A stretch of DNA of 64,000 nucleotides. It comes from Spirochaetales bacterium (GTDB lineage: Bacteria > Spirochaetota > Spirochaetia > DSM-2461). The notes beneath the pieces are model-generated. The model saw nothing but the letters and a program-made list of their open reading frames with translations, was not told the origin of the DNA and ran no database searches. The stretch covers positions 26,091 through 90,090 of the forward strand of contig JAKSCK010000237.1 in NCBI GenBank assembly GCA_022360655.1, given 5' to 3'. A program made the translations under genes and the position numbers. Shown piece after piece: positions 1 to 64,000 of this stretch (its first letter is position 1; each line of letters starts with the position of its first letter).

Positions 1-91
1 CAATGAGGAAGCGAACATTATCCTCCTCATCGTATTCCCATTCTTGAAAGATTTTTGTGAGGTCGGGAGGCTTCTTTCCTGAATTCTTCAC
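1..91 (-). CDS. N-terminus of a hypothetical protein running off the left edge (GTG start)
   Basis: Reverse strand reads (V/M)KNSGKKPPDLTKIFQEWEYDEEDNVRFLI without a stop to the window edge; below the ORF-track length cutoff. Confidence 0.45.
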   Translation of the reverse strand, partial: MKNSGKKPPDLTKIFQEWEYDEEDNVRFLI

Positions 92-130
92 TCTCAAATC
101 TTAATGCTTTTGAAATTAGATTCCCAAAAA

Positions 131-160
131 CAACCCCCTCAGGAATGAGGGGGTCGATAT
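131..160 (-). terminator. Rho-independent terminator downstream of mrp
   Basis: Minus strand ATCGACCCCCTC-attcct-GAGGGGGTTGTTTTT: perfect stem followed by a T-rich tract. Confidence 0.8.
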
Positions 161-199
161 AAATCATAAAAAGTTGGTGGGATTGGAGACGATTAAAAC

Positions 200-1222
200 C
201 TAGCCCTGGGAACGAATAACACTCACAGAAGCGGCTAGGCTACCAGCCATTTCCCGGAACACTCGCCGAGCTTCATCATCACCAGACTGGGCCATAAGAG
301 GCTCTCCAGCTTCTCCAGCTGCAGCAACCTCTGCTTCAAGAGGGAGTCGTCCCAGGAAAGGAGCTTCCATTTGTTGAGCGGCATCTTCACCAGCACCAGA
401 ACCAAAGATAGGACCCGCCATGTTTTCCACCACACCAAGAACAGGAACTTCAAGCTTGCGGAAGGCATCAATCCCCCGAAGCGTGTCACTGACGGAAACA
501 CCCTGTGGAGTGGTCACCACAACAGCTCCTGTCAATGGAAGCTGCTGTGCCAGACTCATTTGGGCATCACCAGTCCCAGGAGGTAAATCCACCACGAGGT
601 AATCTAACTCTCCCCATGCCACCTGGGTTACCAGCTGATTGATGGCATTGTGAATCATAGGGCCACGCCATACCAAAGCCTGTCCAGCAGGAATAAGAAA
701 TCCCATACTCATCATCTGAACGCCATGCTTTTCAACAGGTAAGAGCTTTCCATCCCGTTGATCTGGTTGGACATCCGTTCCAAGAACCTGAGGAATATTG
801 GGGCCATAAACATCCGCATCCAGGATGCCCACTTTGGCACCAGTGGAGGCCAACGCTAAAGCCAAATTGACGGCAACTGTGGTTTTTCCTACTCCACCTT
901 TTCCTGCACCCACAGCAATCACATTCTTAAAAGGAGCCTGATCAGCGGCCAATCGGGGATCAGCTGCAACCCGGGCTCCAAAGCGAATGGCAATATCAGA
1001 GGCCTCAGGAATATCCCGATGAAGCGCTTCCTCACAGTCCTTTCGAATCTTTTCCTTCATGGGACAGGCCGGAGTGGTGAGCATGACGGTGAATGATATA
1101 TCGTTTTCTGAGACTTTAAGGTCTTCGATAAAACCGAGGGACACGAGATCTTTGTGCAACTCTGGGTCTTCAACTGTTGCCAAAGACTTCAGGACACGTT
1201 CTTCCGTAATTGTGTTCGACAT
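200..1222 (-). CDS. mrp: Mrp/NBP35 family P-loop ATPase (Fe-S carrier) with N-terminal MIP18/DUF59 domain
   Basis: GKGGVGKTTVAVNLALALA deviant Walker A; DLPPGTGDAQ; N-terminal VLKSLATVEDPELHKDLVSLGFI. Start trimmed to MSNTITEERV. Confidence 0.93.
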   Translation of the reverse strand: MSNTITEERVLKSLATVEDPELHKDLVSLGFIEDLKVSENDISFTVMLTTPACPMKEKIRKDCEEALHRDIPEASDIAIRFGARVAADPRLAADQAPFKNVIAVGAGKGGVGKTTVAVNLALALASTGAKVGILDADVYGPNIPQVLGTDVQPDQRDGKLLPVEKHGVQMMSMGFLIPAGQALVWRGPMIHNAINQLVTQVAWGELDYLVVDLPPGTGDAQMSLAQQLPLTGAVVVTTPQGVSVSDTLRGIDAFRKLEVPVLGVVENMAGPIFGSGAGEDAAQQMEAPFLGRLPLEAEVAAAGEAGEPLMAQSGDDEARRVFREMAGSLAASVSVIRSQG

Positions 1223-1326
1223 AATGCACTCAATATATCCATGGGGACGACGAGGGGCAACGAAACCCCTCCAATTCAGGGGACATTCCACATTTTGTGG
1301 GAGAATCCTGAGGTTGAATGGAAGGT

Positions 1327-1560
1327 TTACATGGGTTTCTCTGGAACCGAACCATTCAGACGTTCAATCAAGGCAAAGGCAAGGGCCGCCCGTTGATTTC
1401 GATCATAGCGAGCTTCCAATTCTTCCAGAGCAAGCCGAAGGGCTCTTCCATTCTCAGAATCTTCAGTGAGAATTCCTTGGGTTCGCGCCATCTGGGCTTG
1501 ATTGATGCAGTAAACGGACTCACCACCGGTGAGCTGTTGTTCAATATCAGCAATGGACAT
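1327..1560 (-). CDS. Small conserved-looking hypothetical protein (77 aa) between iscA-like and mrp genes
   Basis: MSIADIEQQLTGGESVYCINQAQMARTQGILTEDSENGRALRLALEELEARYDRN...; ATG lies immediately after the iscA-like stop. Confidence 0.65.
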   Translation of the reverse strand: MSIADIEQQLTGGESVYCINQAQMARTQGILTEDSENGRALRLALEELEARYDRNQRAALAFALIERLNGSVPEKPM

Positions 1561-1561
1561 A

Positions 1562-1888
1562 TTAGGCCTGGAAACTTCCACCACAACCACATGTTTTTAC
1601 AGCATGGGGATTGATGAACCGGAAGCCGGATTTAACCAAATCATCCTCATAATCAATGGTGACCCCATCAAGATAACTGGCGCTATTCGGATCTGAGACA
1701 ATTCGGATCTCTGCATCTTCAAACAGAACTTCATCCAGTGGAAGGCTCACAGAATCAATGGTGGCCCGGTAGGCCATACCGGAACATCCACCCGGTTCAA
1801 CAGCTAAGCGAAGGGTATTGTCTATGCTCACATCCAAGTCTTTTAACCGCTCGTGGGCGGCAGAGGTGACATTGAGTCGTTCGATCAT
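1562..1888 (-). CDS. HesB/IscA/ErpA family iron-sulfur cluster assembly protein
   Basis: A-type carrier cysteine pattern: VEPGGCSGMAY and C-terminal CGCGGSF. Confidence 0.93.
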   Translation of the reverse strand: MIERLNVTSAAHERLKDLDVSIDNTLRLAVEPGGCSGMAYRATIDSVSLPLDEVLFEDAEIRIVSDPNSASYLDGVTIDYEDDLVKSGFRFINPHAVKTCGCGGSFQA

Positions 1889-1916
1889 TGCAAACTCCTT
1901 GAATGATATACTTAGG

Positions 1917-1945
1917 AATATATTACTTAGTTAGTTGTATATCAA
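1917..1945 (-). promoter_or_regulatory. Predicted sigma70-like promoter of the iscA-like/mrp operon
   Basis: Minus strand TTGATA - 17 nt - TATATT upstream of the iscA-like start. Confidence 0.5.
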
Positions 1946-2137
1946 TTTATGAATATATCCTAGGACAAGGGATGAGCATCACACAATTTTTCCCGTTTTC
2001 AATGTAAGAAAACTTTTATACTCTCTTCTCGCCTATGAAATGGAACTCTCGGATGACATGTTCTAAAGATCAGGAATGAAATCTCTTGTCTCTTTCATCG
2101 TCTCAGCGATACTGTGCAGCTCTACATGGAGGTTGGA

Positions 2138-2782
2138 ATGGAACTCACAACCCATCATTTGGTGGTTCATCAAGGCAAAACTCCTGTATTGAAGAATCTC
2201 TCTTTTTCCCTTCCAGCAGGCCATTCTTTGGTGATTCGTGGTACCAATGGCTGTGGAAAAACCACCCTGCTCCGAAGCCTTCTTGGATTACTACCAGTGA
2301 GTCATGGGGAGATTCGACTTAATCATATGATTATTGGCTCCCCCGAGTGGCTTAAGATACGTCATAAAATGGCTTGGGTTCCCCAGGAAGGGATTCTTCA
2401 TCGCTTTCCTATTTCCGCCTTAGAAGTGGTCACCATTGGAACGGCAGGAAGGAAGTTGAGAGCAAAACACCGAAAGGACATTGTGTTCTCAGCCCTCGAG
2501 TCTGTCGAAGCTCTGCATTTGCAACAGCGTTGCTATCACCGATTATCAGGAGGCGAACGTCAGCGTATATCCCTTGCCCGCTGCCTTGCTCAGGGGGCCG
2601 AAATTCTGCTCTTGGATGAGCCAGGAACAGGCTTGGATCAGGAGTCGCGTCATCGACTCTCCAATCTCCTATTGCAACTCAACAAACAGGGGGTCTCTCT
2701 TTTGGCCGTCACCCATGATCAAGAACTGTTCTCTAACCAATCCTGGGAAACGAGGGTTCTCAAAGAAGGTCAATTATGCTGA
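2138..2782 (+). CDS. Metal (zinc/manganese-type) ABC transporter ATP-binding protein
   Basis: Walker A GTNGCGKTTLL, signature LSGGERQRISLARCLA, Walker B ILLLDEP; next to ZnuB/ZnuA-like genes. Start trimmed to MELTTHHLVV. Confidence 0.88.
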   Translation: MELTTHHLVVHQGKTPVLKNLSFSLPAGHSLVIRGTNGCGKTTLLRSLLGLLPVSHGEIRLNHMIIGSPEWLKIRHKMAWVPQEGILHRFPISALEVVTIGTAGRKLRAKHRKDIVFSALESVEALHLQQRCYHRLSGGERQRISLARCLAQGAEILLLDEPGTGLDQESRHRLSNLLLQLNKQGVSLLAVTHDQELFSNQSWETRVLKEGQLC

Positions 2783-3603
2783 ACCTCCTGTCCTATCCAC
2801 CAGTTCTTCGCGGTCTCTTTGTCCTTCTCACAGCCTCCGCCACCTTTCCCATTGCTGGGGCATGGGTGATTCGCCTCAACCTCCTCCCTTACCGGTTTAT
2901 GCTCATGCATGGGGCTTTGCTGGGAGGAGCATTAGGCTTGGCACTCAACCTTCCCCCACTCCTCTCTGTGATTGTTGTGAATCTACTCTTGGTGCTGTTG
3001 GCTGACCTTCTCACCAATCAGGGACATATGGATGGGGGGATGGCCACAATGGCTCTGATGATTGCCTCACTGGGCGGAGCCTCAGCACTGGCATCAGGAG
3101 CGGGAGTCTCTGCCCAAGAAACCACGAATCTGCTATGGGGTGATCTTTTTGCCGTATCACCAACAGAGGCCACGATGGCTTTGATCTTTTGCCTTGGGCT
3201 TGTGCTGTATTCCCAAAAGGCTGATTTACAAATCTCCGCTCTGATTTTTGATCAGGACGTGGCCTATACCTCTGGTGTGAATTCTCAAAGAATCCACCGA
3301 ACATTGCTTCTCATCACAGCCCTGACTGTGGCCTTTGCCATGCGTGTTGCCGGAGCCTTGCTATTGGATGCTCTGATGCTCGTGCCAGCCCTGGCCGCTT
3401 CTGTGAGCGCCCACAGCATGAAATCCCTCTATCGAAAATCTTCGTTAATTGGTCTTATTATTGGTGTCAGTGGTTTCATCCTCGCCTTAGCAACCAATCT
3501 TCCCGTAGGGGCATCAACAGCCCTTACTGGGGCTGTTGTTCTGGGGATATCCATCATCATGGCCCGAATCCCTCGGGCAAGGAGTCATCATGAAGAATTG
3601 TAA
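2776..3603 (+). CDS. Metal ABC transporter permease (ZnuB/ABC-3 family)
   Basis: Polytopic ABC-3-like protein (GALLLDALMLVPALAASVSA), overlapping the upstream ATPase gene. Confidence 0.88.
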   Translation: MLNLLSYPPVLRGLFVLLTASATFPIAGAWVIRLNLLPYRFMLMHGALLGGALGLALNLPPLLSVIVVNLLLVLLADLLTNQGHMDGGMATMALMIASLGGASALASGAGVSAQETTNLLWGDLFAVSPTEATMALIFCLGLVLYSQKADLQISALIFDQDVAYTSGVNSQRIHRTLLLITALTVAFAMRVAGALLLDALMLVPALAASVSAHSMKSLYRKSSLIGLIIGVSGFILALATNLPVGASTALTGAVVLGISIIMARIPRARSHHEEL

Positions 3604-4342
3604 GTTCTTCCGTTTTCTTTTTGGGATGCTATTTCTTCTCATGGCCTCCCTTTCCTTGGGAGCCCAGAATCTCAAGGTTGTGGCCACTACAGAATGGACC
3701 GCAGCCTTTTGTCGAGCGGCAGGAATTGAGTCGGTGTATACTTTGGCACCATCGGCTCTCCGCCATCCCCCAGACTATGGTTTACGCCCGGCTGATATTC
3801 CCGTTCTTGCAGAGGCGGACTTTATTGTGTTTGCCGGTTATGAGGGAATGATGGAACGAATTCGCTCCACAGCTCCCAAGGCCCAGCTCATCAAAATCAC
3901 CACCACTTATGCCCCCAAGGATATTGTGGCATCCGTCACCCTTTTGGCTGAACGTGCGGGCACTCAGGGGGCCGCTCAGCAAGGTCTTAAAGAGATTCAA
4001 GAGGCCTGGGATGAGGGACGTGAGATGGTGCTTCAAGCAGGTCTTGCGGGAAAAAATGTGGCAGCCCATGTGTTTCAGGCCCCCTTTCTTAAACAAATGG
4101 GAATGACCATTGTTCACCGTTTTGGTCCCATGCCTCCCACTCCTGCCAACATTGCCAAGGCCGCAAAAAGTGGTGCCGAATTGGTGGTGGACAATTGGCA
4201 TAATCCAGTTTCTTCCCCCATCCGCGAGGTGCTTCCTGAAACGCTTTATGCGGAGCTATTCAACTTTCCAGGACGATTAGACACGGTGGATCTGAAGGAC
4301 GTGATTTGCGCCAACGCCAAGCTGTTCATCCAGGCCCAGTAA
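3590..4342 (+). CDS. Metal ABC transporter substrate-binding protein (ZnuA-like)
   Basis: Signal peptide MKNCKFFRFLFGMLFLLMASLSLGAQ, LKVVATTEWTAAFCRAAG, third gene of the metal ABC operon. Confidence 0.78.
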   Translation: MKNCKFFRFLFGMLFLLMASLSLGAQNLKVVATTEWTAAFCRAAGIESVYTLAPSALRHPPDYGLRPADIPVLAEADFIVFAGYEGMMERIRSTAPKAQLIKITTTYAPKDIVASVTLLAERAGTQGAAQQGLKEIQEAWDEGREMVLQAGLAGKNVAAHVFQAPFLKQMGMTIVHRFGPMPPTPANIAKAAKSGAELVVDNWHNPVSSPIREVLPETLYAELFNFPGRLDTVDLKDVICANAKLFIQAQ

Positions 4343-4349
4343 TCACAGA

Positions 4350-4385
4350 ACCCCTTCCCCGCAGAGGCGAGGAAGGGGTCGATTT
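4350..4385 (-). terminator. Intergenic hairpin, probable terminator between convergent genes
   Basis: ACCCCTTCC ... GGAAGGGGT stem between convergent stops; minus strand begins ATCGACCCC like other terminators in this window. Confidence 0.55.
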
Positions 4386-4387
4386 CA

Positions 4388-7300
4388 TCAAAGAAGTCCC
4401 AAACGCAATCCAACCGAAAAGGTAAAAGCCGGTTCCGTGTTCACATCAGAGGAAAAGAACCACATTCGCCCTTCAAGATAAGGCGCCAAATAGGTGAGAA
4501 AACGCCGATTCGCAAAGGTAATTTTAGGAATTTCTGTCTGGAGAACCACAGCGGACATCACCCCTCCACCGGCCGAACCCAGGGACGTAAAATAGGTGAA
4601 ATTGGCCCCAATGGCCAAGGAGAGCGAAATGGGCTCCCAAGAGGGACCCCACCAATACCCCAGGGGAAGATACACCATGTTGGCCAACAAGGTGGCTCCA
4701 ACAGCGGCACCTGAAACTCGAGCTGGAAGGGTTTTGCCTTTCACCGTGACATGATCGGGAGCCCAACCTGCACTCACCTGCAGTTTGACATTGTCATCAA
4801 AGAAGGTGAGTCCCAGTCCGGCATTCACCCAGGTGGCCCCCAGAGCCGCCACATCAAGGTACATGCCTTGAACAAAGGATGGCACCTCATACCGTCCCGA
4901 GGAGCCAGGGCGCACAGAAACCGAGACATCTTTTAAAGCTCGATCATCCTCTGACTGCCCAGAAATCAGGAGTTCTCCATTAAAACGTCCATCAGCAGGA
5001 GATTCATCCAAACTCAATTCTGGTGGGGTTTTATCCAGTCGAAGAATGGTTCGGGCATAGGCCCATTCGTCATTCTGGAAACCTGCACGCACCAAGAGGG
5101 AAAGAGTCCCATCCGAAAGATCAGAGGTGTCTAAAAGATATTTCCAATCCTCTTTTCCACCGGCCCTTTTGAACGTTAATCCTCCATCAAAACTCAGCTC
5201 AATAGAAAGGGCTTTAGGGGCTTTGATTTTATTAGAACGTTGAGAAGACGGTTCCTGAGATGGTTCATTTTGGTCTACAGAATGGTTCTCATCCTCCAAC
5301 CAATAACCACATTGTCCTGTGATTTGGGGATATTCTCCCACAGCAGAGAAGGGAGGAAGGGAGTTTATGAGCACCCAAGGCCCCTCTTCTTTCAGAGTGA
5401 ATTGCCTCTCCTTACCCTGGATGCGATCTGAACCAGCCAGCACATCGACACGAATACTCCGATTCCCTGCCGGAAGTTCTCCAGGAGAAAAGAGACGCTC
5501 AAACAAGCCCTCATCACCAAATTCAAGAGGACCATAATCTTTGCCATCCACCACCAGAAGAAGAGTATCTGAGGCTTGGACCCCTTCCACATGACCGGCA
5601 AGATGGAAGTAAGGACCTTCTTCTCCCCCCTCTAGGGGAAGAGTCAGGAAGGGCTGCACCACCCGGGTTCCACTGCCTATGAGAAGACTACGCGTCACAG
5701 CTGTGGAATTCCCAGCTTGGTCCACCGCTTCCATTCGTAACAGAACGGGTCCACTCTCCAAAACAGGAAGTTCAAGTTTTTTGTGGAAGACACCTTTTTC
5801 TGAAAGAACCCCTTCCACCAAAGTGGTTCCATCACGTTCCAAAACATAGTGAAAAGATGCAAGCCCTCCCGGTTCTACAAGACGCCCTTCCAACACCATG
5901 GATCCTGCAACCTCCAATCCTTCTGGAGGCTGGCTCAACTGGAGGCGCGGCGCTTGATTATCCACATCCAGGATTCCTGCCAGCAAAGCCTCATCTCCGG
6001 CTCCATCCACCACCTTCACCAACAGAGAATGCACACCATCTTCCAACACCGAGGTATCTAAGACATAGAACCATTCCACTGGCTTCTGTTGATTGTTAAA
6101 GAGAGAATCCAAGTTCTGGAGAGAGTCTGAATCCTTGTCTTGGGAAAGACGCTGAGTGGAGTCCCCTTCTGCATCAAGAGATTCGCCAGCCTCTTCCTCA
6201 GATTCCTGCTGGGAAGGAGTTTCACTGGAATTTCGTTCAGGAAAATTCTCTGAAGTAAGATTGGACAAAGAATGGATGTCATCAGCCGACACCATCCCAT
6301 CCGCTTGGGCTGCTACAAAGGTTTGACCATGATCAAAGGACAGCAACACAGATTGAATCCCATTCTCATCCTGTGCAATTCCTGATATTCGGGTGGCATG
6401 GCGAGCTGGCAATCCCACAACAGGTTCCAGAATCTCCACATGGGCTTCTTTTCGAGAAAGCTGGAAAACAACCAAAGATGGTGCACTGATGTTTCCTACA
6501 GCATCTTCGGCTTCCACCTCAAGTCGATGTGTTCCATCCTCCAATTCACCAAGAGGAAGAGGAACTCGGAATGACGATCCTCCTGGCAACTCTCGCCAAT
6601 ACCCTCCATCCACCCGCCAACGCACCTGGGCCACCGTATCATCATCCATCACAAGGCCAGCCAAATCCACAGGACCTCGAACAACAGATCCCGGAACAGG
6701 AGTTTGAATGACTGTATGTGGTGCATCAATTTGAGCATTGTATTCAAGATTCAAAGGCTCTTTAAAACGATTCCCCGCTTCATCCTCTGCCACCAAGGAA
6801 AGCTCGCCGCTTTCTGCCCCAATCTCCAAAGGCAAAACCCAGTATTGGCTTTTCAAAGAGGCTTGAGCAATGATGTTCTCTTGGGAATCCTCCACATACA
6901 GTTCTGCTGGCCACTCCTGGTTTTTCCATTGATACAAGAGAGTCGCTCGCGCCCCCATTGTGGTGGGGGTCATGGCCTCCTTAATAGGCTCTGGCACCGT
7001 GGTATCAATCGTGAGGGGAGCAATGTGTTCGGAGTGATTCCCTGAATCATCAAAGGCTTGAATCACCAGCAGTCCAGAAGCATCTGATTGATACTCAGGA
7101 TTCAACTCAAAGGAAAAAATCCTTTGGTCTCCATCTTCTTCAAGAGAGATTTCTTGGGGAGCTTGATCTTGGAATTTCCAAGTGAGCTTGGCCACGCCTC
7201 CCTCATCTTGAACCGTTCCCTTCACCGTAAGCGTTTCTCGAACCCATTCCGGGATGGGCTCATCAAGTAGAAGAACTGGTGGTGTAAAATCCGTTTGCAC

Positions 7301-9310
7301 TTGAAAGGTTTTTGACCGTGAACCATCTGGAAGAACAAGAGCCAAAGGGGGACTGGTTCCCATTTCACCAGCCTCAATTTTTAAGGACGACCCCTCAGCG
7401 CGCAAACGCGCTATCGGGGTTTCCGGAACAAGAACAGCACCCAGAGCGGAGTCTCTGGTCCAACCTTCCAGTTCAGCACCGAGCACAAGTGGGAATACAC
7501 CCGAATCCGAGGGAAGCGCTATTTCAATGGCATCAGAATACTGGCGTGGATTGGTCAAAAGACCTGTCTCATCAGGAGCCCCTTCTTGAAAGATTCCCGT
7601 TGCCAGAGGAATTAAGGGTTGAAAACCATCCGTTCCCTGGAGTTCAAAACGCCATACTCGTGCTTCTTTACTTTTTGGGATTCGCAAAGTAAAGCCATGA
7701 TGAGTGGGATCCTCCACCAAGGATTTAAGAGAAAGCCTTTGTTCACTGCCATCCTCTCCAAGACAGAGAAGAGTTAAGCCTCGGTTGACAGAAGAAATCA
7801 CAGAACCAGTGATCTCACCTCCATTCATGGGGAACACCATTCCAGGTTTCCACGGTTCACTCTCTTCGAATCCAGCAAAGGACACCGAATGGAGCGTGAT
7901 GTAGGAAGGAGGGGGAACACGTAAAAGAGGAATCATTATTTTTTCCCCAAGAATACCGTGAGAATCTTCCCCCTGAATCGTCAATACCGATTCTCCAGCT
8001 CTTCCTGCTGGAACGTTTAATGTCCAGAGCCCCCCCACATCATCTATGCGTCCGGTCTCTTCCCCATAGGTCCAGAGAAGGGTCCCCTCTCCATCATCAT
8101 CTTGAAAGGATCCTGTGAGAACAAAGCTTTGGGTCTTTACCCTCTGAGGAAGTTCATCCCCCCCATCCCATTCCACAATGGGGCGGTCAGCCTCCCGATC
8201 AACGGGTATACGGGGCTTGATTTCTGTGATGTTTCCCGCTCCATCCTTGGCTTGAATCCGTACATCGATTTGAGAAGCATTTCCAGGAAGGATGAGATCA
8301 AATGTCCATCGAGAATCGCCCCTTCTCAAAGGCACTTCAAGGGGAGCTTCTTTTGGCAGAAGAATTTGAAGAGACTCCACCCCCGAAGGGTCGGACACAT
8401 GTCCACTCAAAAAGACATTTCCAGGAACGGGTGAATAAGATTTCTCCTCCTTTATGGGAAAATCCAATTCCAATAAAGGGCCACCATTGTCCACAAAGAA
8501 CAGAAAGGGAACTTGAGATTGTAAACCTTGAGAATCAGTGGAACGGAACCACCACACCACTGGGCCGTCTTCTATTTTCCGAGAATCAACGGGAAGAGAA
8601 AAGGAAACTTGCGTAGGAGAACTCTTCTTTCGAAATGATAAGGGAATCCATTCTTCTCCACCATCTTGAGACAGCTCTAATGAAGCCATTCCATTGCTGT
8701 CTTCAAACTGTCCTTTAAAAACAGATTTGCCGGAAATAACTGTTCCAGAAACAGGACTCTCAATGCCGCCTCGAGGAGCTCCCATATCCACGATGAAAGG
8801 AAGTTGAATGACATCACTCTCGATACCATTGATGTCAAAAGAACGTGCCTCAAGAACATGGGCTCCATCTCCAAAAGCTTCCACATCCAAAACAATGGAC
8901 CAAGAGGTTTTTCCTGAAGCCTCATGCCATTGCCCTTCATCCACCCGAACTTCCACCCGGGACACACCATCATCATCAAGAGCTGTTCCGATGATGGGTA
9001 AGCGCCGGCCAACATGGGCATGGGGCTTTGGGTGAGCGATGGCTAAAAGTGGAACATCCGTCTGAGGATCAACAGTAAAGTCAAACGGGCCTTCCAAGCG
9101 CACATTTCCGGCCTCGTCCTCACTCCGAACAATGAGGTTATGCTTCCCTTCCTCAAGTTCATCCAAGTTGATGGAAAATGACCAATGGGAATCGCCATCC
9201 ACCGGCTCAAAGGCATATTCTTCTGCATTCCCTCCTGCAAAGAGGGGCAGAAGAACTGCAAAAAACAGAGGTAATATCACTGCAGACTTTTTATGATGAT
9301 TTTTATTCAT
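4388..9310 (-). CDS. Giant Ig-like-repeat surface protein with signal peptide and putative C-terminal beta-barrel
   Basis: Signal peptide VILPLFFAVLLPLFAGGNAEE; many repeats of the D...P.L....P..G..V.G...D..G pattern; last ~180 aa alternate aromatic/hydrophobic strands ending FSVGLRLGLL. Confidence 0.75.
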   Translation of the reverse strand: MNKNHHKKSAVILPLFFAVLLPLFAGGNAEEYAFEPVDGDSHWSFSINLDELEEGKHNLIVRSEDEAGNVRLEGPFDFTVDPQTDVPLLAIAHPKPHAHVGRRLPIIGTALDDDGVSRVEVRVDEGQWHEASGKTSWSIVLDVEAFGDGAHVLEARSFDINGIESDVIQLPFIVDMGAPRGGIESPVSGTVISGKSVFKGQFEDSNGMASLELSQDGGEEWIPLSFRKKSSPTQVSFSLPVDSRKIEDGPVVWWFRSTDSQGLQSQVPFLFFVDNGGPLLELDFPIKEEKSYSPVPGNVFLSGHVSDPSGVESLQILLPKEAPLEVPLRRGDSRWTFDLILPGNASQIDVRIQAKDGAGNITEIKPRIPVDREADRPIVEWDGGDELPQRVKTQSFVLTGSFQDDDGEGTLLWTYGEETGRIDDVGGLWTLNVPAGRAGESVLTIQGEDSHGILGEKIMIPLLRVPPPSYITLHSVSFAGFEESEPWKPGMVFPMNGGEITGSVISSVNRGLTLLCLGEDGSEQRLSLKSLVEDPTHHGFTLRIPKSKEARVWRFELQGTDGFQPLIPLATGIFQEGAPDETGLLTNPRQYSDAIEIALPSDSGVFPLVLGAELEGWTRDSALGAVLVPETPIARLRAEGSSLKIEAGEMGTSPPLALVLPDGSRSKTFQVQTDFTPPVLLLDEPIPEWVRETLTVKGTVQDEGGVAKLTWKFQDQAPQEISLEEDGDQRIFSFELNPEYQSDASGLLVIQAFDDSGNHSEHIAPLTIDTTVPEPIKEAMTPTTMGARATLLYQWKNQEWPAELYVEDSQENIIAQASLKSQYWVLPLEIGAESGELSLVAEDEAGNRFKEPLNLEYNAQIDAPHTVIQTPVPGSVVRGPVDLAGLVMDDDTVAQVRWRVDGGYWRELPGGSSFRVPLPLGELEDGTHRLEVEAEDAVGNISAPSLVVFQLSRKEAHVEILEPVVGLPARHATRISGIAQDENGIQSVLLSFDHGQTFVAAQADGMVSADDIHSLSNLTSENFPERNSSETPSQQESEEEAGESLDAEGDSTQRLSQDKDSDSLQNLDSLFNNQQKPVEWFYVLDTSVLEDGVHSLLVKVVDGAGDEALLAGILDVDNQAPRLQLSQPPEGLEVAGSMVLEGRLVEPGGLASFHYVLERDGTTLVEGVLSEKGVFHKKLELPVLESGPVLLRMEAVDQAGNSTAVTRSLLIGSGTRVVQPFLTLPLEGGEEGPYFHLAGHVEGVQASDTLLLVVDGKDYGPLEFGDEGLFERLFSPGELPAGNRSIRVDVLAGSDRIQGKERQFTLKEEGPWVLINSLPPFSAVGEYPQITGQCGYWLEDENHSVDQNEPSQEPSSQRSNKIKAPKALSIELSFDGGLTFKRAGGKEDWKYLLDTSDLSDGTLSLLVRAGFQNDEWAYARTILRLDKTPPELSLDESPADGRFNGELLISGQSEDDRALKDVSVSVRPGSSGRYEVPSFVQGMYLDVAALGATWVNAGLGLTFFDDNVKLQVSAGWAPDHVTVKGKTLPARVSGAAVGATLLANMVYLPLGYWWGPSWEPISLSLAIGANFTYFTSLGSAGGGVMSAVVLQTEIPKITFANRRFLTYLAPYLEGRMWFFSSDVNTEPAFTFSVGLRLGLL

Positions 9311-9347
9311 ATTCCCCCCTTGCTGTCAGAAACATGTTTGTGAGAAT

Positions 9348-12300
9348 TCAAAGTTCTGGTCTCAGCTGAACATAACGGTATTCGTTGGAATGAAAACCAA
9401 TCGCCATATCATAATTTCTATCCCCATTGGACTTTGGCCAGGCTGCAGTGGAAATTCGCTCACCATCCACAACATGGAACAGAGGAACTGTTCCTTGCTC
9501 CCAGTCATCCTCTCCTTCCCGGAGGGCATATTTCAGGCCCTGGAAGGTGCCAACATTAGAGGAATTGAGATAACCCACAACTGGTATGTCCTGAGTTCCA
9601 ATGGTGAGCAAATCCAAATCTGCCTGGGCCCCAACGTTTCCAACACTGTCCACAATCTCTGTCTTCTCAACAGAACCTGTGGAGAGTTGAACTTGGAAAT
9701 ACATCAAATCCCCTGTGGAAACTTTGTAGGCCGTCACATGGGCTGTGTTTTCTGAGTCCACCCGCACACTGGGATATTTTCCAATGTAGCTGGATGGGTT
9801 TGTGATGTTATGAGTGGTCCATTCAGCTGAATGATCCGTAGGTGGTGTTTCACCTGTGGCATAGGCCAACTTAAGAGCGCTGTTTTTTGTGTCGTAATAC
9901 ACAATGACAGGCTTGCCATCTTTATCCACCGTGATGTCACTGTATTCCCCTACATCACTGGGATCAGTGGAGGGTTCTGTACCATCAACGATGTTCTCAT
10001 CCCATTTGCCATTCTCATAAATATACTCACGGTTATTTGAGGCCGTATTTTGTGCATTACTAAAAGTCAGATTATAAATGGACGTTCCATCATCCGAGAA
10101 ACGCGCGTACTTTAATGCGTTTGAATGGCTATCATAATAGGAAATATGAATGATATCCCCATTCACAAACATACGAGGATTTTGGAACTGCCAGAGCTTT
10201 TTATCTTCTGAGAATCGCTCAACTTCTTCTAATCGATTGGTTGAATAAGGATTTCCGTTCCAACCATCCCAGAGTTCCGCGTTTTCTCCCCAAAGAACAA
10301 GCCCACCACTGCCAGTATTCCAAGCACCATCATATGTACCGCCACCAAAGAAGTTTGCTAAATACACAACATACTGTTTTCCCGCTTCACTGATGCCAAT
10401 ATCTGTGTACTCGGCAGGATCATATTTATGAAAAATTTCTGATTGCGCTGTATTGTTTGCAATATAAACATCTGCGTCGCTGTATTCTGACCAAGAGGCC
10501 CAGAGGCCCCCATCCAAAGGATTCGCGGTCAGTGCTCCATGAACCGCTCCAGAGCTTCCCGTGATGGATTCATCCACCTTCCAAACACTGAGGTATCGGT
10601 CATCGTTCCAGAGAGTACCAGAAGGGTTGGCCTCTTGGTTAAAGGTTTGGCTGTTATCATTGGAATGATTCATCATGGGGATCTCATTCACTTTCAGAGC
10701 CAATAAACCAGAATTTTCTATGACACCATCCAAATTTGTAAGCAACACAGAAACCTGCTGGGACCAGTCTGCATTGGAGTCCCCATTGTTGGCGTATTGA
10801 TTTCCAATAAGATCAGTAGAAGAGGCTCCTCCTTGGCCAGTTAAGGAAACGGTTGCCGTATTTTCTGCTGTACCAAGGTTGTATCCACGAAGCACAATCC
10901 TTGTTCCTGTTCCTTCTGGAACAGGGTAACGTCCTTTTTGGGTTCTCAGAATCTCGGTGCTGTCATTAAGTAAAATGGTGGTGATATAGGGCATCACATC
11001 CACCGTCATAGAGTTGAATGGTTCTGAAAGATCACTCAACTCTTGAAGTACTTCAGGACTGGCATTGTTCCCAAAATCGGTCACACGGACTTTGACATCC
11101 ACATTGTTTTGTGCCGTTGTTGCAATCTCTTCCGTGTTCCATTGATAAGTAAAATCCACGATGTGGCCTGAAGATTCAGTGAAACTCCAACTGGTGATTT
11201 CTGCATTCACTCCTGCAGGGGCTTTCAAGCCTCCAGAGGCCTCCAAAGAGGCATCATCCCACACAAATAAATCAAAAGGATTTCCACCATTCAGGCCATC
11301 AATTTGAAGAGTCACATTCTGGATTCTTTGGTCATCGGAAACCCGGCCAGTCAGTAGAACCGTTCCACTCACATCCGCATCATTATTGTTGTAACCACCA
11401 CCAAGTCCTGCGGGTTGCAAACGTCCTGTACGGCCTGCCGCACTGGTCACGGAACCTTGATTGAGGTGGAACAATCGGGCTGTAGGAGCCACAGAATCGG
11501 TGTTGGCCACATCCACAGAAAATTCCTGAATGGCCGTCAGTTGAGCCGAATCTGTGATTTGAAGCAAGAACGGACGATTCTCTCCATCTGGAATCCCCGC
11601 AAAATCAGCGGTTCCTAAAGAAATGGTTAAATCCTCTCCAAAAGTTCCTTCTTTGAGTGCTGTGGCTGAGCCAATATTTGCGAGAGGCGTATCATAAAAA
11701 AGGGCATAGCTTAATGTGCCATTACCCCCACTCACCGTGGGCGTCATCACAAAGAGATCATTCCGAACCGTGAATGCCCCTGGTCCAACGTAGATTTCAG
11801 TTTCATTGAAATTCGAACTGGAATCAGAAGCATCACCATCTCCATTGAGATCGGTTGAAATTTTCAGACTGTTGATGGCAGGACCATTATTTGCCAGAGC
11901 AATTGGTTGAACATAGTGGGCTGTATTCCCCCCATGATCGTAGGCCACATAGTGCACATTCACGCTACCATCAGGAATAATGGTGGAATCCAAAACAACG
12001 CCCCAATCCCAGGCCAAACCACTCACCAGGTTCTCAGAATATCCATCACCATCGCCATTTCCACCGTTCTCATCCCACTGCTCAATGACACTGTCAATCA
12101 CCATGATGGCGGAAGATTGATCTGGATACAGTGCACTATGGGATCCTGAATTTCCATGATCAAAATTCCGAGTACTCATGGGCACATCTCCCTGAGTACT
12201 GTGTGTGGAGTAGGTGTACGTAGAGGACCCATCTGGGTTGTAGGCCATTCCTCCTCGCTCAAGGTACACCTCCACTTTGGCAATACCACTCACAGAACCC

Positions 12301-15134
12301 ACATCCTTAATTTTGCCCATGAGCTGAACTTGCGAGCCAATCAGGTTTTGCGTTTGGCCTATGTAACCAGGAGTATCAGTAATGGTAGGAGGAAGATTGT
12401 CCACATTGAGAGTGATAGGAAGTATGGTTTGATAATTGGTGTAGTCCAAAGCTTTCAGCTTGAGATAGAGGATGCCACTTTCAGGAATCACCGTACGTGT
12501 GTCCACCTCATGATGCAAACTCCAATGATCAAAGCTTTGCCCATTGGCATCAATATAGGGATTTTCCTGATGGGTCACTGAACCAGATAGAGTATGAAGA
12601 GGATAGGGATAGGATATTCCATTATCCAAACTCAACCAAATCTCTTTGACCGTTTCATCATCCAAAACATCGCCATTGATGGTGATGATGCCTCCAGCCG
12701 CATCATTCGATGCATAGTTCACATTGGTGATGATGGGAATGGAATCATCCACACGGAAGGATCGTTCAACCGGTGGAGATCCATAGGTTCCAAATCTATC
12801 CCGGGCACGAACCTGAACATGGATATCTCCGGAATGTCCACCAGAACCATCGGTGTCATAAAGTTCTCCAAAACGGTTCAGCTCAAAAGACCAGCTTCCG
12901 GTTCCTGCTACTTCATACCAGCGAGATTCATCAATGATGCGCTCTCCTGAATCCTCTAAACCATTTCCGTTGAAATCAATGTATTTTCCAGCAGGCAAGG
13001 TCACCGTGTCGGAAAAATTAGGTGACTCACCATCAGCGGTATTGATGTCAACTCGGGTAAAGACCGCATCCACAGCCCCATCATCATCAAAACTTGATCC
13101 TGCTACCGTCACAGAACCGCCAATGCTTGCTCCAAATGCAGGGTTCAAAATAGAAACCAGTGGCAAGTCCAGTTTGTTATCAATGAAGAGATAATAGGGA
13201 AAGAGAAGTTCTCCATTCTCATCGTCATGGATTTCTTGCGTTAAATTGGTTTCAAAGATATTTCCGGCAAGGTCTGTCACTCGAACCCGAATGGGAGTTT
13301 TCCAAATGTCCCCTTCCGCTGAAAGTTTTTCTGAATCCAAGTCATTCTCAAAGGCCTGCGTGTTCACAGAAATTTGAAAGTTGTACAAATCATTGGAAAC
13401 AGGAATCCATGCTAAAGACTCCTGATTGGTTTCATCACGTCCTACCACATACTCCACACTCTGAAGTTGGGTATTGTCCGAAGTTTGAACCCGGACATTC
13501 ACACTTCCATTGACATAGGTTCCATTACTTGGACTGTAAACACGGGCTTGAGGCGCTTGGGTGTCTCGGAAAATCTGAAGGTTTGTGACAGAAAATTTGC
13601 CAGACTGATCCACCGCCTTTGCCCGAATAGCAATGGGACCATCCACCAAAGGATGAGGCCAATTAGAAACGGAATAACTCCAATCCACCGTATCAGATGA
13701 TGTAAAAGAAGCCGAATCCCAATTTTCACCATCATCAAGACTCAAGAGGATTTGAACAATGTTATCTGTTTCATCCGAGGCATGACCTTCAATGAGATCA
13801 AAGGTGGCAAGATTAAGATAATCTCCAATTTCTGGTGATGTGAAGGCAACCGATGGGGCACCTGAATCAATGGTAAATGGAACCACGTCCGAAGTTTTTT
13901 CCGCCACTTGAGCCTGTACGGATTTCACATCACGGGCCTTGATTCGAACACTTCGGACACCAGGTGCTAAACCATCAAGTGGATACTCAATTCGAATAAA
14001 TTGATAGGGAGTCGTTCCAACCATTTTTCCCTGGTGAGGATTTGTGGAAGGATTTTGGTCGGGATCAATGGGACGCCAGAGGTTTGGATCATCACTATCA
14101 AACTGAATAAATAAAGCCGAAACATCCAAGGCATCATCATCTTCAATGGTGGCAATCACGGTTCCCCCTGGAACCATGATGTTTTCTTCTGCACTTTGAT
14201 CAGCTCCAGGATTGATGAATGTGATCACCGGTTCATCCCCAGTCATGTTGACTTCAATGGGGAGGCCTTCCTCATTGCTCTTCCCATAACTGAGTAAGTC
14301 TTCTGGTGTGATGGATATTCCAGAAACAGCATTTCCATTCTCTAACGAAAAAACGGCATCAATGGGGACATGTTCTGTTCCGCCATTGGCCGCAATCAAA
14401 TCATCAAAGTGGTACATGCGCTGAGAGGTATTTCCTGCATAGTCCTCAGCCACAAAAAGAAGACGATGTGTTTTATGCCCGCCATTGTTGGTAAAACTGG
14501 TGGTCCATGAGGATGTCCCAACAGGTGCTGTTAAAGAAGCTACTGCGGGATTTTCCTCTCCTTGGGGATTCCCAGGCTGAAGCACCCGAGCCGTAACCTG
14601 ACGGATTCGTCCATAGGGACCATCAAAGGCTTCTCCTTTGATGGCAAAGCTATAATCGGTGTATGCCGTCGTGGAATAACCTCGAGGAGAGGTAACAAGC
14701 AAGACCGGAGCTGTATTGTCAATGATGACCATAAGCCGCTCTTCCGTTTTTTTCCCCGTTCCATCCACATAGTAAAAACGGAGATCTTTCTCCCCATCAT
14801 CAAATTCGGTTGTATTTAATTCCAAAGACCAAGCAGAATTGGAAACCGTTCCGTTGATTCGCCGGCCATCAATAACGGCGTAAACCTCATTAATTCCCAC
14901 ATCATCAGAGGCTGTTCCCTCAAACTGAAAAATTCCACGAATGTATGTTCCTGGATTGGCGTTTTTGACATCCCCTTCTGGTGGATCAATATCCTGACGA
15001 GAACCAAGACCAACCAAAGGATTACGGCAAGCTGTAAGAATCGTTAAAAAAACAGCAACAATCGAAAGAATGAGAATGGTGCGAGTCCGTTGTTTGTTGG
15101 GGAATAAACGGGAAATTTTTTGGATCACTTTCAT
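9348..15134 (-). CDS. Giant lipoprotein with Ig-like repeats, Ca-loop-like motifs and propeller-like C-terminus
   Basis: Lipobox-like FLTILTACRNP; repeated Ig-like modules; DLNGDGDASD and DFNGNGLEDSGE loops; C-terminal repeats such as DGKPVIVYYDTKNSALKLAYA. Confidence 0.75.
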   Translation of the reverse strand: MKVIQKISRLFPNKQRTRTILILSIVAVFLTILTACRNPLVGLGSRQDIDPPEGDVKNANPGTYIRGIFQFEGTASDDVGINEVYAVIDGRRINGTVSNSAWSLELNTTEFDDGEKDLRFYYVDGTGKKTEERLMVIIDNTAPVLLVTSPRGYSTTAYTDYSFAIKGEAFDGPYGRIRQVTARVLQPGNPQGEENPAVASLTAPVGTSSWTTSFTNNGGHKTHRLLFVAEDYAGNTSQRMYHFDDLIAANGGTEHVPIDAVFSLENGNAVSGISITPEDLLSYGKSNEEGLPIEVNMTGDEPVITFINPGADQSAEENIMVPGGTVIATIEDDDALDVSALFIQFDSDDPNLWRPIDPDQNPSTNPHQGKMVGTTPYQFIRIEYPLDGLAPGVRSVRIKARDVKSVQAQVAEKTSDVVPFTIDSGAPSVAFTSPEIGDYLNLATFDLIEGHASDETDNIVQILLSLDDGENWDSASFTSSDTVDWSYSVSNWPHPLVDGPIAIRAKAVDQSGKFSVTNLQIFRDTQAPQARVYSPSNGTYVNGSVNVRVQTSDNTQLQSVEYVVGRDETNQESLAWIPVSNDLYNFQISVNTQAFENDLDSEKLSAEGDIWKTPIRVRVTDLAGNIFETNLTQEIHDDENGELLFPYYLFIDNKLDLPLVSILNPAFGASIGGSVTVAGSSFDDDGAVDAVFTRVDINTADGESPNFSDTVTLPAGKYIDFNGNGLEDSGERIIDESRWYEVAGTGSWSFELNRFGELYDTDGSGGHSGDIHVQVRARDRFGTYGSPPVERSFRVDDSIPIITNVNYASNDAAGGIITINGDVLDDETVKEIWLSLDNGISYPYPLHTLSGSVTHQENPYIDANGQSFDHWSLHHEVDTRTVIPESGILYLKLKALDYTNYQTILPITLNVDNLPPTITDTPGYIGQTQNLIGSQVQLMGKIKDVGSVSGIAKVEVYLERGGMAYNPDGSSTYTYSTHSTQGDVPMSTRNFDHGNSGSHSALYPDQSSAIMVIDSVIEQWDENGGNGDGDGYSENLVSGLAWDWGVVLDSTIIPDGSVNVHYVAYDHGGNTAHYVQPIALANNGPAINSLKISTDLNGDGDASDSSSNFNETEIYVGPGAFTVRNDLFVMTPTVSGGNGTLSYALFYDTPLANIGSATALKEGTFGEDLTISLGTADFAGIPDGENRPFLLQITDSAQLTAIQEFSVDVANTDSVAPTARLFHLNQGSVTSAAGRTGRLQPAGLGGGYNNNDADVSGTVLLTGRVSDDQRIQNVTLQIDGLNGGNPFDLFVWDDASLEASGGLKAPAGVNAEITSWSFTESSGHIVDFTYQWNTEEIATTAQNNVDVKVRVTDFGNNASPEVLQELSDLSEPFNSMTVDVMPYITTILLNDSTEILRTQKGRYPVPEGTGTRIVLRGYNLGTAENTATVSLTGQGGASSTDLIGNQYANNGDSNADWSQQVSVLLTNLDGVIENSGLLALKVNEIPMMNHSNDNSQTFNQEANPSGTLWNDDRYLSVWKVDESITGSSGAVHGALTANPLDGGLWASWSEYSDADVYIANNTAQSEIFHKYDPAEYTDIGISEAGKQYVVYLANFFGGGTYDGAWNTGSGGLVLWGENAELWDGWNGNPYSTNRLEEVERFSEDKKLWQFQNPRMFVNGDIIHISYYDSHSNALKYARFSDDGTSIYNLTFSNAQNTASNNREYIYENGKWDENIVDGTEPSTDPSDVGEYSDITVDKDGKPVIVYYDTKNSALKLAYATGETPPTDHSAEWTTHNITNPSSYIGKYPSVRVDSENTAHVTAYKVSTGDLMYFQVQLSTGSVEKTEIVDSVGNVGAQADLDLLTIGTQDIPVVGYLNSSNVGTFQGLKYALREGEDDWEQGTVPLFHVVDGERISTAAWPKSNGDRNYDMAIGFHSNEYRYVQLRPEL

Positions 15135-15604
15135 TCAAATTCCTCTCTTCACAAATCCAGCGATTTGCTCACCTTACTCAAATTCACCATGGGCGAGGTT
15201 CAGAAATTGACAGATTAACGAACGGTCGGTATCTCTCTGATGACAAATTCATTTTCGGCAAAAATGTCAACTTCAATAAATGAACCTTAAACTCTCTGTT
15301 TTGGAACCATGATCAGCGAAGCTCCGTGCATCATGAAAAGCACGTCTGAACTCCACATAAATACCACCAAAACCATAGGAATATCCATATTCTTTCAGAA
15401 TTTCTTTCTTTTATTCGGAAGAATTCCCAAAAAACACCATCCATGTTTTATAAAATCCTACAGCCCCCACAAATCTGAGAGAAACCGCTGAGGAACAGAT
15501 CATGAACAATGTTGTCTTGTTCTTGAGGAGATTTTCTCTTTCTCTTTCAAATCCCCAGACCTGGTTAATGCAATGGGAAACTAAGCTCGGATATACTTTC
15601 GTTT

Positions 15605-16264
15605 ATGAAGTCAGTTCCCCGCGCCTTAATTGTTATCGTTCTCGCCCTCCTTCCGATGGCACTCTTTGGACAGGCGAATCATATGCGTGTCCGAACCTTT
15701 ATTGGCATTGAGCCCATTGGACGATTCACCGCTGATCATCTGAGTGTTCCCAACCCACCTGGGGCCACTGGACGAGTGACCTGGAATGCCTCATATCACA
15801 TATCTCCCGGTCTGGAAGTGTTTTGGATCATCACACCTCAAGTAGAAGTGGGAGCCGGATTCCGTTATGAACTCCAGCGAAGGGTGTTCCATGACTCTGT
15901 GGATGATGCCATGTTCCAATTCATTCCCCTCTATGCTGCGGTACGCTATCGATTCCTTGATACAGAGAAAGCAGACCTTTTTCTGGAGGGAAAAGCGGGA
16001 TATGCCTTTTTTCAGCCAAGCAAGGCTTTCCTGAGTATTTGGGATTCAGAGGGTGGAGCCTTGCAATCCACCAGTGGTGGGCTGTATGCGAGCGCCATCA
16101 TTGGAACGGTTTTTCCTTTCCTTGAACGCCCCAAATGGGCATTGGAGGCCTCCTTGGATGTGGGCTATGCCTATCACATGGCCAGAGGAAAGAATTCTGT
16201 GCGGGAATATCCCATGAATTACCATGCTATGACGGCGGACTTTTCCCTCGATTTTCGGTTTTAG
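15605..16264 (+). CDS. Outer-membrane beta-barrel-like protein
   Basis: Signal peptide LIVIVLALLPMALFGQA; alternating amphipathic strands; C-terminal MTADFSLDFRF with terminal Phe. Confidence 0.6.
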   Translation: MKSVPRALIVIVLALLPMALFGQANHMRVRTFIGIEPIGRFTADHLSVPNPPGATGRVTWNASYHISPGLEVFWIITPQVEVGAGFRYELQRRVFHDSVDDAMFQFIPLYAAVRYRFLDTEKADLFLEGKAGYAFFQPSKAFLSIWDSEGGALQSTSGGLYASAIIGTVFPFLERPKWALEASLDVGYAYHMARGKNSVREYPMNYHAMTADFSLDFRF

Positions 16265-16284
16265 ACATCATGAATTCTTAGGCC

Positions 16285-16312
16285 GATCCCCTCCTCTGGA
16301 GGGGATTTCCCT
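16285..16312 (+). terminator. Predicted terminator hairpin
   Basis: ATCCCCTCC tct GGAGGGGAT followed by TTCCC, just after the OMP gene. Confidence 0.6.
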
Positions 16313-16425
16313 AGAAAAAATCTACCAATCACTTTTTGGATAAAACCAAGAAAACTGCAACAACCTCTCTGAGTTTCCATTCTTCCTTGCGCTGCCTTCT
16401 CTCCAACTCAAACCCCCTTCTCCTA

Positions 16426-16455
16426 TTGAAGTGAAGCGACTTTATCCCCTATGAT
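16426..16455 (+). promoter_or_regulatory. Predicted promoter of the oad operon
   Basis: TTGAAG - 18 nt - TATGAT upstream of oadG. Confidence 0.45.
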
Positions 16456-16551
16456 CTCTATGCTCACATTTACGGCTCTCCGCCCCTCGCCTGTTATTGA
16501 ACCTCGGTGTCACAAGCGGAAGTCGAGCGCTATTTTGCCCAGGAGACGATC

Positions 16552-16761
16552 ATGATAAATGTAGGACTCATCATCATGGCGGTTGGGATGTTGGTGGTTT
16601 TCGCCTTCCTTACCATCATGGTGGTCATGATGAGGGCCATGTCTGGCCTGATCCTGAAGTTCTTCCCAGAAAAGGAAGAACCCGTCCCCGTTCGCGCCGC
16701 ATCCGCTGGCGCTGACGACGCGGAAGTGGCTGTCGCAATTGCGGCCGCCTGCAGCCTCTAA
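16552..16761 (+). CDS. oadG: Oxaloacetate decarboxylase Na+ pump, gamma chain
   Basis: Short N-terminal membrane helix protein (MINVGLIIMAVGMLVVFAFLTIMVVMMRAM), SD caggag, directly upstream of oadA. Confidence 0.8.
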   Translation: MINVGLIIMAVGMLVVFAFLTIMVVMMRAMSGLILKFFPEKEEPVPVRAASAGADDAEVAVAIAAACSL

Positions 16762-16779
16762 AAGACCGGAGAAACGCAC

Positions 16780-18582
16780 ATGGCTAAGAAAAAGGTAGAC
16801 TTCATGATTACGGCTTTCCGGGACGGATTCCAGTCCGTCTACGGAGCCCGGGTCTTCACCAAAGACTTCATCCCTGCCGTTGAGGCTGCCAGCGCTGCTG
16901 GTATCAAGCACTTTGAGGCTGGTGGTGGTGCTCGCTTCCAGTCCCTCTACTTCTACAGCAACGAAGATGCATTTGACATGATGGACCAGTTCCGCGCTGC
17001 GGCCGGTCCCGATGCCAACCTTCAGACTCTTGCTCGTGGTGTGAACGTGGTTGGTCTCAGCTCCCAGAGCCGGGACATCATTCAGCTTCACGCCAAACTC
17101 TTCAAAAAGCACGGTATTTCCACCATCCGAAACTTTGATGCCCTCAATGACGTGAACAACCTCATTGACTCTGGTAAAGCCATTGTGGATGCCGGTCTGA
17201 ACCACGAGGTTTGTGTCACTCTGATGGCCCTTCCCGAAGGTGTGACTGGAGCTCATGACCCCGACTTCTACGAGAAGACACTCCGGGGCATTCTGGATGC
17301 TGGCATTCCTTACAACAGCGTCTGTTTCAAAGATGCTTCTGGTACCTCCACACCTGCTACTGTGTTTGAAACCATTAAACGTGCCCGCAAGATGCTTCCT
17401 GCTGACACCAAGATTGTGTTCCACTCCCATGAGACTGCTGGTGTTTGTATTGCTCAGTACATGGCTGCCCTGGATGCTGGTGCCAACCAGATTGACCTTT
17501 CCATGGCTCCTGCTTCTGGTGGAACCTGCCAGCCTGATGTGATGACCATGTACCACGCTCTCCGTGGTTCTGATTACGATATGGGCATTGATCCTGCCAA
17601 AGTTTACGAGGCAGAAGAGGTTTTCAAGAATTGCATGAAAGATTACTTCATGCCCCCTGAAGCCAAGAAAGTGGAGCCCCTCATTCCCCTTTCCCCCATG
17701 CCTGGCGGCGCTTTGACGGCCAACACCCAGATGCTCCGAGACAACGATCTTCTGGACCGGTATGAGGAAATCACCAAGAACATGGGTGAAGTTGTGATTA
17801 AGGGTGGTTTTGGTACCTCCGTGACTCCAGTTTCCCAGTTCTACTTCCAGCAGGCCTTCAATAACACCATGTTTGGTCCTTGGAAGAAAATTGCCGAAGG
17901 TTACGGCAAAATGGTTCTTGGCTACTTCGGAAAAACTCCCGTTGCTCCCGATCCAGAAGTTGTGAAGGTTGCTCAAGAGCAGCTGGGCTTAGAGCCCACA
18001 ACTCGCCTGGTTGTGGACATCAACGATGAGAACCCCAAACTGGGTGTTGATGCAGCCAAGAAACTCCTTTCAGACAATAACATCACAGACCACAGCGACG
18101 AAAATGTGTTCATTGCTGCCGCTTGTCTTGATAAGGGTATTCAGTACCTCAAGGGTGAAGCTAAAACCAATGTTCGCAAGAATGTTGCGGAAGCTGCGCC
18201 TGTTGCTGCATCCTCTGCAAAAGATGGCGTCACAGTCACTGTGAATGGCAAAGCGTACGGCGTGAAGATTGATGGTGGAAAAGCTGTGGTAAACGGCAAA
18301 GAGTACGCCATTGATGTGAAGGCTGGTATGGATGCTGCTACTGCCCCTGCTGCTTCTGCCGGTGGTGCTGCTGTTTCCATCAGTGCTCCCATGCCTGGTT
18401 TGGTTCTCCGCATTCCTGTGGCCGTGGGCGACACTGTGGCCGAAGGTGATGAAGTGATTGTTCTGGAAGCCATGAAGATGGAAACTCCTGTTTCTGCCAC
18501 TGCTGGTGGAACTGTGAAAGCCATTACTGTGAACCAGGGTGATCAGGTAAAAGCAGGCGATGTCCTGGTTGAGATTGGCTGA
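16780..18582 (+). CDS. oadA: Oxaloacetate decarboxylase alpha subunit (carboxyltransferase plus biotinyl domain)
   Basis: [11 protein letters not shown] carboxyltransferase start; C-terminal biotin attachment motif [11 protein letters not shown]; followed by oadB. Confidence 0.92.
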
Positions 18583-18593
18583 GGGAGGAACTG

Positions 18594-19844
18594 ATGCAAT
18601 TCTTTGATTCCCTGTTAGAACTCTGGAGGACCACCGGTATTTACGGTTTCCTCCAGGACGGGGGATGGGGCAACATCGTAATGATTGCGGTGGGATTAAC
18701 CCTCATCTACCTGGCAATAAAAAAAGGTTTTGAGCCTCTGTTGCTCATTCCCATTGGCTTTGGTGCCGTGCTGTCCAACATTCCCTTTGCGGAAATTGCC
18801 AGCCACACCATTCGTACTGTTGGCGCAGATGGACACGTGTCTGTGGATGTGTTTGGTGGATTCATCGGACAGTTCTACGACATGGGTGTGGCCTCAGGTC
18901 TCTTCCCCCTCCTCATCTTCATGGGTGTGGGTGCAATGACTGACTTTGGTCCTCTTCTGGCCAACCCCAAGACTCTGCTCTTGGGTGCGGCAGCCCAGTT
19001 TGGTATTTTCTTTGCCCTCTTTGGTACTGTTATTTTGGAGCAAATCCCTGGATTCTCCTTTGTGACAGCGGCTGATGGCACCCAGCTGGCGGATTCCATT
19101 CTTCATGTTGCTGGTTCCATTGGCATCATTGGAGGTGCGGACGGCCCCACAGCCATCTTCACCACTGCCCGATTGGCCCCCCAGTACCTTGGACCCATTG
19201 CTGTAGCAGCTTACTCCTACATGGCTTTGGTTCCCATCATTCAGCCTCCCATCATGAAGGCCCTCACTTCTTCTGCTGAGCGCCAGATCAAGATGGAGCA
19301 GCTGCGTCATGTAACCAAGACTGAAAAGATTGTGTTCCCTCTCATTGTCCTGGTGCTGTGTATCCTGCTTCTTCCCAGCGCAACTCCCCTCATTGGTATG
19401 CTGATGTTTGGAAACTTGCTGAAGGAATGCATGGTCACAGACCGTCTTTCTGACACCGCTCAGAATGCTCTTATGAACACGGTCACCATCATGTTGGGTC
19501 TGTCTTTAGGTTCTAAGATGTCTGCCCATGTCTTCTTGAACCTCACCACCTTGGGCATTCTGCTCCTGGGTCTCATTGCCTTTATGATTGGTACTGCCAC
19601 TGGTGTTATGTTGGCCAAGTTGATGAACAAGCTCTCTCCCAAGAGCCCCATCAACCCCCTTATTGGTGCTGCTGGTGTTTCCGCCGTTCCCATGGCTGCT
19701 CGTGTGGCCAATAAGGTAGGTCTGGACGAAAACCCCAACAACTACTTGCTGATGCACGCCATGGGCCCCAATGTGGCTGGTGTGATTGGTTCCGCTGTTG
19801 CGGCTGGTGTTCTTCTTGCCCTGGTTCCCATCCTTGGCGGTTGA
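18594..19844 (+). CDS. oadB: Oxaloacetate decarboxylase beta subunit (Na+ pumping)
   Basis: Polytopic; [23 protein letters not shown] and [23 protein letters not shown] motifs of the beta subunit family. Confidence 0.93.
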
Positions 19845-19869
19845 TGCCTAATTTTGTGATTTAAATCCA

Positions 19870-19900
19870 GCTGCCTCCTTTGGGAGGCAGTTTTTTTTTG
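19870..19900 (+). terminator. Rho-independent terminator of the oad operon
   Basis: CTGCCTCC tttG GGAGGCAG followed by TTTTTTTTT. Confidence 0.9.
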
Positions 19901-20018
19901 CTCTTGAGAATCCTATTCACATGAAATAGCAAGTATTGTCAGATTCCCTGGCCTGTAGAGCAGAGATCATCAAGTAGAAGAATTGGAGAAACGGGATGAT
20001 GGTGCCAGGAGTGAACAC

Positions 20019-20495
20019 ATGCAAGACATCAGACTGAATTCCATTGGAACGGTACAAGAACATCAGGGACAATTTTCCTTGAAATTGGAGACATCCTGGC
20101 ATTCTGCCTTAAAGGGTTTAGAAGGCTTTACTCACATCCATGTTCTCTGGTGGGCCCACCACATGGATACAACCAACGCACGAAGCATCACGGTTTGTGA
20201 GCAACCCTACAAGATGGGACCAGAGGAACTCGGGATTTTCTCCACACGATCTCCGGCCCGTCCCAATCCCATCATGATCACACCTGTGTTTGTTTCTCAT
20301 ATTGATCTGGAGAATGGCATGATTCACCTTCCCTACATTGATGCAGAACCAGGGAGTCCCATCCTGGACATCAAGCCCTTCCATGGATCTTCCGATTGCA
20401 TCCAAAATTGGGCTGTTCCAGAATGGTGTTCAAACTGGCCTAAGTCAGTAGAAGAATCAGCAAACTTCCCCTGGGAAACTGTGTTTAATTTCTAA
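20019..20495 (+). CDS. TrmO/TsaA family (tRNA N6-methyltransferase-like) protein
   Basis: GIFSTRSPARPNPIMITPVFV is the hallmark of the family; IDAEPGSPILDIKPF. Confidence 0.85.
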   Translation: MQDIRLNSIGTVQEHQGQFSLKLETSWHSALKGLEGFTHIHVLWWAHHMDTTNARSITVCEQPYKMGPEELGIFSTRSPARPNPIMITPVFVSHIDLENGMIHLPYIDAEPGSPILDIKPFHGSSDCIQNWAVPEWCSNWPKSVEESANFPWETVFNF

Positions 20496-20500
20496 AGGAT

Positions 20501-21376
20501 TTGCCCTTGAACAATCGGGACATCATTTACCAATCGCTCAATATCATTGAGGAACAACTTCACTGTGCCCTGAATGTTCAGAATCTCGCCGAAAAGATTG
20601 GGTATTCTGTGCATTATTTCACCCACCTGTTCAAGGGCATCACAGGCCATTCTCCAGGGGCGTACCTTCAAAAAAGACGCATCACCAAGGCCTGGGAAAA
20701 GCTCAGAGAGGGAAAACATTCCGTGACGGAGGTTGCTCTGGATATGGGCTTCCAATCACCGGAAAGTTTTTCCCGTGCTTTTCGGAATCAGTTAGGGATT
20801 TCCCCAAGGACAGCATTCAATCCCTTAGAACCAAAACCAACAAATCTCCTCATGCCCCTTACTGGAGAGAAGATTGAGGCCTATCGTCGCATGGCTGAAA
20901 ATCACAGCCCTGAGCTCATCACCAAAGGTCCTCTCAACCTTATTGGACTTCCTCTTTATGGCCATCCTGATCAACTGAAAGATTTTTCCAAACCCTGGGA
21001 AACGCTGTTCTCTCACAAGGATTCCATTCCATCCAGAGTGGTTCCAGAACGATACTATCAGGTTCAATATTGGCTTCCAGATCAAGAGTCCGATGAGCTT
21101 TTCTTTCTCTTTGCCCTGGAGGGGTTAAATCTCCAGAACGTGCCTCTGCAATTCACAACCAAACAACTTCCAGAGCAACTTTATCTCCGATTTTTCCACC
21201 ATGGACCAAGTCATAAAGTGGGAAAAACCTATGAGTACATCTATCAATCCTATCTCCCAGAAACCGATTACAAGCTTTCTGCCTTCTTCAACTTTGAATA
21301 CTACCCTCCCCATTTCACGAGCCCTCATGATGAATACGCTGTGAGTGAAATCTACATTCCGGTTCAGCTCCCCTGA
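20501..21376 (+). CDS. AraC family transcriptional regulator with C-terminal GyrI-like effector-binding domain
   Basis: N-terminal AraC double HTH (NLAEKIGYSVHYFTHLFKGITGHSPGAYLQKRR, VALDMGFQSPESFSRAFRN) followed by a GyrI/AraE_bind-like domain; TTG start. Confidence 0.85.
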   Translation: MPLNNRDIIYQSLNIIEEQLHCALNVQNLAEKIGYSVHYFTHLFKGITGHSPGAYLQKRRITKAWEKLREGKHSVTEVALDMGFQSPESFSRAFRNQLGISPRTAFNPLEPKPTNLLMPLTGEKIEAYRRMAENHSPELITKGPLNLIGLPLYGHPDQLKDFSKPWETLFSHKDSIPSRVVPERYYQVQYWLPDQESDELFFLFALEGLNLQNVPLQFTTKQLPEQLYLRFFHHGPSHKVGKTYEYIYQSYLPETDYKLSAFFNFEYYPPHFTSPHDEYAVSEIYIPVQLP

Positions 21377-21439
21377 GAGTTAAGGCCCAGTACGATGATG
21401 AAACTCAGAGATGGTGGTGGGGCAAAGAGAATGCTGGTT

Positions 21440-21560
21440 CCCCCTTGCGGGAGGGATTGGCGAGGAAACGGCCCCGGGAAGCCCGGCGGAACGGCAGAGA
21501 GCCGGAAGAGCGGACCGGATGAGGCCGTTGGAACAGAAAGCCCGCTTGGTTCGCTCCAGC
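21440..21560 (+). repeat. Structured GATTG...GAAAGCSCG element, copy A
   Basis: Aligns with copy B over about 100 nt (AGCCCGGCGGAACGGNAGNGAGCCGGA core, CCRTTGNAACNGAAAGCCCG 3' end). Confidence 0.7.
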
Positions 21561-21576
21561 GAAACAACCCGCCCAT

Positions 21577-21616
21577 AAAAAAACCCGCCGTCCCGGAGGT
21601 TGAGAACGGCGGGCCA
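21577..21616 (-). terminator. Rho-independent terminator of the sugar ABC operon
   Basis: Minus strand GGCCCGCCGTTCTCAACCTCCGGGACGGCGGGTTTTTTT. Confidence 0.9.
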
Positions 21617-21633
21617 AAAGAGAAGAAAAGGAG

Positions 21634-22455
21634 TTAGCCTTTCACGGCTCCTGCGGACATGCCTTTCACGATGTACTTTTGGCCGATGAGATACACAATC
21701 ACAACGGGAAGACAGGTGAGGATGACATCCGCAAAAATGTAGTTCCATTCGGAACGATACATACCAATGAAGTTAAATACGGCAAGGGTCATGGGCCAGA
21801 GCCGAGAATTGTTCACCAAATACAGGGGTGCAATAAACTCATTCCACGCATTCATGAAGTTGATGAAGAGCAGTGTGATGAGAATGGGTTTCAAGAGAGG
21901 CAGGATGATTTGCCAATAGATACGCAGAGCTCCTGCTCCATCCAATACGGCTGATTCATCCAAGGACACGGGAACGGAGGCCAGGTAGCCGTAGAACATG
22001 AACACGCTGAAGGCAAGAAGACTGGCACTGTAGTACAGAAGGTAACCACTCATAGTTCCAAGGAGACCAAGACTTTTCATCACCTGCACAACGGTGACCA
22101 TGTTCACAGGGGCTATGAGACCAAGAATGAAATAGATATACAGGGCTCGATTAAACCGGCTTTTCCGACGGGACATGACAAACCCCGCCATGGAGGCGGT
22201 GATGAGACTGACGGCACAGCAAACTGTGGCAATCAGCATGCTATTGAAAAAGGACCGGCCCAGTTTTCCCACTTTAGCAGCAACGGCAAAGTTTCCCCAA
22301 AGCGGCTTTGCTGGAAGGGAAAAGCGCACAAGCTCGGCCTCATTCACGGTTTTGAGAGACCCTAAGAGAACGGTCACAATGGGAATGATCACCAAAAGGC
22401 TCAAAAGGGCCACCAGAATATTGGTGATGATGTCAAATTTTCTGTAACGCTTCAT
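21634..22455 (-). CDS. Carbohydrate ABC transporter permease (MalG/UgpE family)
   Basis: EAA-loop-like LDESAVLDGAGALRIYWQIILPLLKPILITL; C-terminal QKYIVKGMSAGAVKG. Confidence 0.92.
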   Translation of the reverse strand: MKRYRKFDIITNILVALLSLLVIIPIVTVLLGSLKTVNEAELVRFSLPAKPLWGNFAVAAKVGKLGRSFFNSMLIATVCCAVSLITASMAGFVMSRRKSRFNRALYIYFILGLIAPVNMVTVVQVMKSLGLLGTMSGYLLYYSASLLAFSVFMFYGYLASVPVSLDESAVLDGAGALRIYWQIILPLLKPILITLLFINFMNAWNEFIAPLYLVNNSRLWPMTLAVFNFIGMYRSEWNYIFADVILTCLPVVIVYLIGQKYIVKGMSAGAVKG

Positions 22456-23339
22456 TAGAGTTCCACCTCTTTGTCCATGAGCTTGATGGCTCCAAAGGCC
22501 GCAATAAGAATCACCACAAAGAGCAGCACACCAAAGGCTGTGGAGAGTCCGTAGAGTCCCCCAGAATAGAGTTCAAAGACGGCAAGATTCACCACACCGG
22601 TGCGGAATCCTGGTCCACCACCAGTCATCACCATCACAATGGAGAACACCTTGAGTCCAGCAATGAGCTGAAGTACAACATTCACCATCATGGAGTAGCT
22701 GATGAGAGGGAGTGTGATATGGCGGAATTTGGCCCATCCACCGGCTCCATCAATTTCAGCGGCCTCATAATAGCTTTGAGGAATGAGCTGGAGTCCGGCA
22801 AGGAAAATCACCATGACATAACCGGTCACTCGCCAAACTTCCACAAGAATGATGGAAAACAGGGCGGTTGCATTGTCCACTAACCAGGCTTTTGCCAAAA
22901 ATCCAAGGCCCATGAATTCCAAGATCTGATTCACCAAGCCCTGGGGATGAAGGAAGGCCTTGAAGACAATACCAACAACAATGGAGGGAAGAATGACCGG
23001 AAGGTAGAATGTCACCCGGAAAAAATCCCGTCCTTTAATGCCTCGGTCTAAGAGGACAGCAAGTCCTAAACCAAGGCCGATTTTCAAAACAACAGAAACG
23101 GCGGTGTAAATCAGCGTATTCGTGATGAAACGCAGATAGCGAGAATCTCCTAAGAAGATGGTGCGGAAGTTCTCTAAGCCAATAAAGTTCACTTCGGATC
23201 GGTAACTGTTCCAATCGGTCAGTGCAAAGCCGAAAGCGGCAAAGTTAGGAATGATAAAGAACAGGGTGTAGAGGATGATGGCCGGAAGCATCAGATAGCT
23301 TCGGTAGGTTCTCCTCTGTAATGTTGTAACTCTGGACAT
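22455..23339 (-). CDS. Carbohydrate ABC transporter permease (MalF/UgpA family)
   Basis: YYEAAEIDGAGGWAKFRHITLPLISY EAA loop; overlaps the downstream permease. Confidence 0.92.
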   Translation of the reverse strand: MSRVTTLQRRTYRSYLMLPAIILYTLFFIIPNFAAFGFALTDWNSYRSEVNFIGLENFRTIFLGDSRYLRFITNTLIYTAVSVVLKIGLGLGLAVLLDRGIKGRDFFRVTFYLPVILPSIVVGIVFKAFLHPQGLVNQILEFMGLGFLAKAWLVDNATALFSIILVEVWRVTGYVMVIFLAGLQLIPQSYYEAAEIDGAGGWAKFRHITLPLISYSMMVNVVLQLIAGLKVFSIVMVMTGGGPGFRTGVVNLAVFELYSGGLYGLSTAFGVLLFVVILIAAFGAIKLMDKEVEL

Positions 23340-23524
23340 GGTGGCTCCGGAAAAGAGCCCTTCCCTCCAAGTAGGGATGGGAAGGGCCTGTCATTGTTCA
23401 AAGTGGTGCATCCTGTGCACCCCGGACGGGTTACCTGCACGCAGTGGTTAAAAAACCAACAGGGCCGCCCGGCTCTTCCTATCCACAATGGGATAGGAAG
23501 GAAGCGCGACGGCGCTTGGAAGGC
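23340..23524 (-). promoter_or_regulatory. Hairpin-rich SBP-permease intergenic region
   Basis: Inverted repeats CTTCCTATCC...GGATAGGAAG and CCCTTCC...GGGAAGGG between the SBP and first permease gene. Confidence 0.55.
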
Positions 23525-24820
23525 CTAGAAGCCCTCGAGACCCAGAGCCTGGCCAAGGCGCAGGCGGTACTCATCAATCTGACCCAGAACCTCTTCGGTT
23601 GTGGTTTCATCAATCAGCAGGCCACGGATGGCATCGGTGTAGAACTTCTCATCAAAGAAGTACACAAATCCACCAAAGTTGGGCAAACCTTTCTCAGTGG
23701 TCTCAATCAGAGCCTTCTGAGCATTGGGCATGTAGTTGGTGGTGACATCATCAAAGGCAGGGCTGGCCAAGTCTTGGCGAGCAGCATAGAACTTATTGAG
23801 AACATCGGGATTGGCACGGTAGTTGATAAAGGCCAATGCGGCTTCCTGGTTGGCTCCCTTGGGAACAAGGTGAACAATTCCACCAGGAGAAGAGGGGCGG
23901 ATGGTGGCTTTCTGATCAGGATTCAGGCCAAGAGGATTGGGGAACATCTTGTAGTCCAAAGCACCCTGGTCAGGATAGGAACCTTCGATTTCCACCTGGT
24001 AGGAGGGCCAAATCATCATCATGGCAAAGCGTTCCTGAGTCATGCCTTCCCGGGAATGTTTGGTTTCCTGAGACAGGTATTCATCACCTAAGTATCCCAA
24101 GTCCACAAGTTCTTTCATCTGGTTGAGCATGCGAACAAAGGCAGGAACTTCAGCCATTTTGATGGCGTTGGAGTTCAGCTTGTCATAAACGGCTGGATCT
24201 TCTGCCAAGGCATAGGGACCGGCCACATGGAAGAAGTGAGAGAGGTGCCAAGAGGAACCGGCATTCTCAAAAATGGGAGTGATGCCATTGGCTTGGAATA
24301 CAGCACACACTTCTTTGAGTTCATTGTAAGTGGTGGGGATTTCAAGGTTGTAGCGCTCAAAAAGAACAGGGTTGTAAAGGAATCCAGCAGGATCGGCAGA
24401 CCAGGAGTTAAAACCATAGAGTTTTCCATTAATGGTTGCACCAGTCTTGTGCTCATCCTTCATGCGAGCAGACCAATCTTCATCAGAAAGATCCACAAAT
24501 TTTTCGAGGGGCAGACTTTTCAGCTCAAGTCCAGCGGCCCAAAGCATGACATCAGGAGCATTCCCTGTGTTCAATTTGGTTTTCACAACATCTTTGTACT
24601 GGGCAACAGGATTCACCTGGTACTCAATCTTAATGCCGGTTTGTGCTTCAAAGTCCGCGGCAATTTCTCGGTCAATTTCTTGAACCCATTCGCCAGCACC
24701 AGCGATTACTAGGGTGTCGGTCATTGCACCTGAAGCATCTTCAGCTCCACCGTTGGCAAAAACGGGGATGACGGCCAAAGATACAAGGGCAAGAACCGCA
24801 ATGGTTTTTTGCAGTCTCAT
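23525..24820 (-). CDS. Carbohydrate ABC transporter substrate-binding protein
   Basis: Signal peptide ending VIPVFANGGAED, extracellular solute-binding family 1 pattern, upstream of two permeases. Confidence 0.9.
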   Translation of the reverse strand: MRLQKTIAVLALVSLAVIPVFANGGAEDASGAMTDTLVIAGAGEWVQEIDREIAADFEAQTGIKIEYQVNPVAQYKDVVKTKLNTGNAPDVMLWAAGLELKSLPLEKFVDLSDEDWSARMKDEHKTGATINGKLYGFNSWSADPAGFLYNPVLFERYNLEIPTTYNELKEVCAVFQANGITPIFENAGSSWHLSHFFHVAGPYALAEDPAVYDKLNSNAIKMAEVPAFVRMLNQMKELVDLGYLGDEYLSQETKHSREGMTQERFAMMMIWPSYQVEIEGSYPDQGALDYKMFPNPLGLNPDQKATIRPSSPGGIVHLVPKGANQEAALAFINYRANPDVLNKFYAARQDLASPAFDDVTTNYMPNAQKALIETTEKGLPNFGGFVYFFDEKFYTDAIRGLLIDETTTEEVLGQIDEYRLRLGQALGLEGF

Positions 24821-24878
24821 GATCTGCCTCCTTTACGTTATGGCTCTCATTCTGCGCCTCCACAGAAACTGCGGCATA

Positions 24879-24910
24879 GTGGACGATTTTCCTCCGAGTT
24901 GTGGACGATT
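24879..24910 (-). promoter_or_regulatory. Direct repeat GTGGACGATT x2 (22-bp period), putative YesN-type regulator site
   Basis: GTGGACGATT at 24879-24888 and 24901-24910 in the divergent SBP/histidine kinase intergenic region. Confidence 0.55.
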
Positions 24911-24967
24911 CACTCAGAACGAAGAGTCGGTTGACTCCAAAGCAGGGCAATTCTAGTATCCATAGAG

Positions 24968-26701
24968 TTGAAACACCACCGAACGCTCCGCACATACATC
25001 TTCCCAAGCATCCTCTCAGCCATACTCGGAGTGAGTGCTGTGTTGGGTGTGTTCTACTCTGTCAAAATGGCTGATATCCTCACCTCTCAAGCCGAAGAAT
25101 CCTTGGGACAAGTGGCACGAAATGCGGCGATTTACTTGGATGGAAGCATTCGAGATATGGACCGTCTCTCCATTAAGGTGGCCCATTCTCCTCTCATCCG
25201 TTCCACCTTTTTAGAATATGAAAAGGCTCCCGATAATGTCAGTCGTTACAAGCTGAAAACAGAGATTATTTCCCAGATCAATTACCTCATTGGCCCGGAG
25301 CATCCTGTGAGCCAAGTGAATCTCTACACAAGAAATAACCGTTCTACTGGGGGTGGATATTACAACATGTTGCGGGATGAACCTGCCTCAACAAAACCCT
25401 GGTATGACGATGCCGTCAATGCAAAAGGGGATCGGATTCTCTCCCTTCCCATCCAAAACATTTGGCTTCGTGTTCCTGAGACCACCATTTCTCTTGTGCG
25501 GGCCTACTACAGTCAAGAATCAGAATGGATTGGCTTCATTGAGGTGGAACAGCTCATGGGAGTGATTTTTGAATATTTTGCCCATGCCATCACAGAAATT
25601 GAGCAGGTGGCGGCATGGAGTGTCATTGATTCCTCTGATCGACTCATTTACTCCGAGGGGCCGGATATCAACAAGGATGTTGAGAAAAATCTCATATCGG
25701 TCTCCTATCAAGCCCCCTACTCTGGTTTTATACTCACGGTTTCTGGTCTTCGCCAGGAAGTGATGCGACCATTGAGAATCTATTGGGTAGAAATGGGATT
25801 CATTTGGACCTTTCTGGCCATTCTTTCTGCTCTGGTTTCTTTTATTCTCTCTCGGCGAATCGCCCGACCCATTGGTGCCCTCAATCGCCAAATCACCGAT
25901 GCAGACTTTTCCATTCCCTCACAAGAAGGACGCTTGGAAAGCGGCATCACGGAATTAGAATCATTGAATAAAGCATTTGGAGCGATGAAGGGCCGTTGGC
26001 AAAAATCTGCATCTGATTTGGTTGAGGCTCAAAAACATGAGTCCGAAGCTCGTCTTCAGGCCCTCCAAGCCAAGATGAACCCACATTTTATGTACAACAC
26101 TCTCACAAATATTGGCATCATGTCCCAGGAAGGGCGGAGTGCGGATGCTGCCCGAGCCTGTTTTGACCTCACAGACATGCTCCGTTACATTGCCCGGGAT
26201 GGCAGTGACCTGGTGCCTCTAGAAGAAGAGTTTCTCCACCTTGACCGCTACCTTGACCTCATGCGGATTCGCTATGAAGAGGATTTAGAAATCACCCAAG
26301 AATTGGATTCCAACCTGCACGACATCCTTGTACCACGCCTCACCCTTCAACCTCTTGCAGAGAATGTTTTTAAACATGGATTGGCAGCATCGCCCCCCTG
26401 GAAACTCACCCTCCATAGTCAACGCAATACAGAAGGATGGAAAATCACCATCACAGACGAGGGCCCAGGATTCCCCCCCCATATACTCACACCGCCCCAT
26501 GTTCTTTGTCACAACCCTGACCAGCTTCCCAAGCGCCAAGGTCATGGAGGGAGGGAGCAACAAACCTCCGGTTTGGGTTTGCGAGGCACCATTGTTCGGC
26601 TGAAATATCTCTTTGGAGACCAAACCCTCTTCCGTTTAGAACGCGGTGCTCAGGGAGGAGCTCAAATTGTTCTTGGAGTGAAAGGAGAATTACCATCATG
26701 A
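24968..26701 (+). CDS. YesM-type sensor histidine kinase (extracytoplasmic sensor, HAMP, His_kinase)
   Basis: Two TM segments, HAMP-like linker, ALQAKMNPHFMYNTLTNIGIMS H-box, ITDEGPGFPP and GLGLRGTIVRL ATPase boxes; TTG start. Confidence 0.92.
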   Translation: MKHHRTLRTYIFPSILSAILGVSAVLGVFYSVKMADILTSQAEESLGQVARNAAIYLDGSIRDMDRLSIKVAHSPLIRSTFLEYEKAPDNVSRYKLKTEIISQINYLIGPEHPVSQVNLYTRNNRSTGGGYYNMLRDEPASTKPWYDDAVNAKGDRILSLPIQNIWLRVPETTISLVRAYYSQESEWIGFIEVEQLMGVIFEYFAHAITEIEQVAAWSVIDSSDRLIYSEGPDINKDVEKNLISVSYQAPYSGFILTVSGLRQEVMRPLRIYWVEMGFIWTFLAILSALVSFILSRRIARPIGALNRQITDADFSIPSQEGRLESGITELESLNKAFGAMKGRWQKSASDLVEAQKHESEARLQALQAKMNPHFMYNTLTNIGIMSQEGRSADAARACFDLTDMLRYIARDGSDLVPLEEEFLHLDRYLDLMRIRYEEDLEITQELDSNLHDILVPRLTLQPLAENVFKHGLAASPPWKLTLHSQRNTEGWKITITDEGPGFPPHILTPPHVLCHNPDQLPKRQGHGGREQQTSGLGLRGTIVRLKYLFGDQTLFRLERGAQGGAQIVLGVKGELPS

Positions 26702-28239
26702 ACAACCCTTACCGCGTTCTTGTGGTGGAAGATGAACCTCGAATTCGTCGCGACATTGTTCGAAAAATTGAAGAATGTTCCAGTGCCTTTCAGGTTGTGG
26801 GTGAAGCCTCCAGTGGAGGAGAAGGTATACGGCAAATTCGCCGACTCAAACCCGAACTCATCATCACAGACATTGTGATGCCCCAAATTGATGGATTAGA
26901 AATGCTCCGATCCATTCCAAAAGAACAGGAAATTCGCGTTATTCTCACACAATATGAAGATTTTGAGTTTGCCCGTGAAGCCATCAAAGCGGGTGTGGAT
27001 GATTATCTCCTGAAACCTTTACGAGAAGGTGACATGCAAAATCTTTTTGACCGGATTCTTCCCAAACTCAAAGAGGCCAGACGTTGGAAAGAATTGAAGG
27101 TTTATGAAGAATTGCTTCGGGGAAGTTCACAGCCCAATTCCATGCAAACCAATTCCTCCAATGAATCCACCAATCAAAATTTCTCAACTACCATGATGGA
27201 CAATGAATTCCCTCAAAAACTCTGGGTGGGAGCTCTTGTTCTCGGAGGTTGGGCTCTCAGACCAGAACACTGTCCCAAAGGATCCTCCTCTCAGCTCTCC
27301 GCCCTCACTCTTCAGTGGGAAGAGCATCCCTTTTCAACAGAACTGAGAGTGCTCCCCGCTGGCCGCCCCAACCTTCGATTCCTCATTGCTCCTTGGCCTA
27401 AAGATCTTTCCCCAAATCGCTTTGCAGAAAAACTTCTCTCACTCCTTTCCCATGATGCCCCCCTGTCGGTGGCCCATACCACCCAACCCACATCCCCAGA
27501 AGAACTTCGCAAGGCCTCTCGAACCCTTCGTTCCGTATTAGAGTCTCATCTTCCCCTGGGAGACCAGGGTTTCTTCACCAGTGAGATGCCCAGTCCACCC
27601 CTCCCCTCGTCCCTAGGAGAAGACACCATTCATCGCATCACCGCCCTCCTGCGGGAGGGACGCCTCTCTGCCGCACAAGAGGAAGTACGGCAGGCTTTGC
27701 ATCCATGGAAAACGGGCACACAAATCCGATTCCACGAGACTGTTTCCAAACTTGTGCGTGCGTTAAAGCGCAATTTTGCCGGACTTGATGAGTTCGTGAT
27801 TCAGAATTTTCATGAACGTTTTGCTGAAATGCTAGTGACATCACCATCGGCCACCAGAGCCATCGAAAGCACCATTGAAATGCTCTGCGAGACTCTTTTT
27901 GCCCAGGTAGCTCCCCCAGCAAAAGATAATCTTATTTCTATTATGAAAAAATATTTACAGGAAAACATGGCGGGGCAAATCACCATGAAATCGCTTTCAG
28001 ACTATCTGGGTTATCACCCCAACTATCTCACAAAACGATTCAAAGAATCTGAGGGTACCACCCCCATGGCCCACCTCACTGCTCTACGAATTGATGAGGC
28101 CAAACGTCTGCTCAAAGAGAGCCCCACACTCACAGCCCGCGAGATTGCCGGTATGACAGGATACGAAGATTCCCGGTATTTCTTCCGAATTTTTAAAAAA
28201 GAAACCGGCCTCACGCCCTCTCAGTTCAGAGAACTCTAA
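26698..28239 (+). CDS. YesN-type response regulator (REC plus AraC HTH)
   Basis: VLVVEDEPRIRRDIV, ELIITDIVMPQIDGLEML, C-terminal double AraC HTH (YLGYHPNYLTKRFKESEGTTPMAHLT...EIAGMTGYEDSRYFFRIFKKETGLTPSQFREL). Confidence 0.93.
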   Translation: MNNPYRVLVVEDEPRIRRDIVRKIEECSSAFQVVGEASSGGEGIRQIRRLKPELIITDIVMPQIDGLEMLRSIPKEQEIRVILTQYEDFEFAREAIKAGVDDYLLKPLREGDMQNLFDRILPKLKEARRWKELKVYEELLRGSSQPNSMQTNSSNESTNQNFSTTMMDNEFPQKLWVGALVLGGWALRPEHCPKGSSSQLSALTLQWEEHPFSTELRVLPAGRPNLRFLIAPWPKDLSPNRFAEKLLSLLSHDAPLSVAHTTQPTSPEELRKASRTLRSVLESHLPLGDQGFFTSEMPSPPLPSSLGEDTIHRITALLREGRLSAAQEEVRQALHPWKTGTQIRFHETVSKLVRALKRNFAGLDEFVIQNFHERFAEMLVTSPSATRAIESTIEMLCETLFAQVAPPAKDNLISIMKKYLQENMAGQITMKSLSDYLGYHPNYLTKRFKESEGTTPMAHLTALRIDEAKRLLKESPTLTAREIAGMTGYEDSRYFFRIFKKETGLTPSQFREL

Positions 28240-28259
28240 AGACGAATTCAAGAAAGATG

Positions 28260-28376
28260 GGGGGCGGGTCCCCCCCAGAGGGGGACCGCGCTTTCCCTTT
28301 CAAGTCCTCAGGTGGCATGGGGCCCTCCAGGCCCGGCTGCCGCCTTCCGGGCTTTCCAGTTCAATCGCTCCCGCAG
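28260..28376 (-). repeat. Structured GATTG...GAAAGCSCG element, copy C (with terminal GC-rich hairpin)
   Basis: Minus strand TGCGGGAGCGATTGAACTGGAAAGCCCGGAAGGCGGCAGCCGGGCC...CTGAGGACTTGAAAGGGAAAGCGCGGTCCCCC. Confidence 0.55.
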
Positions 28377-28386
28377 AAGAAAGCCA

Positions 28387-30120
28387 TTAAAGACTGAATA
28401 TGGCTCCAGAGAAGGGAGGAAGCTCAAGAGAATCCTCTTTCAAAAGAGCCGTTTTTGGAAGCAGATAGGCTTGAGCTCCCTGGGGAAGAGAATACTGGCG
28501 TGATTCGTTCTCATCATGGTTCAACAGGAACAGCCAATGCCCCTCATCACTCTGAAGTTCTCCCCGTTCAAAATCCGTTCCAGAAAACAGAGCCGCTTCA
28601 CCAGGAAGTGCGGCCACTTTGTCCAGAATCTCTTGACCACGAGGAGAGAAGGAGGGCAATCGGTCCCCAGAAAGAAGCATTCCACCAGTGGCCGCAATGT
28701 AGGTGGCATGGTAGAGGAAGGCCTCTTGGGTAAGAGGAGGATAGGCCTCCACATCCCCACCAGGTGTGATCTGTTCCACCACCAAATTGTCAAGAACAAT
28801 GCAGTCAGGATCATTGAGCCAAAGTGTTCCATGCTGCCAGTTCCGGTAGAGTCCTTCCCGTGCAAGAACATAGAAATGATGATTGGAACGGAACACATCC
28901 CCAGTGACACGCATGCCATGAACAAGACCTAGTGAAGGCCACATGGGAGCATTGCAACCAAGCAAGAAACAGTCCTTCCCAACTTCATCCACAATGGCTT
29001 CCATCCCCCGTCGATAGGCCTCAACTCGGCCTGCCTTGGGATCATGGTAACGCCCACCTAAAGCGCCCCAAACATTGGCATCCATTTTGAAATAGGCCAC
29101 CCCCCATTCATCACGCATAGTTTTCACCACATGCCGCAGATAATCCCGGGCCTCGGGATGGGTTCCATCCAGCATGTACCACGGACCTCTCCGCCAGCCT
29201 CCAAAGGTGATGCGATCAGAACGAAGGGGCTTTCCCTCATCATCTTGAACAAAGTATTCAGGATGTTCTTGAAACAGTTTGGAGCCCTCTTCTGCAATAA
29301 ATGGGGCAATCCAAATGGCAGGTTTTTTCCCGGCAGAACGAATGTTTTGGCAAAGGTCCTTGATGGGGGTGGGGAAGGCCTTATCCTGAAGGAGCCAATC
29401 TCCCATGGCGGCCTGATATCCATCATCAATTTGAATGTAATCCAAAGGCGTTTTCATGCTGCCCAGGGCCGCCATATTGTCTGTGATGTCCTGCTCGGTC
29501 ACCTCAGGTCCATAGCAATACCAGGAGCACCAACCTGTTGGCCGTTGAGACCAGGTAAGAATGGGGTGATTCTGAGCCATTTCCTGCCCCAGGATTTGAA
29601 AACATTTCTCCCGTGGCCCCTGGATTTCAATGAAGTCTTCAAGCTCTAGAACATCACCAGGTTCAACCAAGATTCCATCACCACAGAGTGCAATCTGAAG
29701 GGATTGGCCATCATAGCGAAACTCCCCGGCAAATCGGCGACAGGAGCTGAAAGCCAGCAAGCGACTGTCTGCACTCATGGGTTCAAAATGCAGCAGATTG
29801 TGCACGGTGGCCATGCCTTGGGGGCTAGGGAGACGATAATGTCCTTCATCTGTGTATTTTGTGAGAGCCTGACGCTGAGAAAGGGTTCCTTCACTCTGAG
29901 TGAGCATCTGATAACCTTCTCCGTACACCTCACAGTCTCCCTCATAACCATGAGGAGCATCAAATAATTGAATTTCCCCAAGACGGAAGGTTTCCTGCCC
30001 CTCATACTTTAATGAGGCGGTGAAGCGAGAGTCGTCTTTCTGTTCATTGAGAATCTGAAAATTCTCTACCGTATGGCCATCCTGATCCAGGACGACGGGA
30101 GACATGCTGTTGGCAAACAT
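28387..30120 (-). CDS. Alpha-galactosidase, GH36/melibiase-like
   Basis: RPTGWCSWYCYGPEVTEQDI, DYIQIDDGYQAAMGDWL, WGVAYFKMDANVWGALGGRYHD typical of clan GH-D retaining enzymes. Confidence 0.87.
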   Translation of the reverse strand: MFANSMSPVVLDQDGHTVENFQILNEQKDDSRFTASLKYEGQETFRLGEIQLFDAPHGYEGDCEVYGEGYQMLTQSEGTLSQRQALTKYTDEGHYRLPSPQGMATVHNLLHFEPMSADSRLLAFSSCRRFAGEFRYDGQSLQIALCGDGILVEPGDVLELEDFIEIQGPREKCFQILGQEMAQNHPILTWSQRPTGWCSWYCYGPEVTEQDITDNMAALGSMKTPLDYIQIDDGYQAAMGDWLLQDKAFPTPIKDLCQNIRSAGKKPAIWIAPFIAEEGSKLFQEHPEYFVQDDEGKPLRSDRITFGGWRRGPWYMLDGTHPEARDYLRHVVKTMRDEWGVAYFKMDANVWGALGGRYHDPKAGRVEAYRRGMEAIVDEVGKDCFLLGCNAPMWPSLGLVHGMRVTGDVFRSNHHFYVLAREGLYRNWQHGTLWLNDPDCIVLDNLVVEQITPGGDVEAYPPLTQEAFLYHATYIAATGGMLLSGDRLPSFSPRGQEILDKVAALPGEAALFSGTDFERGELQSDEGHWLFLLNHDENESRQYSLPQGAQAYLLPKTALLKEDSLELPPFSGAIFSL

Positions 30121-30209
30121 AGATGGCCATTATTCATGCCCAGAAGGAGCCGTCAAATCAAATCTTTGGGTGCGGTTCCAGAATGGGTTTTTGTCCACAA
30201 AGAGAGGGG

Positions 30210-30345
30210 AGAATCTCCACCCTCTCCGATAGGGATTGAAGTGAAAATGGACCTGGGGAGCCCGGCGGAACGGAAGTGAGCCGGATCTTGCTCCCCAGAT
30301 CAGGCCATTGCAACGGAAAGCCCGGGCCCCGGCGAAAGACGGGGC
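30210..30345 (+). repeat. Structured GATTG...GAAAGCSCG element, copy B
   Basis: CTGGGGAGC[CCGGC...GCCGG]atcttGCTCCCCAG stem; AATGG/CCATT closing pair covaries with AACGG/CCGTT in copy A. Confidence 0.7.
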
Positions 30346-30485
30346 ATCGGCACCATCAGAAAAGGACTGGGGAGAACTTGGAGTTCTCCTGAAAGGCTTC
30401 ACCCTCAGGGGGCTTGGGGGTATCATGGCAGTTCGGGTCTGATGCAGACCGGCTCATCTTCAGTATCCACGGACCATTTCCAGAC

Positions 30486-33400
30486 ATGGCAGAAAAAACC
30501 GCGAAGAAAGAACATGCTCGCTTCTCAAAAACCATGCTGAAATCGGCACGGCGCATCCTGAAGGCGGGAAGGCTCTGGAAGTTCACCAATAGGCTGGATG
30601 AAAAGGATGGTGAGGCGGGATTTGTCCATCCTGGATGGGCAGGCGCTTATGTGTTGGATAGCGCTCCTGAACCCTATTTGGTTCAGTGGAATGGATCTCA
30701 ATTCTGCTGCGAATGTCCTTCGGGGAGCCCTCTTTGCTCCCATGGAGCAGCCCTCATTCTTACTCTGCAAAAACAACAACCGGGATGGGGCAAAGAATGG
30801 CTCCCAGACTCTTCTGAGCGGGTGAAGGAGAAATCCAAGGCTCCCAAAAAAGATTTTCAGTATGATCTTTTTGCCCTCCCTTCGGAGAAAGATGAGGAGC
30901 ATGGAGAGCGTCCGGAAAAAACAGAATCCTTGTTCACTCCAGACCTTTTTGGAGAGAATGGTGCATCCCATGAATCCCTGGAAGTAAGCTCTCTTACACC
31001 GAAACAAAAATCGACTCAAAAACCATCTGTATCCATAAAGTCTTCGTCCTCTGAAACCAAGACGACCTCTTCCAGACCAACGGAGACTCAGGCTCTTCCA
31101 CAGGAAAAGAAGGTTGCCTCCTCTTCCGTTTTGGAAGGACCTTTGGAAGATTCAACGAACACAGAGAATTCTCATGATGGCCTGAGTCCTCAGGAAGATT
31201 TGCTCTTCTTTGCGGCTCCCAGCCCTGTGGAGAAAAGGGCGGGGCTTGTATTGGGACCCAAAGAAGAGGTGAAAAAGGCCTTGGAAACCTCTTCTTTTCA
31301 GGGGCTTCATCCTCCTTCGCGGTCCTCTCAAACGTGGAATTTGAAGGAACTGCAAGGGGAACAGTGGTGCTTGGAAGAAGCTGTTCTTTCCCTCCGAGAA
31401 GATGGAAGTGCCGGGAAACCCCATCCTCCCCATGAGGGGGATCCCCATCTGGAATGGCTCCAAGAAGAAGAGGTTACCTCCCGGGGAGAGGATGTTCTTT
31501 GGACCCTTTTGGAATCGGAAGAAGGACCTTGGACTCCCCAGGGGGCGCCCTGGCAATTCTGGACGGGAGGATCACTTCATCTGAGGTTTGATCCTCTTCT
31601 CAGTGCCTCTGAGGAAGAGCCGCTCTATGAACCGGCTGTGGAACTTCGTTTTCCCAATCATGAGGGAGCAACGCTCTCAGGAGCCATCTTCACCTGTCGG
31701 GGCATGGTGATGGTGGTGGATGAAGAACGAGAAACCTTGGGTGTGATTCATGATTTGGGAGAGTCACTGTGGTTTCTTCGCCTCATCCTTTCTCGTAAGG
31801 TGATGAGCACTCAGGATATACGGGTGAGGTTTCATGGATCGCGGCCCTTGCCTCCTGGAATTCATGCGGATTTGCCCCAACTCCCTGAGGCCCTGGAGAC
31901 CCTGATTCCCCTTCCCGTTCTGGATATTGCAGAACGGGGAAACCAAACCGATTTTTATCCTCGTTGGCGCTATGGCGGGGTGTTCATTTCCCCATCCTAT
32001 CGCAACGATGTGGTGGTACCTCCTGGGCGCCGAGCAAAACCATTGGGTTTGCGAGATAGGAATGCGGAAGAGCAACAGTTTCGACAAATAGAAGAGATTC
32101 TGTCTGTGGACTTGAGCTGGAAACGGGGACGTTATGCTTCTATTTCTGGCGATCCAAACGCCCCCCTTCGTTTAAAGATGCCCCTCAGTGAGGTTCTCAC
32201 AACCTATGGGAAGGCCCTGATTGATGCCGGAGCAGACATCCGTCTGGAAGATAAACCGGTCAAAATGGTGGGAGCACTGTCCATCCACACCCACCGGGAA
32301 GGCAGTGTTTTAGAAATGAGCACTTCGGTGCGCGATGCTCAGGGAGAGGCCTCTCATCTGGATTTGGATGAATGGCTGGACCGAGGCTTGGCTCGCACCA
32401 AGGATGCCTATTTCAATCTCACCGGTAAGGCTTTGGAGCAACTGAATTATCTTCGAAGGAATGGCATGGAGGACAGTGGTTTCCTTTCCACCAGCCCTGA
32501 CAACCTGAGCCTCATTGATGCGGTGTATGCCCAAATTGAAGCGGCAGAGGAAACGGTTGAAGACATTCGCCGTCGAAAAGAGCTCTATACCAATCTCACC
32601 GAATTTTCACCGGAAGGTGCTCCACCACCTCCTCCAGAATTTCAAGCATCTCTCCGTCCTTATCAAAATCATGGTTACGCTTGGCTTCTTTCCATGCGAG
32701 AAAATGGTCTGGGCAGTTGCCTTGCCGATGACATGGGTCTGGGAAAAACAGTGCAAACTCTGGCCTATCTTTCTCGCTTGAAGAAGGATGGAAAACTGGG
32801 GCCTTCCTTATTAGTTGGACCTGTGGTGACTTTAGGAAACTGGGAGGCTGAAATTCAACGATTTGCCCCCAATCTGATTCACCGCCGCTATGCTGGAGCC
32901 GCTGGAAAACGTCAGATTCCCCAGAAAGAAGAGGGGGTGGAGTTGCTTGTGGTGAGCTATCAAATGCTCCGCAATGATGCGGCTCTTTTTCTGGAGCATG
33001 AATGGGATCATGTGATTTTAGATGAGGCCCATTATGTGAAGAATGCCTCCTCTCGAACCTTCAAAGCCGTGCGCTCCCTGGTGTGTCAGCATCGAATCTC
33101 CCTCACAGGTACGCCTCTGGAAAATCACTTGAGCGAACTTTGGTCACAGATGAATTTCCTCAACCCTGGCCTTCTGGGCACCCAGGGACAATTTTCCCAG
33201 CATTACGTGAAACCCGTAGAAAAAGAGGGCGATGAGGAGGCCATGGAACGCCTCTCAGGGATTGTGGCGCCCTTCATTCTCAGGCGGAAAAAATCCGATG
33301 TGCTTCATGATTTACCACCCAAGGATGAGAGTGTTCTGTTTTGTGATATGACCGAAGCACAACGTGGTGCTTACAATGCTATGCGGGCCCTTTACCAAAA

Positions 33401-34049
33401 TCAGGTGGCTGGACTCCTTTCCAAATCTGGATTAAAAACGGCTCGATTAGAGATTTTCACCATCTTGAGCAAACTCCGCCTGCTGGCCATTCACCCTCCC
33501 CTCGCCGGAAGGCAATTTGCCGATGTTCCTTCGGGAAAAATGCGCATGATGGACAATCTTCTGGAAGAAGTCCTTGAGGAAGATCATAAAACCTTGGTTT
33601 TCAGCCAGTTTTTGGGTGCCTTGGATAGAATTGAATCCACCTGTCATCAACAGAATTGGAATTTCAGTCGACTCACAGGAAGCACCAAGGACCGTGAAGA
33701 GCAAATCCGCCGATTCCGAGAAGAAGAAGACAACCGCATCTTCTTGTTGAGTCTGAGGGCCGGGGGTGTTGGAATCAATCTCACGGCCGCTGATTATGTG
33801 ATTCTTCTCGATCCTTGGTGGAACCCGGCAGTGGAAGCCCAGGCCATTGACCGTGCACACCGCATGGGCCAACAGCGTCCGGTTATGGCCTACCGTCTCA
33901 TCACCAAGGGCACCATTGAAGAAAAGGTCTTGGAGCTGCAGCAGCGAAAGAAAGACTTGATTGCCGGAGTTCTTGGAGATGGTGCCGCTCCAGATCTTAC
34001 AGAAGATGAGATCATGGATCTTTTTGAGCATGATGAAACTCACCTGTAA
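30486..34049 (+). CDS. SNF2-family DEAD-like helicase with N-terminal SWIM zinc finger
   Basis: SWIM motif FCCECPSGSPLCSH; helicase motifs DDMGLGKTVQTLAYLS, ILDEAHYVKN, SLTGTPLENHLSELWS, SLRAGGVGINLTAADYVILLDPWWNPAVEAQAIDRAHRMGQ. Confidence 0.93.
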   Translation: MAEKTAKKEHARFSKTMLKSARRILKAGRLWKFTNRLDEKDGEAGFVHPGWAGAYVLDSAPEPYLVQWNGSQFCCECPSGSPLCSHGAALILTLQKQQPGWGKEWLPDSSERVKEKSKAPKKDFQYDLFALPSEKDEEHGERPEKTESLFTPDLFGENGASHESLEVSSLTPKQKSTQKPSVSIKSSSSETKTTSSRPTETQALPQEKKVASSSVLEGPLEDSTNTENSHDGLSPQEDLLFFAAPSPVEKRAGLVLGPKEEVKKALETSSFQGLHPPSRSSQTWNLKELQGEQWCLEEAVLSLREDGSAGKPHPPHEGDPHLEWLQEEEVTSRGEDVLWTLLESEEGPWTPQGAPWQFWTGGSLHLRFDPLLSASEEEPLYEPAVELRFPNHEGATLSGAIFTCRGMVMVVDEERETLGVIHDLGESLWFLRLILSRKVMSTQDIRVRFHGSRPLPPGIHADLPQLPEALETLIPLPVLDIAERGNQTDFYPRWRYGGVFISPSYRNDVVVPPGRRAKPLGLRDRNAEEQQFRQIEEILSVDLSWKRGRYASISGDPNAPLRLKMPLSEVLTTYGKALIDAGADIRLEDKPVKMVGALSIHTHREGSVLEMSTSVRDAQGEASHLDLDEWLDRGLARTKDAYFNLTGKALEQLNYLRRNGMEDSGFLSTSPDNLSLIDAVYAQIEAAEETVEDIRRRKELYTNLTEFSPEGAPPPPPEFQASLRPYQNHGYAWLLSMRENGLGSCLADDMGLGKTVQTLAYLSRLKKDGKLGPSLLVGPVVTLGNWEAEIQRFAPNLIHRRYAGAAGKRQIPQKEEGVELLVVSYQMLRNDAALFLEHEWDHVILDEAHYVKNASSRTFKAVRSLVCQHRISLTGTPLENHLSELWSQMNFLNPGLLGTQGQFSQHYVKPVEKEGDEEAMERLSGIVAPFILRRKKSDVLHDLPPKDESVLFCDMTEAQRGAYNAMRALYQNQVAGLLSKSGLKTARLEIFTILSKLRLLAIHPPLAGRQFADVPSGKMRMMDNLLEEVLEEDHKTLVFSQFLGALDRIESTCHQQNWNFSRLTGSTKDREEQIRRFREEEDNRIFLLSLRAGGVGINLTAADYVILLDPWWNPAVEAQAIDRAHRMGQQRPVMAYRLITKGTIEEKVLELQQRKKDLIAGVLGDGAAPDLTEDEIMDLFEHDETHL

Positions 34050-34115
34050 GATAAAAATTGCACCACGCTCTTAAAAAAATCTCATCCCTGCTGGCACCAT
34101 AGAAGGGGATACGTC

Positions 34116-34634
34116 ATGATCAGTTCCATGGACATACGGGACCGCATGAGCAAAACTCTCCTTTTCAAATACGTGCCTCACAAACTTCGTGATGAAATCC
34201 TTGATGCCTCAGATATTCTGACCTGTCATGAGGGTGATGTTGTGGTAAAGGAAGGAGAACCTGCCAATCATGTGTTTGTGGTTCTTCAAGGACAGGTGAG
34301 TGCCACGGTTTCTGATGAAGACGGAAAAGACACCTATCTCTCCACCATCGGAGAAGGGGAAATTTTCGGAGAGGCCGGGATATTTTTAAAGACATCCCGC
34401 ACAGCCAATATTGTGAGTTTAGGTTCTTCTGAAGTTCTCCGGATTGAACGAGATATTTTGCTTGGATTCATCAAACAAGATCCTTCTGTTGGCATCAAAG
34501 TTTTGATGATTGTGATTTATGGTTTGCTGAAGAAACTCCGAGAATCCAACCAAGAATTGGCGTATGAACGTCAAGGTGATGTGGTTCAAGACGATATTGA
34601 TGATCTTGTGGCCTCTCTCATGGAAGAGGGGTAA
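34116..34634 (+). CDS. Stand-alone cyclic nucleotide-binding (CNB) domain protein
   Basis: CNB domain (GDVVVKEGEPANHVFVVLQGQVSATV...GEGEIFGEAGIFLKTSRTANIVSLGSSEVLRI); no HTH detected after it. Confidence 0.87.
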   Translation: MISSMDIRDRMSKTLLFKYVPHKLRDEILDASDILTCHEGDVVVKEGEPANHVFVVLQGQVSATVSDEDGKDTYLSTIGEGEIFGEAGIFLKTSRTANIVSLGSSEVLRIERDILLGFIKQDPSVGIKVLMIVIYGLLKKLRESNQELAYERQGDVVQDDIDDLVASLMEEG

Positions 34635-34690
34635 TCGACACAGAAAGCAAATCATCAATAATTGTCCACCCTATGGTTCTGGAAGAAGTC

Positions 34691-36280
34691 TCAGCAATCC
34701 GTGCTATTTCCATGAAATCGGAACTGGCCTTTTCCGGCTTTTTTGGCCTCATACATGGCGGCATCCGCATCTCGTATGACCTCTTCAGGGGAGTTCTTGC
34801 ATTGTGTGGAAGCACAGCGAATGCCAATACTGACCCCAATGGAGATGGAATGACCAGAAAGATTGAAGGGTTGAGAGATGGCATCCACCAGTTTTCCAGC
34901 TAAGATCCCAGCACTTCTCCAGGATGTCACGGAAAGCGCCACAACCACAAATTCATCCCCACCATAACGAGCCACCACATCACTTTCACGCACCGTTTCA
35001 GATAATCGATAGGCCACCTGCTTCAGCAGGTGGTCACCCGCATCATGACCATGATTATCATTCACCCCTTTGAATCCATCTAAATCAAGGAAGAGCACTG
35101 CAAAGGACGAACCTTCTTTGTGCAGAGTCATGAGTAAGTTAGCCAGAAAAGTAATGAGAAAACGTCGATTCGGGAGGGCGGTTAATCGATCATAGTTGGC
35201 AGAATGCTCCAAGGCATCACGACGGCTTTTGGATTGGATATACATCCGTGCAATCAAAATGGACGGAAAAACGGAAAGCAAGGTGATGAAAACGCCCATA
35301 CCAATCAGGCCACGACGCATGGGGGAGAAATGCTCTGACAGTGTTTGGGCATCAATTCGAACCACCATGGTCCAGTGGTAATTCTTGGGCATTCCGGAGA
35401 GAGCCACCATCGGACGGATTCTTCTTGAGATGAACACGCCCCGCCCCTCAGGTGTTTCAAATTCAATACTGCTAGCATGGGTACTCAGGATGGAAGGGGC
35501 CAATAGGGGATAATCATTTTGGAATCGAAAATCCTTGCCTTCCAAAAACATAAATCCCCATTCCTTCTCTTGCTCGGTGGAAGAGAGGTAATACCCCTCC
35601 TCGTTCAAAAGAAATACGGCATCTTCCGAGTCATGAACATCTCCTGTGATTTCCTCCAGAAGGTTTTTTGCCGGAAAGTTGAGAATCACGATGCCCTGAG
35701 AAACCTGGTGCGAAAACACCGCGGTGGAAAAACGGATCATGGGCGAAAAGGGTTGTTCAAGTTCATGATTTTCAATATTCAAATCCAAGGGTGAAACATA
35801 GGTTTCTCCTGGCAAAAGGGCCATTGTTTGAGGGAAATAATAGCGATGTGACTTTTTTTGAAGTTTGTTCTGAGCCACAATCTCGGGTTGAGTCTCCACA
35901 AGATTTACCCGTACTTGCTCATTCCCCTGGACATCAAGAAATCGAACCTGAGAATAGATTTCCTTTACTTGGGCAAAGGCTTTAAAATCCTGCTGAACTT
36001 GAGAATAGTCCTGTGTTTCGATGGCCTCTTGTAAGCTTCCAAGTTGAGAAAGGAATTGAACATCTGCAACCACATCCTGGAATCGTGTGGCGGCTGTATG
36101 CTCGCGAGACCGGAGATGCACCTCTTCTTCAAAAACCAAGGAATCCCGATAGGTATTGAGCTGACCTTCGTAGAACAGCACCAAGATCAGACTCACAATC
36201 ATCCCAAAAAAAAGTGTGAGCAATAGAACCAACGGGCCTTTTTGAAGTTTTCGTTTTTGGTGATTCCAACCTAAACTCAC
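34691..36280 (-). CDS. Diguanylate cyclase with extracytoplasmic (Cache-like) sensor
   Basis: Two TM segments; GGDEF domain RYGGDEFVVVAL; DRLTALPNRRFL. Confidence 0.92.
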   Translation of the reverse strand: MSLGWNHQKRKLQKGPLVLLLTLFFGMIVSLILVLFYEGQLNTYRDSLVFEEEVHLRSREHTAATRFQDVVADVQFLSQLGSLQEAIETQDYSQVQQDFKAFAQVKEIYSQVRFLDVQGNEQVRVNLVETQPEIVAQNKLQKKSHRYYFPQTMALLPGETYVSPLDLNIENHELEQPFSPMIRFSTAVFSHQVSQGIVILNFPAKNLLEEITGDVHDSEDAVFLLNEEGYYLSSTEQEKEWGFMFLEGKDFRFQNDYPLLAPSILSTHASSIEFETPEGRGVFISRRIRPMVALSGMPKNYHWTMVVRIDAQTLSEHFSPMRRGLIGMGVFITLLSVFPSILIARMYIQSKSRRDALEHSANYDRLTALPNRRFLITFLANLLMTLHKEGSSFAVLFLDLDGFKGVNDNHGHDAGDHLLKQVAYRLSETVRESDVVARYGGDEFVVVALSVTSWRSAGILAGKLVDAISQPFNLSGHSISIGVSIGIRCASTQCKNSPEEVIRDADAAMYEAKKAGKGQFRFHGNSTDC

Positions 36281-36383
36281 TGTTCCTACCTATTCCCAAA
36301 TGAATGGACAATCCATTGATAATTACTGGTCTTAGGCTTTTATTATAAGTTTACCTAGGAATCTCTCTGCCAGAAATTGGCAA

Positions 36384-36414
36384 AAAAAACGCCTGGTAAG
36401 AACCAGGCGTTTTG
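36384..36414 (-). terminator. Rho-independent terminator of the GTP-PEPCK gene
   Basis: ACGCCTGGT...ACCAGGCGT with A/T tracts on both sides (minus strand CGTTTTTTTT). Confidence 0.88.
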
Positions 36415-36464
36415 TGCACATCAAAAGATGTCCATGCTCCTTGATAAATCAAAGGGCAGAATCA

Positions 36465-36487
36465 ACCACAGGATGCAATCCTGTGGT
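36465..36487 (-). other. Additional 3' UTR hairpin after PEPCK
   Basis: ACCACAGGAT gca ATCCTGTGGT perfect 10-bp stem. Confidence 0.7.
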
Positions 36488-36500
36488 CGTTATAAAAGGA

Positions 36501-38321
36501 TTAACCCAAGCGCTTCTCAAGAGCAGCAATCTGGTCAATCAACTCCTGAGGAGTCTTTTCGCCATAGGATTCATAGGTTTCCTTAATGGCGGCCAATTCT
36601 TTCTTCCAACCTTCAGCATCAACGGCCAAAAGAGCGTCCATGTCAGCATCAGTAAGATCAAGACCTTCAATATTGATGTCTTCCTTCTTGGGAAGCTTAC
36701 CAATGGGAGTCTCAACAGCCTCAACAGCATCATCACAGCGCTTGAACACCCACTCCAGAACCCGGCTGTTATCACCGAATCCAGGCCAGATGAACTTGCC
36801 TTCGGGAGATTTGCGGAACCAGTTTGTGAAGAAGATCTTGGGAAGCTTTGCACCCTCGGTCTTACCAATCTTCAACCAGTGGTTGAGGAAGTCAGCAACA
36901 TGGTAACCAATGAAGGGACGCATAGCCATGGGATCACGGCGAACGGTACCAGCTTTGAGGTCAAGAGCAGCAGCGGTAATCTCAGAACCAGCAGCAGAAC
37001 CCATGAAGGTTCCGTGGGTCCAGTCAAAGGCCTCATTCACCAAGGGGATGGTGGAGGGGCGACGACCACCGAAGAGGAAGGCGTCAATGGGAACACCAGC
37101 AGGATCTTCCCAGTTATCAGCAATAGAAGGACAGTTGGAAGCCTTGGCAGCAAATCGAGCATTGGGGTGAGCAGCAGGGGCCTCAGCCGTTGCAGGATCC
37201 CACTCGTTGCCCTTCCAGTCAATCAACTTGCCAGGAGCATCGTAGCCAATGCCTTCCCACCACACATCGCCGTCTTCTGTGAGGGCAACGTTAGTGAAGA
37301 TGGTGTCTTTGGCACAGGAGTGCATGGCGTTGGGGTTGGAATCCATGGATGTACCAGGAGCCACACCAAAGAAGCCAGCCTCGGGGTTGATACCATAGAG
37401 GCGACCATCTTTGCCAAACTTCATCCAGGCAATGTCATCACCAACGGTTTCCACCTTCCAACCGGGGATGGTGGGGATGAGCATGGCCAAGTTGGTTTTA
37501 CCACAAGCGGAAGGGAATGCACCGGTGATGTGCTTCACTTCGCCTTCGGGGCTGGTGAGTTTCAAAATCAGCATATGCTCAGCCATCCAACCCTCATCAC
37601 GGGCCTGAACGGAAGCAATGCGGAGAGCCAGACACTTCTTACCAAGAAGGGCGTTTCCACCATAACCGGAGCCAAAGGACCAGATCTCACGAGTTTCGGG
37701 GAAGTGACAGATGTACTTCTCTTCAACGGGAGCACAGGGCCACTGGCCGTTGTCGCTCTCGCCTTCAGCAAGAGGCTTACCAACGGAGTGAACACAGGGG
37801 ATGAACTCACCATCAGCGCCGAGAACATCGTACACTTTGGGAGTCACACGAGCCATGATGTGCTTGTTGATCACAACGTAAGCGGAATCTGTGATTTCAA
37901 AACCAATCTTTGCAATATCAGAGCCAACAGGGCCCATGGAGAAGGGAATCACGTACATGGTACGGCCCTTCATGCAACCGGCGTATTTGGCCTTCATGAT
38001 TTTCTTGAGTTCGACAGGATCAATCCAGTTGTTGAGGGGACCAGCATCGGCTTCATTCTCAGAAGCAATGTAGGTGCGACTCTCAACACGGGCCACATCA
38101 GAAGGATCAGAACGGAAAAGAAGACTGTTAGGACGCTTCTCGGGGTTCAACCGGGTTGCGAGGCCGCAATCCACCAGTTCCTGGGAAAGACGATCGTACT
38201 CTTCTTTGGAGCCGTCGGCCCAGTAGACTGCATCGGGGGTCATGAGCTCTGCCCATTCTTCGACCCAGGAAACGAGTTTTGCGTGCTTGGTGGGCACGGC
38301 GTTCAGGTAGTTGATTCCCAT
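36501..38321 (-). CDS. pckG: Phosphoenolpyruvate carboxykinase (GTP)
   Basis: [15 protein letters not shown] kinase loop; [38 protein letters not shown]. Confidence 0.94.
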
Positions 38322-38641
38322 TGGGATCCTCCTGTCAGAAATATCAGTGTAAAAGTCTGATTTCCGGTGATATGACCGGAACCGTCATCTTAGTGAAATC
38401 CTTCCAAGTGGTCTAGAGATCAACGAGAGCCAAAAATTTCAAGAAATATTTGTAAATAAGATCAATTTGCGAATAATCAACAAATTCTGGGCCTTTCACT
38501 ATTATATAGAGCCGGGGGGTGGTACAAACAGGGCATTACTCCTTAAAATTAGCCAAATTGGCGCAAAACAAGAGCCGAGTGATTTTGAAACATATTTTCT
38601 GCGCACGGTGCGCCGCGGGCGCGGGAAAACAAGGAGTAACA

Positions 38642-40540
38642 ATGAATCCCAAGTACGATGCCCTTTTAAAAGAGAAAATGTCTGAGAAGAGTTATGAGAA
38701 GCTCACGGCACTGAAGAACCAGAAAGTTTATGACTTTGTGGGTTTGTTTGCTGAGCATTGTAACCCAGCCACCATTTACGTTTGTGATGACAGTGCTGCT
38801 GATGAGGCCTACATCCGTGAGCAGGCTTTGGCAAAGGGTGAAGAACACAAACTGGCAAAAGAGGGCCAAACCATTCACTGGGATGGTTATGGTGATCAGG
38901 CACGTGACAAAGCCAACACCAAATACATTGTGACTCCAGAAAACATGGAGCGCATGAAATCTTTGAATGCTGTTCCCTTTGATGAGGGACAGAAAGAAAT
39001 CATGGAAATTGCCAAGGACAACATGAAGGGCAAAGATGCTGTTGTGAAGTTCTTTGCTGAAGGCCCAACAGGAAGCCCCTTCACCATTCCTTGTATTCAG
39101 TTCACAGATTCCTGGTATGTTGCTCATTCAGAGTCAATTCTTTATCGCCCGGCCTATGATCATTTCCTGAACATGAAGGACGATGAGAAAGATGATATCT
39201 TCCGCTTCATCCATTCTGCTGGTGAGCAGGATGAGCGAGGATGTTCTGTCAATCTTGATAAACGTCGTATCTACATGGATTTGCAGAACAACATGGTGTA
39301 CTCCCAGAATGCACAGTACGCTGGAAACTCTGTTGGTTTGAAAAAACATTCCATGCGCTTGGCCATCAACAAGGCTGGCGAGGAAGGTTGGCTCTGCGAG
39401 CACATGTTTGTGATGGCCGTAGTTGAACCTGAATCCAAACGACAGACCTACTTTGCTGGTGCTTACCCCTCCGCGTGTGGAAAAACATCCACCGCAATGG
39501 TTCCAGGTGAAAAAGTTGTGGGTGACGATATTGCTTACTTCCGCAACATTGATGGTGAATTCCGCGCCGTAAACGTGGAGCAGGGAATCTTTGGTATCAT
39601 CAAGGATGTGAACTCCAGTGATGATCCTGTGATTTTCGAGAACCTCAAGAAGGGTCAGGAACTGATCTTCTCCAACGTTCTTCAGGGTCCCGATAACAAC
39701 CCCTACTGGACCGGTATGGGTGAAGACACTCCGACGGAAGGCAACAACCATCATGGTGCATGGAAATTGGGTGACAAGGATGCCAATGGCAAAGATGTCA
39801 CCATTTCCCATGCCAACAGCCGCTATACCATGCGTCTGGACTACTTAGCCAACTTTGATAAAGAAGGTTTTGAGGCCAAACAGGGTGTAAAGGTTGACGG
39901 TTTGCTTTACGGTGGACGCGATTCTGATACCACGGTTCCTGTGGAAGAATCTCCCTCCTATGCCAGCGGTATTTTATTGAAGGCTGCCACTTTGGAATCG
40001 GAAACCACAGCCGCCACTCTGGGTGCAGAAGGTGTGCGCACAGCAAGTCCCATGGCCAACATGGACTTTGTGTCCTATCCCTTGGGAGAATACACCGCCA
40101 ACAACCTGAAATTCACGGAGGGCATGAAGGAAGAACCAAAAGTCTTCAGCACCAACTACTTTATGCTCAGCCCTGAAGGGAAATTCATGACCAGCAAGCT
40201 GGCCAAGAAAGTCTGGCTTCACTGGGCAGAAGGCCGCGTTCATGGCGAGTACGAAGGATACAAAACTCCCACTGGAACCATCCCCCTCTATGCCGACTTG
40301 AAGAAACTCTTCAAGGATCTGTTGAATGAGGACTTCAGTGAGGAAGACTACACCTATCTCTTCACATTCCGCTGCACCAAGTGGATTGAGAAGCTGGAGA
40401 GAACAAAAGCCTTCTTTGCCAAGATGGACAACAATGTTCCAGCACACATCATTGAAGCCTGGGACAAGGCCATTGCAGAGATTTCTGCCGCCAAAGAGAA
40501 ATATGGCGATCAGATTAAACCTGGAACTTTTAAAGGTTAA
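38642..40540 (+). CDS. Second, divergent phosphoenolpyruvate carboxykinase of GTP type
   Basis: GAYPSACGKTSTAM kinase loop, GDDIAYFRNIDGEFRAVNVEQGIFGI; SD aaggag before MNPKYDALLKEK. Confidence 0.85.
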   Translation: MNPKYDALLKEKMSEKSYEKLTALKNQKVYDFVGLFAEHCNPATIYVCDDSAADEAYIREQALAKGEEHKLAKEGQTIHWDGYGDQARDKANTKYIVTPENMERMKSLNAVPFDEGQKEIMEIAKDNMKGKDAVVKFFAEGPTGSPFTIPCIQFTDSWYVAHSESILYRPAYDHFLNMKDDEKDDIFRFIHSAGEQDERGCSVNLDKRRIYMDLQNNMVYSQNAQYAGNSVGLKKHSMRLAINKAGEEGWLCEHMFVMAVVEPESKRQTYFAGAYPSACGKTSTAMVPGEKVVGDDIAYFRNIDGEFRAVNVEQGIFGIIKDVNSSDDPVIFENLKKGQELIFSNVLQGPDNNPYWTGMGEDTPTEGNNHHGAWKLGDKDANGKDVTISHANSRYTMRLDYLANFDKEGFEAKQGVKVDGLLYGGRDSDTTVPVEESPSYASGILLKAATLESETTAATLGAEGVRTASPMANMDFVSYPLGEYTANNLKFTEGMKEEPKVFSTNYFMLSPEGKFMTSKLAKKVWLHWAEGRVHGEYEGYKTPTGTIPLYADLKKLFKDLLNEDFSEEDYTYLFTFRCTKWIEKLERTKAFFAKMDNNVPAHIIEAWDKAIAEISAAKEKYGDQIKPGTFKG

Positions 40541-40546
40541 TTCTGA

Positions 40547-40622
40547 TGTCATGGTGGGGTTGCTCCACCATGACAATAGGTAAATGTCATGAGCCTCTTG
40601 ATTGTGTTCAATGAGGCTCATG
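40547..40622 (+). terminator. Two tandem 3' hairpins after the second PEPCK
   Basis: TGTCATGGTGG...CCACCATGACA (40547-40575) and CATGAGCCTC...GAGGCTCATG (40588-40622). Confidence 0.6.
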
Positions 40623-40776
40623 TCTTCCTATTCTAACCATTTGGAAGCACAACCATCATTCTATTCATCATTCAGAAGTCCCAATAAAGTCCTTTCTGTT
40701 CATAATGCCTTCAAACCTGAAGAACTCTCCCACTCCCGATTTTTGGAAGAATTATAAAGAATCACACATTTATTCC

Positions 40777-40805
40777 TTGACGGCGGAAATCGTGCAAGCT
40801 AACAT
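40777..40805 (+). promoter_or_regulatory. Predicted promoter of the GHL6/LacI sugar operon
   Basis: TTGACG - 17 nt - TAACAT. Confidence 0.65.
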
Positions 40806-40841
40806 CGTGCACGTTAACGACACAATCGGTAACGTGCACGG
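40790..40841 (+). promoter_or_regulatory. Three operator-like repeats, probable LacI-family sites
   Basis: TCGTGCAAGCTAAC (40790-40803), TCGTGCACGTTAAC (40805-40818), inverted CCGTGCACGTTACC (40828-40841), overlapping the -10 and leader. Confidence 0.6.
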
Positions 40842-40863
40842 TTTGTCATAACAAGGAGGATCT

Positions 40864-42135
40864 ATGAAGAAAATCGGTTTATTTGTACTGGCATTAATTT
40901 CCATTGCAAGCTTTGCTTTTGCTAATGGTGAGAATGAAAGTAAGGACATGTCTGAGGACAAGATCATCATTGACACGTTTAAAGATCTTTGGCCCGAATA
41001 CATGATGGAAGCGCTGGAAGCAGCTGGACTTGCTGACAAAGTTGAATTCCGCACAACTCCTCAGAATCAGTATGAATCCAAGCTTAAAGTCACCATTGCT
41101 TCTGGTGAGGTTGGTGACATCATTTGCATGGATGCTCCCAACATTGCCTACTATGCTGACCTCGGCGCCTTAGAGCCCTTAGATTCTTATTGGGATGAAA
41201 ATGATTTTGCAGACCTTGTGGGATCTGCCCGTCAGGCAATGACATGGAATGGTCAAATCTGGGCGGCTCCCCTCAACGAGTCCAACTGCGTTCTCTACTA
41301 CAACAAGGCCATGTTTGATGAAGCTGGTATTGTTGCTGCTGAAGGTGTGGACAATGCATGGACCGTTGATCAACTCCTTGATGCCGCTAAGAAACTCACT
41401 AAAAAGAATGCGAATGGTGAAGTGGAAGTTTATGGTCTGATGCCCCAGATGTTCAGCATTGACCAGAAAAATGAAGGCATGACCTACACACAAATGCTCT
41501 GGCCTTGGTGGTTTGGTGCAGACATCATTTCTCCTGATGGATCCACTGTTGATGGCTATTTCAACAGCCCCGAAAGCAAAGCTGCCCTTCAGTTCTACGC
41601 AGACCTCTTCAATAAGCATGGTGTTTCCCCCCAAACAGCAATGTCTAACTTCTTTGCTGGTGAGAAAGTAGCCATGTGGTTCAATGGACCTTGGATGGTT
41701 GGCGTTTGGAAAAACAACTTCCCTGAGTTCTATGAGAGTGGAAACTGGGCCGCCATGCCTCTTCCTCAGAATGTGGCCGCAGCAAGCAACTCTGGCAGCT
41801 GGAACCTGGCTGTCACTGCAAACTCAAAGAACAAAGAATTGGCTTTCAAAGTTCTCCAGGCCATCACAGGAAGCCAGGGTTCTGCCATCTACAACGAGCG
41901 AAGCGGAAATCTTCCCGCTCGTGCCTCTGTCCTGGCTCAAACAGACATGACTGCCGTTCCAATGAACGTCATTCAAGAGCAGCTGTTGAAAACCTCCAAG
42001 GCTCGGCCAGTAACCCCCGTGTATCCACTCATCTCTGAAGCATTCATGAATGCTTACAATGCCGTTGCTTACGGTGCCGATGTGGACGAAGCCTTTGAAG
42101 AGGCTGTTCGCGAGATGAACGACGCCCTCCGTTAA
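40864..42135 (+). CDS. Carbohydrate ABC transporter substrate-binding protein
   Basis: Signal peptide ending SFAFANGENES; MalE-like pattern (GKIWAAPL-type segment, FFAGEKVAMWFNGPWMVGVWK). Confidence 0.9.
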   Translation: MKKIGLFVLALISIASFAFANGENESKDMSEDKIIIDTFKDLWPEYMMEALEAAGLADKVEFRTTPQNQYESKLKVTIASGEVGDIICMDAPNIAYYADLGALEPLDSYWDENDFADLVGSARQAMTWNGQIWAAPLNESNCVLYYNKAMFDEAGIVAAEGVDNAWTVDQLLDAAKKLTKKNANGEVEVYGLMPQMFSIDQKNEGMTYTQMLWPWWFGADIISPDGSTVDGYFNSPESKAALQFYADLFNKHGVSPQTAMSNFFAGEKVAMWFNGPWMVGVWKNNFPEFYESGNWAAMPLPQNVAAASNSGSWNLAVTANSKNKELAFKVLQAITGSQGSAIYNERSGNLPARASVLAQTDMTAVPMNVIQEQLLKTSKARPVTPVYPLISEAFMNAYNAVAYGADVDEAFEEAVREMNDALR

Positions 42136-42145
42136 ATTGAATTGC

Positions 42146-42201
42146 CTCGAAGAGATTCTTCTCTTCGAGTTTCCCACCTTTCACAGCTGTGAAAGGTGGG
42201 A
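42146..42201 (+). other. Tandem intercistronic hairpins between SBP and permease genes
   Basis: CTCGAAGAGA ttct TCTCTTCGAG (42146-42169) and 30-nt perfect palindrome TCCCACCTTTCACAGCTGTGAAAGGTGGGA (42172-42201). Confidence 0.85.
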
Positions 42202-42225
42202 CTCCCATCCCCACAGGAGTATCCG

Positions 42226-43122
42226 ATGAACCAGCGCCGATGGACCTTGACGCGCTACAATGGAAAAGAAGTGCGTGATGCCCTTCTCTTTCTTCTCCCT
42301 GCCATTGCCATCATTACCATATTTGTTGCGTGGCCTGGAGCAAAGCTCTTCTACTTTAGCCTGACAGACCTCAAGCTTATGGGTCGTGGACAATTCGTGG
42401 GGCTCAACAACTTCACGAAAATACTAGGAAGCTCCAGCTTTATGGACTCCGTGAGTGCAACCCTCCAATTCATGGTGGTGGTTGTCATTCTTCAAACTTC
42501 ATTAGCCCTAGGATCTGCCGTGATTCTCAACCATGAGACACAGGGGATTCGAACAATTCGAAGCATTCTCTTTGTGCCTGTTGTCCTTTCATTTGTTGTT
42601 GTTGGATACATTTGGAGAGGAATGTACAACGCCGATTACGGCCTGGTGAATGGACTTCTCTCATCACTCGGAATTCCCAAACAAGGATTTCTTGATGATG
42701 GAAGCCAAGCCTTAGGATCTCTCATATTTGCTTGTATTTGGAAAACATGGCCGTTTTTCATGATGATTTTCATTGCCGGCCTCAAAGATATCCCCATCAG
42801 TATTCATGAGTCCGCACTCATTGACGGTGCTGGACCTATAAGACGATTTGTTTCTCTCACTCTTCCCATGCTGAAACGAACACTTCTGTTTGTTGTGGTG
42901 ATTACCACAATGGATTCTGTTGTCAAAGTCTTTGTTCCTGTTTATGTGATGACCAGCGGAGGACCCATGGGCTCAACCGACATGCTGGTTCATCGAACAT
43001 GGAGAACGGCATTCCGACTGGGAAAATTCGGAGAAGCCTCAGCCATGGCTGTTCTTCTCTTCCTCTTTGTTCTTCTCATCAACCTTATACAGCTCAAAAT
43101 GGGGGAACGCAGCGATGATTAA
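42226..43122 (+). CDS. Carbohydrate ABC transporter permease (MalF/UgpA family)
   Basis: EAA loop IHESALIDGAGPIRRFVSLTLPMLKR; start trimmed to MNQRRWTLTR with SD aggag. Confidence 0.92.
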   Translation: MNQRRWTLTRYNGKEVRDALLFLLPAIAIITIFVAWPGAKLFYFSLTDLKLMGRGQFVGLNNFTKILGSSSFMDSVSATLQFMVVVVILQTSLALGSAVILNHETQGIRTIRSILFVPVVLSFVVVGYIWRGMYNADYGLVNGLLSSLGIPKQGFLDDGSQALGSLIFACIWKTWPFFMMIFIAGLKDIPISIHESALIDGAGPIRRFVSLTLPMLKRTLLFVVVITTMDSVVKVFVPVYVMTSGGPMGSTDMLVHRTWRTAFRLGKFGEASAMAVLLFLFVLLINLIQLKMGERSDD

Positions 43123-43957
43123 GTCTCTCGAACGCATCAGCTGGCCAGCCCGGCTTACCCTTGTTGTGCTGTTAGCCATCATGACCATCCCACTTTTATG
43201 GGGAGTCTCACTGTCCTTCCGTTCTAACACGGAAATTGCTGCCATGTCGGGTTTTGGGATTCAAAGTTTTATCCCTGAGCACTTCACCATCATCAACTAT
43301 CAGAACTTTTTCAGCTCTGTGAATTTCCTTCGGGTTCTTGCCACCACTCTCTATGTTTGTGGGGCGGTCACATTGGCCAGTGTTCTCACAGATGCCATGG
43401 CGGCATTTGCCTTTGCACGAATGCGATTTCCCGGACGAGACATTCTTTTTTCGGCCGTTCTGGCCACAATGATTCTTCCCTTGGAACTTCTCATTATTCC
43501 CCTCTACAGCCAAGTAAGGGATATGGGAATGATCAATAAACTTTCTGGAATCATCATTCCTTTCACAGCCAATGGCTTTGGAATCTTCTTCCTCAGACAG
43601 TTTATCAAAGGGGTACCAAATGAGTTGGAAGAAGCCGCAACAATCGATGGTTGTGGTCGGTGGCGACTTTTTGGTCAGATCATTCTCCCACTCTGTCGCA
43701 CGGCACTGATTACCTTAGGAACCATTCAGTTCTTGGCTCAATGGGACGGATTTCTTGTACCTGTGACATTCATCAGTGAACCCTCGAAGGCTGTTCTTCA
43801 AGTTGTTCTTGCCGATCTCCACTCAGGAGTCTACTTCAACGATTATGGGATTCTCTATGCTGGCATCACTGTTGGCTCCCTTCCCATCATTCTCCTGTTT
43901 GTCTTTATCCAGAAATACTACATGGATGGGATTGCCTCAACAGGAATCAAAGGATAA
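43115..43957 (+). CDS. Carbohydrate ABC transporter permease (MalG/UgpE family)
   Basis: EAA loop LEEAATIDGCGRWRLFGQIILPLCR; ATG overlaps the upstream stop. Confidence 0.92.
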   Translation: MIKSLERISWPARLTLVVLLAIMTIPLLWGVSLSFRSNTEIAAMSGFGIQSFIPEHFTIINYQNFFSSVNFLRVLATTLYVCGAVTLASVLTDAMAAFAFARMRFPGRDILFSAVLATMILPLELLIIPLYSQVRDMGMINKLSGIIIPFTANGFGIFFLRQFIKGVPNELEEAATIDGCGRWRLFGQIILPLCRTALITLGTIQFLAQWDGFLVPVTFISEPSKAVLQVVLADLHSGVYFNDYGILYAGITVGSLPIILLFVFIQKYYMDGIASTGIKG

Positions 43958-43962
43958 TTTTT

Positions 43963-46017
43963 ATGGGTACAACATACACAAAAAGACGCATCTTTTTTGA
44001 CATGCATTTTCCAGAGATCTCTGGGCAAAACATTGCAGAGAACTTTCAGCCGGCTGCCATTGCAGAATCCATGAAGGCCGCCCATGTGGATTCTGTTATT
44101 GCCTTTGCCAAATGCCAGTTTGGAAACTTCTACTACAACACTCCCCAATGGCATAAACACACAGGTCTGGGTTCCCAAGATTTTCTTGCTGAATTTGCCA
44201 AGGAACTGCATAAAAGAGAGATTGAAATCATTGGCTACATCTCCATCTCCTGGGATGAGTGGCAGGCAAATCATCATCCAGACTGGCTTGTGGAAGATTC
44301 CCAGGGACAGAGAGGCACACCTGATGCATTTCGCTGGCGAACCCTCTGCCTCAACTCCCCATACCGAGTAGAAGTGCTCAATCAAGTCCACGAAATTGCC
44401 TCCCTTCCTTACCTGGATGGTATGTGGATTGATATGAGCATCATTGGGGAGGACAGTTGTCATTGTCATCGATGCCGCAAAGCGTTTGAAGATCGTTTCC
44501 ACCGCCCTCTCACCCCCCAAGAAGGCCCCTCTCTCGACTTCCGAAACTTCCGTTATGACACCATTGAGGCCTTTTATTCGGAAGCCTACCAGCGGGCACG
44601 GGAGGCCAATCCAAACTTGGCCCTCACCAACAACTATTGGGGATATCCCTTCTCCTCCTATTCTATGGGGAGCCGTACCATTGGCGCGTTAAAAAACGCC
44701 GATTACACAACTGGTGAAGCCTATACCGACTGGACCGGCATTCTGGCACCAGCCATTTTTTCCCGGTTCTTACGCAGCCTCTCCAAAGGTCGGCCCTTTG
44801 AAGCTCTCATTGGCCGCTTCATCAATACCTGGGATTATTGCCGAAAACCTTTTGAACAACTGGAATATGAATGCCTCACCGTTTTTGCCAACGGCGGCTG
44901 TGTCACCATTGATGATGAACCCTATGCCGATGGTTCCATTGATGAAGAACTGTACTCCCAAGATATTGCCCGCATTTATGGCACCATGGAGCAGTTTGCT
45001 AGTTCTGTCCAAGGAAGTCCTGAGAAGTATTTGGCCATCTATCATTCCTTGAAGAGCAAAGACAACTGCAGTGAAATTGAGTTTATTCGCCGAACCGTTG
45101 GGGCCTTCAAAATGGCTTTTGATTTGAGCATACCTGTGGAATTTGTTTTTGATGAGCAAATCGCGAGTGCCGAGGATCTAAAACCCTATGCTGCCATCCT
45201 TCTTCCAGGCGTTCACTGCATGGATTCGGAAGAAAAACAGCACTTTGCCGATTATGCCCAAGCAGGAGGACGAATCATCAGCTTTGGTGGCTGCGGACTC
45301 TTTGAGGAAAAGGGTTGGGCTGGAATCCAAGATCTGGGCGCACTTCCTCACAGCCTTACCTACAAACAGGAAGCCATTGATGCGCAAACTGGACGCTTCA
45401 TCACCCCCCCCACCCTGGTTCGTGGAGAAGCCAGAAAACTTCACACAACCGGTACAGCCCAGGCCTCAGGTATTCTTCTTGCTCCCGTTTGTCGCAACAC
45501 AAAAGAGGAGTTCTTTCACAACAACCTTCCTGCTCCAGGCAAGGCAGAAATTTCCCCCATTCTGATTCAATCCACCCTGGGCCAAGGGAGCATTTTTGCC
45601 TACTCCCAGCCCTGGAGCGAGCATTATGCAAAGTATCCTGCTGCCCCCTGGCGCAAAACCCTGGCTGAAGCCCTGGAAGGGTTGAAATCCCCAGTTGTTC
45701 AAATACCGGCGTCGAAGCGTCTCGACTCTGTGGTGTACCAGCAAAGTAATGCATTGGTGATCCATCTTATGTTAGCATCGGCTGACCCCGTCATAGGATG
45801 CGGATTGATGGATCCCATGGGAGGGAACTTTGAACGCCCCTATGAAGTTGTGGAGGAAATACAGCCCATGCGGGACATTGTGATGACCATCAGTTCAGAA
45901 CAGACTCCATTAACCGTTCGTAGCCTTTCTGGACGCACCAATCCTAAAATTGACGGTCATACCATTCGTGTGGATGAACTTCGCACCTGGGATGCCCTTG
46001 TTGTGGAGCTTGCATAG
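43963..46017 (+). CDS. Putative glycoside hydrolase, GHL6-like catalytic region plus beta-galactosidase-trimerisation-like region
   Basis: RRIFFDMHFPEISGQNIAENFQP, HPDWLVEDSQGQ, YLDGMWIDMSIIGEDSCHCHRCRKAF; middle region AAILLPGVHCMDSEEKQHFADYAQAGGRIISFGG resembles a trimerisation/GATase-like fold. Confidence 0.65.
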   Translation: MGTTYTKRRIFFDMHFPEISGQNIAENFQPAAIAESMKAAHVDSVIAFAKCQFGNFYYNTPQWHKHTGLGSQDFLAEFAKELHKREIEIIGYISISWDEWQANHHPDWLVEDSQGQRGTPDAFRWRTLCLNSPYRVEVLNQVHEIASLPYLDGMWIDMSIIGEDSCHCHRCRKAFEDRFHRPLTPQEGPSLDFRNFRYDTIEAFYSEAYQRAREANPNLALTNNYWGYPFSSYSMGSRTIGALKNADYTTGEAYTDWTGILAPAIFSRFLRSLSKGRPFEALIGRFINTWDYCRKPFEQLEYECLTVFANGGCVTIDDEPYADGSIDEELYSQDIARIYGTMEQFASSVQGSPEKYLAIYHSLKSKDNCSEIEFIRRTVGAFKMAFDLSIPVEFVFDEQIASAEDLKPYAAILLPGVHCMDSEEKQHFADYAQAGGRIISFGGCGLFEEKGWAGIQDLGALPHSLTYKQEAIDAQTGRFITPPTLVRGEARKLHTTGTAQASGILLAPVCRNTKEEFFHNNLPAPGKAEISPILIQSTLGQGSIFAYSQPWSEHYAKYPAAPWRKTLAEALEGLKSPVVQIPASKRLDSVVYQQSNALVIHLMLASADPVIGCGLMDPMGGNFERPYEVVEEIQPMRDIVMTISSEQTPLTVRSLSGRTNPKIDGHTIRVDELRTWDALVVELA

Positions 46018-47015
46018 TGGCCAGGGAACGCATCACCACAAAAAAACTTGCCGAACTCTGCGGTGTCTCCCTTGGTACAATAGACCGAGCCCTCAACAAC
46101 AGGCCTGGCATTCGCGAAAGCACTCGTGAACGCGTTCTTGCTGCTGCCGCAGAGTATGGATACAAACCCAACCACATTGGACGAAGCCTGCAATCCGGCC
46201 GAACCATGGACATTGGTGTGGTGGTGCATGACCTGGATAATCGCTTCTTTTCCCAGCTTGTGAATGCCATCCAACAAGATGCCTGGGAACGAGGATACTT
46301 CATCCAACTGGCCGTAACACTGCGTGATCCTCAGCGGGAAAAAGCCGTTCTGGAACACATGATTGAGCGCAATGTGGATGGGATTCTCCTTTTTCCGGCA
46401 GGAAAAGAGGAAGAGCTGGGCCAGTATTTGTCCAGCCTCCCCCTCCCCGTTGTGGCCATTGGAAATGCCCTCTTTCCAGAAGGATGCTGTAGCCTCGTCG
46501 GTTTAGATGATCGAACCCTTATTGACCAGGCCACACAGGCGGCCATCCAACGGGGCTACACCCGACTGGGATTTGTGGCCCCCTATCTCAAAACCAGCCA
46601 ACATCTCAACAATTTTGAAGCAGAAGAACGTCTCAATGGTTTTCTGGCCGCTGCCCAAAAAGCTGGAGTGGAGAGTTTTGTTCTTGATGATTGGGATTAT
46701 CTTCAGCAACTCGAACAGGTTCCCTGGAAAAAAGCTCAGACAGCCTTGATCTGCACCAGTGATATTTTTGCCCTAGAAGTGGTGAACCAGCTCCATCAGC
46801 TTGGTTTATCCATTCCCCAGGATGTGGGTGTGATGGGATTTGATGACATTGATATTCTTCGGTATGCCAGCACAGCTCTCACCACCGTCCGTTATCCCGT
46901 CGGTGAAATTGGGCGGATGGCCGTGCGTCGACTGCTGCAAGAAATGGATGATGCCACCCTCACACCTGAAAAAGTGTCACTGGATTCTCGCATCATCTGG
47001 CGGGATTCACTCTAG
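46017..47015 (+). CDS. LacI family transcriptional regulator
   Basis: N-terminal HTH ITTKKLAELCGVSLGTIDRALNNRPGIRESTRERVLAAAAEYGYKPNHIGRSL; periplasmic-binding-like domain; GTG start overlaps the preceding stop. Confidence 0.93.
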   Translation: MARERITTKKLAELCGVSLGTIDRALNNRPGIRESTRERVLAAAAEYGYKPNHIGRSLQSGRTMDIGVVVHDLDNRFFSQLVNAIQQDAWERGYFIQLAVTLRDPQREKAVLEHMIERNVDGILLFPAGKEEELGQYLSSLPLPVVAIGNALFPEGCCSLVGLDDRTLIDQATQAAIQRGYTRLGFVAPYLKTSQHLNNFEAEERLNGFLAAAQKAGVESFVLDDWDYLQQLEQVPWKKAQTALICTSDIFALEVVNQLHQLGLSIPQDVGVMGFDDIDILRYASTALTTVRYPVGEIGRMAVRRLLQEMDDATLTPEKVSLDSRIIWRDSL

Positions 47016-47029
47016 TCAAAAACTCAAGA

Positions 47030-47058
47030 TCGACCCCGCTGCTCCGCAGCGGGGTGTT
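47030..47058 (+). terminator. Rho-independent terminator of the sugar operon
   Basis: ATCGACCCCGCTGC tcc GCAGCGGGGTGTTT. Confidence 0.78.
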
Positions 47059-47074
47059 TGAGGAGGATGAGACC

Positions 47075-49117
47075 TTAGCGCCTCTTTCCTCTGCCGCGGT
47101 TCTTTGTTCCGCCCTGCGGGCGATTGCTCTGATTTCCCGAACGCCCGCTATTGTGAGAGGCTGCTTTCCCTTGGTTGGATTTCTGGCCTCGAGAAGACGG
47201 TCCTTGGGCGTTCTGGCCGGGGGCCATTCCCCGACGCCCCCGCCGGCCGGAGGAGGCCGGCGCCTCACCCCTTCGCCCCCGCGAAGGGGTCGGCCGAGAA
47301 TTCCGGGAACCAGGAGATGGGGACATATAATCCCCTTCTGCAGGCACCAGACACTTAGGACCACGGCCAATCAAATCCCCCCGTCCCGCTTTTCGAAGAG
47401 CCTTGCGCACAATGTCACGATTCTCTGGCCGGTTGTACTGCAAGAGAGCCCGCTGCATGGCCTTTTCCAAACCATCCGAGGGAATATGCACATTCTTGCC
47501 AGACATGGGATCAATCCCGGTGTACCACATGCAGGTGGAGAGGGTTCCTGGAGTGGGATAAAAGTCTTGGACCTGATCCGGAATAAAACCAGAATCCCGA
47601 AGATGTTCGGCCAAGATGATGGCATCCTTGAGACGAGAACCTGGATGACCAGAAATGAAATAGGGCACCAAGTACTGTTTCTTGCCCAGTTGAGCATTCA
47701 CCTGGCCATAGCGCTCCACAAAGCGCTCGTACACTTGACGTTTGGGTTTGCCCATCACCCGCAGAACATCGGGAGACACATGTTCGGGAGCCACCTTCAA
47801 CTGACCACTCACATGATGCTCGCAAAGTTCACGCAGAAAATCATGGGTGGTATCGGCCTGGAGATAATCAAATCGTATGCCAGAACGAATGAAAACCTTC
47901 TTCACCTTATCCAGTGAACGCAGTTTTCTCAGCAGTTGGATGTAATCCCCGTGGTCGGCTTTGAGGGCCTTGCAGGGTTCAGGAGCCAAACAGCGTTTGC
48001 CAGGACAGGCGCCCTTGGTCCCCTGTTTGGCACAGGCGGGATCACGGAAGTTGGCGGTGGGACCGCCCACATCATGGATGTATCCCTTGAATCCTGGATC
48101 ATCAATGAGAATTTGGGCCTCTTCCATCAAGGAATCATGGCTACGAGATTTTACAATGCGCCCCTGATGGAAGGCCAAGGCGCAGAAAGCGCAGGCTCCA
48201 AAACAGCCCCGACTGGACACCAAGCTGTATTTCACTTCTTCCACGGCCGGAACCGGTTCGGTGTAAGAAGGATGGGCCTCCCGGGCATAAGGAAGGGCAT
48301 ACACCTCATCCATTTCCTCCCGAGTCAGAGGTTTGGCTGGAGGATTTTGCACCACCGATCGAGAACCATAGGATTCCACCAGCACCTGTCCGGTGAAAGG
48401 ATCGGCATTTTCATACTGAAGGCGAAAGCTCTGGGCAAACCGACTGCGCTTGGCTTTGAGTTCCTCATGGGAGGGAAGAATCAAGGCCTCTTTGGGAACC
48501 TCATCACTGGGACAGGCGTACAGTGTACCTGGGATTTCCCGTATGGATGAAACTGGACGGCCCTTGTCCAAAGCCGCCGCAATGCCCTTGATGGCCCGCT
48601 CCCCCATTCCGTAAATCACCAGATCTGCCTTGGAATCCAGAAGGATGGAACGACGCAGGGAATCCTTCCAATAGTCATAATGCGCCATACGCCGCAGGGA
48701 GGCTTCCAGGCCGCCCAAAATCACTGGCATTCCCTTGTAGGCCTGCCGCACCAGATTGGCATACACAATGGCCGCCCGGTCGGGACGCTTTCCGGCCTTT
48801 CCCCCCGGAGTGTAAGCATCTTGTCGACGCTTTTTCTTGGCCGCTGTGTAGTGATTCACCATGGAATCCAGATTTCCTGAAGTCACCAAGAACCCCAGCC
48901 GAGGACGGCCCAAAACTTTGAGAGAATTGGGGGTGGTCCAATCCGGTTGAGCAATGATGCCAACCCGGAAACCTTGGGCTTCCAGGACACGGGTAATCAC
49001 CGCCGCTCCAAAGGAGGGGTGGTCCACATAGGCATCACCGGTCACCAGCACAAAGTCAAGCTGGTCCCATTCTTTATCAGCCATATCTTGGGAACTGATG
49101 GGCAGGAAGGAATTCAT
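47075..49117 (-). CDS. YgiQ-family radical SAM protein (UPF0313)
   Basis: GCFGACAFCALAFHQGR radical SAM cluster motif; GDAYVDHPSFGAAVITRVLEAQGFRVGIIAQPDW N-terminus; KVAPEHVSPDVLRVMGKP. Confidence 0.92.
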   Translation of the reverse strand: MNSFLPISSQDMADKEWDQLDFVLVTGDAYVDHPSFGAAVITRVLEAQGFRVGIIAQPDWTTPNSLKVLGRPRLGFLVTSGNLDSMVNHYTAAKKKRRQDAYTPGGKAGKRPDRAAIVYANLVRQAYKGMPVILGGLEASLRRMAHYDYWKDSLRRSILLDSKADLVIYGMGERAIKGIAAALDKGRPVSSIREIPGTLYACPSDEVPKEALILPSHEELKAKRSRFAQSFRLQYENADPFTGQVLVESYGSRSVVQNPPAKPLTREEMDEVYALPYAREAHPSYTEPVPAVEEVKYSLVSSRGCFGACAFCALAFHQGRIVKSRSHDSLMEEAQILIDDPGFKGYIHDVGGPTANFRDPACAKQGTKGACPGKRCLAPEPCKALKADHGDYIQLLRKLRSLDKVKKVFIRSGIRFDYLQADTTHDFLRELCEHHVSGQLKVAPEHVSPDVLRVMGKPKRQVYERFVERYGQVNAQLGKKQYLVPYFISGHPGSRLKDAIILAEHLRDSGFIPDQVQDFYPTPGTLSTCMWYTGIDPMSGKNVHIPSDGLEKAMQRALLQYNRPENRDIVRKALRKAGRGDLIGRGPKCLVPAEGDYMSPSPGSRNSRPTPSRGRRGEAPASSGRRGRRGMAPGQNAQGPSSRGQKSNQGKAASHNSGRSGNQSNRPQGGTKNRGRGKRR

Positions 49118-49204
49118 TGCTCCCGATTATCCCGATTTCCCCCCTGGTGGACCAGCGTCATCCCCAGGAAACCCTGTCCTCTTCACGGAGAATCCACGAG
49201 GACC

Positions 49205-49951
49205 TCAAGTATGAGCATCCACATAACAGGCAATCACCTGGGCAAAAAATGCTCCTAAGCCTGGTGCAAACGCGTCATAAAATGCGGCAAACCGCTCATC
49301 TTCTCCATAGCTTTGCCCCAAATCCCGGAATGCTGGAAATGAGGCCTCCCAAAACTGATTCACATACTCATGTTGACGCTTGGCAAGAGCCAAGGCCCCA
49401 GGAGCATCCACTGGGCCACCCAAGAACTCCACCAATTCCTTTGCAATGGTTTGTCCTTCTGCAAAAACGGCCGCCTTTTTCTCATCACTCCATGAAGCCA
49501 TGCGCTGTTCACTGGCCTCCACGGCAGAGGCTCCATATTCCGCCACAGCCTCATCCCGATACTGGGCTTCTGCCTCTTCAAAACCTTGAAACTTATCTTC
49601 ATCACTCATGGTGTTCTCCTCCTCATCCAATTCCTTTAACGTGTTCTTCACTGTTTTTTGAATGGCCTTTAACCGGCGAATGCGCCCCTCCAATAATCGC
49701 TGGTGCTCTTCTAAAGCCCGACGCTGTGCAAAACCAGGTAAATCCAAAATTCGCCGAATTTCCTTGAGTGGTACATCCATTTCCCGAAACAGCAGGATTT
49801 GCTGCAAACGGTCTAACTCCTCTAGGCCATAGCTTCGATACCCCGAGGCCCTCCGATGCGATGGAATCAGGAGTCCCACATCCTCATAATGCCGTAAAGT
49901 TCGGCAACTGACTTTCGCCAATCTGGCCAAGGCACCAATGCTGTATTCCAT
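49205..49951 (-). CDS. MerR family regulator with C-terminal TipAS-like domain
   Basis: MEYSIGALARLAKVSCRTLRHYEDVGLLIPSHRRASGYRSYG HTH; C-terminal TipAS-like helical region. Confidence 0.88.
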   Translation of the reverse strand: MEYSIGALARLAKVSCRTLRHYEDVGLLIPSHRRASGYRSYGLEELDRLQQILLFREMDVPLKEIRRILDLPGFAQRRALEEHQRLLEGRIRRLKAIQKTVKNTLKELDEEENTMSDEDKFQGFEEAEAQYRDEAVAEYGASAVEASEQRMASWSDEKKAAVFAEGQTIAKELVEFLGGPVDAPGALALAKRQHEYVNQFWEASFPAFRDLGQSYGEDERFAAFYDAFAPGLGAFFAQVIACYVDAHT

Positions 49952-50025
49952 ACATCTCCATCCATGGATTTCATTACTCTAAAGTATGACGTAACGGTAA
50001 GCTCAAGGATTGTTTTCTCTATTAG

Positions 50026-50062
50026 ATCGACCCCGGCGCTCACCGCCGGGGTAAAAGAAAAA
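50026..50062 (+). terminator. Orphan terminator-like hairpin
   Basis: GATCGACCCCGGCG ctcac CGCCGGGGTaaaag; no plus-strand gene directly upstream. Confidence 0.45.
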
Positions 50063-50272
50063 AATCACACATCAGGAGCTGTCGTGAATCACATCAATCC
50101 TGTGAACATGAGTAATTTAAAGACGCAGCATGCATCCCCATTCAGAACGGTTTGAACAACATAAGCATCAAAAGAAGAGCAGAACAGTCACACGTTTTAT
50201 ACTGTTGCTAAGGTTTACCATCTTTAAATTCGATGCACACGCATTTACCCTATAAAAAGACTCCTGATGGAA

Positions 50273-52558
50273 TCAGTTTTCCTCAACCATCACATTCATT
50301 CCTTCATATGAAAGAAGATTATATTCGCGTTGCTTTTCTTTAGGAGAAATTCCATAGAATCGTTTAAATGCTTTATAAAACGTATTCATGTTTCTGTATC
50401 CACATTTCCGTGCAACATCATTGATTGATTCAGACGAAATCTTGATTAAAGAAAGTGCATGAGTAAGCCGCTTTTCCTCAATGAAGTTTCCAATTGAAAC
50501 GCCATAGTGTTCTTTAAATATGGTGGTGAGATACCCAGGAGTAAAACCAAGTTGATCTGACAACATGGCCACAGAAAGAGAATAATCATGGAAGTTCTCT
50601 TCAATAATATTCCTTAAAGACTCTAAGATTTTATAATTCTTTGTGTTATGGGCACTATGGGTATTCTGATAACTCTTCTCTACAATTGATAGAACTTTAC
50701 TCTTCAACTCAGATATGTTGTCAACAGTTTGCAAATACAAAAAATCATTTATTTCAAGTGCAAGATCATCACTGCTGACATTAATCATCGATAATATCTT
50801 TAGTAAAAGACTAATAATATACAATTTAAACTGCGCTTTATAAACCTGCGACCATTTCTTTTCTGTTTCCAACGAAGGAAACAAGTTCTCAAGTGATTTC
50901 AACAGCTTATTAAACTGTCCTTTCTTTATAAAAAGTAAAATTTCACTTTCTTTATTTAATGGCAGATTCAAGGTTATATCGCTATTACAAATCTCATTGA
51001 AATACGTGATTGTTGATACAGATTTTTGACTAAAATAATTTTTAACAAATAAGGCTTCGCTATAAGAATCCATGATTTGCGAATATGATGATTTAACATC
51101 TCCTATATAGATATTAAACGACTTGCTATCAAACTCATCATTCAGCACTTCATATGTGGAATTCATGCCTTTCTCAATCATTCCTAATTCCGAATTAGAA
51201 AGTGAGAGAATAACGGCAATACTTTGATTATTGGATTCGTAGGTAAGTATTTCTGAATCCATATATCTTTGCATTGATAATTTAAAAATCTCTAAAAATC
51301 GACTACTATTCTCATAATCTTTAATATCATTCGTTAGAATAACAACTCTATAGTTTGTATTGGTCCAATGGATTTCCGCTTCTTCCAGCTCTGATTGGAA
51401 ATCATGAGAAGAAGCAAAGCTTCCTGATAAAAGTTTATATGTAAAATTTGACTTTAAAAGCAGTCTTCTCTTCTCTGTTATTTTTTGCAGTTCCTTTCTG
51501 TCATTATATAAGTTATCTATATCGTCTAACAATGATTTAAACCCTTTATCAATTGACTTAGAGTTTTTACTGCTAATTCTCCTTACCAGCTCTTTGTAAG
51601 GCTTATTTGTAGTGGTATATAAAAAAGTAAAAATACTAAGAAAAATGATAGTAAATATTCCGGTAATAATTGAAATAGCCTTGGGAATATATGCAAGTTG
51701 CTCCTTTATTAATTGAGTCGGTATTGCTTTGACAAGCATCCAGTTACTATCAAGTGAAGAGTCAAAGAAAAAAAGAAAGTTCTTATTATCTTCTAATTTA
51801 TCAAACTGTTTCTCTTGAATATCTTGATAAAAATCACTTTTCGTAGAATCATCAATGTAATCTGAATTTGATTTCTCTACCAATAAATTGTTTTTATAAA
51901 ATATTGCAATAAAACCACACTTTGAAATATCCTGTTCTAGCTGATTCAACATTTCTTTGGAAGAAAACTCAACCATCAAAACACCTTTTTTGTTAATAGA
52001 ATCAGCAGGGAGCTTAAAGGTAAAGAGAACTGTCTTAATTCGATTCCCAAGAGAGTTTATTCGACTACCTACTAAAAAATTATTGCTACTTTTTTCTGAT
52101 TTTAAATAGTATCTCCAGCTCTCATAATCGAATGAGTTAATTTTGAAATGATCATCATACATATATTCTAGCTGTGTTGTTGTATCATTTCCAATATAAG
52201 CTTCAGACTTATAAAAAAGAGTTCCAACATTGACAATAAAAGGGTTTAGAGGAAGAAGAGTATTGTAATATTGACTGTATCCTTTCATGTCCATTACATT
52301 ACTATTCACATCGTTAATATCATATTCATAGAAAGTTTTTGTTGAGGACAAACAATTTACTTGAGCGCAAATCAAAAAAAGATTTTTTATAACTTTTGAA
52401 AATTTTTGTACTTGTGAATGAAATTCTTGGTTCTCAACCTGTGTAAAATACTTATGGATTTCACCATAACCAACACTAAAAAGAAAAGAACCAAAACAAA
52501 CAAAAACTATCAAGATCACAATATATGATATGAAAACTTTATCATACAGTCTTTTCAT
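50273..52558 (-). CDS. Membrane-bound AraC-family regulator with extracytoplasmic sensor
   Basis: N-terminal TM, ~270-aa extracytoplasmic region, second TM, C-terminal AraC HTH (MLSDQLGFTPGYLTTIFKEHYGVSIGNFIEEKRL...VARKCGYRNMNTFYKAFKRFYGISPKEKQ); start trimmed to MKRLYDKV. Confidence 0.88.
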   Translation of the reverse strand: MKRLYDKVFISYIVILIVFVCFGSFLFSVGYGEIHKYFTQVENQEFHSQVQKFSKVIKNLFLICAQVNCLSSTKTFYEYDINDVNSNVMDMKGYSQYYNTLLPLNPFIVNVGTLFYKSEAYIGNDTTTQLEYMYDDHFKINSFDYESWRYYLKSEKSSNNFLVGSRINSLGNRIKTVLFTFKLPADSINKKGVLMVEFSSKEMLNQLEQDISKCGFIAIFYKNNLLVEKSNSDYIDDSTKSDFYQDIQEKQFDKLEDNKNFLFFFDSSLDSNWMLVKAIPTQLIKEQLAYIPKAISIITGIFTIIFLSIFTFLYTTTNKPYKELVRRISSKNSKSIDKGFKSLLDDIDNLYNDRKELQKITEKRRLLLKSNFTYKLLSGSFASSHDFQSELEEAEIHWTNTNYRVVILTNDIKDYENSSRFLEIFKLSMQRYMDSEILTYESNNQSIAVILSLSNSELGMIEKGMNSTYEVLNDEFDSKSFNIYIGDVKSSYSQIMDSYSEALFVKNYFSQKSVSTITYFNEICNSDITLNLPLNKESEILLFIKKGQFNKLLKSLENLFPSLETEKKWSQVYKAQFKLYIISLLLKILSMINVSSDDLALEINDFLYLQTVDNISELKSKVLSIVEKSYQNTHSAHNTKNYKILESLRNIIEENFHDYSLSVAMLSDQLGFTPGYLTTIFKEHYGVSIGNFIEEKRLTHALSLIKISSESINDVARKCGYRNMNTFYKAFKRFYGISPKEKQREYNLLSYEGMNVMVEEN

Positions 52559-52584
52559 GCTTAAATTTACTATAGATTTCATGT

Positions 52585-52621
52585 AAAAACAAGGGATATT
52601 GTCTGATGTCAATATCCCTTG
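52585..52621 (-). terminator. Intrinsic terminator immediately upstream of the AraC sensor gene
   Basis: Minus strand CAAGGGATATTG acatcaga CAATATCCCTTG TTTTT; 12-bp perfect stem. Confidence 0.88.
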
Positions 52622-52820
52622 CCAACTTTATAAGCTCTATAATTAAACTTGTTTTTATTAAATATTTTGTTCGAGCAAAAAACCAGAGTACATCATCTTC
52701 TTATAAATATAGAGAAATAATGCAAGCTTTCTTTGCAACATATTCAACTTATCATTGTATCAAATACTCACACGCATTCCATGCTCAAACACTATCTCTA
52801 TAAATGTAAAATGGACCTAC

Positions 52821-54500
52821 TTATTTATACTGACGGTCATAACCCATTTGAATAACTTCAATTAGCTGATCCATTCCAAGATCTTTAACCTGCTCAAGAT
52901 AAGCATTCCAATCCTCATCACTATTGGGATCCATGTTGCCGGTCACAAAGTTTGCATAGGATTCAGCCTCCCAGAGTCGGAATGTTTCATGCAGATCATT
53001 GCGTAAGGCCAGTTCATCTTCTGTAAAGTTAATTGGAGGAATAGCATAGGGCTTTCCGTAGGGTTCATATGAATGAGCGGCATCAAAAAGAACTTGCTCT
53101 TGGTCAAAACCATCTGCAGCTCCAACGGCGTTACTGAGTCGGAAGAAATTCGACTCAACACCGGGAGTCCCACTTCCCCAGTATTTGTTCTGACTAACAC
53201 CATAAGAGAGAATAATTTTATACCAGGATTCATCACTCAGGAATGAATGAAAGTCACTTGAATCAATGCTCCAATCAACCTCAGGTTCACCTTTGCTTAT
53301 CATTTTTTGCAAGAGCTTTTCTTCGTTATATGTCCCATCGGGATTGTGTCCCAGAGCCATAAGAAAGTCTGCAAGTTTAAAGGCAACTTCTGGGTATTCA
53401 CAGTTCTCAGTAATGATGAAATTGCTAGGATTGGCAGGGGTGTAGTAAGCAATCGTCTGCTGAAGTCCGGTTGGTCCTTTGAGTGGAGCCAGATAAACAA
53501 AATCATTGTATCGTTCGTTTTTACTCGTCAAATCGCAAACTTGAGAAAGAGTCCCTGACGGAACAGCACCAATAAGATTTCCATCCGGATGCTCAATGAG
53601 ACTTTTCACCTGGGATGCAGAGACTGTGAATGCTTCTTTGAAGATCAAATCCTCTTTGTACAGCTTGTTTGCATACTTCAAACCTTCTCGAAAGCCTTCT
53701 TTTGTAATTGAGGTTTGAACAACATCGTCTTCAATGTATAGCTTTGTTTGGCTGATATGCCCATATGGAGAGAATGTGAAGGGGTTCATAAGATAGCCAT
53801 CAAGACGACTATTCCAGGCATGTTTTGCAATCTGTGTCAAAGGAATCTCATCATGAGGGTCCCCATTTCCATTCGCATCCTGTTCTTTAAAGGCCTTCAG
53901 TACCTGATAAAATTCTTCTGTTGTTGTGGGTAATTCAAGCCCTAAATTGTCTAACCATGTTTTGTTTATCAACATTCTCTGCGAATAATTGCAATGGAAA
54001 CATTCGTTGAATTGAGGAAGTCCATAAATCTTACCATCCATGGCACGAAGCTGAGAGGGAACAGTCGGGTCGTACTCAAAGAACTCTTTTATATTGACTC
54101 CTTGCTTCTCTATGTACTCATCAAGTGCAAGAAATGTTCCTCTTTCTCCATAGATTTTTGCGGCATCTGGAGTGACACCCCATCCCATGAAGATATCTGG
54201 CATATTGGCACCAGTAGCAAGTTTTAAGTTGACAATTTCCGGAGCATCTTTGGGGTTAGATTGTTCAAAAACAAGTTTTACGTTTAGATGGTCCTCAATA
54301 TACTTTGTAAACCAGTTCTCATTGAGATCTTCAACCCAGGATTCTGTTCCGGCAAAAACAGTAAAAGTGACTTTCTCGTCTACAAGGGGAAACTCACCGG
54401 GACCACTCACTGTGACATTCTTTCTTTCGTTTTCACCATTTGCAAAAAGTGATGTCATCACCACAAAGAAGCAAAGTCCAAGCGCAAGAATTCTCTTCAT
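52821..54500 (-). CDS. LplA/YtcQ-type ABC transporter substrate-binding protein
   Basis: Signal peptide ending MTSLFANGENERKN; length and pattern of the LplA-type SBP; upstream LplB/YtcP-like permeases. Confidence 0.87.
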   Translation of the reverse strand: MKRILALGLCFFVVMTSLFANGENERKNVTVSGPGEFPLVDEKVTFTVFAGTESWVEDLNENWFTKYIEDHLNVKLVFEQSNPKDAPEIVNLKLATGANMPDIFMGWGVTPDAAKIYGERGTFLALDEYIEKQGVNIKEFFEYDPTVPSQLRAMDGKIYGLPQFNECFHCNYSQRMLINKTWLDNLGLELPTTTEEFYQVLKAFKEQDANGNGDPHDEIPLTQIAKHAWNSRLDGYLMNPFTFSPYGHISQTKLYIEDDVVQTSITKEGFREGLKYANKLYKEDLIFKEAFTVSASQVKSLIEHPDGNLIGAVPSGTLSQVCDLTSKNERYNDFVYLAPLKGPTGLQQTIAYYTPANPSNFIITENCEYPEVAFKLADFLMALGHNPDGTYNEEKLLQKMISKGEPEVDWSIDSSDFHSFLSDESWYKIILSYGVSQNKYWGSGTPGVESNFFRLSNAVGAADGFDQEQVLFDAAHSYEPYGKPYAIPPINFTEDELALRNDLHETFRLWEAESYANFVTGNMDPNSDEDWNAYLEQVKDLGMDQLIEVIQMGYDRQYK

Positions 54501-54535
54501 AAAATTTCTCCTATTTGTATCTGCAAAATGCAGTT

Positions 54536-55453
54536 TTACCCTTTAATAGCTCCAACCATGACACCCTTAACAAAATGTTTTTGTACAAAGGGATAAATCA
54601 ACAACATGGGAATGGAAGCAACAATAATTAGTGAGTATTTCAGCAACTCAGCAAGCCCCTCTTGTGCAGCTAAGGCTTCCACATTCACATTGCTGGTCAT
54701 AGATGCATCAAACTGACTTTGCAAGAGGATTCCCCGAATAACAATTTGTAAAGGTCGAAGGGTAACATCTTGTATATAAATCATTGCATCAAAAAACATA
54801 TTCCAATGCCCCACACTATACAGCAGGGCATTTACTGCAATAATTGCATGGGAAAGTGGTAAGACAATCTTCATTAGAAAATAAATATCACCACATCCAT
54901 CCATCTGTGCAGCTTCAAAAAGTTCTTCCCCAATAGTATGTTTAAAAAAAGTACAAGTAATTATCATATTATAAACACTCATAGCATTCGGAAGCCAAAG
55001 AGCCCACCTTGTGTTGATTAAGTTCAACTGATTAACCAACAAATATGTAGGGATTAATCCACCATTAAAAATCATGGTAAAGATAAAAAGAAACATAAAG
55101 TATTTCTTTGATCTAAAACTTTTTTTAGAAAGAGGATAGGCTGCCAATATCGTGAGGGCAATGTTAATCAATGTTCCAAAAAATGTATTTACAATAGAAT
55201 TATAGTAACCTCTCCATATTTTTGAATCATTAAAAACTGCTTCGTAACCTCTTAGATTAAATTTAACGGGAAAAAGCCATACTTTTCCTGAGGAGACAGC
55301 TGTTGGCTCACTGAAGGAAGCACTGAGAATAAAAATAAGAGGATAGATAACTCCAACAAATGCCAAGAGCAAAAAAAGGAAGTTAAAAGTGTAGAAGAAC
55401 TTATCGCTGAGTGTAGATCTCATCTTCACGTTTTTCATGAATTTTCCTACCAA
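54536..55453 (-). CDS. ABC transporter permease (LplC/YtcP type)
   Basis: ILSASFSEPTAVSSGKVWLFPVKFNLRGYEAVF; EAA loop LFEAAQMDGCGDIYFLMKIVLPLSHAII; ends VKGVMVGAIKG. Confidence 0.92.
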   Translation of the reverse strand: MVGKFMKNVKMRSTLSDKFFYTFNFLFLLLAFVGVIYPLIFILSASFSEPTAVSSGKVWLFPVKFNLRGYEAVFNDSKIWRGYYNSIVNTFFGTLINIALTILAAYPLSKKSFRSKKYFMFLFIFTMIFNGGLIPTYLLVNQLNLINTRWALWLPNAMSVYNMIITCTFFKHTIGEELFEAAQMDGCGDIYFLMKIVLPLSHAIIAVNALLYSVGHWNMFFDAMIYIQDVTLRPLQIVIRGILLQSQFDASMTSNVNVEALAAQEGLAELLKYSLIIVASIPMLLIYPFVQKHFVKGVMVGAIKG

Positions 55454-56367
55454 ATTGAAGTCTTAAAGACTTTCTTTGAGGCCATATTGACAGAGACTAA
55501 AAGAGCAACATTGACAATTGAATTAAGAAAACCTATTGCCGCTGCATATGAAAATTTTGGTAATCCTGTTTTTAAACCAACACGATAGAGATAAGTTGAA
55601 ATAATCTCAGAAGAAATCATATTCAATGGGTTTTGCATCAAAAATATTTTTTCAAAACCAATTTGTAAAAGCTGGCCTACACTAAGAATAAGTAGCGTGA
55701 CCATTGTTGGAGTTATTCCAGGAATATCCACATGAAGGATTCTTTTAAACCTGTTGGCCCCATCTATTGTTGCCACTTCATGCAAAGTTGGATCTACTCC
55801 TGCTAGAGCAGCTAAATAAATAATTGTGCTGTATCCTGCATACTGCCATATACCAGAAACCGTGTAGATTGTAGAAAAATACTTGGGGATTCCCATCAGA
55901 ACTTTTGTTTCAAGGTTAAAAAGTTTTACAAAATGACCATAGGCACCAACGCTTGGGGATAAGAATTGGATGATAATACTAACCATAACAACTGTAGAAA
56001 TAAAATACGGAGCATAGATGGTGAACTGAACAAGTTTCTTCCATGGCTTATTCTTTGTTGCATTGAGAGCCAAGGCTAATAGAATAGGAATAGGAAACCC
56101 ACAAATAAGAGATTGAATACTGATGATGAGAGTATTTTTAATAACTCGCGCAAACATATACGAGTTTATGAATGCTTTAAAGTGTTTTAAGCCCACCCAA
56201 GGACTGTGTAGAATACCAAGATGTGCTTTAAAATCTTTAAAGGCAATCAACAAACCATACATGGGTTGATATTTAAATATTAGCACCCATAAAACGGGTA
56301 GAATGAGTAAGATTAGCAACTGTTTGTTGTTGCGAATGTCATACTGGAGACTTTTAACAAAACGCAT
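55447..56367 (-). CDS. ABC transporter permease (LplB type)
   Basis: FKYQPMYGLLIAFKDFKAHLGILHSPWVGLKHF; EAA loop LHEVATIDGANRFKRILHVDIPGITPTMV. Confidence 0.92.
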   Translation of the reverse strand: MRFVKSLQYDIRNNKQLLILLILPVLWVLIFKYQPMYGLLIAFKDFKAHLGILHSPWVGLKHFKAFINSYMFARVIKNTLIISIQSLICGFPIPILLALALNATKNKPWKKLVQFTIYAPYFISTVVMVSIIIQFLSPSVGAYGHFVKLFNLETKVLMGIPKYFSTIYTVSGIWQYAGYSTIIYLAALAGVDPTLHEVATIDGANRFKRILHVDIPGITPTMVTLLILSVGQLLQIGFEKIFLMQNPLNMISSEIISTYLYRVGLKTGLPKFSYAAAIGFLNSIVNVALLVSVNMASKKVFKTSIW

Positions 56368-57098
56368 AGAAACTCACTTGAAAAGGTTTCAATTATTTTG
56401 GAGTTACTTTTCACAGCCCGTCAAAATGAAATATTTTCGATTTGTGGATTTTTGTTCGTTTTCATGAGGAACTTTATTCAAAACCATACAAATTTTAAAA
56501 TGAACAAAATTTCCTTAATCTTTAGTCATGAAGTCTCTGAATCATCGCTTCGAACGTTCTTCAATGAAGTTCTAACTCAGATATTAGGGTATATATGAAT
56601 CATTCAAGTTTTAACACCGAGGCATAGAACTTTAACCTGGATTTAATTTAGTTCATTTCTTTCTATTAATTCTTTACAAGCGTTTAAACATCATCCGAAT
56701 CTACCGAAAGGCTCATTAGATTAATAAAAGTCCACCAAGAATATCGACTCGAATTTGCTACCGTTCAATGGAACGTTCTTCATCCATCATTCTCTCATCA
56801 ACATGCTCAGGAGTTTACATCTTTGATTCCCTAGCAATGGCTTAGAACGGCATCACCACAGGTCATAGAGAGCTCGATGATGGTGCTCATAGACGGTTAA
56901 CACGCACGGCTGGCTCTCGTTTCAATCTGAGAAATCATCATTCTTGGGTTCTATCCCTAAAATAGCTCAGAGAAGAAGGATCAATGATTACGCTGGATTC
57001 TATCCACTCAAGAACTTGGCACCAATGCAAAAAGGAAGGGAGCATATCAAGACTCTTTGACCGTGTCAAAATATGACCGGTCCATTGAGTTCAAGGAC

Positions 57099-59285
57099 TC
57101 AATTCGAAAATGTTTCCCGGAACTGAGAGGGTGTTTGTTTGTACGCCTCTTTGAATAAGCGGAAAAAACTTTGCTGATTGGCAAATCCCACCCGGAAAAT
57201 GATGTCATTCACAGATAAGGATGTGGATTTCAGCAGACCTTCCGCTTTCTTTAGGCGAAAATCATTGATATAGCGATGTAAAGGAATTCGGGTTTCCCGT
57301 TTAAACACCCGTAGCATATATGTGGTATTCATGTTCATGGCATCCGCAATCATTTCACTTCCGAGACCCGGATTTTCATAATGATTCATGATGTAAGCAA
57401 TGATGGAAGCAATGGTGTCATGCTCTGTAACTTCGGAATCTTGACCAAGAGCAGCTTGCATTCGAGTGAAGAGATTCACCATGTACTGAGCATCTTCTCT
57501 ATGGGTTTGGCAGGCCCACAAGGACTCCAGGATTCCTTCTAAATCAAATTCTCTTGGTACTCCCACCTTTGCTTGGATTCGCTCAATCAAACCCTCATAA
57601 ACGGCTGTGATCAGCCGGACAAGTGCTCGTTGGTAGAATGCCAAACTGAAATTCAAAAGATCATCCATAAAGCCATTCACACAGGGGTCAATGCTCTCCA
57701 CTTCCTCTTTCAGAATGGCTGAAAGCAAGGCGCGTTCCTGATTCTTAGGATAGATTCCATGGGATTCATGGCGATGTTGAAGATGAGAAAGACTCAAAAT
57801 GGGTTGGAATCGAAATTTTCGCAGGTAGGGGTGAAAGGATTGAATCTGCCGAATCCCATGGCCTAAGTCTTCCAGTCTTACCCCTTCTTTATTGTAGGCC
57901 AGCACCACATCTCCATCCCAAAAAGCTTGGAGTTCCTGTTGAAACGGATGGAGGAGAGCATCCAATTCCTGAGAGTTTCTTTTTTGGAACACAATCAGCT
58001 GGGCATCTTGGGCAAAAGAAAACTGAACAAATCCCCCATCACCTAAAATTCGAGAAAAGGCATTTTGAACAAATTCTGCAATCAGGGGATGAACCCAATT
58101 CTGGACACTCAATACCATTGTATAAAACGGTTCAGAGGCCAAAAGTTGAGGGTGGCATTGACCCAAGATCCTGCCAACATCATCGGAAGAATAGTCGGCA
58201 TAGAAATCTAAGAGGGACATAAAGCGGGAATGAAGAAGAGCATTTCTATCCCGCTCAGTTCGTAGCTCTGCCTGCTCTGCTGATTCAATGAGGGCATGAA
58301 TGGGCTTTCTCATGCTCAGAAGAGAAAACATCGCAATGAGCATTGCAATAAAAAGAACCAGCAAGGAAATGATCAGAATGATGTGTTTTGCATCCCGCGT
58401 TTTGGCTAATAACGCTGGAAGTTCAAGAACCTTGAGAAAGTACCAATCGGTGAGTAGGGGGGACTGGTAGCCCACAACCATCACCTCATCCTCCCCTTGA
58501 TGGATTTTTTGATGAAATTCACTCCCATGGTTCTTCAGAAACTGAGGAAAATTGTGAGTGACCAAGGGGAGGTTCTGGGAGGTTCCAAACATCAATTCAC
58601 CCTGGGATGTCACCACATACAAGGGATGCTCAGGAGTTTGATCCAAAGATGCAATAGCCTCTTTCATCCGGTCTACGGAGACATTGATCACAATGAGGCT
58701 GGCCGTTTCATAGCGTTGTTGATGACTGAAACTCACCACAAAGGAATACACATCGGATTCCAAAACATCATCCGTGAGCATGTCTATTTCATGGATGACT
58801 CTTCGATGAGGGAAATATTTGTTCACACGATTGTGGTTCAAACTTTCATAAAGAAATTCTTTATCAAAAAAATCATCCAAGTCCCACAGAGAAGACACTT
58901 TCAAGTTTTTCCCAGAGTAGTACACCATCTGTGTTTTCCGATTCAGCACATAGATGGAATGCACTTCCTTTCCAATGCCCTGAAAACTTTGTAGCGTTCT
59001 CATGGCAAAGTCACTTTCCATCTGAGACACGTTGGAAAAATACAACAGCTTTTGAATATTGAGATTTGTATGCAATTGAATGGCCAACTCTCGTGCCTCT
59101 TCTATCACCAATTCGCTGGCATAAGAGGATCTTTTCAAATTGGTCATCTCTGATTCCAGAGCCTGATCAATCAGATACTTCTCACCAAAATAAAGCATAA
59201 GCCCAGAATTCACTGTGAGGGTCACAAGAATGGTGGCCACAGTGATGATGAGGATTTTAAGAAAAATGGATTCTTTTTTTATCAT
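57099..59285 (-). CDS. Membrane-bound AraC-family regulator with extracytoplasmic sensor (paralogous type)
   Basis: Two TM segments flanking a sensor region; C-terminal AraC HTH (MIADAMNMNTTYMLRVFKRETRIPLHRYINDFRL...IIFRVGFANQQSFFRLFKEAYKQTPSQFRE). Confidence 0.88.
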   Translation of the reverse strand: MIKKESIFLKILIITVATILVTLTVNSGLMLYFGEKYLIDQALESEMTNLKRSSYASELVIEEARELAIQLHTNLNIQKLLYFSNVSQMESDFAMRTLQSFQGIGKEVHSIYVLNRKTQMVYYSGKNLKVSSLWDLDDFFDKEFLYESLNHNRVNKYFPHRRVIHEIDMLTDDVLESDVYSFVVSFSHQQRYETASLIVINVSVDRMKEAIASLDQTPEHPLYVVTSQGELMFGTSQNLPLVTHNFPQFLKNHGSEFHQKIHQGEDEVMVVGYQSPLLTDWYFLKVLELPALLAKTRDAKHIILIISLLVLFIAMLIAMFSLLSMRKPIHALIESAEQAELRTERDRNALLHSRFMSLLDFYADYSSDDVGRILGQCHPQLLASEPFYTMVLSVQNWVHPLIAEFVQNAFSRILGDGGFVQFSFAQDAQLIVFQKRNSQELDALLHPFQQELQAFWDGDVVLAYNKEGVRLEDLGHGIRQIQSFHPYLRKFRFQPILSLSHLQHRHESHGIYPKNQERALLSAILKEEVESIDPCVNGFMDDLLNFSLAFYQRALVRLITAVYEGLIERIQAKVGVPREFDLEGILESLWACQTHREDAQYMVNLFTRMQAALGQDSEVTEHDTIASIIAYIMNHYENPGLGSEMIADAMNMNTTYMLRVFKRETRIPLHRYINDFRLKKAEGLLKSTSLSVNDIIFRVGFANQQSFFRLFKEAYKQTPSQFRETFSN

Positions 59286-59496
59286 AGGAATGCCTTCAGC
59301 CTCATGAAAATCATGTTGGACCGAATCAGAATATCATCTGTTTTTTCAAATCTATCGTATTCATGGACAAACTTAGAACTCACTTTACCTGGGTTTTCTG
59401 AATTCGCAAGCCCAACAAATCATTGCATAATTTAGAAATAATAGATATAAAAAATTTCATACCATCATTCATCATCCAGGTCATTGCTCTCACCCA

Positions 59497-59642
59497 CAAC
59501 TCTTAAATTTGAACACCAACTCATAATTCAATAGTTTTTTTGCTTCCCAAGGGGAACCTATGCAATTGGGATGCCCAATCCGCAATTGTGAGTTGAAGTC
59601 CATTTGTCACCTCTCAGATACTGCCACTGAGAGGAATCACCA
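59497..59642 (+). promoter_or_regulatory. Structured leader / operator region upstream of an LplB-type permease
   Basis: CAACTCTTAAATT and CAACTCATAATT direct repeats 20 bp apart, inverted AATTGTGAGTTG, two enclosed hairpins, and CCTCTCA...TGAGAGG covering the SD. Confidence 0.55.
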
Positions 59643-60539
59643 GTGAAGAACAAAAGTCAAACCCTTCTCCTTATGGCCCTTCCCGGAATCTTATACTTTC
59701 TCATCTTTCACTACATTCCCATGATTGGAATTGTTCTTTCCTTCAAAAAATTTCACCCTGCTCTGGGCATTCTAGGAAGTCCATGGATTGGAATGAAAAA
59801 TTTTGAGTTCATTCTGCGTTCTGGAGCCTTGGGCCGTGTCACCATCAATACCATTCTCTACAATATTATTTTCTTTCTCACCAATGATGTTTTGGCTGTA
59901 TTTCTGGCCATCTTCATTGCTGATATGGCAAAGCGATCCATCCAGAAATTTTACCAATCCATCCTTTTTCTTCCCTATTTTTTGTCCTTTGTCGTGTTGG
60001 GTGTTTTTGCGTACAACTTGATGAACTACGAATACGGCGTCATCAACACATTGTTGCAATCTCTGGGAATGCATCCGGTGGATTTCTACAACACCAAAGG
60101 ACTGTGGTACTTCATTCTTCCACTCTTCAATATTTGGAAGTACGTGGGCTACTCCTCCATCATCTACATGGCCGCCATTGTGGGCATTGAGCAAGAACAG
60201 TTTGAAGCGGCTCGTATTGATGGAGCCACAAAATGGCAAACCGTGAAATCCATTGTTATACCGGCCGTCATCCCCACATTTGTGGTGCTCCTCCTCTTCC
60301 GTGTGGGGCAAATGATGCGGGGACAGTTTGACCTGTTCTACAACCTCGTTGGCAACAACAGTCCCCTCTACGACACCACGGATGTGGTGGATACCTTTGT
60401 GTTTAGAGCCCTCGTCAACAATTTTGATATTGGAATTGCCACGGCCACAGGATTCTATCAATCCGTGTTTGGCCTCTTTCTCGTTCTGGGTGTGAATGCT
60501 CTCGTTCGCGCCATCAACAAAGAAAACTCTCTGTTTTAA
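59643..60539 (+). CDS. ABC transporter permease (LplB type)
   Basis: FHYIPMIGIVLSFKKFHPALGILGSPWIGMKNFEFILRS; EAA loop QFEAARIDGATKWQTVKSIVIPAVIPTFV; GTG start preceded by gagagg SD. Confidence 0.92.
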   Translation: MKNKSQTLLLMALPGILYFLIFHYIPMIGIVLSFKKFHPALGILGSPWIGMKNFEFILRSGALGRVTINTILYNIIFFLTNDVLAVFLAIFIADMAKRSIQKFYQSILFLPYFLSFVVLGVFAYNLMNYEYGVINTLLQSLGMHPVDFYNTKGLWYFILPLFNIWKYVGYSSIIYMAAIVGIEQEQFEAARIDGATKWQTVKSIVIPAVIPTFVVLLLFRVGQMMRGQFDLFYNLVGNNSPLYDTTDVVDTFVFRALVNNFDIGIATATGFYQSVFGLFLVLGVNALVRAINKENSLF

Positions 60540-60550
60540 GGACCATACAC

Positions 60551-61444
60551 ATGATGCTGAGCACCAAAACAGGAATGTCTGATTTCATCTATAAACTCAC
60601 CAGCTATGTTGTTGTGACGGCGGTGGCCCTCCTCTGCCTACTCCCGGTCATACTTGTCTTTTCCGCATCCTTTTCATCGGAAGAGTCCATCTACCAATAT
60701 GGCTATACCCTCTTTCCCAAGAGCTTTTCTTTGGAGGCATATCGCATTGTTTTTGAGTCGCCCCAAGCCCTACTCGGAGCCTATGGCGTCACATTGATTG
60801 TGACAGGAGTAGGAACCCTTCTTGGACTTCTCATCACCAGTCTCTTGGCCTATGTGATTTGGAGAAAGGACTTCCCCTACAGAAATCACTTGGCCTTTTT
60901 TATCTATTTCACCAGCATCTTTTCTGGTGGGCTGGTACCCCTCTACATCTGGATAGTTCGTTATCTTGAAATCAAAGACACCCTCTGGGCTCTCATTCTT
61001 CCTAATCTCACCAATGCCTGGAACATTTTGATTTTTCGCTCCTTTCTCAATGCCACTCCAGCCTCTCTTGTGGAAGCGGCAAAAATTGATGGGGCTGGGG
61101 ACTTCACCATCTACAGACGCGTCATCCTCCCAGTGGCCATACCAGGATTAGCCGTTGTGGGCATGTTCCAAGCTCTGTACTACTGGAACGATTGGTACTT
61201 GGCCAAACTCTACATTGATAGCGAACATCTCTACCCCCTCCAGTTCTTTTTGTACCGTATTTTGAACAATCTTCAGGCCATGCAAGAGGCCATTGCCAGT
61301 GCAGGGATTCCCATCCCGGACATGCCCTCACAAAGTCTCAAAATGGCCATGACCATGCTGGTGGCCACCCCTGTCTTCTTTCTCTTTCCCTTTGTTCAAC
61401 GATTTTTAGTGAAGGGAATCACTGTTGGTTCGGTAAAAGGCTAG
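60551..61444 (+). CDS. ABC transporter permease (LplC/YtcP type)
   Basis: ASFSSEESIYQYGYTLFPKSFSLEAYRIVF; EAA loop LVEAAKIDGAGDFTIYRRVILPVAIPGLA; ends VKGITVGSVKG. Confidence 0.92.
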   Translation: MMLSTKTGMSDFIYKLTSYVVVTAVALLCLLPVILVFSASFSSEESIYQYGYTLFPKSFSLEAYRIVFESPQALLGAYGVTLIVTGVGTLLGLLITSLLAYVIWRKDFPYRNHLAFFIYFTSIFSGGLVPLYIWIVRYLEIKDTLWALILPNLTNAWNILIFRSFLNATPASLVEAAKIDGAGDFTIYRRVILPVAIPGLAVVGMFQALYYWNDWYLAKLYIDSEHLYPLQFFLYRILNNLQAMQEAIASAGIPIPDMPSQSLKMAMTMLVATPVFFLFPFVQRFLVKGITVGSVKG

Positions 61445-61484
61445 TCCTGAGGGCTAGCATAAAAAATCACTTAAGGAGTCCATT

Positions 61485-63014
61485 ATGAAAAGAGGAGCTG
61501 CACTGTTGTTCATGGCCGTTTTGGTCATCACCTCTGTGTTTGCCAATGGCCGCGCAGAAGAGGCATCGGAAAACGAATTTGTTGAACTCAAAATGTACCT
61601 TGTTGGCGACACTGTTCCTGACTATGACATGATGCTGGATGAACTCAACGTGCTGATGGAAGAGGATATCAATGCCTCTCTTGACGTCAACTTCACCACC
61701 TGGGTGGACTGGCAAACAAAACTTCGTCTCATCCTATCTTCAGGAGAGAAAGTGGACCTGGTTCACATGGCTCCCTGGGGAATCTACAGTGAGCAGGCCC
61801 AAGCCGGCAGCCTGATGGACATTCGGAACCTGGCTCCAACCTACGCTCCAGAAACCTGGAACAGCTACAATCCTGACATTCTTAAGCAAACCGAAATCAA
61901 TGGTGGAGTGTACATGATGCCCTTCCGTTACACCGAACCCATTGGCCAGGGGATTGTGTACAGGAAAGACCTGGCCAAGAAGTATGGCATCAATGAAGTC
62001 AACAGCACCGAATCCCTCATGGCCCTCCTCAAAGCCGTCCATGACAATGAGGCCATGGTTCCCTTCAATGCAGGTGAATTTGATCTTACCGTTTGGATTG
62101 GAATGGCTGGAATGATTCAAAACAGCCGCCCCCAAAGTGCCTTCAAAGTACTGTTGGAGAATACAGAAGGGGTGATTGCCTATGTGAACTATGATCAGCC
62201 GGAAACCATTCTCTATGACTATGAGAGTGCCTACTACAAAGAAACCATGGATTTCATGCGCACCATGTACAATGAAGAACTCATTCCCCGGAATGTGCTC
62301 TCCAACACCATTGGTTCTCGGGAAGCCTTCCTGGCCGGCAAAAGTGCAATGACCACCCTTAACCCCCTCAATGCCAATGAAGAATTCCAAAAAATCCAAA
62401 ACTCCAATCCCGAATGGGAACTGGGCTATTGGCTCCCCATGACCACCATGGCCAGCCATGAAAAAGCTCCAGCCATCAACAACGGGATGTCCATTCCCAC
62501 CGCTTCAGAGAACCCCGAACGCGCCCTGATGCTCCTTGAAAAACTCCACCAAGATCAGCGTTACCATGACCTCACCACCTACGGAGTTCAGGGAGTGCAC
62601 TGGGAATTAACAAGTGATGGTGAAATCACCGCTCCTCAGGGGTTGGATTTGAGTGACTCAGGATTCCAATGGGATCGTCCCTGTCCTTGGGGCTGGCGAG
62701 AAGAAAAGTTCTATCGCCTCAATGTCTTAAAATCCCCCTCTGTTTGGGGAGAAGTCAAAGCCTCTCAAGAAACCATGTATGACATAGGGGTGGAACGAAA
62801 ATGGACCGATTTTACCTTTGACAAGTCCAATGTCAGCACCGAAATTTCCGCCCTCAACACTGTGCGCACAGGTGTTTTCTCCGCACTTTCTTGGGGCTTA
62901 ATGGATGTGGAGGAAGGTTACCAAGAGCTGATTGATGACTATGACAATGCGGGAATTGAAACCGTCAAACAAGAGTTAGAAGATCAGTGGTCAGCTTATC
63001 TCGCTGGAAACTAA
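61485..63014 (+). CDS. LplA-type ABC transporter substrate-binding protein
   Basis: Signal peptide ending ITSVFANGRAEEAS; ends with the DNAGIETVKQELEDQWSAYLAGN type tail of these SBPs. Confidence 0.88.
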   Translation: MKRGAALLFMAVLVITSVFANGRAEEASENEFVELKMYLVGDTVPDYDMMLDELNVLMEEDINASLDVNFTTWVDWQTKLRLILSSGEKVDLVHMAPWGIYSEQAQAGSLMDIRNLAPTYAPETWNSYNPDILKQTEINGGVYMMPFRYTEPIGQGIVYRKDLAKKYGINEVNSTESLMALLKAVHDNEAMVPFNAGEFDLTVWIGMAGMIQNSRPQSAFKVLLENTEGVIAYVNYDQPETILYDYESAYYKETMDFMRTMYNEELIPRNVLSNTIGSREAFLAGKSAMTTLNPLNANEEFQKIQNSNPEWELGYWLPMTTMASHEKAPAINNGMSIPTASENPERALMLLEKLHQDQRYHDLTTYGVQGVHWELTSDGEITAPQGLDLSDSGFQWDRPCPWGWREEKFYRLNVLKSPSVWGEVKASQETMYDIGVERKWTDFTFDKSNVSTEISALNTVRTGVFSALSWGLMDVEEGYQELIDDYDNAGIETVKQELEDQWSAYLAGN

Positions 63015-63035
63015 ACCCATTGTTCCCAGCATTCT

Positions 63036-63070
63036 AGATCGACCCCGGTGCTCCGCACCGGGGTCTTTTT
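63036..63070 (+). terminator. Rho-independent terminator
   Basis: GATCGACCCCGGTGC tcc GCACCGGGGTCTTTTT; 11-bp perfect stem plus T tract. Confidence 0.92.
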
Positions 63071-63079
63071 ATGAGTTCT

Positions 63080-64000
63080 TTATTCGTGGGACAGGGCATC
63101 CACAGGATCCAACTTGCTGGCCCGTGCCGCCGGATACAAACCAAAGAACAGCCCTACACCGCCGGAGAAGGCCACAGCCATCAGAATGGCCATGGGATCG
63201 GGAGCAAGAGTCCATCCCAAACTTTTCACAGCAAGGGAACTCAACCCCAGTCCACTGGCCACACCAACAATGCCCCCCAAGGTGGTGAGAAGGGCCGCTT
63301 CCGTGAGAAACTGAAAGCGAATCACCGCAGGAGTGGCTCCCAAAGCTTTACGAATACCAATTTCCTTGGTGCGTTCAGAAACAGAAACCAGCATGATGTT
63401 CATGATGCCAATTCCTCCAACCACCAAACTGATGGCCGCCACACCTGCGAGAAAAAGATTCAACGTTTGAGTGATGCCAGAAAACATTTCTGCCATTCCC
63501 GCAGGAGACATCACCCGAACCGAATCGCTTCCTTCAAAACTTTCTGTGAAAAAGGTATTCAGATTCTCTTCCACCACAAGAACATCGGCTCCAGCCTTGG
63601 CAAGCACGCCATACTCTCTCACCGAGTCTATCCGCTGAAGCCGGGCATCAAATGTGCTGGCTGGAATATACACTGTCGAATCAAAGGAGTTTCCCATGGT
63701 ATCCGCCTCACTCTTCATCACCCCAACCACCCGAAAACTCCGGGCTTGATTGCGGAAAATCCGAATGCGCTCCCCCACGGCTCCCCCCTCAGGAAACAGG
63801 CTCTGGGCAATTTCAGCACCAAGAACGGCCACGGCATCCCGGTCCGAGTCATGAGATTCGTTGATAAAAGTTCCACTCTCAGGTGTGTACTGATAGATGT
63901 TGGCATAATCGGGAAGCACTCCCATCACTTCCACTCCATCATAACGTTGGGCACCATGAGAAACCGTGAATTGAGCACTCACAAGAGGCACCACAGCTTC
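63080..64000 (-). CDS. MacB/FtsX-family ABC transporter permease, partial (runs off right edge)
   Basis: MacB periplasmic-core-like region, then FLAGVAAISLVVGGIGIMNIMLVSVSERTKEIGIRKALGATPAVIRFQFLTEA; ends GLYPAARASKLDPVDALSHE. Confidence 0.9.
   Translation of the reverse strand, partial: EAVVPLVSAQFTVSHGAQRYDGVEVMGVLPDYANIYQYTPESGTFINESHDSDRDAVAVLGAEIAQSLFPEGGAVGERIRIFRNQARSFRVVGVMKSEADTMGNSFDSTVYIPASTFDARLQRIDSVREYGVLAKAGADVLVVEENLNTFFTESFEGSDSVRVMSPAGMAEMFSGITQTLNLFLAGVAAISLVVGGIGIMNIMLVSVSERTKEIGIRKALGATPAVIRFQFLTEAALLTTLGGIVGVASGLGLSSLAVKSLGWTLAPDPMAILMAVAFSGGVGLFFGLYPAARASKLDPVDALSHE

Follow-up and report, generated by a model that had tools for sequence, protein, structure and literature searches.

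A probably masked Shine-Dalgarno sequence, an overlapping short reading frame and candidate operator repeats upstream of an LplB-type permease gene in a Spirochaetales bacterium

The leader of the LplB-type permease gene described here more likely acts through a tiny upstream open reading frame (uORF) or through repeats bound by a regulator, or is partly the product of chance, than as a ligand-sensing riboswitch. The best-supported mechanism, which we put forward tentatively, is that translation of lplB would be coupled to that of the overlapping uORF, whose ribosomes would open a hairpin over the lplB Shine-Dalgarno (SD) sequence; an AraC-type operator function of the repeats and a chance origin of the features follow close behind. 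The hairpin is real and its setting is ordinary.

The locus and its features

The window, a stretch of 64,000 nucleotides, contains an lplB operon that is separated from a divergent AraC-family regulator gene by an intergenic region of 357 nt. GTG 59643 is the sole possible start of lplB, because an in-frame stop lies just 5' of it. The permease has at least 39 matches in its own genome, and its closest homologues outside that genome are 44-51% identical. The features are as follows:

57099-59285 (-): AraC-family regulator, divergent; ORF with a membrane sensor-like N-terminus (Pfam HTH_18, E=3.1e-22, and HTH_AraC)
59286-59642: divergent intergenic region, 357 nt, AraC-family regulator gene on one side and lplB operon on the other
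59479-59492 (+): alternative long-range anti-SD, pairs with 59628-59641 (P 0.25-0.41 if the transcription start site, TSS, lies upstream)
59497-59508 (+): first copy of the repeat, CAACTCTTAAAT, possible operator half-site
59517-59528 (+): second copy of the repeat, CAACTCATAATT, at 20 bp from the first and forming the left arm of the 12-bp helix
59544-59556 (+): hairpin 1, UUCCC-AAG-GGGAA, 3' side overlapping the uORF SD
59560-59646 (+): uORF of 28 codons, MQLGCPIRNCELKSICHLSDTATERNHQ, ATG at 59560, TGA overlapping the lplB GTG (GTGA)
59565-59579 (+): hairpin 2, AUUGGG-AUG-CCCAAU (P ~0.75 in long transcripts, 0.02 with a TSS at 59540)
59584-59595 (-): third copy of the repeat, in inverted orientation, forming the right arm of the 12-bp helix
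59610-59634 (+): SD-sequestering hairpin, CCUCUCAG-N9-CUGAGAGG (computed fold)
59643-60539 (+): LplB-type permease, operon gene 1, GTG start (Pfam BPD_transp_1)
60551-61444 (+): lplC, second permease of the operon, after lplB
61485-63014 (+): solute-binding protein, operon gene 3 (Pfam SBP_bac_1/DUF3502)

Adjoining this locus at 50273-56367 (-) is a second set, with an AraC-type regulator, two permeases and a large solute-binding protein that resembles a lipoprotein (52821-54500) and matches no Pfam family at 0.001. Two solute-binding protein paralogues stand in tandem near the closest lplB paralogue of the same genome (G000:C70:60349-63351; L091, L092). Elsewhere in the window two adjacent divergent genes, 36501-38321 (-) and 38519-40540 (+), both resemble GTP-type phosphoenolpyruvate carboxykinases when their translations are inspected by eye.

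The SD hairpin and the overlapping uORF

The arms CCUCUCAG (59610-59617) and CUGAGAGG (59627-59634) form a hairpin of 8 bp with a loop of 9 nt and a computed energy of -11.2 kcal/mol; the pairing had been recognised in the first-pass annotation, which gave it 7 bp. The SD that it covers is weak (duplex -6.0 kcal/mol) and precedes a GTG start. With transcription starting at 59605 or anywhere upstream of it, the lplB SD nucleotides, except the last one or two, are ~0% unpaired, and the computation thus backs the earlier proposal that a strong local hairpin sequesters the SD. Against chance it is the strongest of the pairings: with the SD kept fixed the hairpin is matched by 5 of 2000 shuffles, a chance estimate that, like all others given here, is post hoc and was made after the features had been seen. 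The hairpin is unusual and not exceptional, because 11 of 341 sampled gene starts of the same genome carry one over the SD at -11.2 kcal/mol or below, the sampled starts having been assigned by script, so that some are wrong. The alternatives of SD pairing computed for the ligand-free RNA, the local hairpin and the partner at 59479-59492, are both SD-closed; as the latter is the sole alternative partner, no SD-open state is visible. Masking of the lplB SD by the hairpin is plausible on these folds. A terminator function was considered and rejected, since no U-run follows the hairpin on either strand.

The uORF, which the earlier feature list missed together with the third repeat copy, has the anatomy looked for in translational coupling. 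Its stop TGA (59644-59646) overlaps the lplB GTG (59643-59645), it possesses an SD of its own, AAGGGGAA (59549-59556), with a duplex energy of -7.4 kcal/mol that is stronger than that of lplB, and the lplB SD hairpin lies wholly inside it; the uORF SD in turn overlaps the 3' side of hairpin 1. Leaders of 100 nt or more were sampled from the same genome, and of these 188 this is the only one with an ATG-started, SD-bearing uORF overlapping the start (6 of 2000 shuffles); an overlapping uORF of any kind occurs in 22. The codon usage of the uORF is not gene-like, being worse than that of 99% of same-length gene pieces. Only two leaders of homologous operons, from sister genomes (L004, L005), carry an ATG-started uORF (10 codons, own SD) that overlaps the lplB start as ATGA, and most other homologous lplB leaders have no overlapping uORF. 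That the uORF is a frameshifted lplB N-terminus was rejected, as its peptide is by eye unlike the N-termini of the homologues.

Under the coupling mechanism the hairpin at 59610-59634 would block the SD of the GTG-started lplB, transcription would begin upstream of ~59549, and ribosomes translating 59560-59646 would run through the hairpin, most likely opening it. They would stop at the TGA overlapping the GTG, so that lplB would be translated mainly by coupling or reinitiation. Because the uORF SD lies within hairpin 1, the control point would be initiation at the uORF, and the upstream CAACTC repeats would be a separate feature, probably acting at the level of DNA. In favour of this mechanism stand the strong hairpin over a weak SD and a GTG, seldom matched in shuffles, the rare uORF around it with its stronger SD and overlapping stop, the short overlapping uORFs of the two sister genomes, and the leader of iraD in Escherichia coli, which has the same anatomy. 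On the other side stand the codon usage of the uORF, a top-scoring promoter whose start at ~59629 would drop both uORF and hairpin, and the apparent absence of the hairpin from the other homologous leaders and of an overlapping uORF from most of them.

In the iraD leader translational coupling was demonstrated for a structure that sequesters the SD together with a short overlapping ORF, and binding of CsrA at the uORF SD was shown as well (PMC5574718). The likeness extends to the structure over the SD, the short-uORF stop overlapping the start and the uORF SD as a possible control point; the difference is that CsrA is here a candidate known from its gene, and GGA motifs are mostly located in stems and not in loops. 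The genome does encode CsrA (G000:C163:4491-4646, L094; E=3.2e-23), a possible trans-acting regulator of leader uORFs. In Salmonella the small ORF mgtQ 5' of mgtB combines alternative stem-loops with acidic codons that destabilise the ribosome (PMC8092293). It resembles the present case in that a small ORF precedes a transporter gene with its ribosome-binding region in secondary structure, and differs in its alternative stem-loops, whereas no alternative SD-open state was found here.

The junction and the riboswitch question

Upstream of the SD hairpin a 12-bp helix with one G-U (59517-59528/59584-59595) encloses hairpin 1 (UUCCC/GGGAA) and hairpin 2 (AUUGGG/CCCAAU), all of them present as originally described. 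The annotation had seen in this the layout of a junction plus expression platform, in which a three-way junction senses something and governs the SD hairpin. We consider this very unlikely. Junction and SD hairpin do fold computationally, and 59497-59642 reaches z = -2.7, although only with both ends fitted to the structure; with less fitted ends (59497-59660) the minimum free energy is not exceptional (z = -1.43; 16 of 200 shuffles are as good). The closing helix is near chance level: helices of at least 12 bp arise in 49 of 300 dinucleotide-shuffled intergenic regions (16%), and in 18 if no more than one G-U is allowed. Hairpins 1 and 2 have a probability of only ~0.75. The helix forms with P 0.96-1.0 in the computed ensembles, independently of the SD hairpin; since the two share no nucleotides and the junction folds alongside, no switching link between them is visible, and the computed folds contain no SD-open state for the junction to govern.

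Comparative searches point in the same direction. Rfam gave 0 matches at gathering score in the window, in agreement with the earlier remark that no known class was recognised, and otherwise only two chance matches to eukaryotic families (E 0.22 and 2.6), so that the leader fits no conserved aptamer model of any Rfam class. A single-sequence covariance model of the element was run against 26 genomes of the family, where it recovered nothing but the element, and against 395 genomes of the class, where it added one weak match (E = 0.03), as chance gives and hence no convincing second copy. Blast found no DNA-level homologue besides the element itself in 393 genomes of the phylum; a scan of contigs returned one distant relative with 32% identity. 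A block, GGAACCTATG, in common with a related intergenic region (L003) was dismissed as chance, as its AATT spacing differs and its 10-mer recurs elsewhere in the window.

The annotation had itself named a lack of conserved pairing in orthologous lplB leaders as evidence against its reading, and such pairing is absent from the leaders compared: none of 23 homologous ones (36-51% protein identity, a few start codons uncertain) carries an SD hairpin of similar strength, the strongest among them being -3.9 kcal/mol. Neither the covariance model nor these leaders revealed structure conserved with covariation in relatives. Because the homologues are so distant, the 23 leaders do not decisively counter a lineage-specific element. 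One such element can be conceived, an RNA acting in cis whose junction helix would let a metabolite or protein govern initiation at the 28-codon uORF, and hence coupled translation of the sugar-transport operon; we consider it highly improbable too. The SD-sequestering riboswitches of Rfam are similar in placing the SD in a hairpin 3' of a junction-like fold, and differ from this leader, which shows no Rfam family match, no covariation and, in the computed folds, no alternative open state. The ligand-sensing reading is thus unsupported. The practical lesson is that a leader should be checked for short ORFs overlapping the start and for operator repeats before it is named a riboswitch.

Repeats, promoters and the weighing of alternatives

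The motif CAACTCNNAATT occurs in three copies: two make up the arms of the 12-bp helix, and another lies 20 bp upstream (59497) as a direct repeat. Standing beside a divergent AraC-family gene, the helix arms may be DNA operator half-sites, which suggests that the RNA helix would be a by-product. In AraC-family operators such as araI1-I2, half-sites recur in direct orientation at a distance of about two helical turns, usually ~21 bp. The direct repeats found here have about that distance and likewise lie next to an AraC-family gene (HTH_AraC); they differ in the 20-bp spacing and the distant inverted third copy, and are candidate sites.

A reading of the inverted repeat as DNA, with the half-sites at 59497, 59517 and, inverted, 59584 serving the divergent regulator in lplB transcription, perhaps by looping, is possible, though somewhat doubtful. 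It draws on the direct-plus-inverted set of three copies (6 of 300 shuffles, post hoc) with its third copy upstream, on the divergent AraC gene and on copy 3 abutting the best promoter candidate, TTGAAG-18-GATACT, while the other 3 exact matches of the motif in the genome are at chance level. The spacing, however, is one off the usual value, promoter scores are at chance level, and a search of 395 genomes for an orthologous regulator (E<=1e-60), whose sites could have been compared, found none. AraC-type genes also stand beside three other homologous permeases, with HTH domains of only 29-34% identity. The literature was searched for ABC transporters with AraC half-sites and for spirochaetal lplB/AraC, with no result. 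An operator function and the coupling mechanism are mutually compatible.

About as probable as the operator is a chance origin: the leader would be moderately structured and nothing more, its pairings and short ORF having arisen by chance in the 357 nt between the divergent genes, with the TSS possibly at ~59629. The features are individually common or only modestly rare and lack conservation, equally strong SD hairpins and some overlapping uORF being found in the samples of gene starts and leaders described above. Against chance, the SD hairpin and the SD-bearing overlapping uORF each occur in ~0.3% of shuffles, and they fit together. On the + strand the three sigma-70-like sites with the highest scores would start transcription at ~59629, 59544 and 59438, in order of score. 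The first keeps neither uORF nor SD hairpin, the second keeps both, and the junction is complete only with the third, the left helix arm lying outside the RNA for the two best. As all scores are near chance, the position of the TSS is decisive among the leader models.

If coupling through the uORF were confirmed, this would be a further example of a sugar ABC operon that a hairpin keeps shut until a uORF is translated; the genome has dozens of LplB-type permease genes. Even then no new class of RNA would be established.

In seven related genomes (L041-L047) the divergent neighbour of lplB is a conserved gene that, judged by eye, may encode a glycoside hydrolase. The region 60-240 nt upstream of lplB contains in all of them an invariant ATTTCAAATTG ~63-88 nt before the start, with an inverted TTTGAAAT-like partner further upstream, and the two make a good candidate operator pair.
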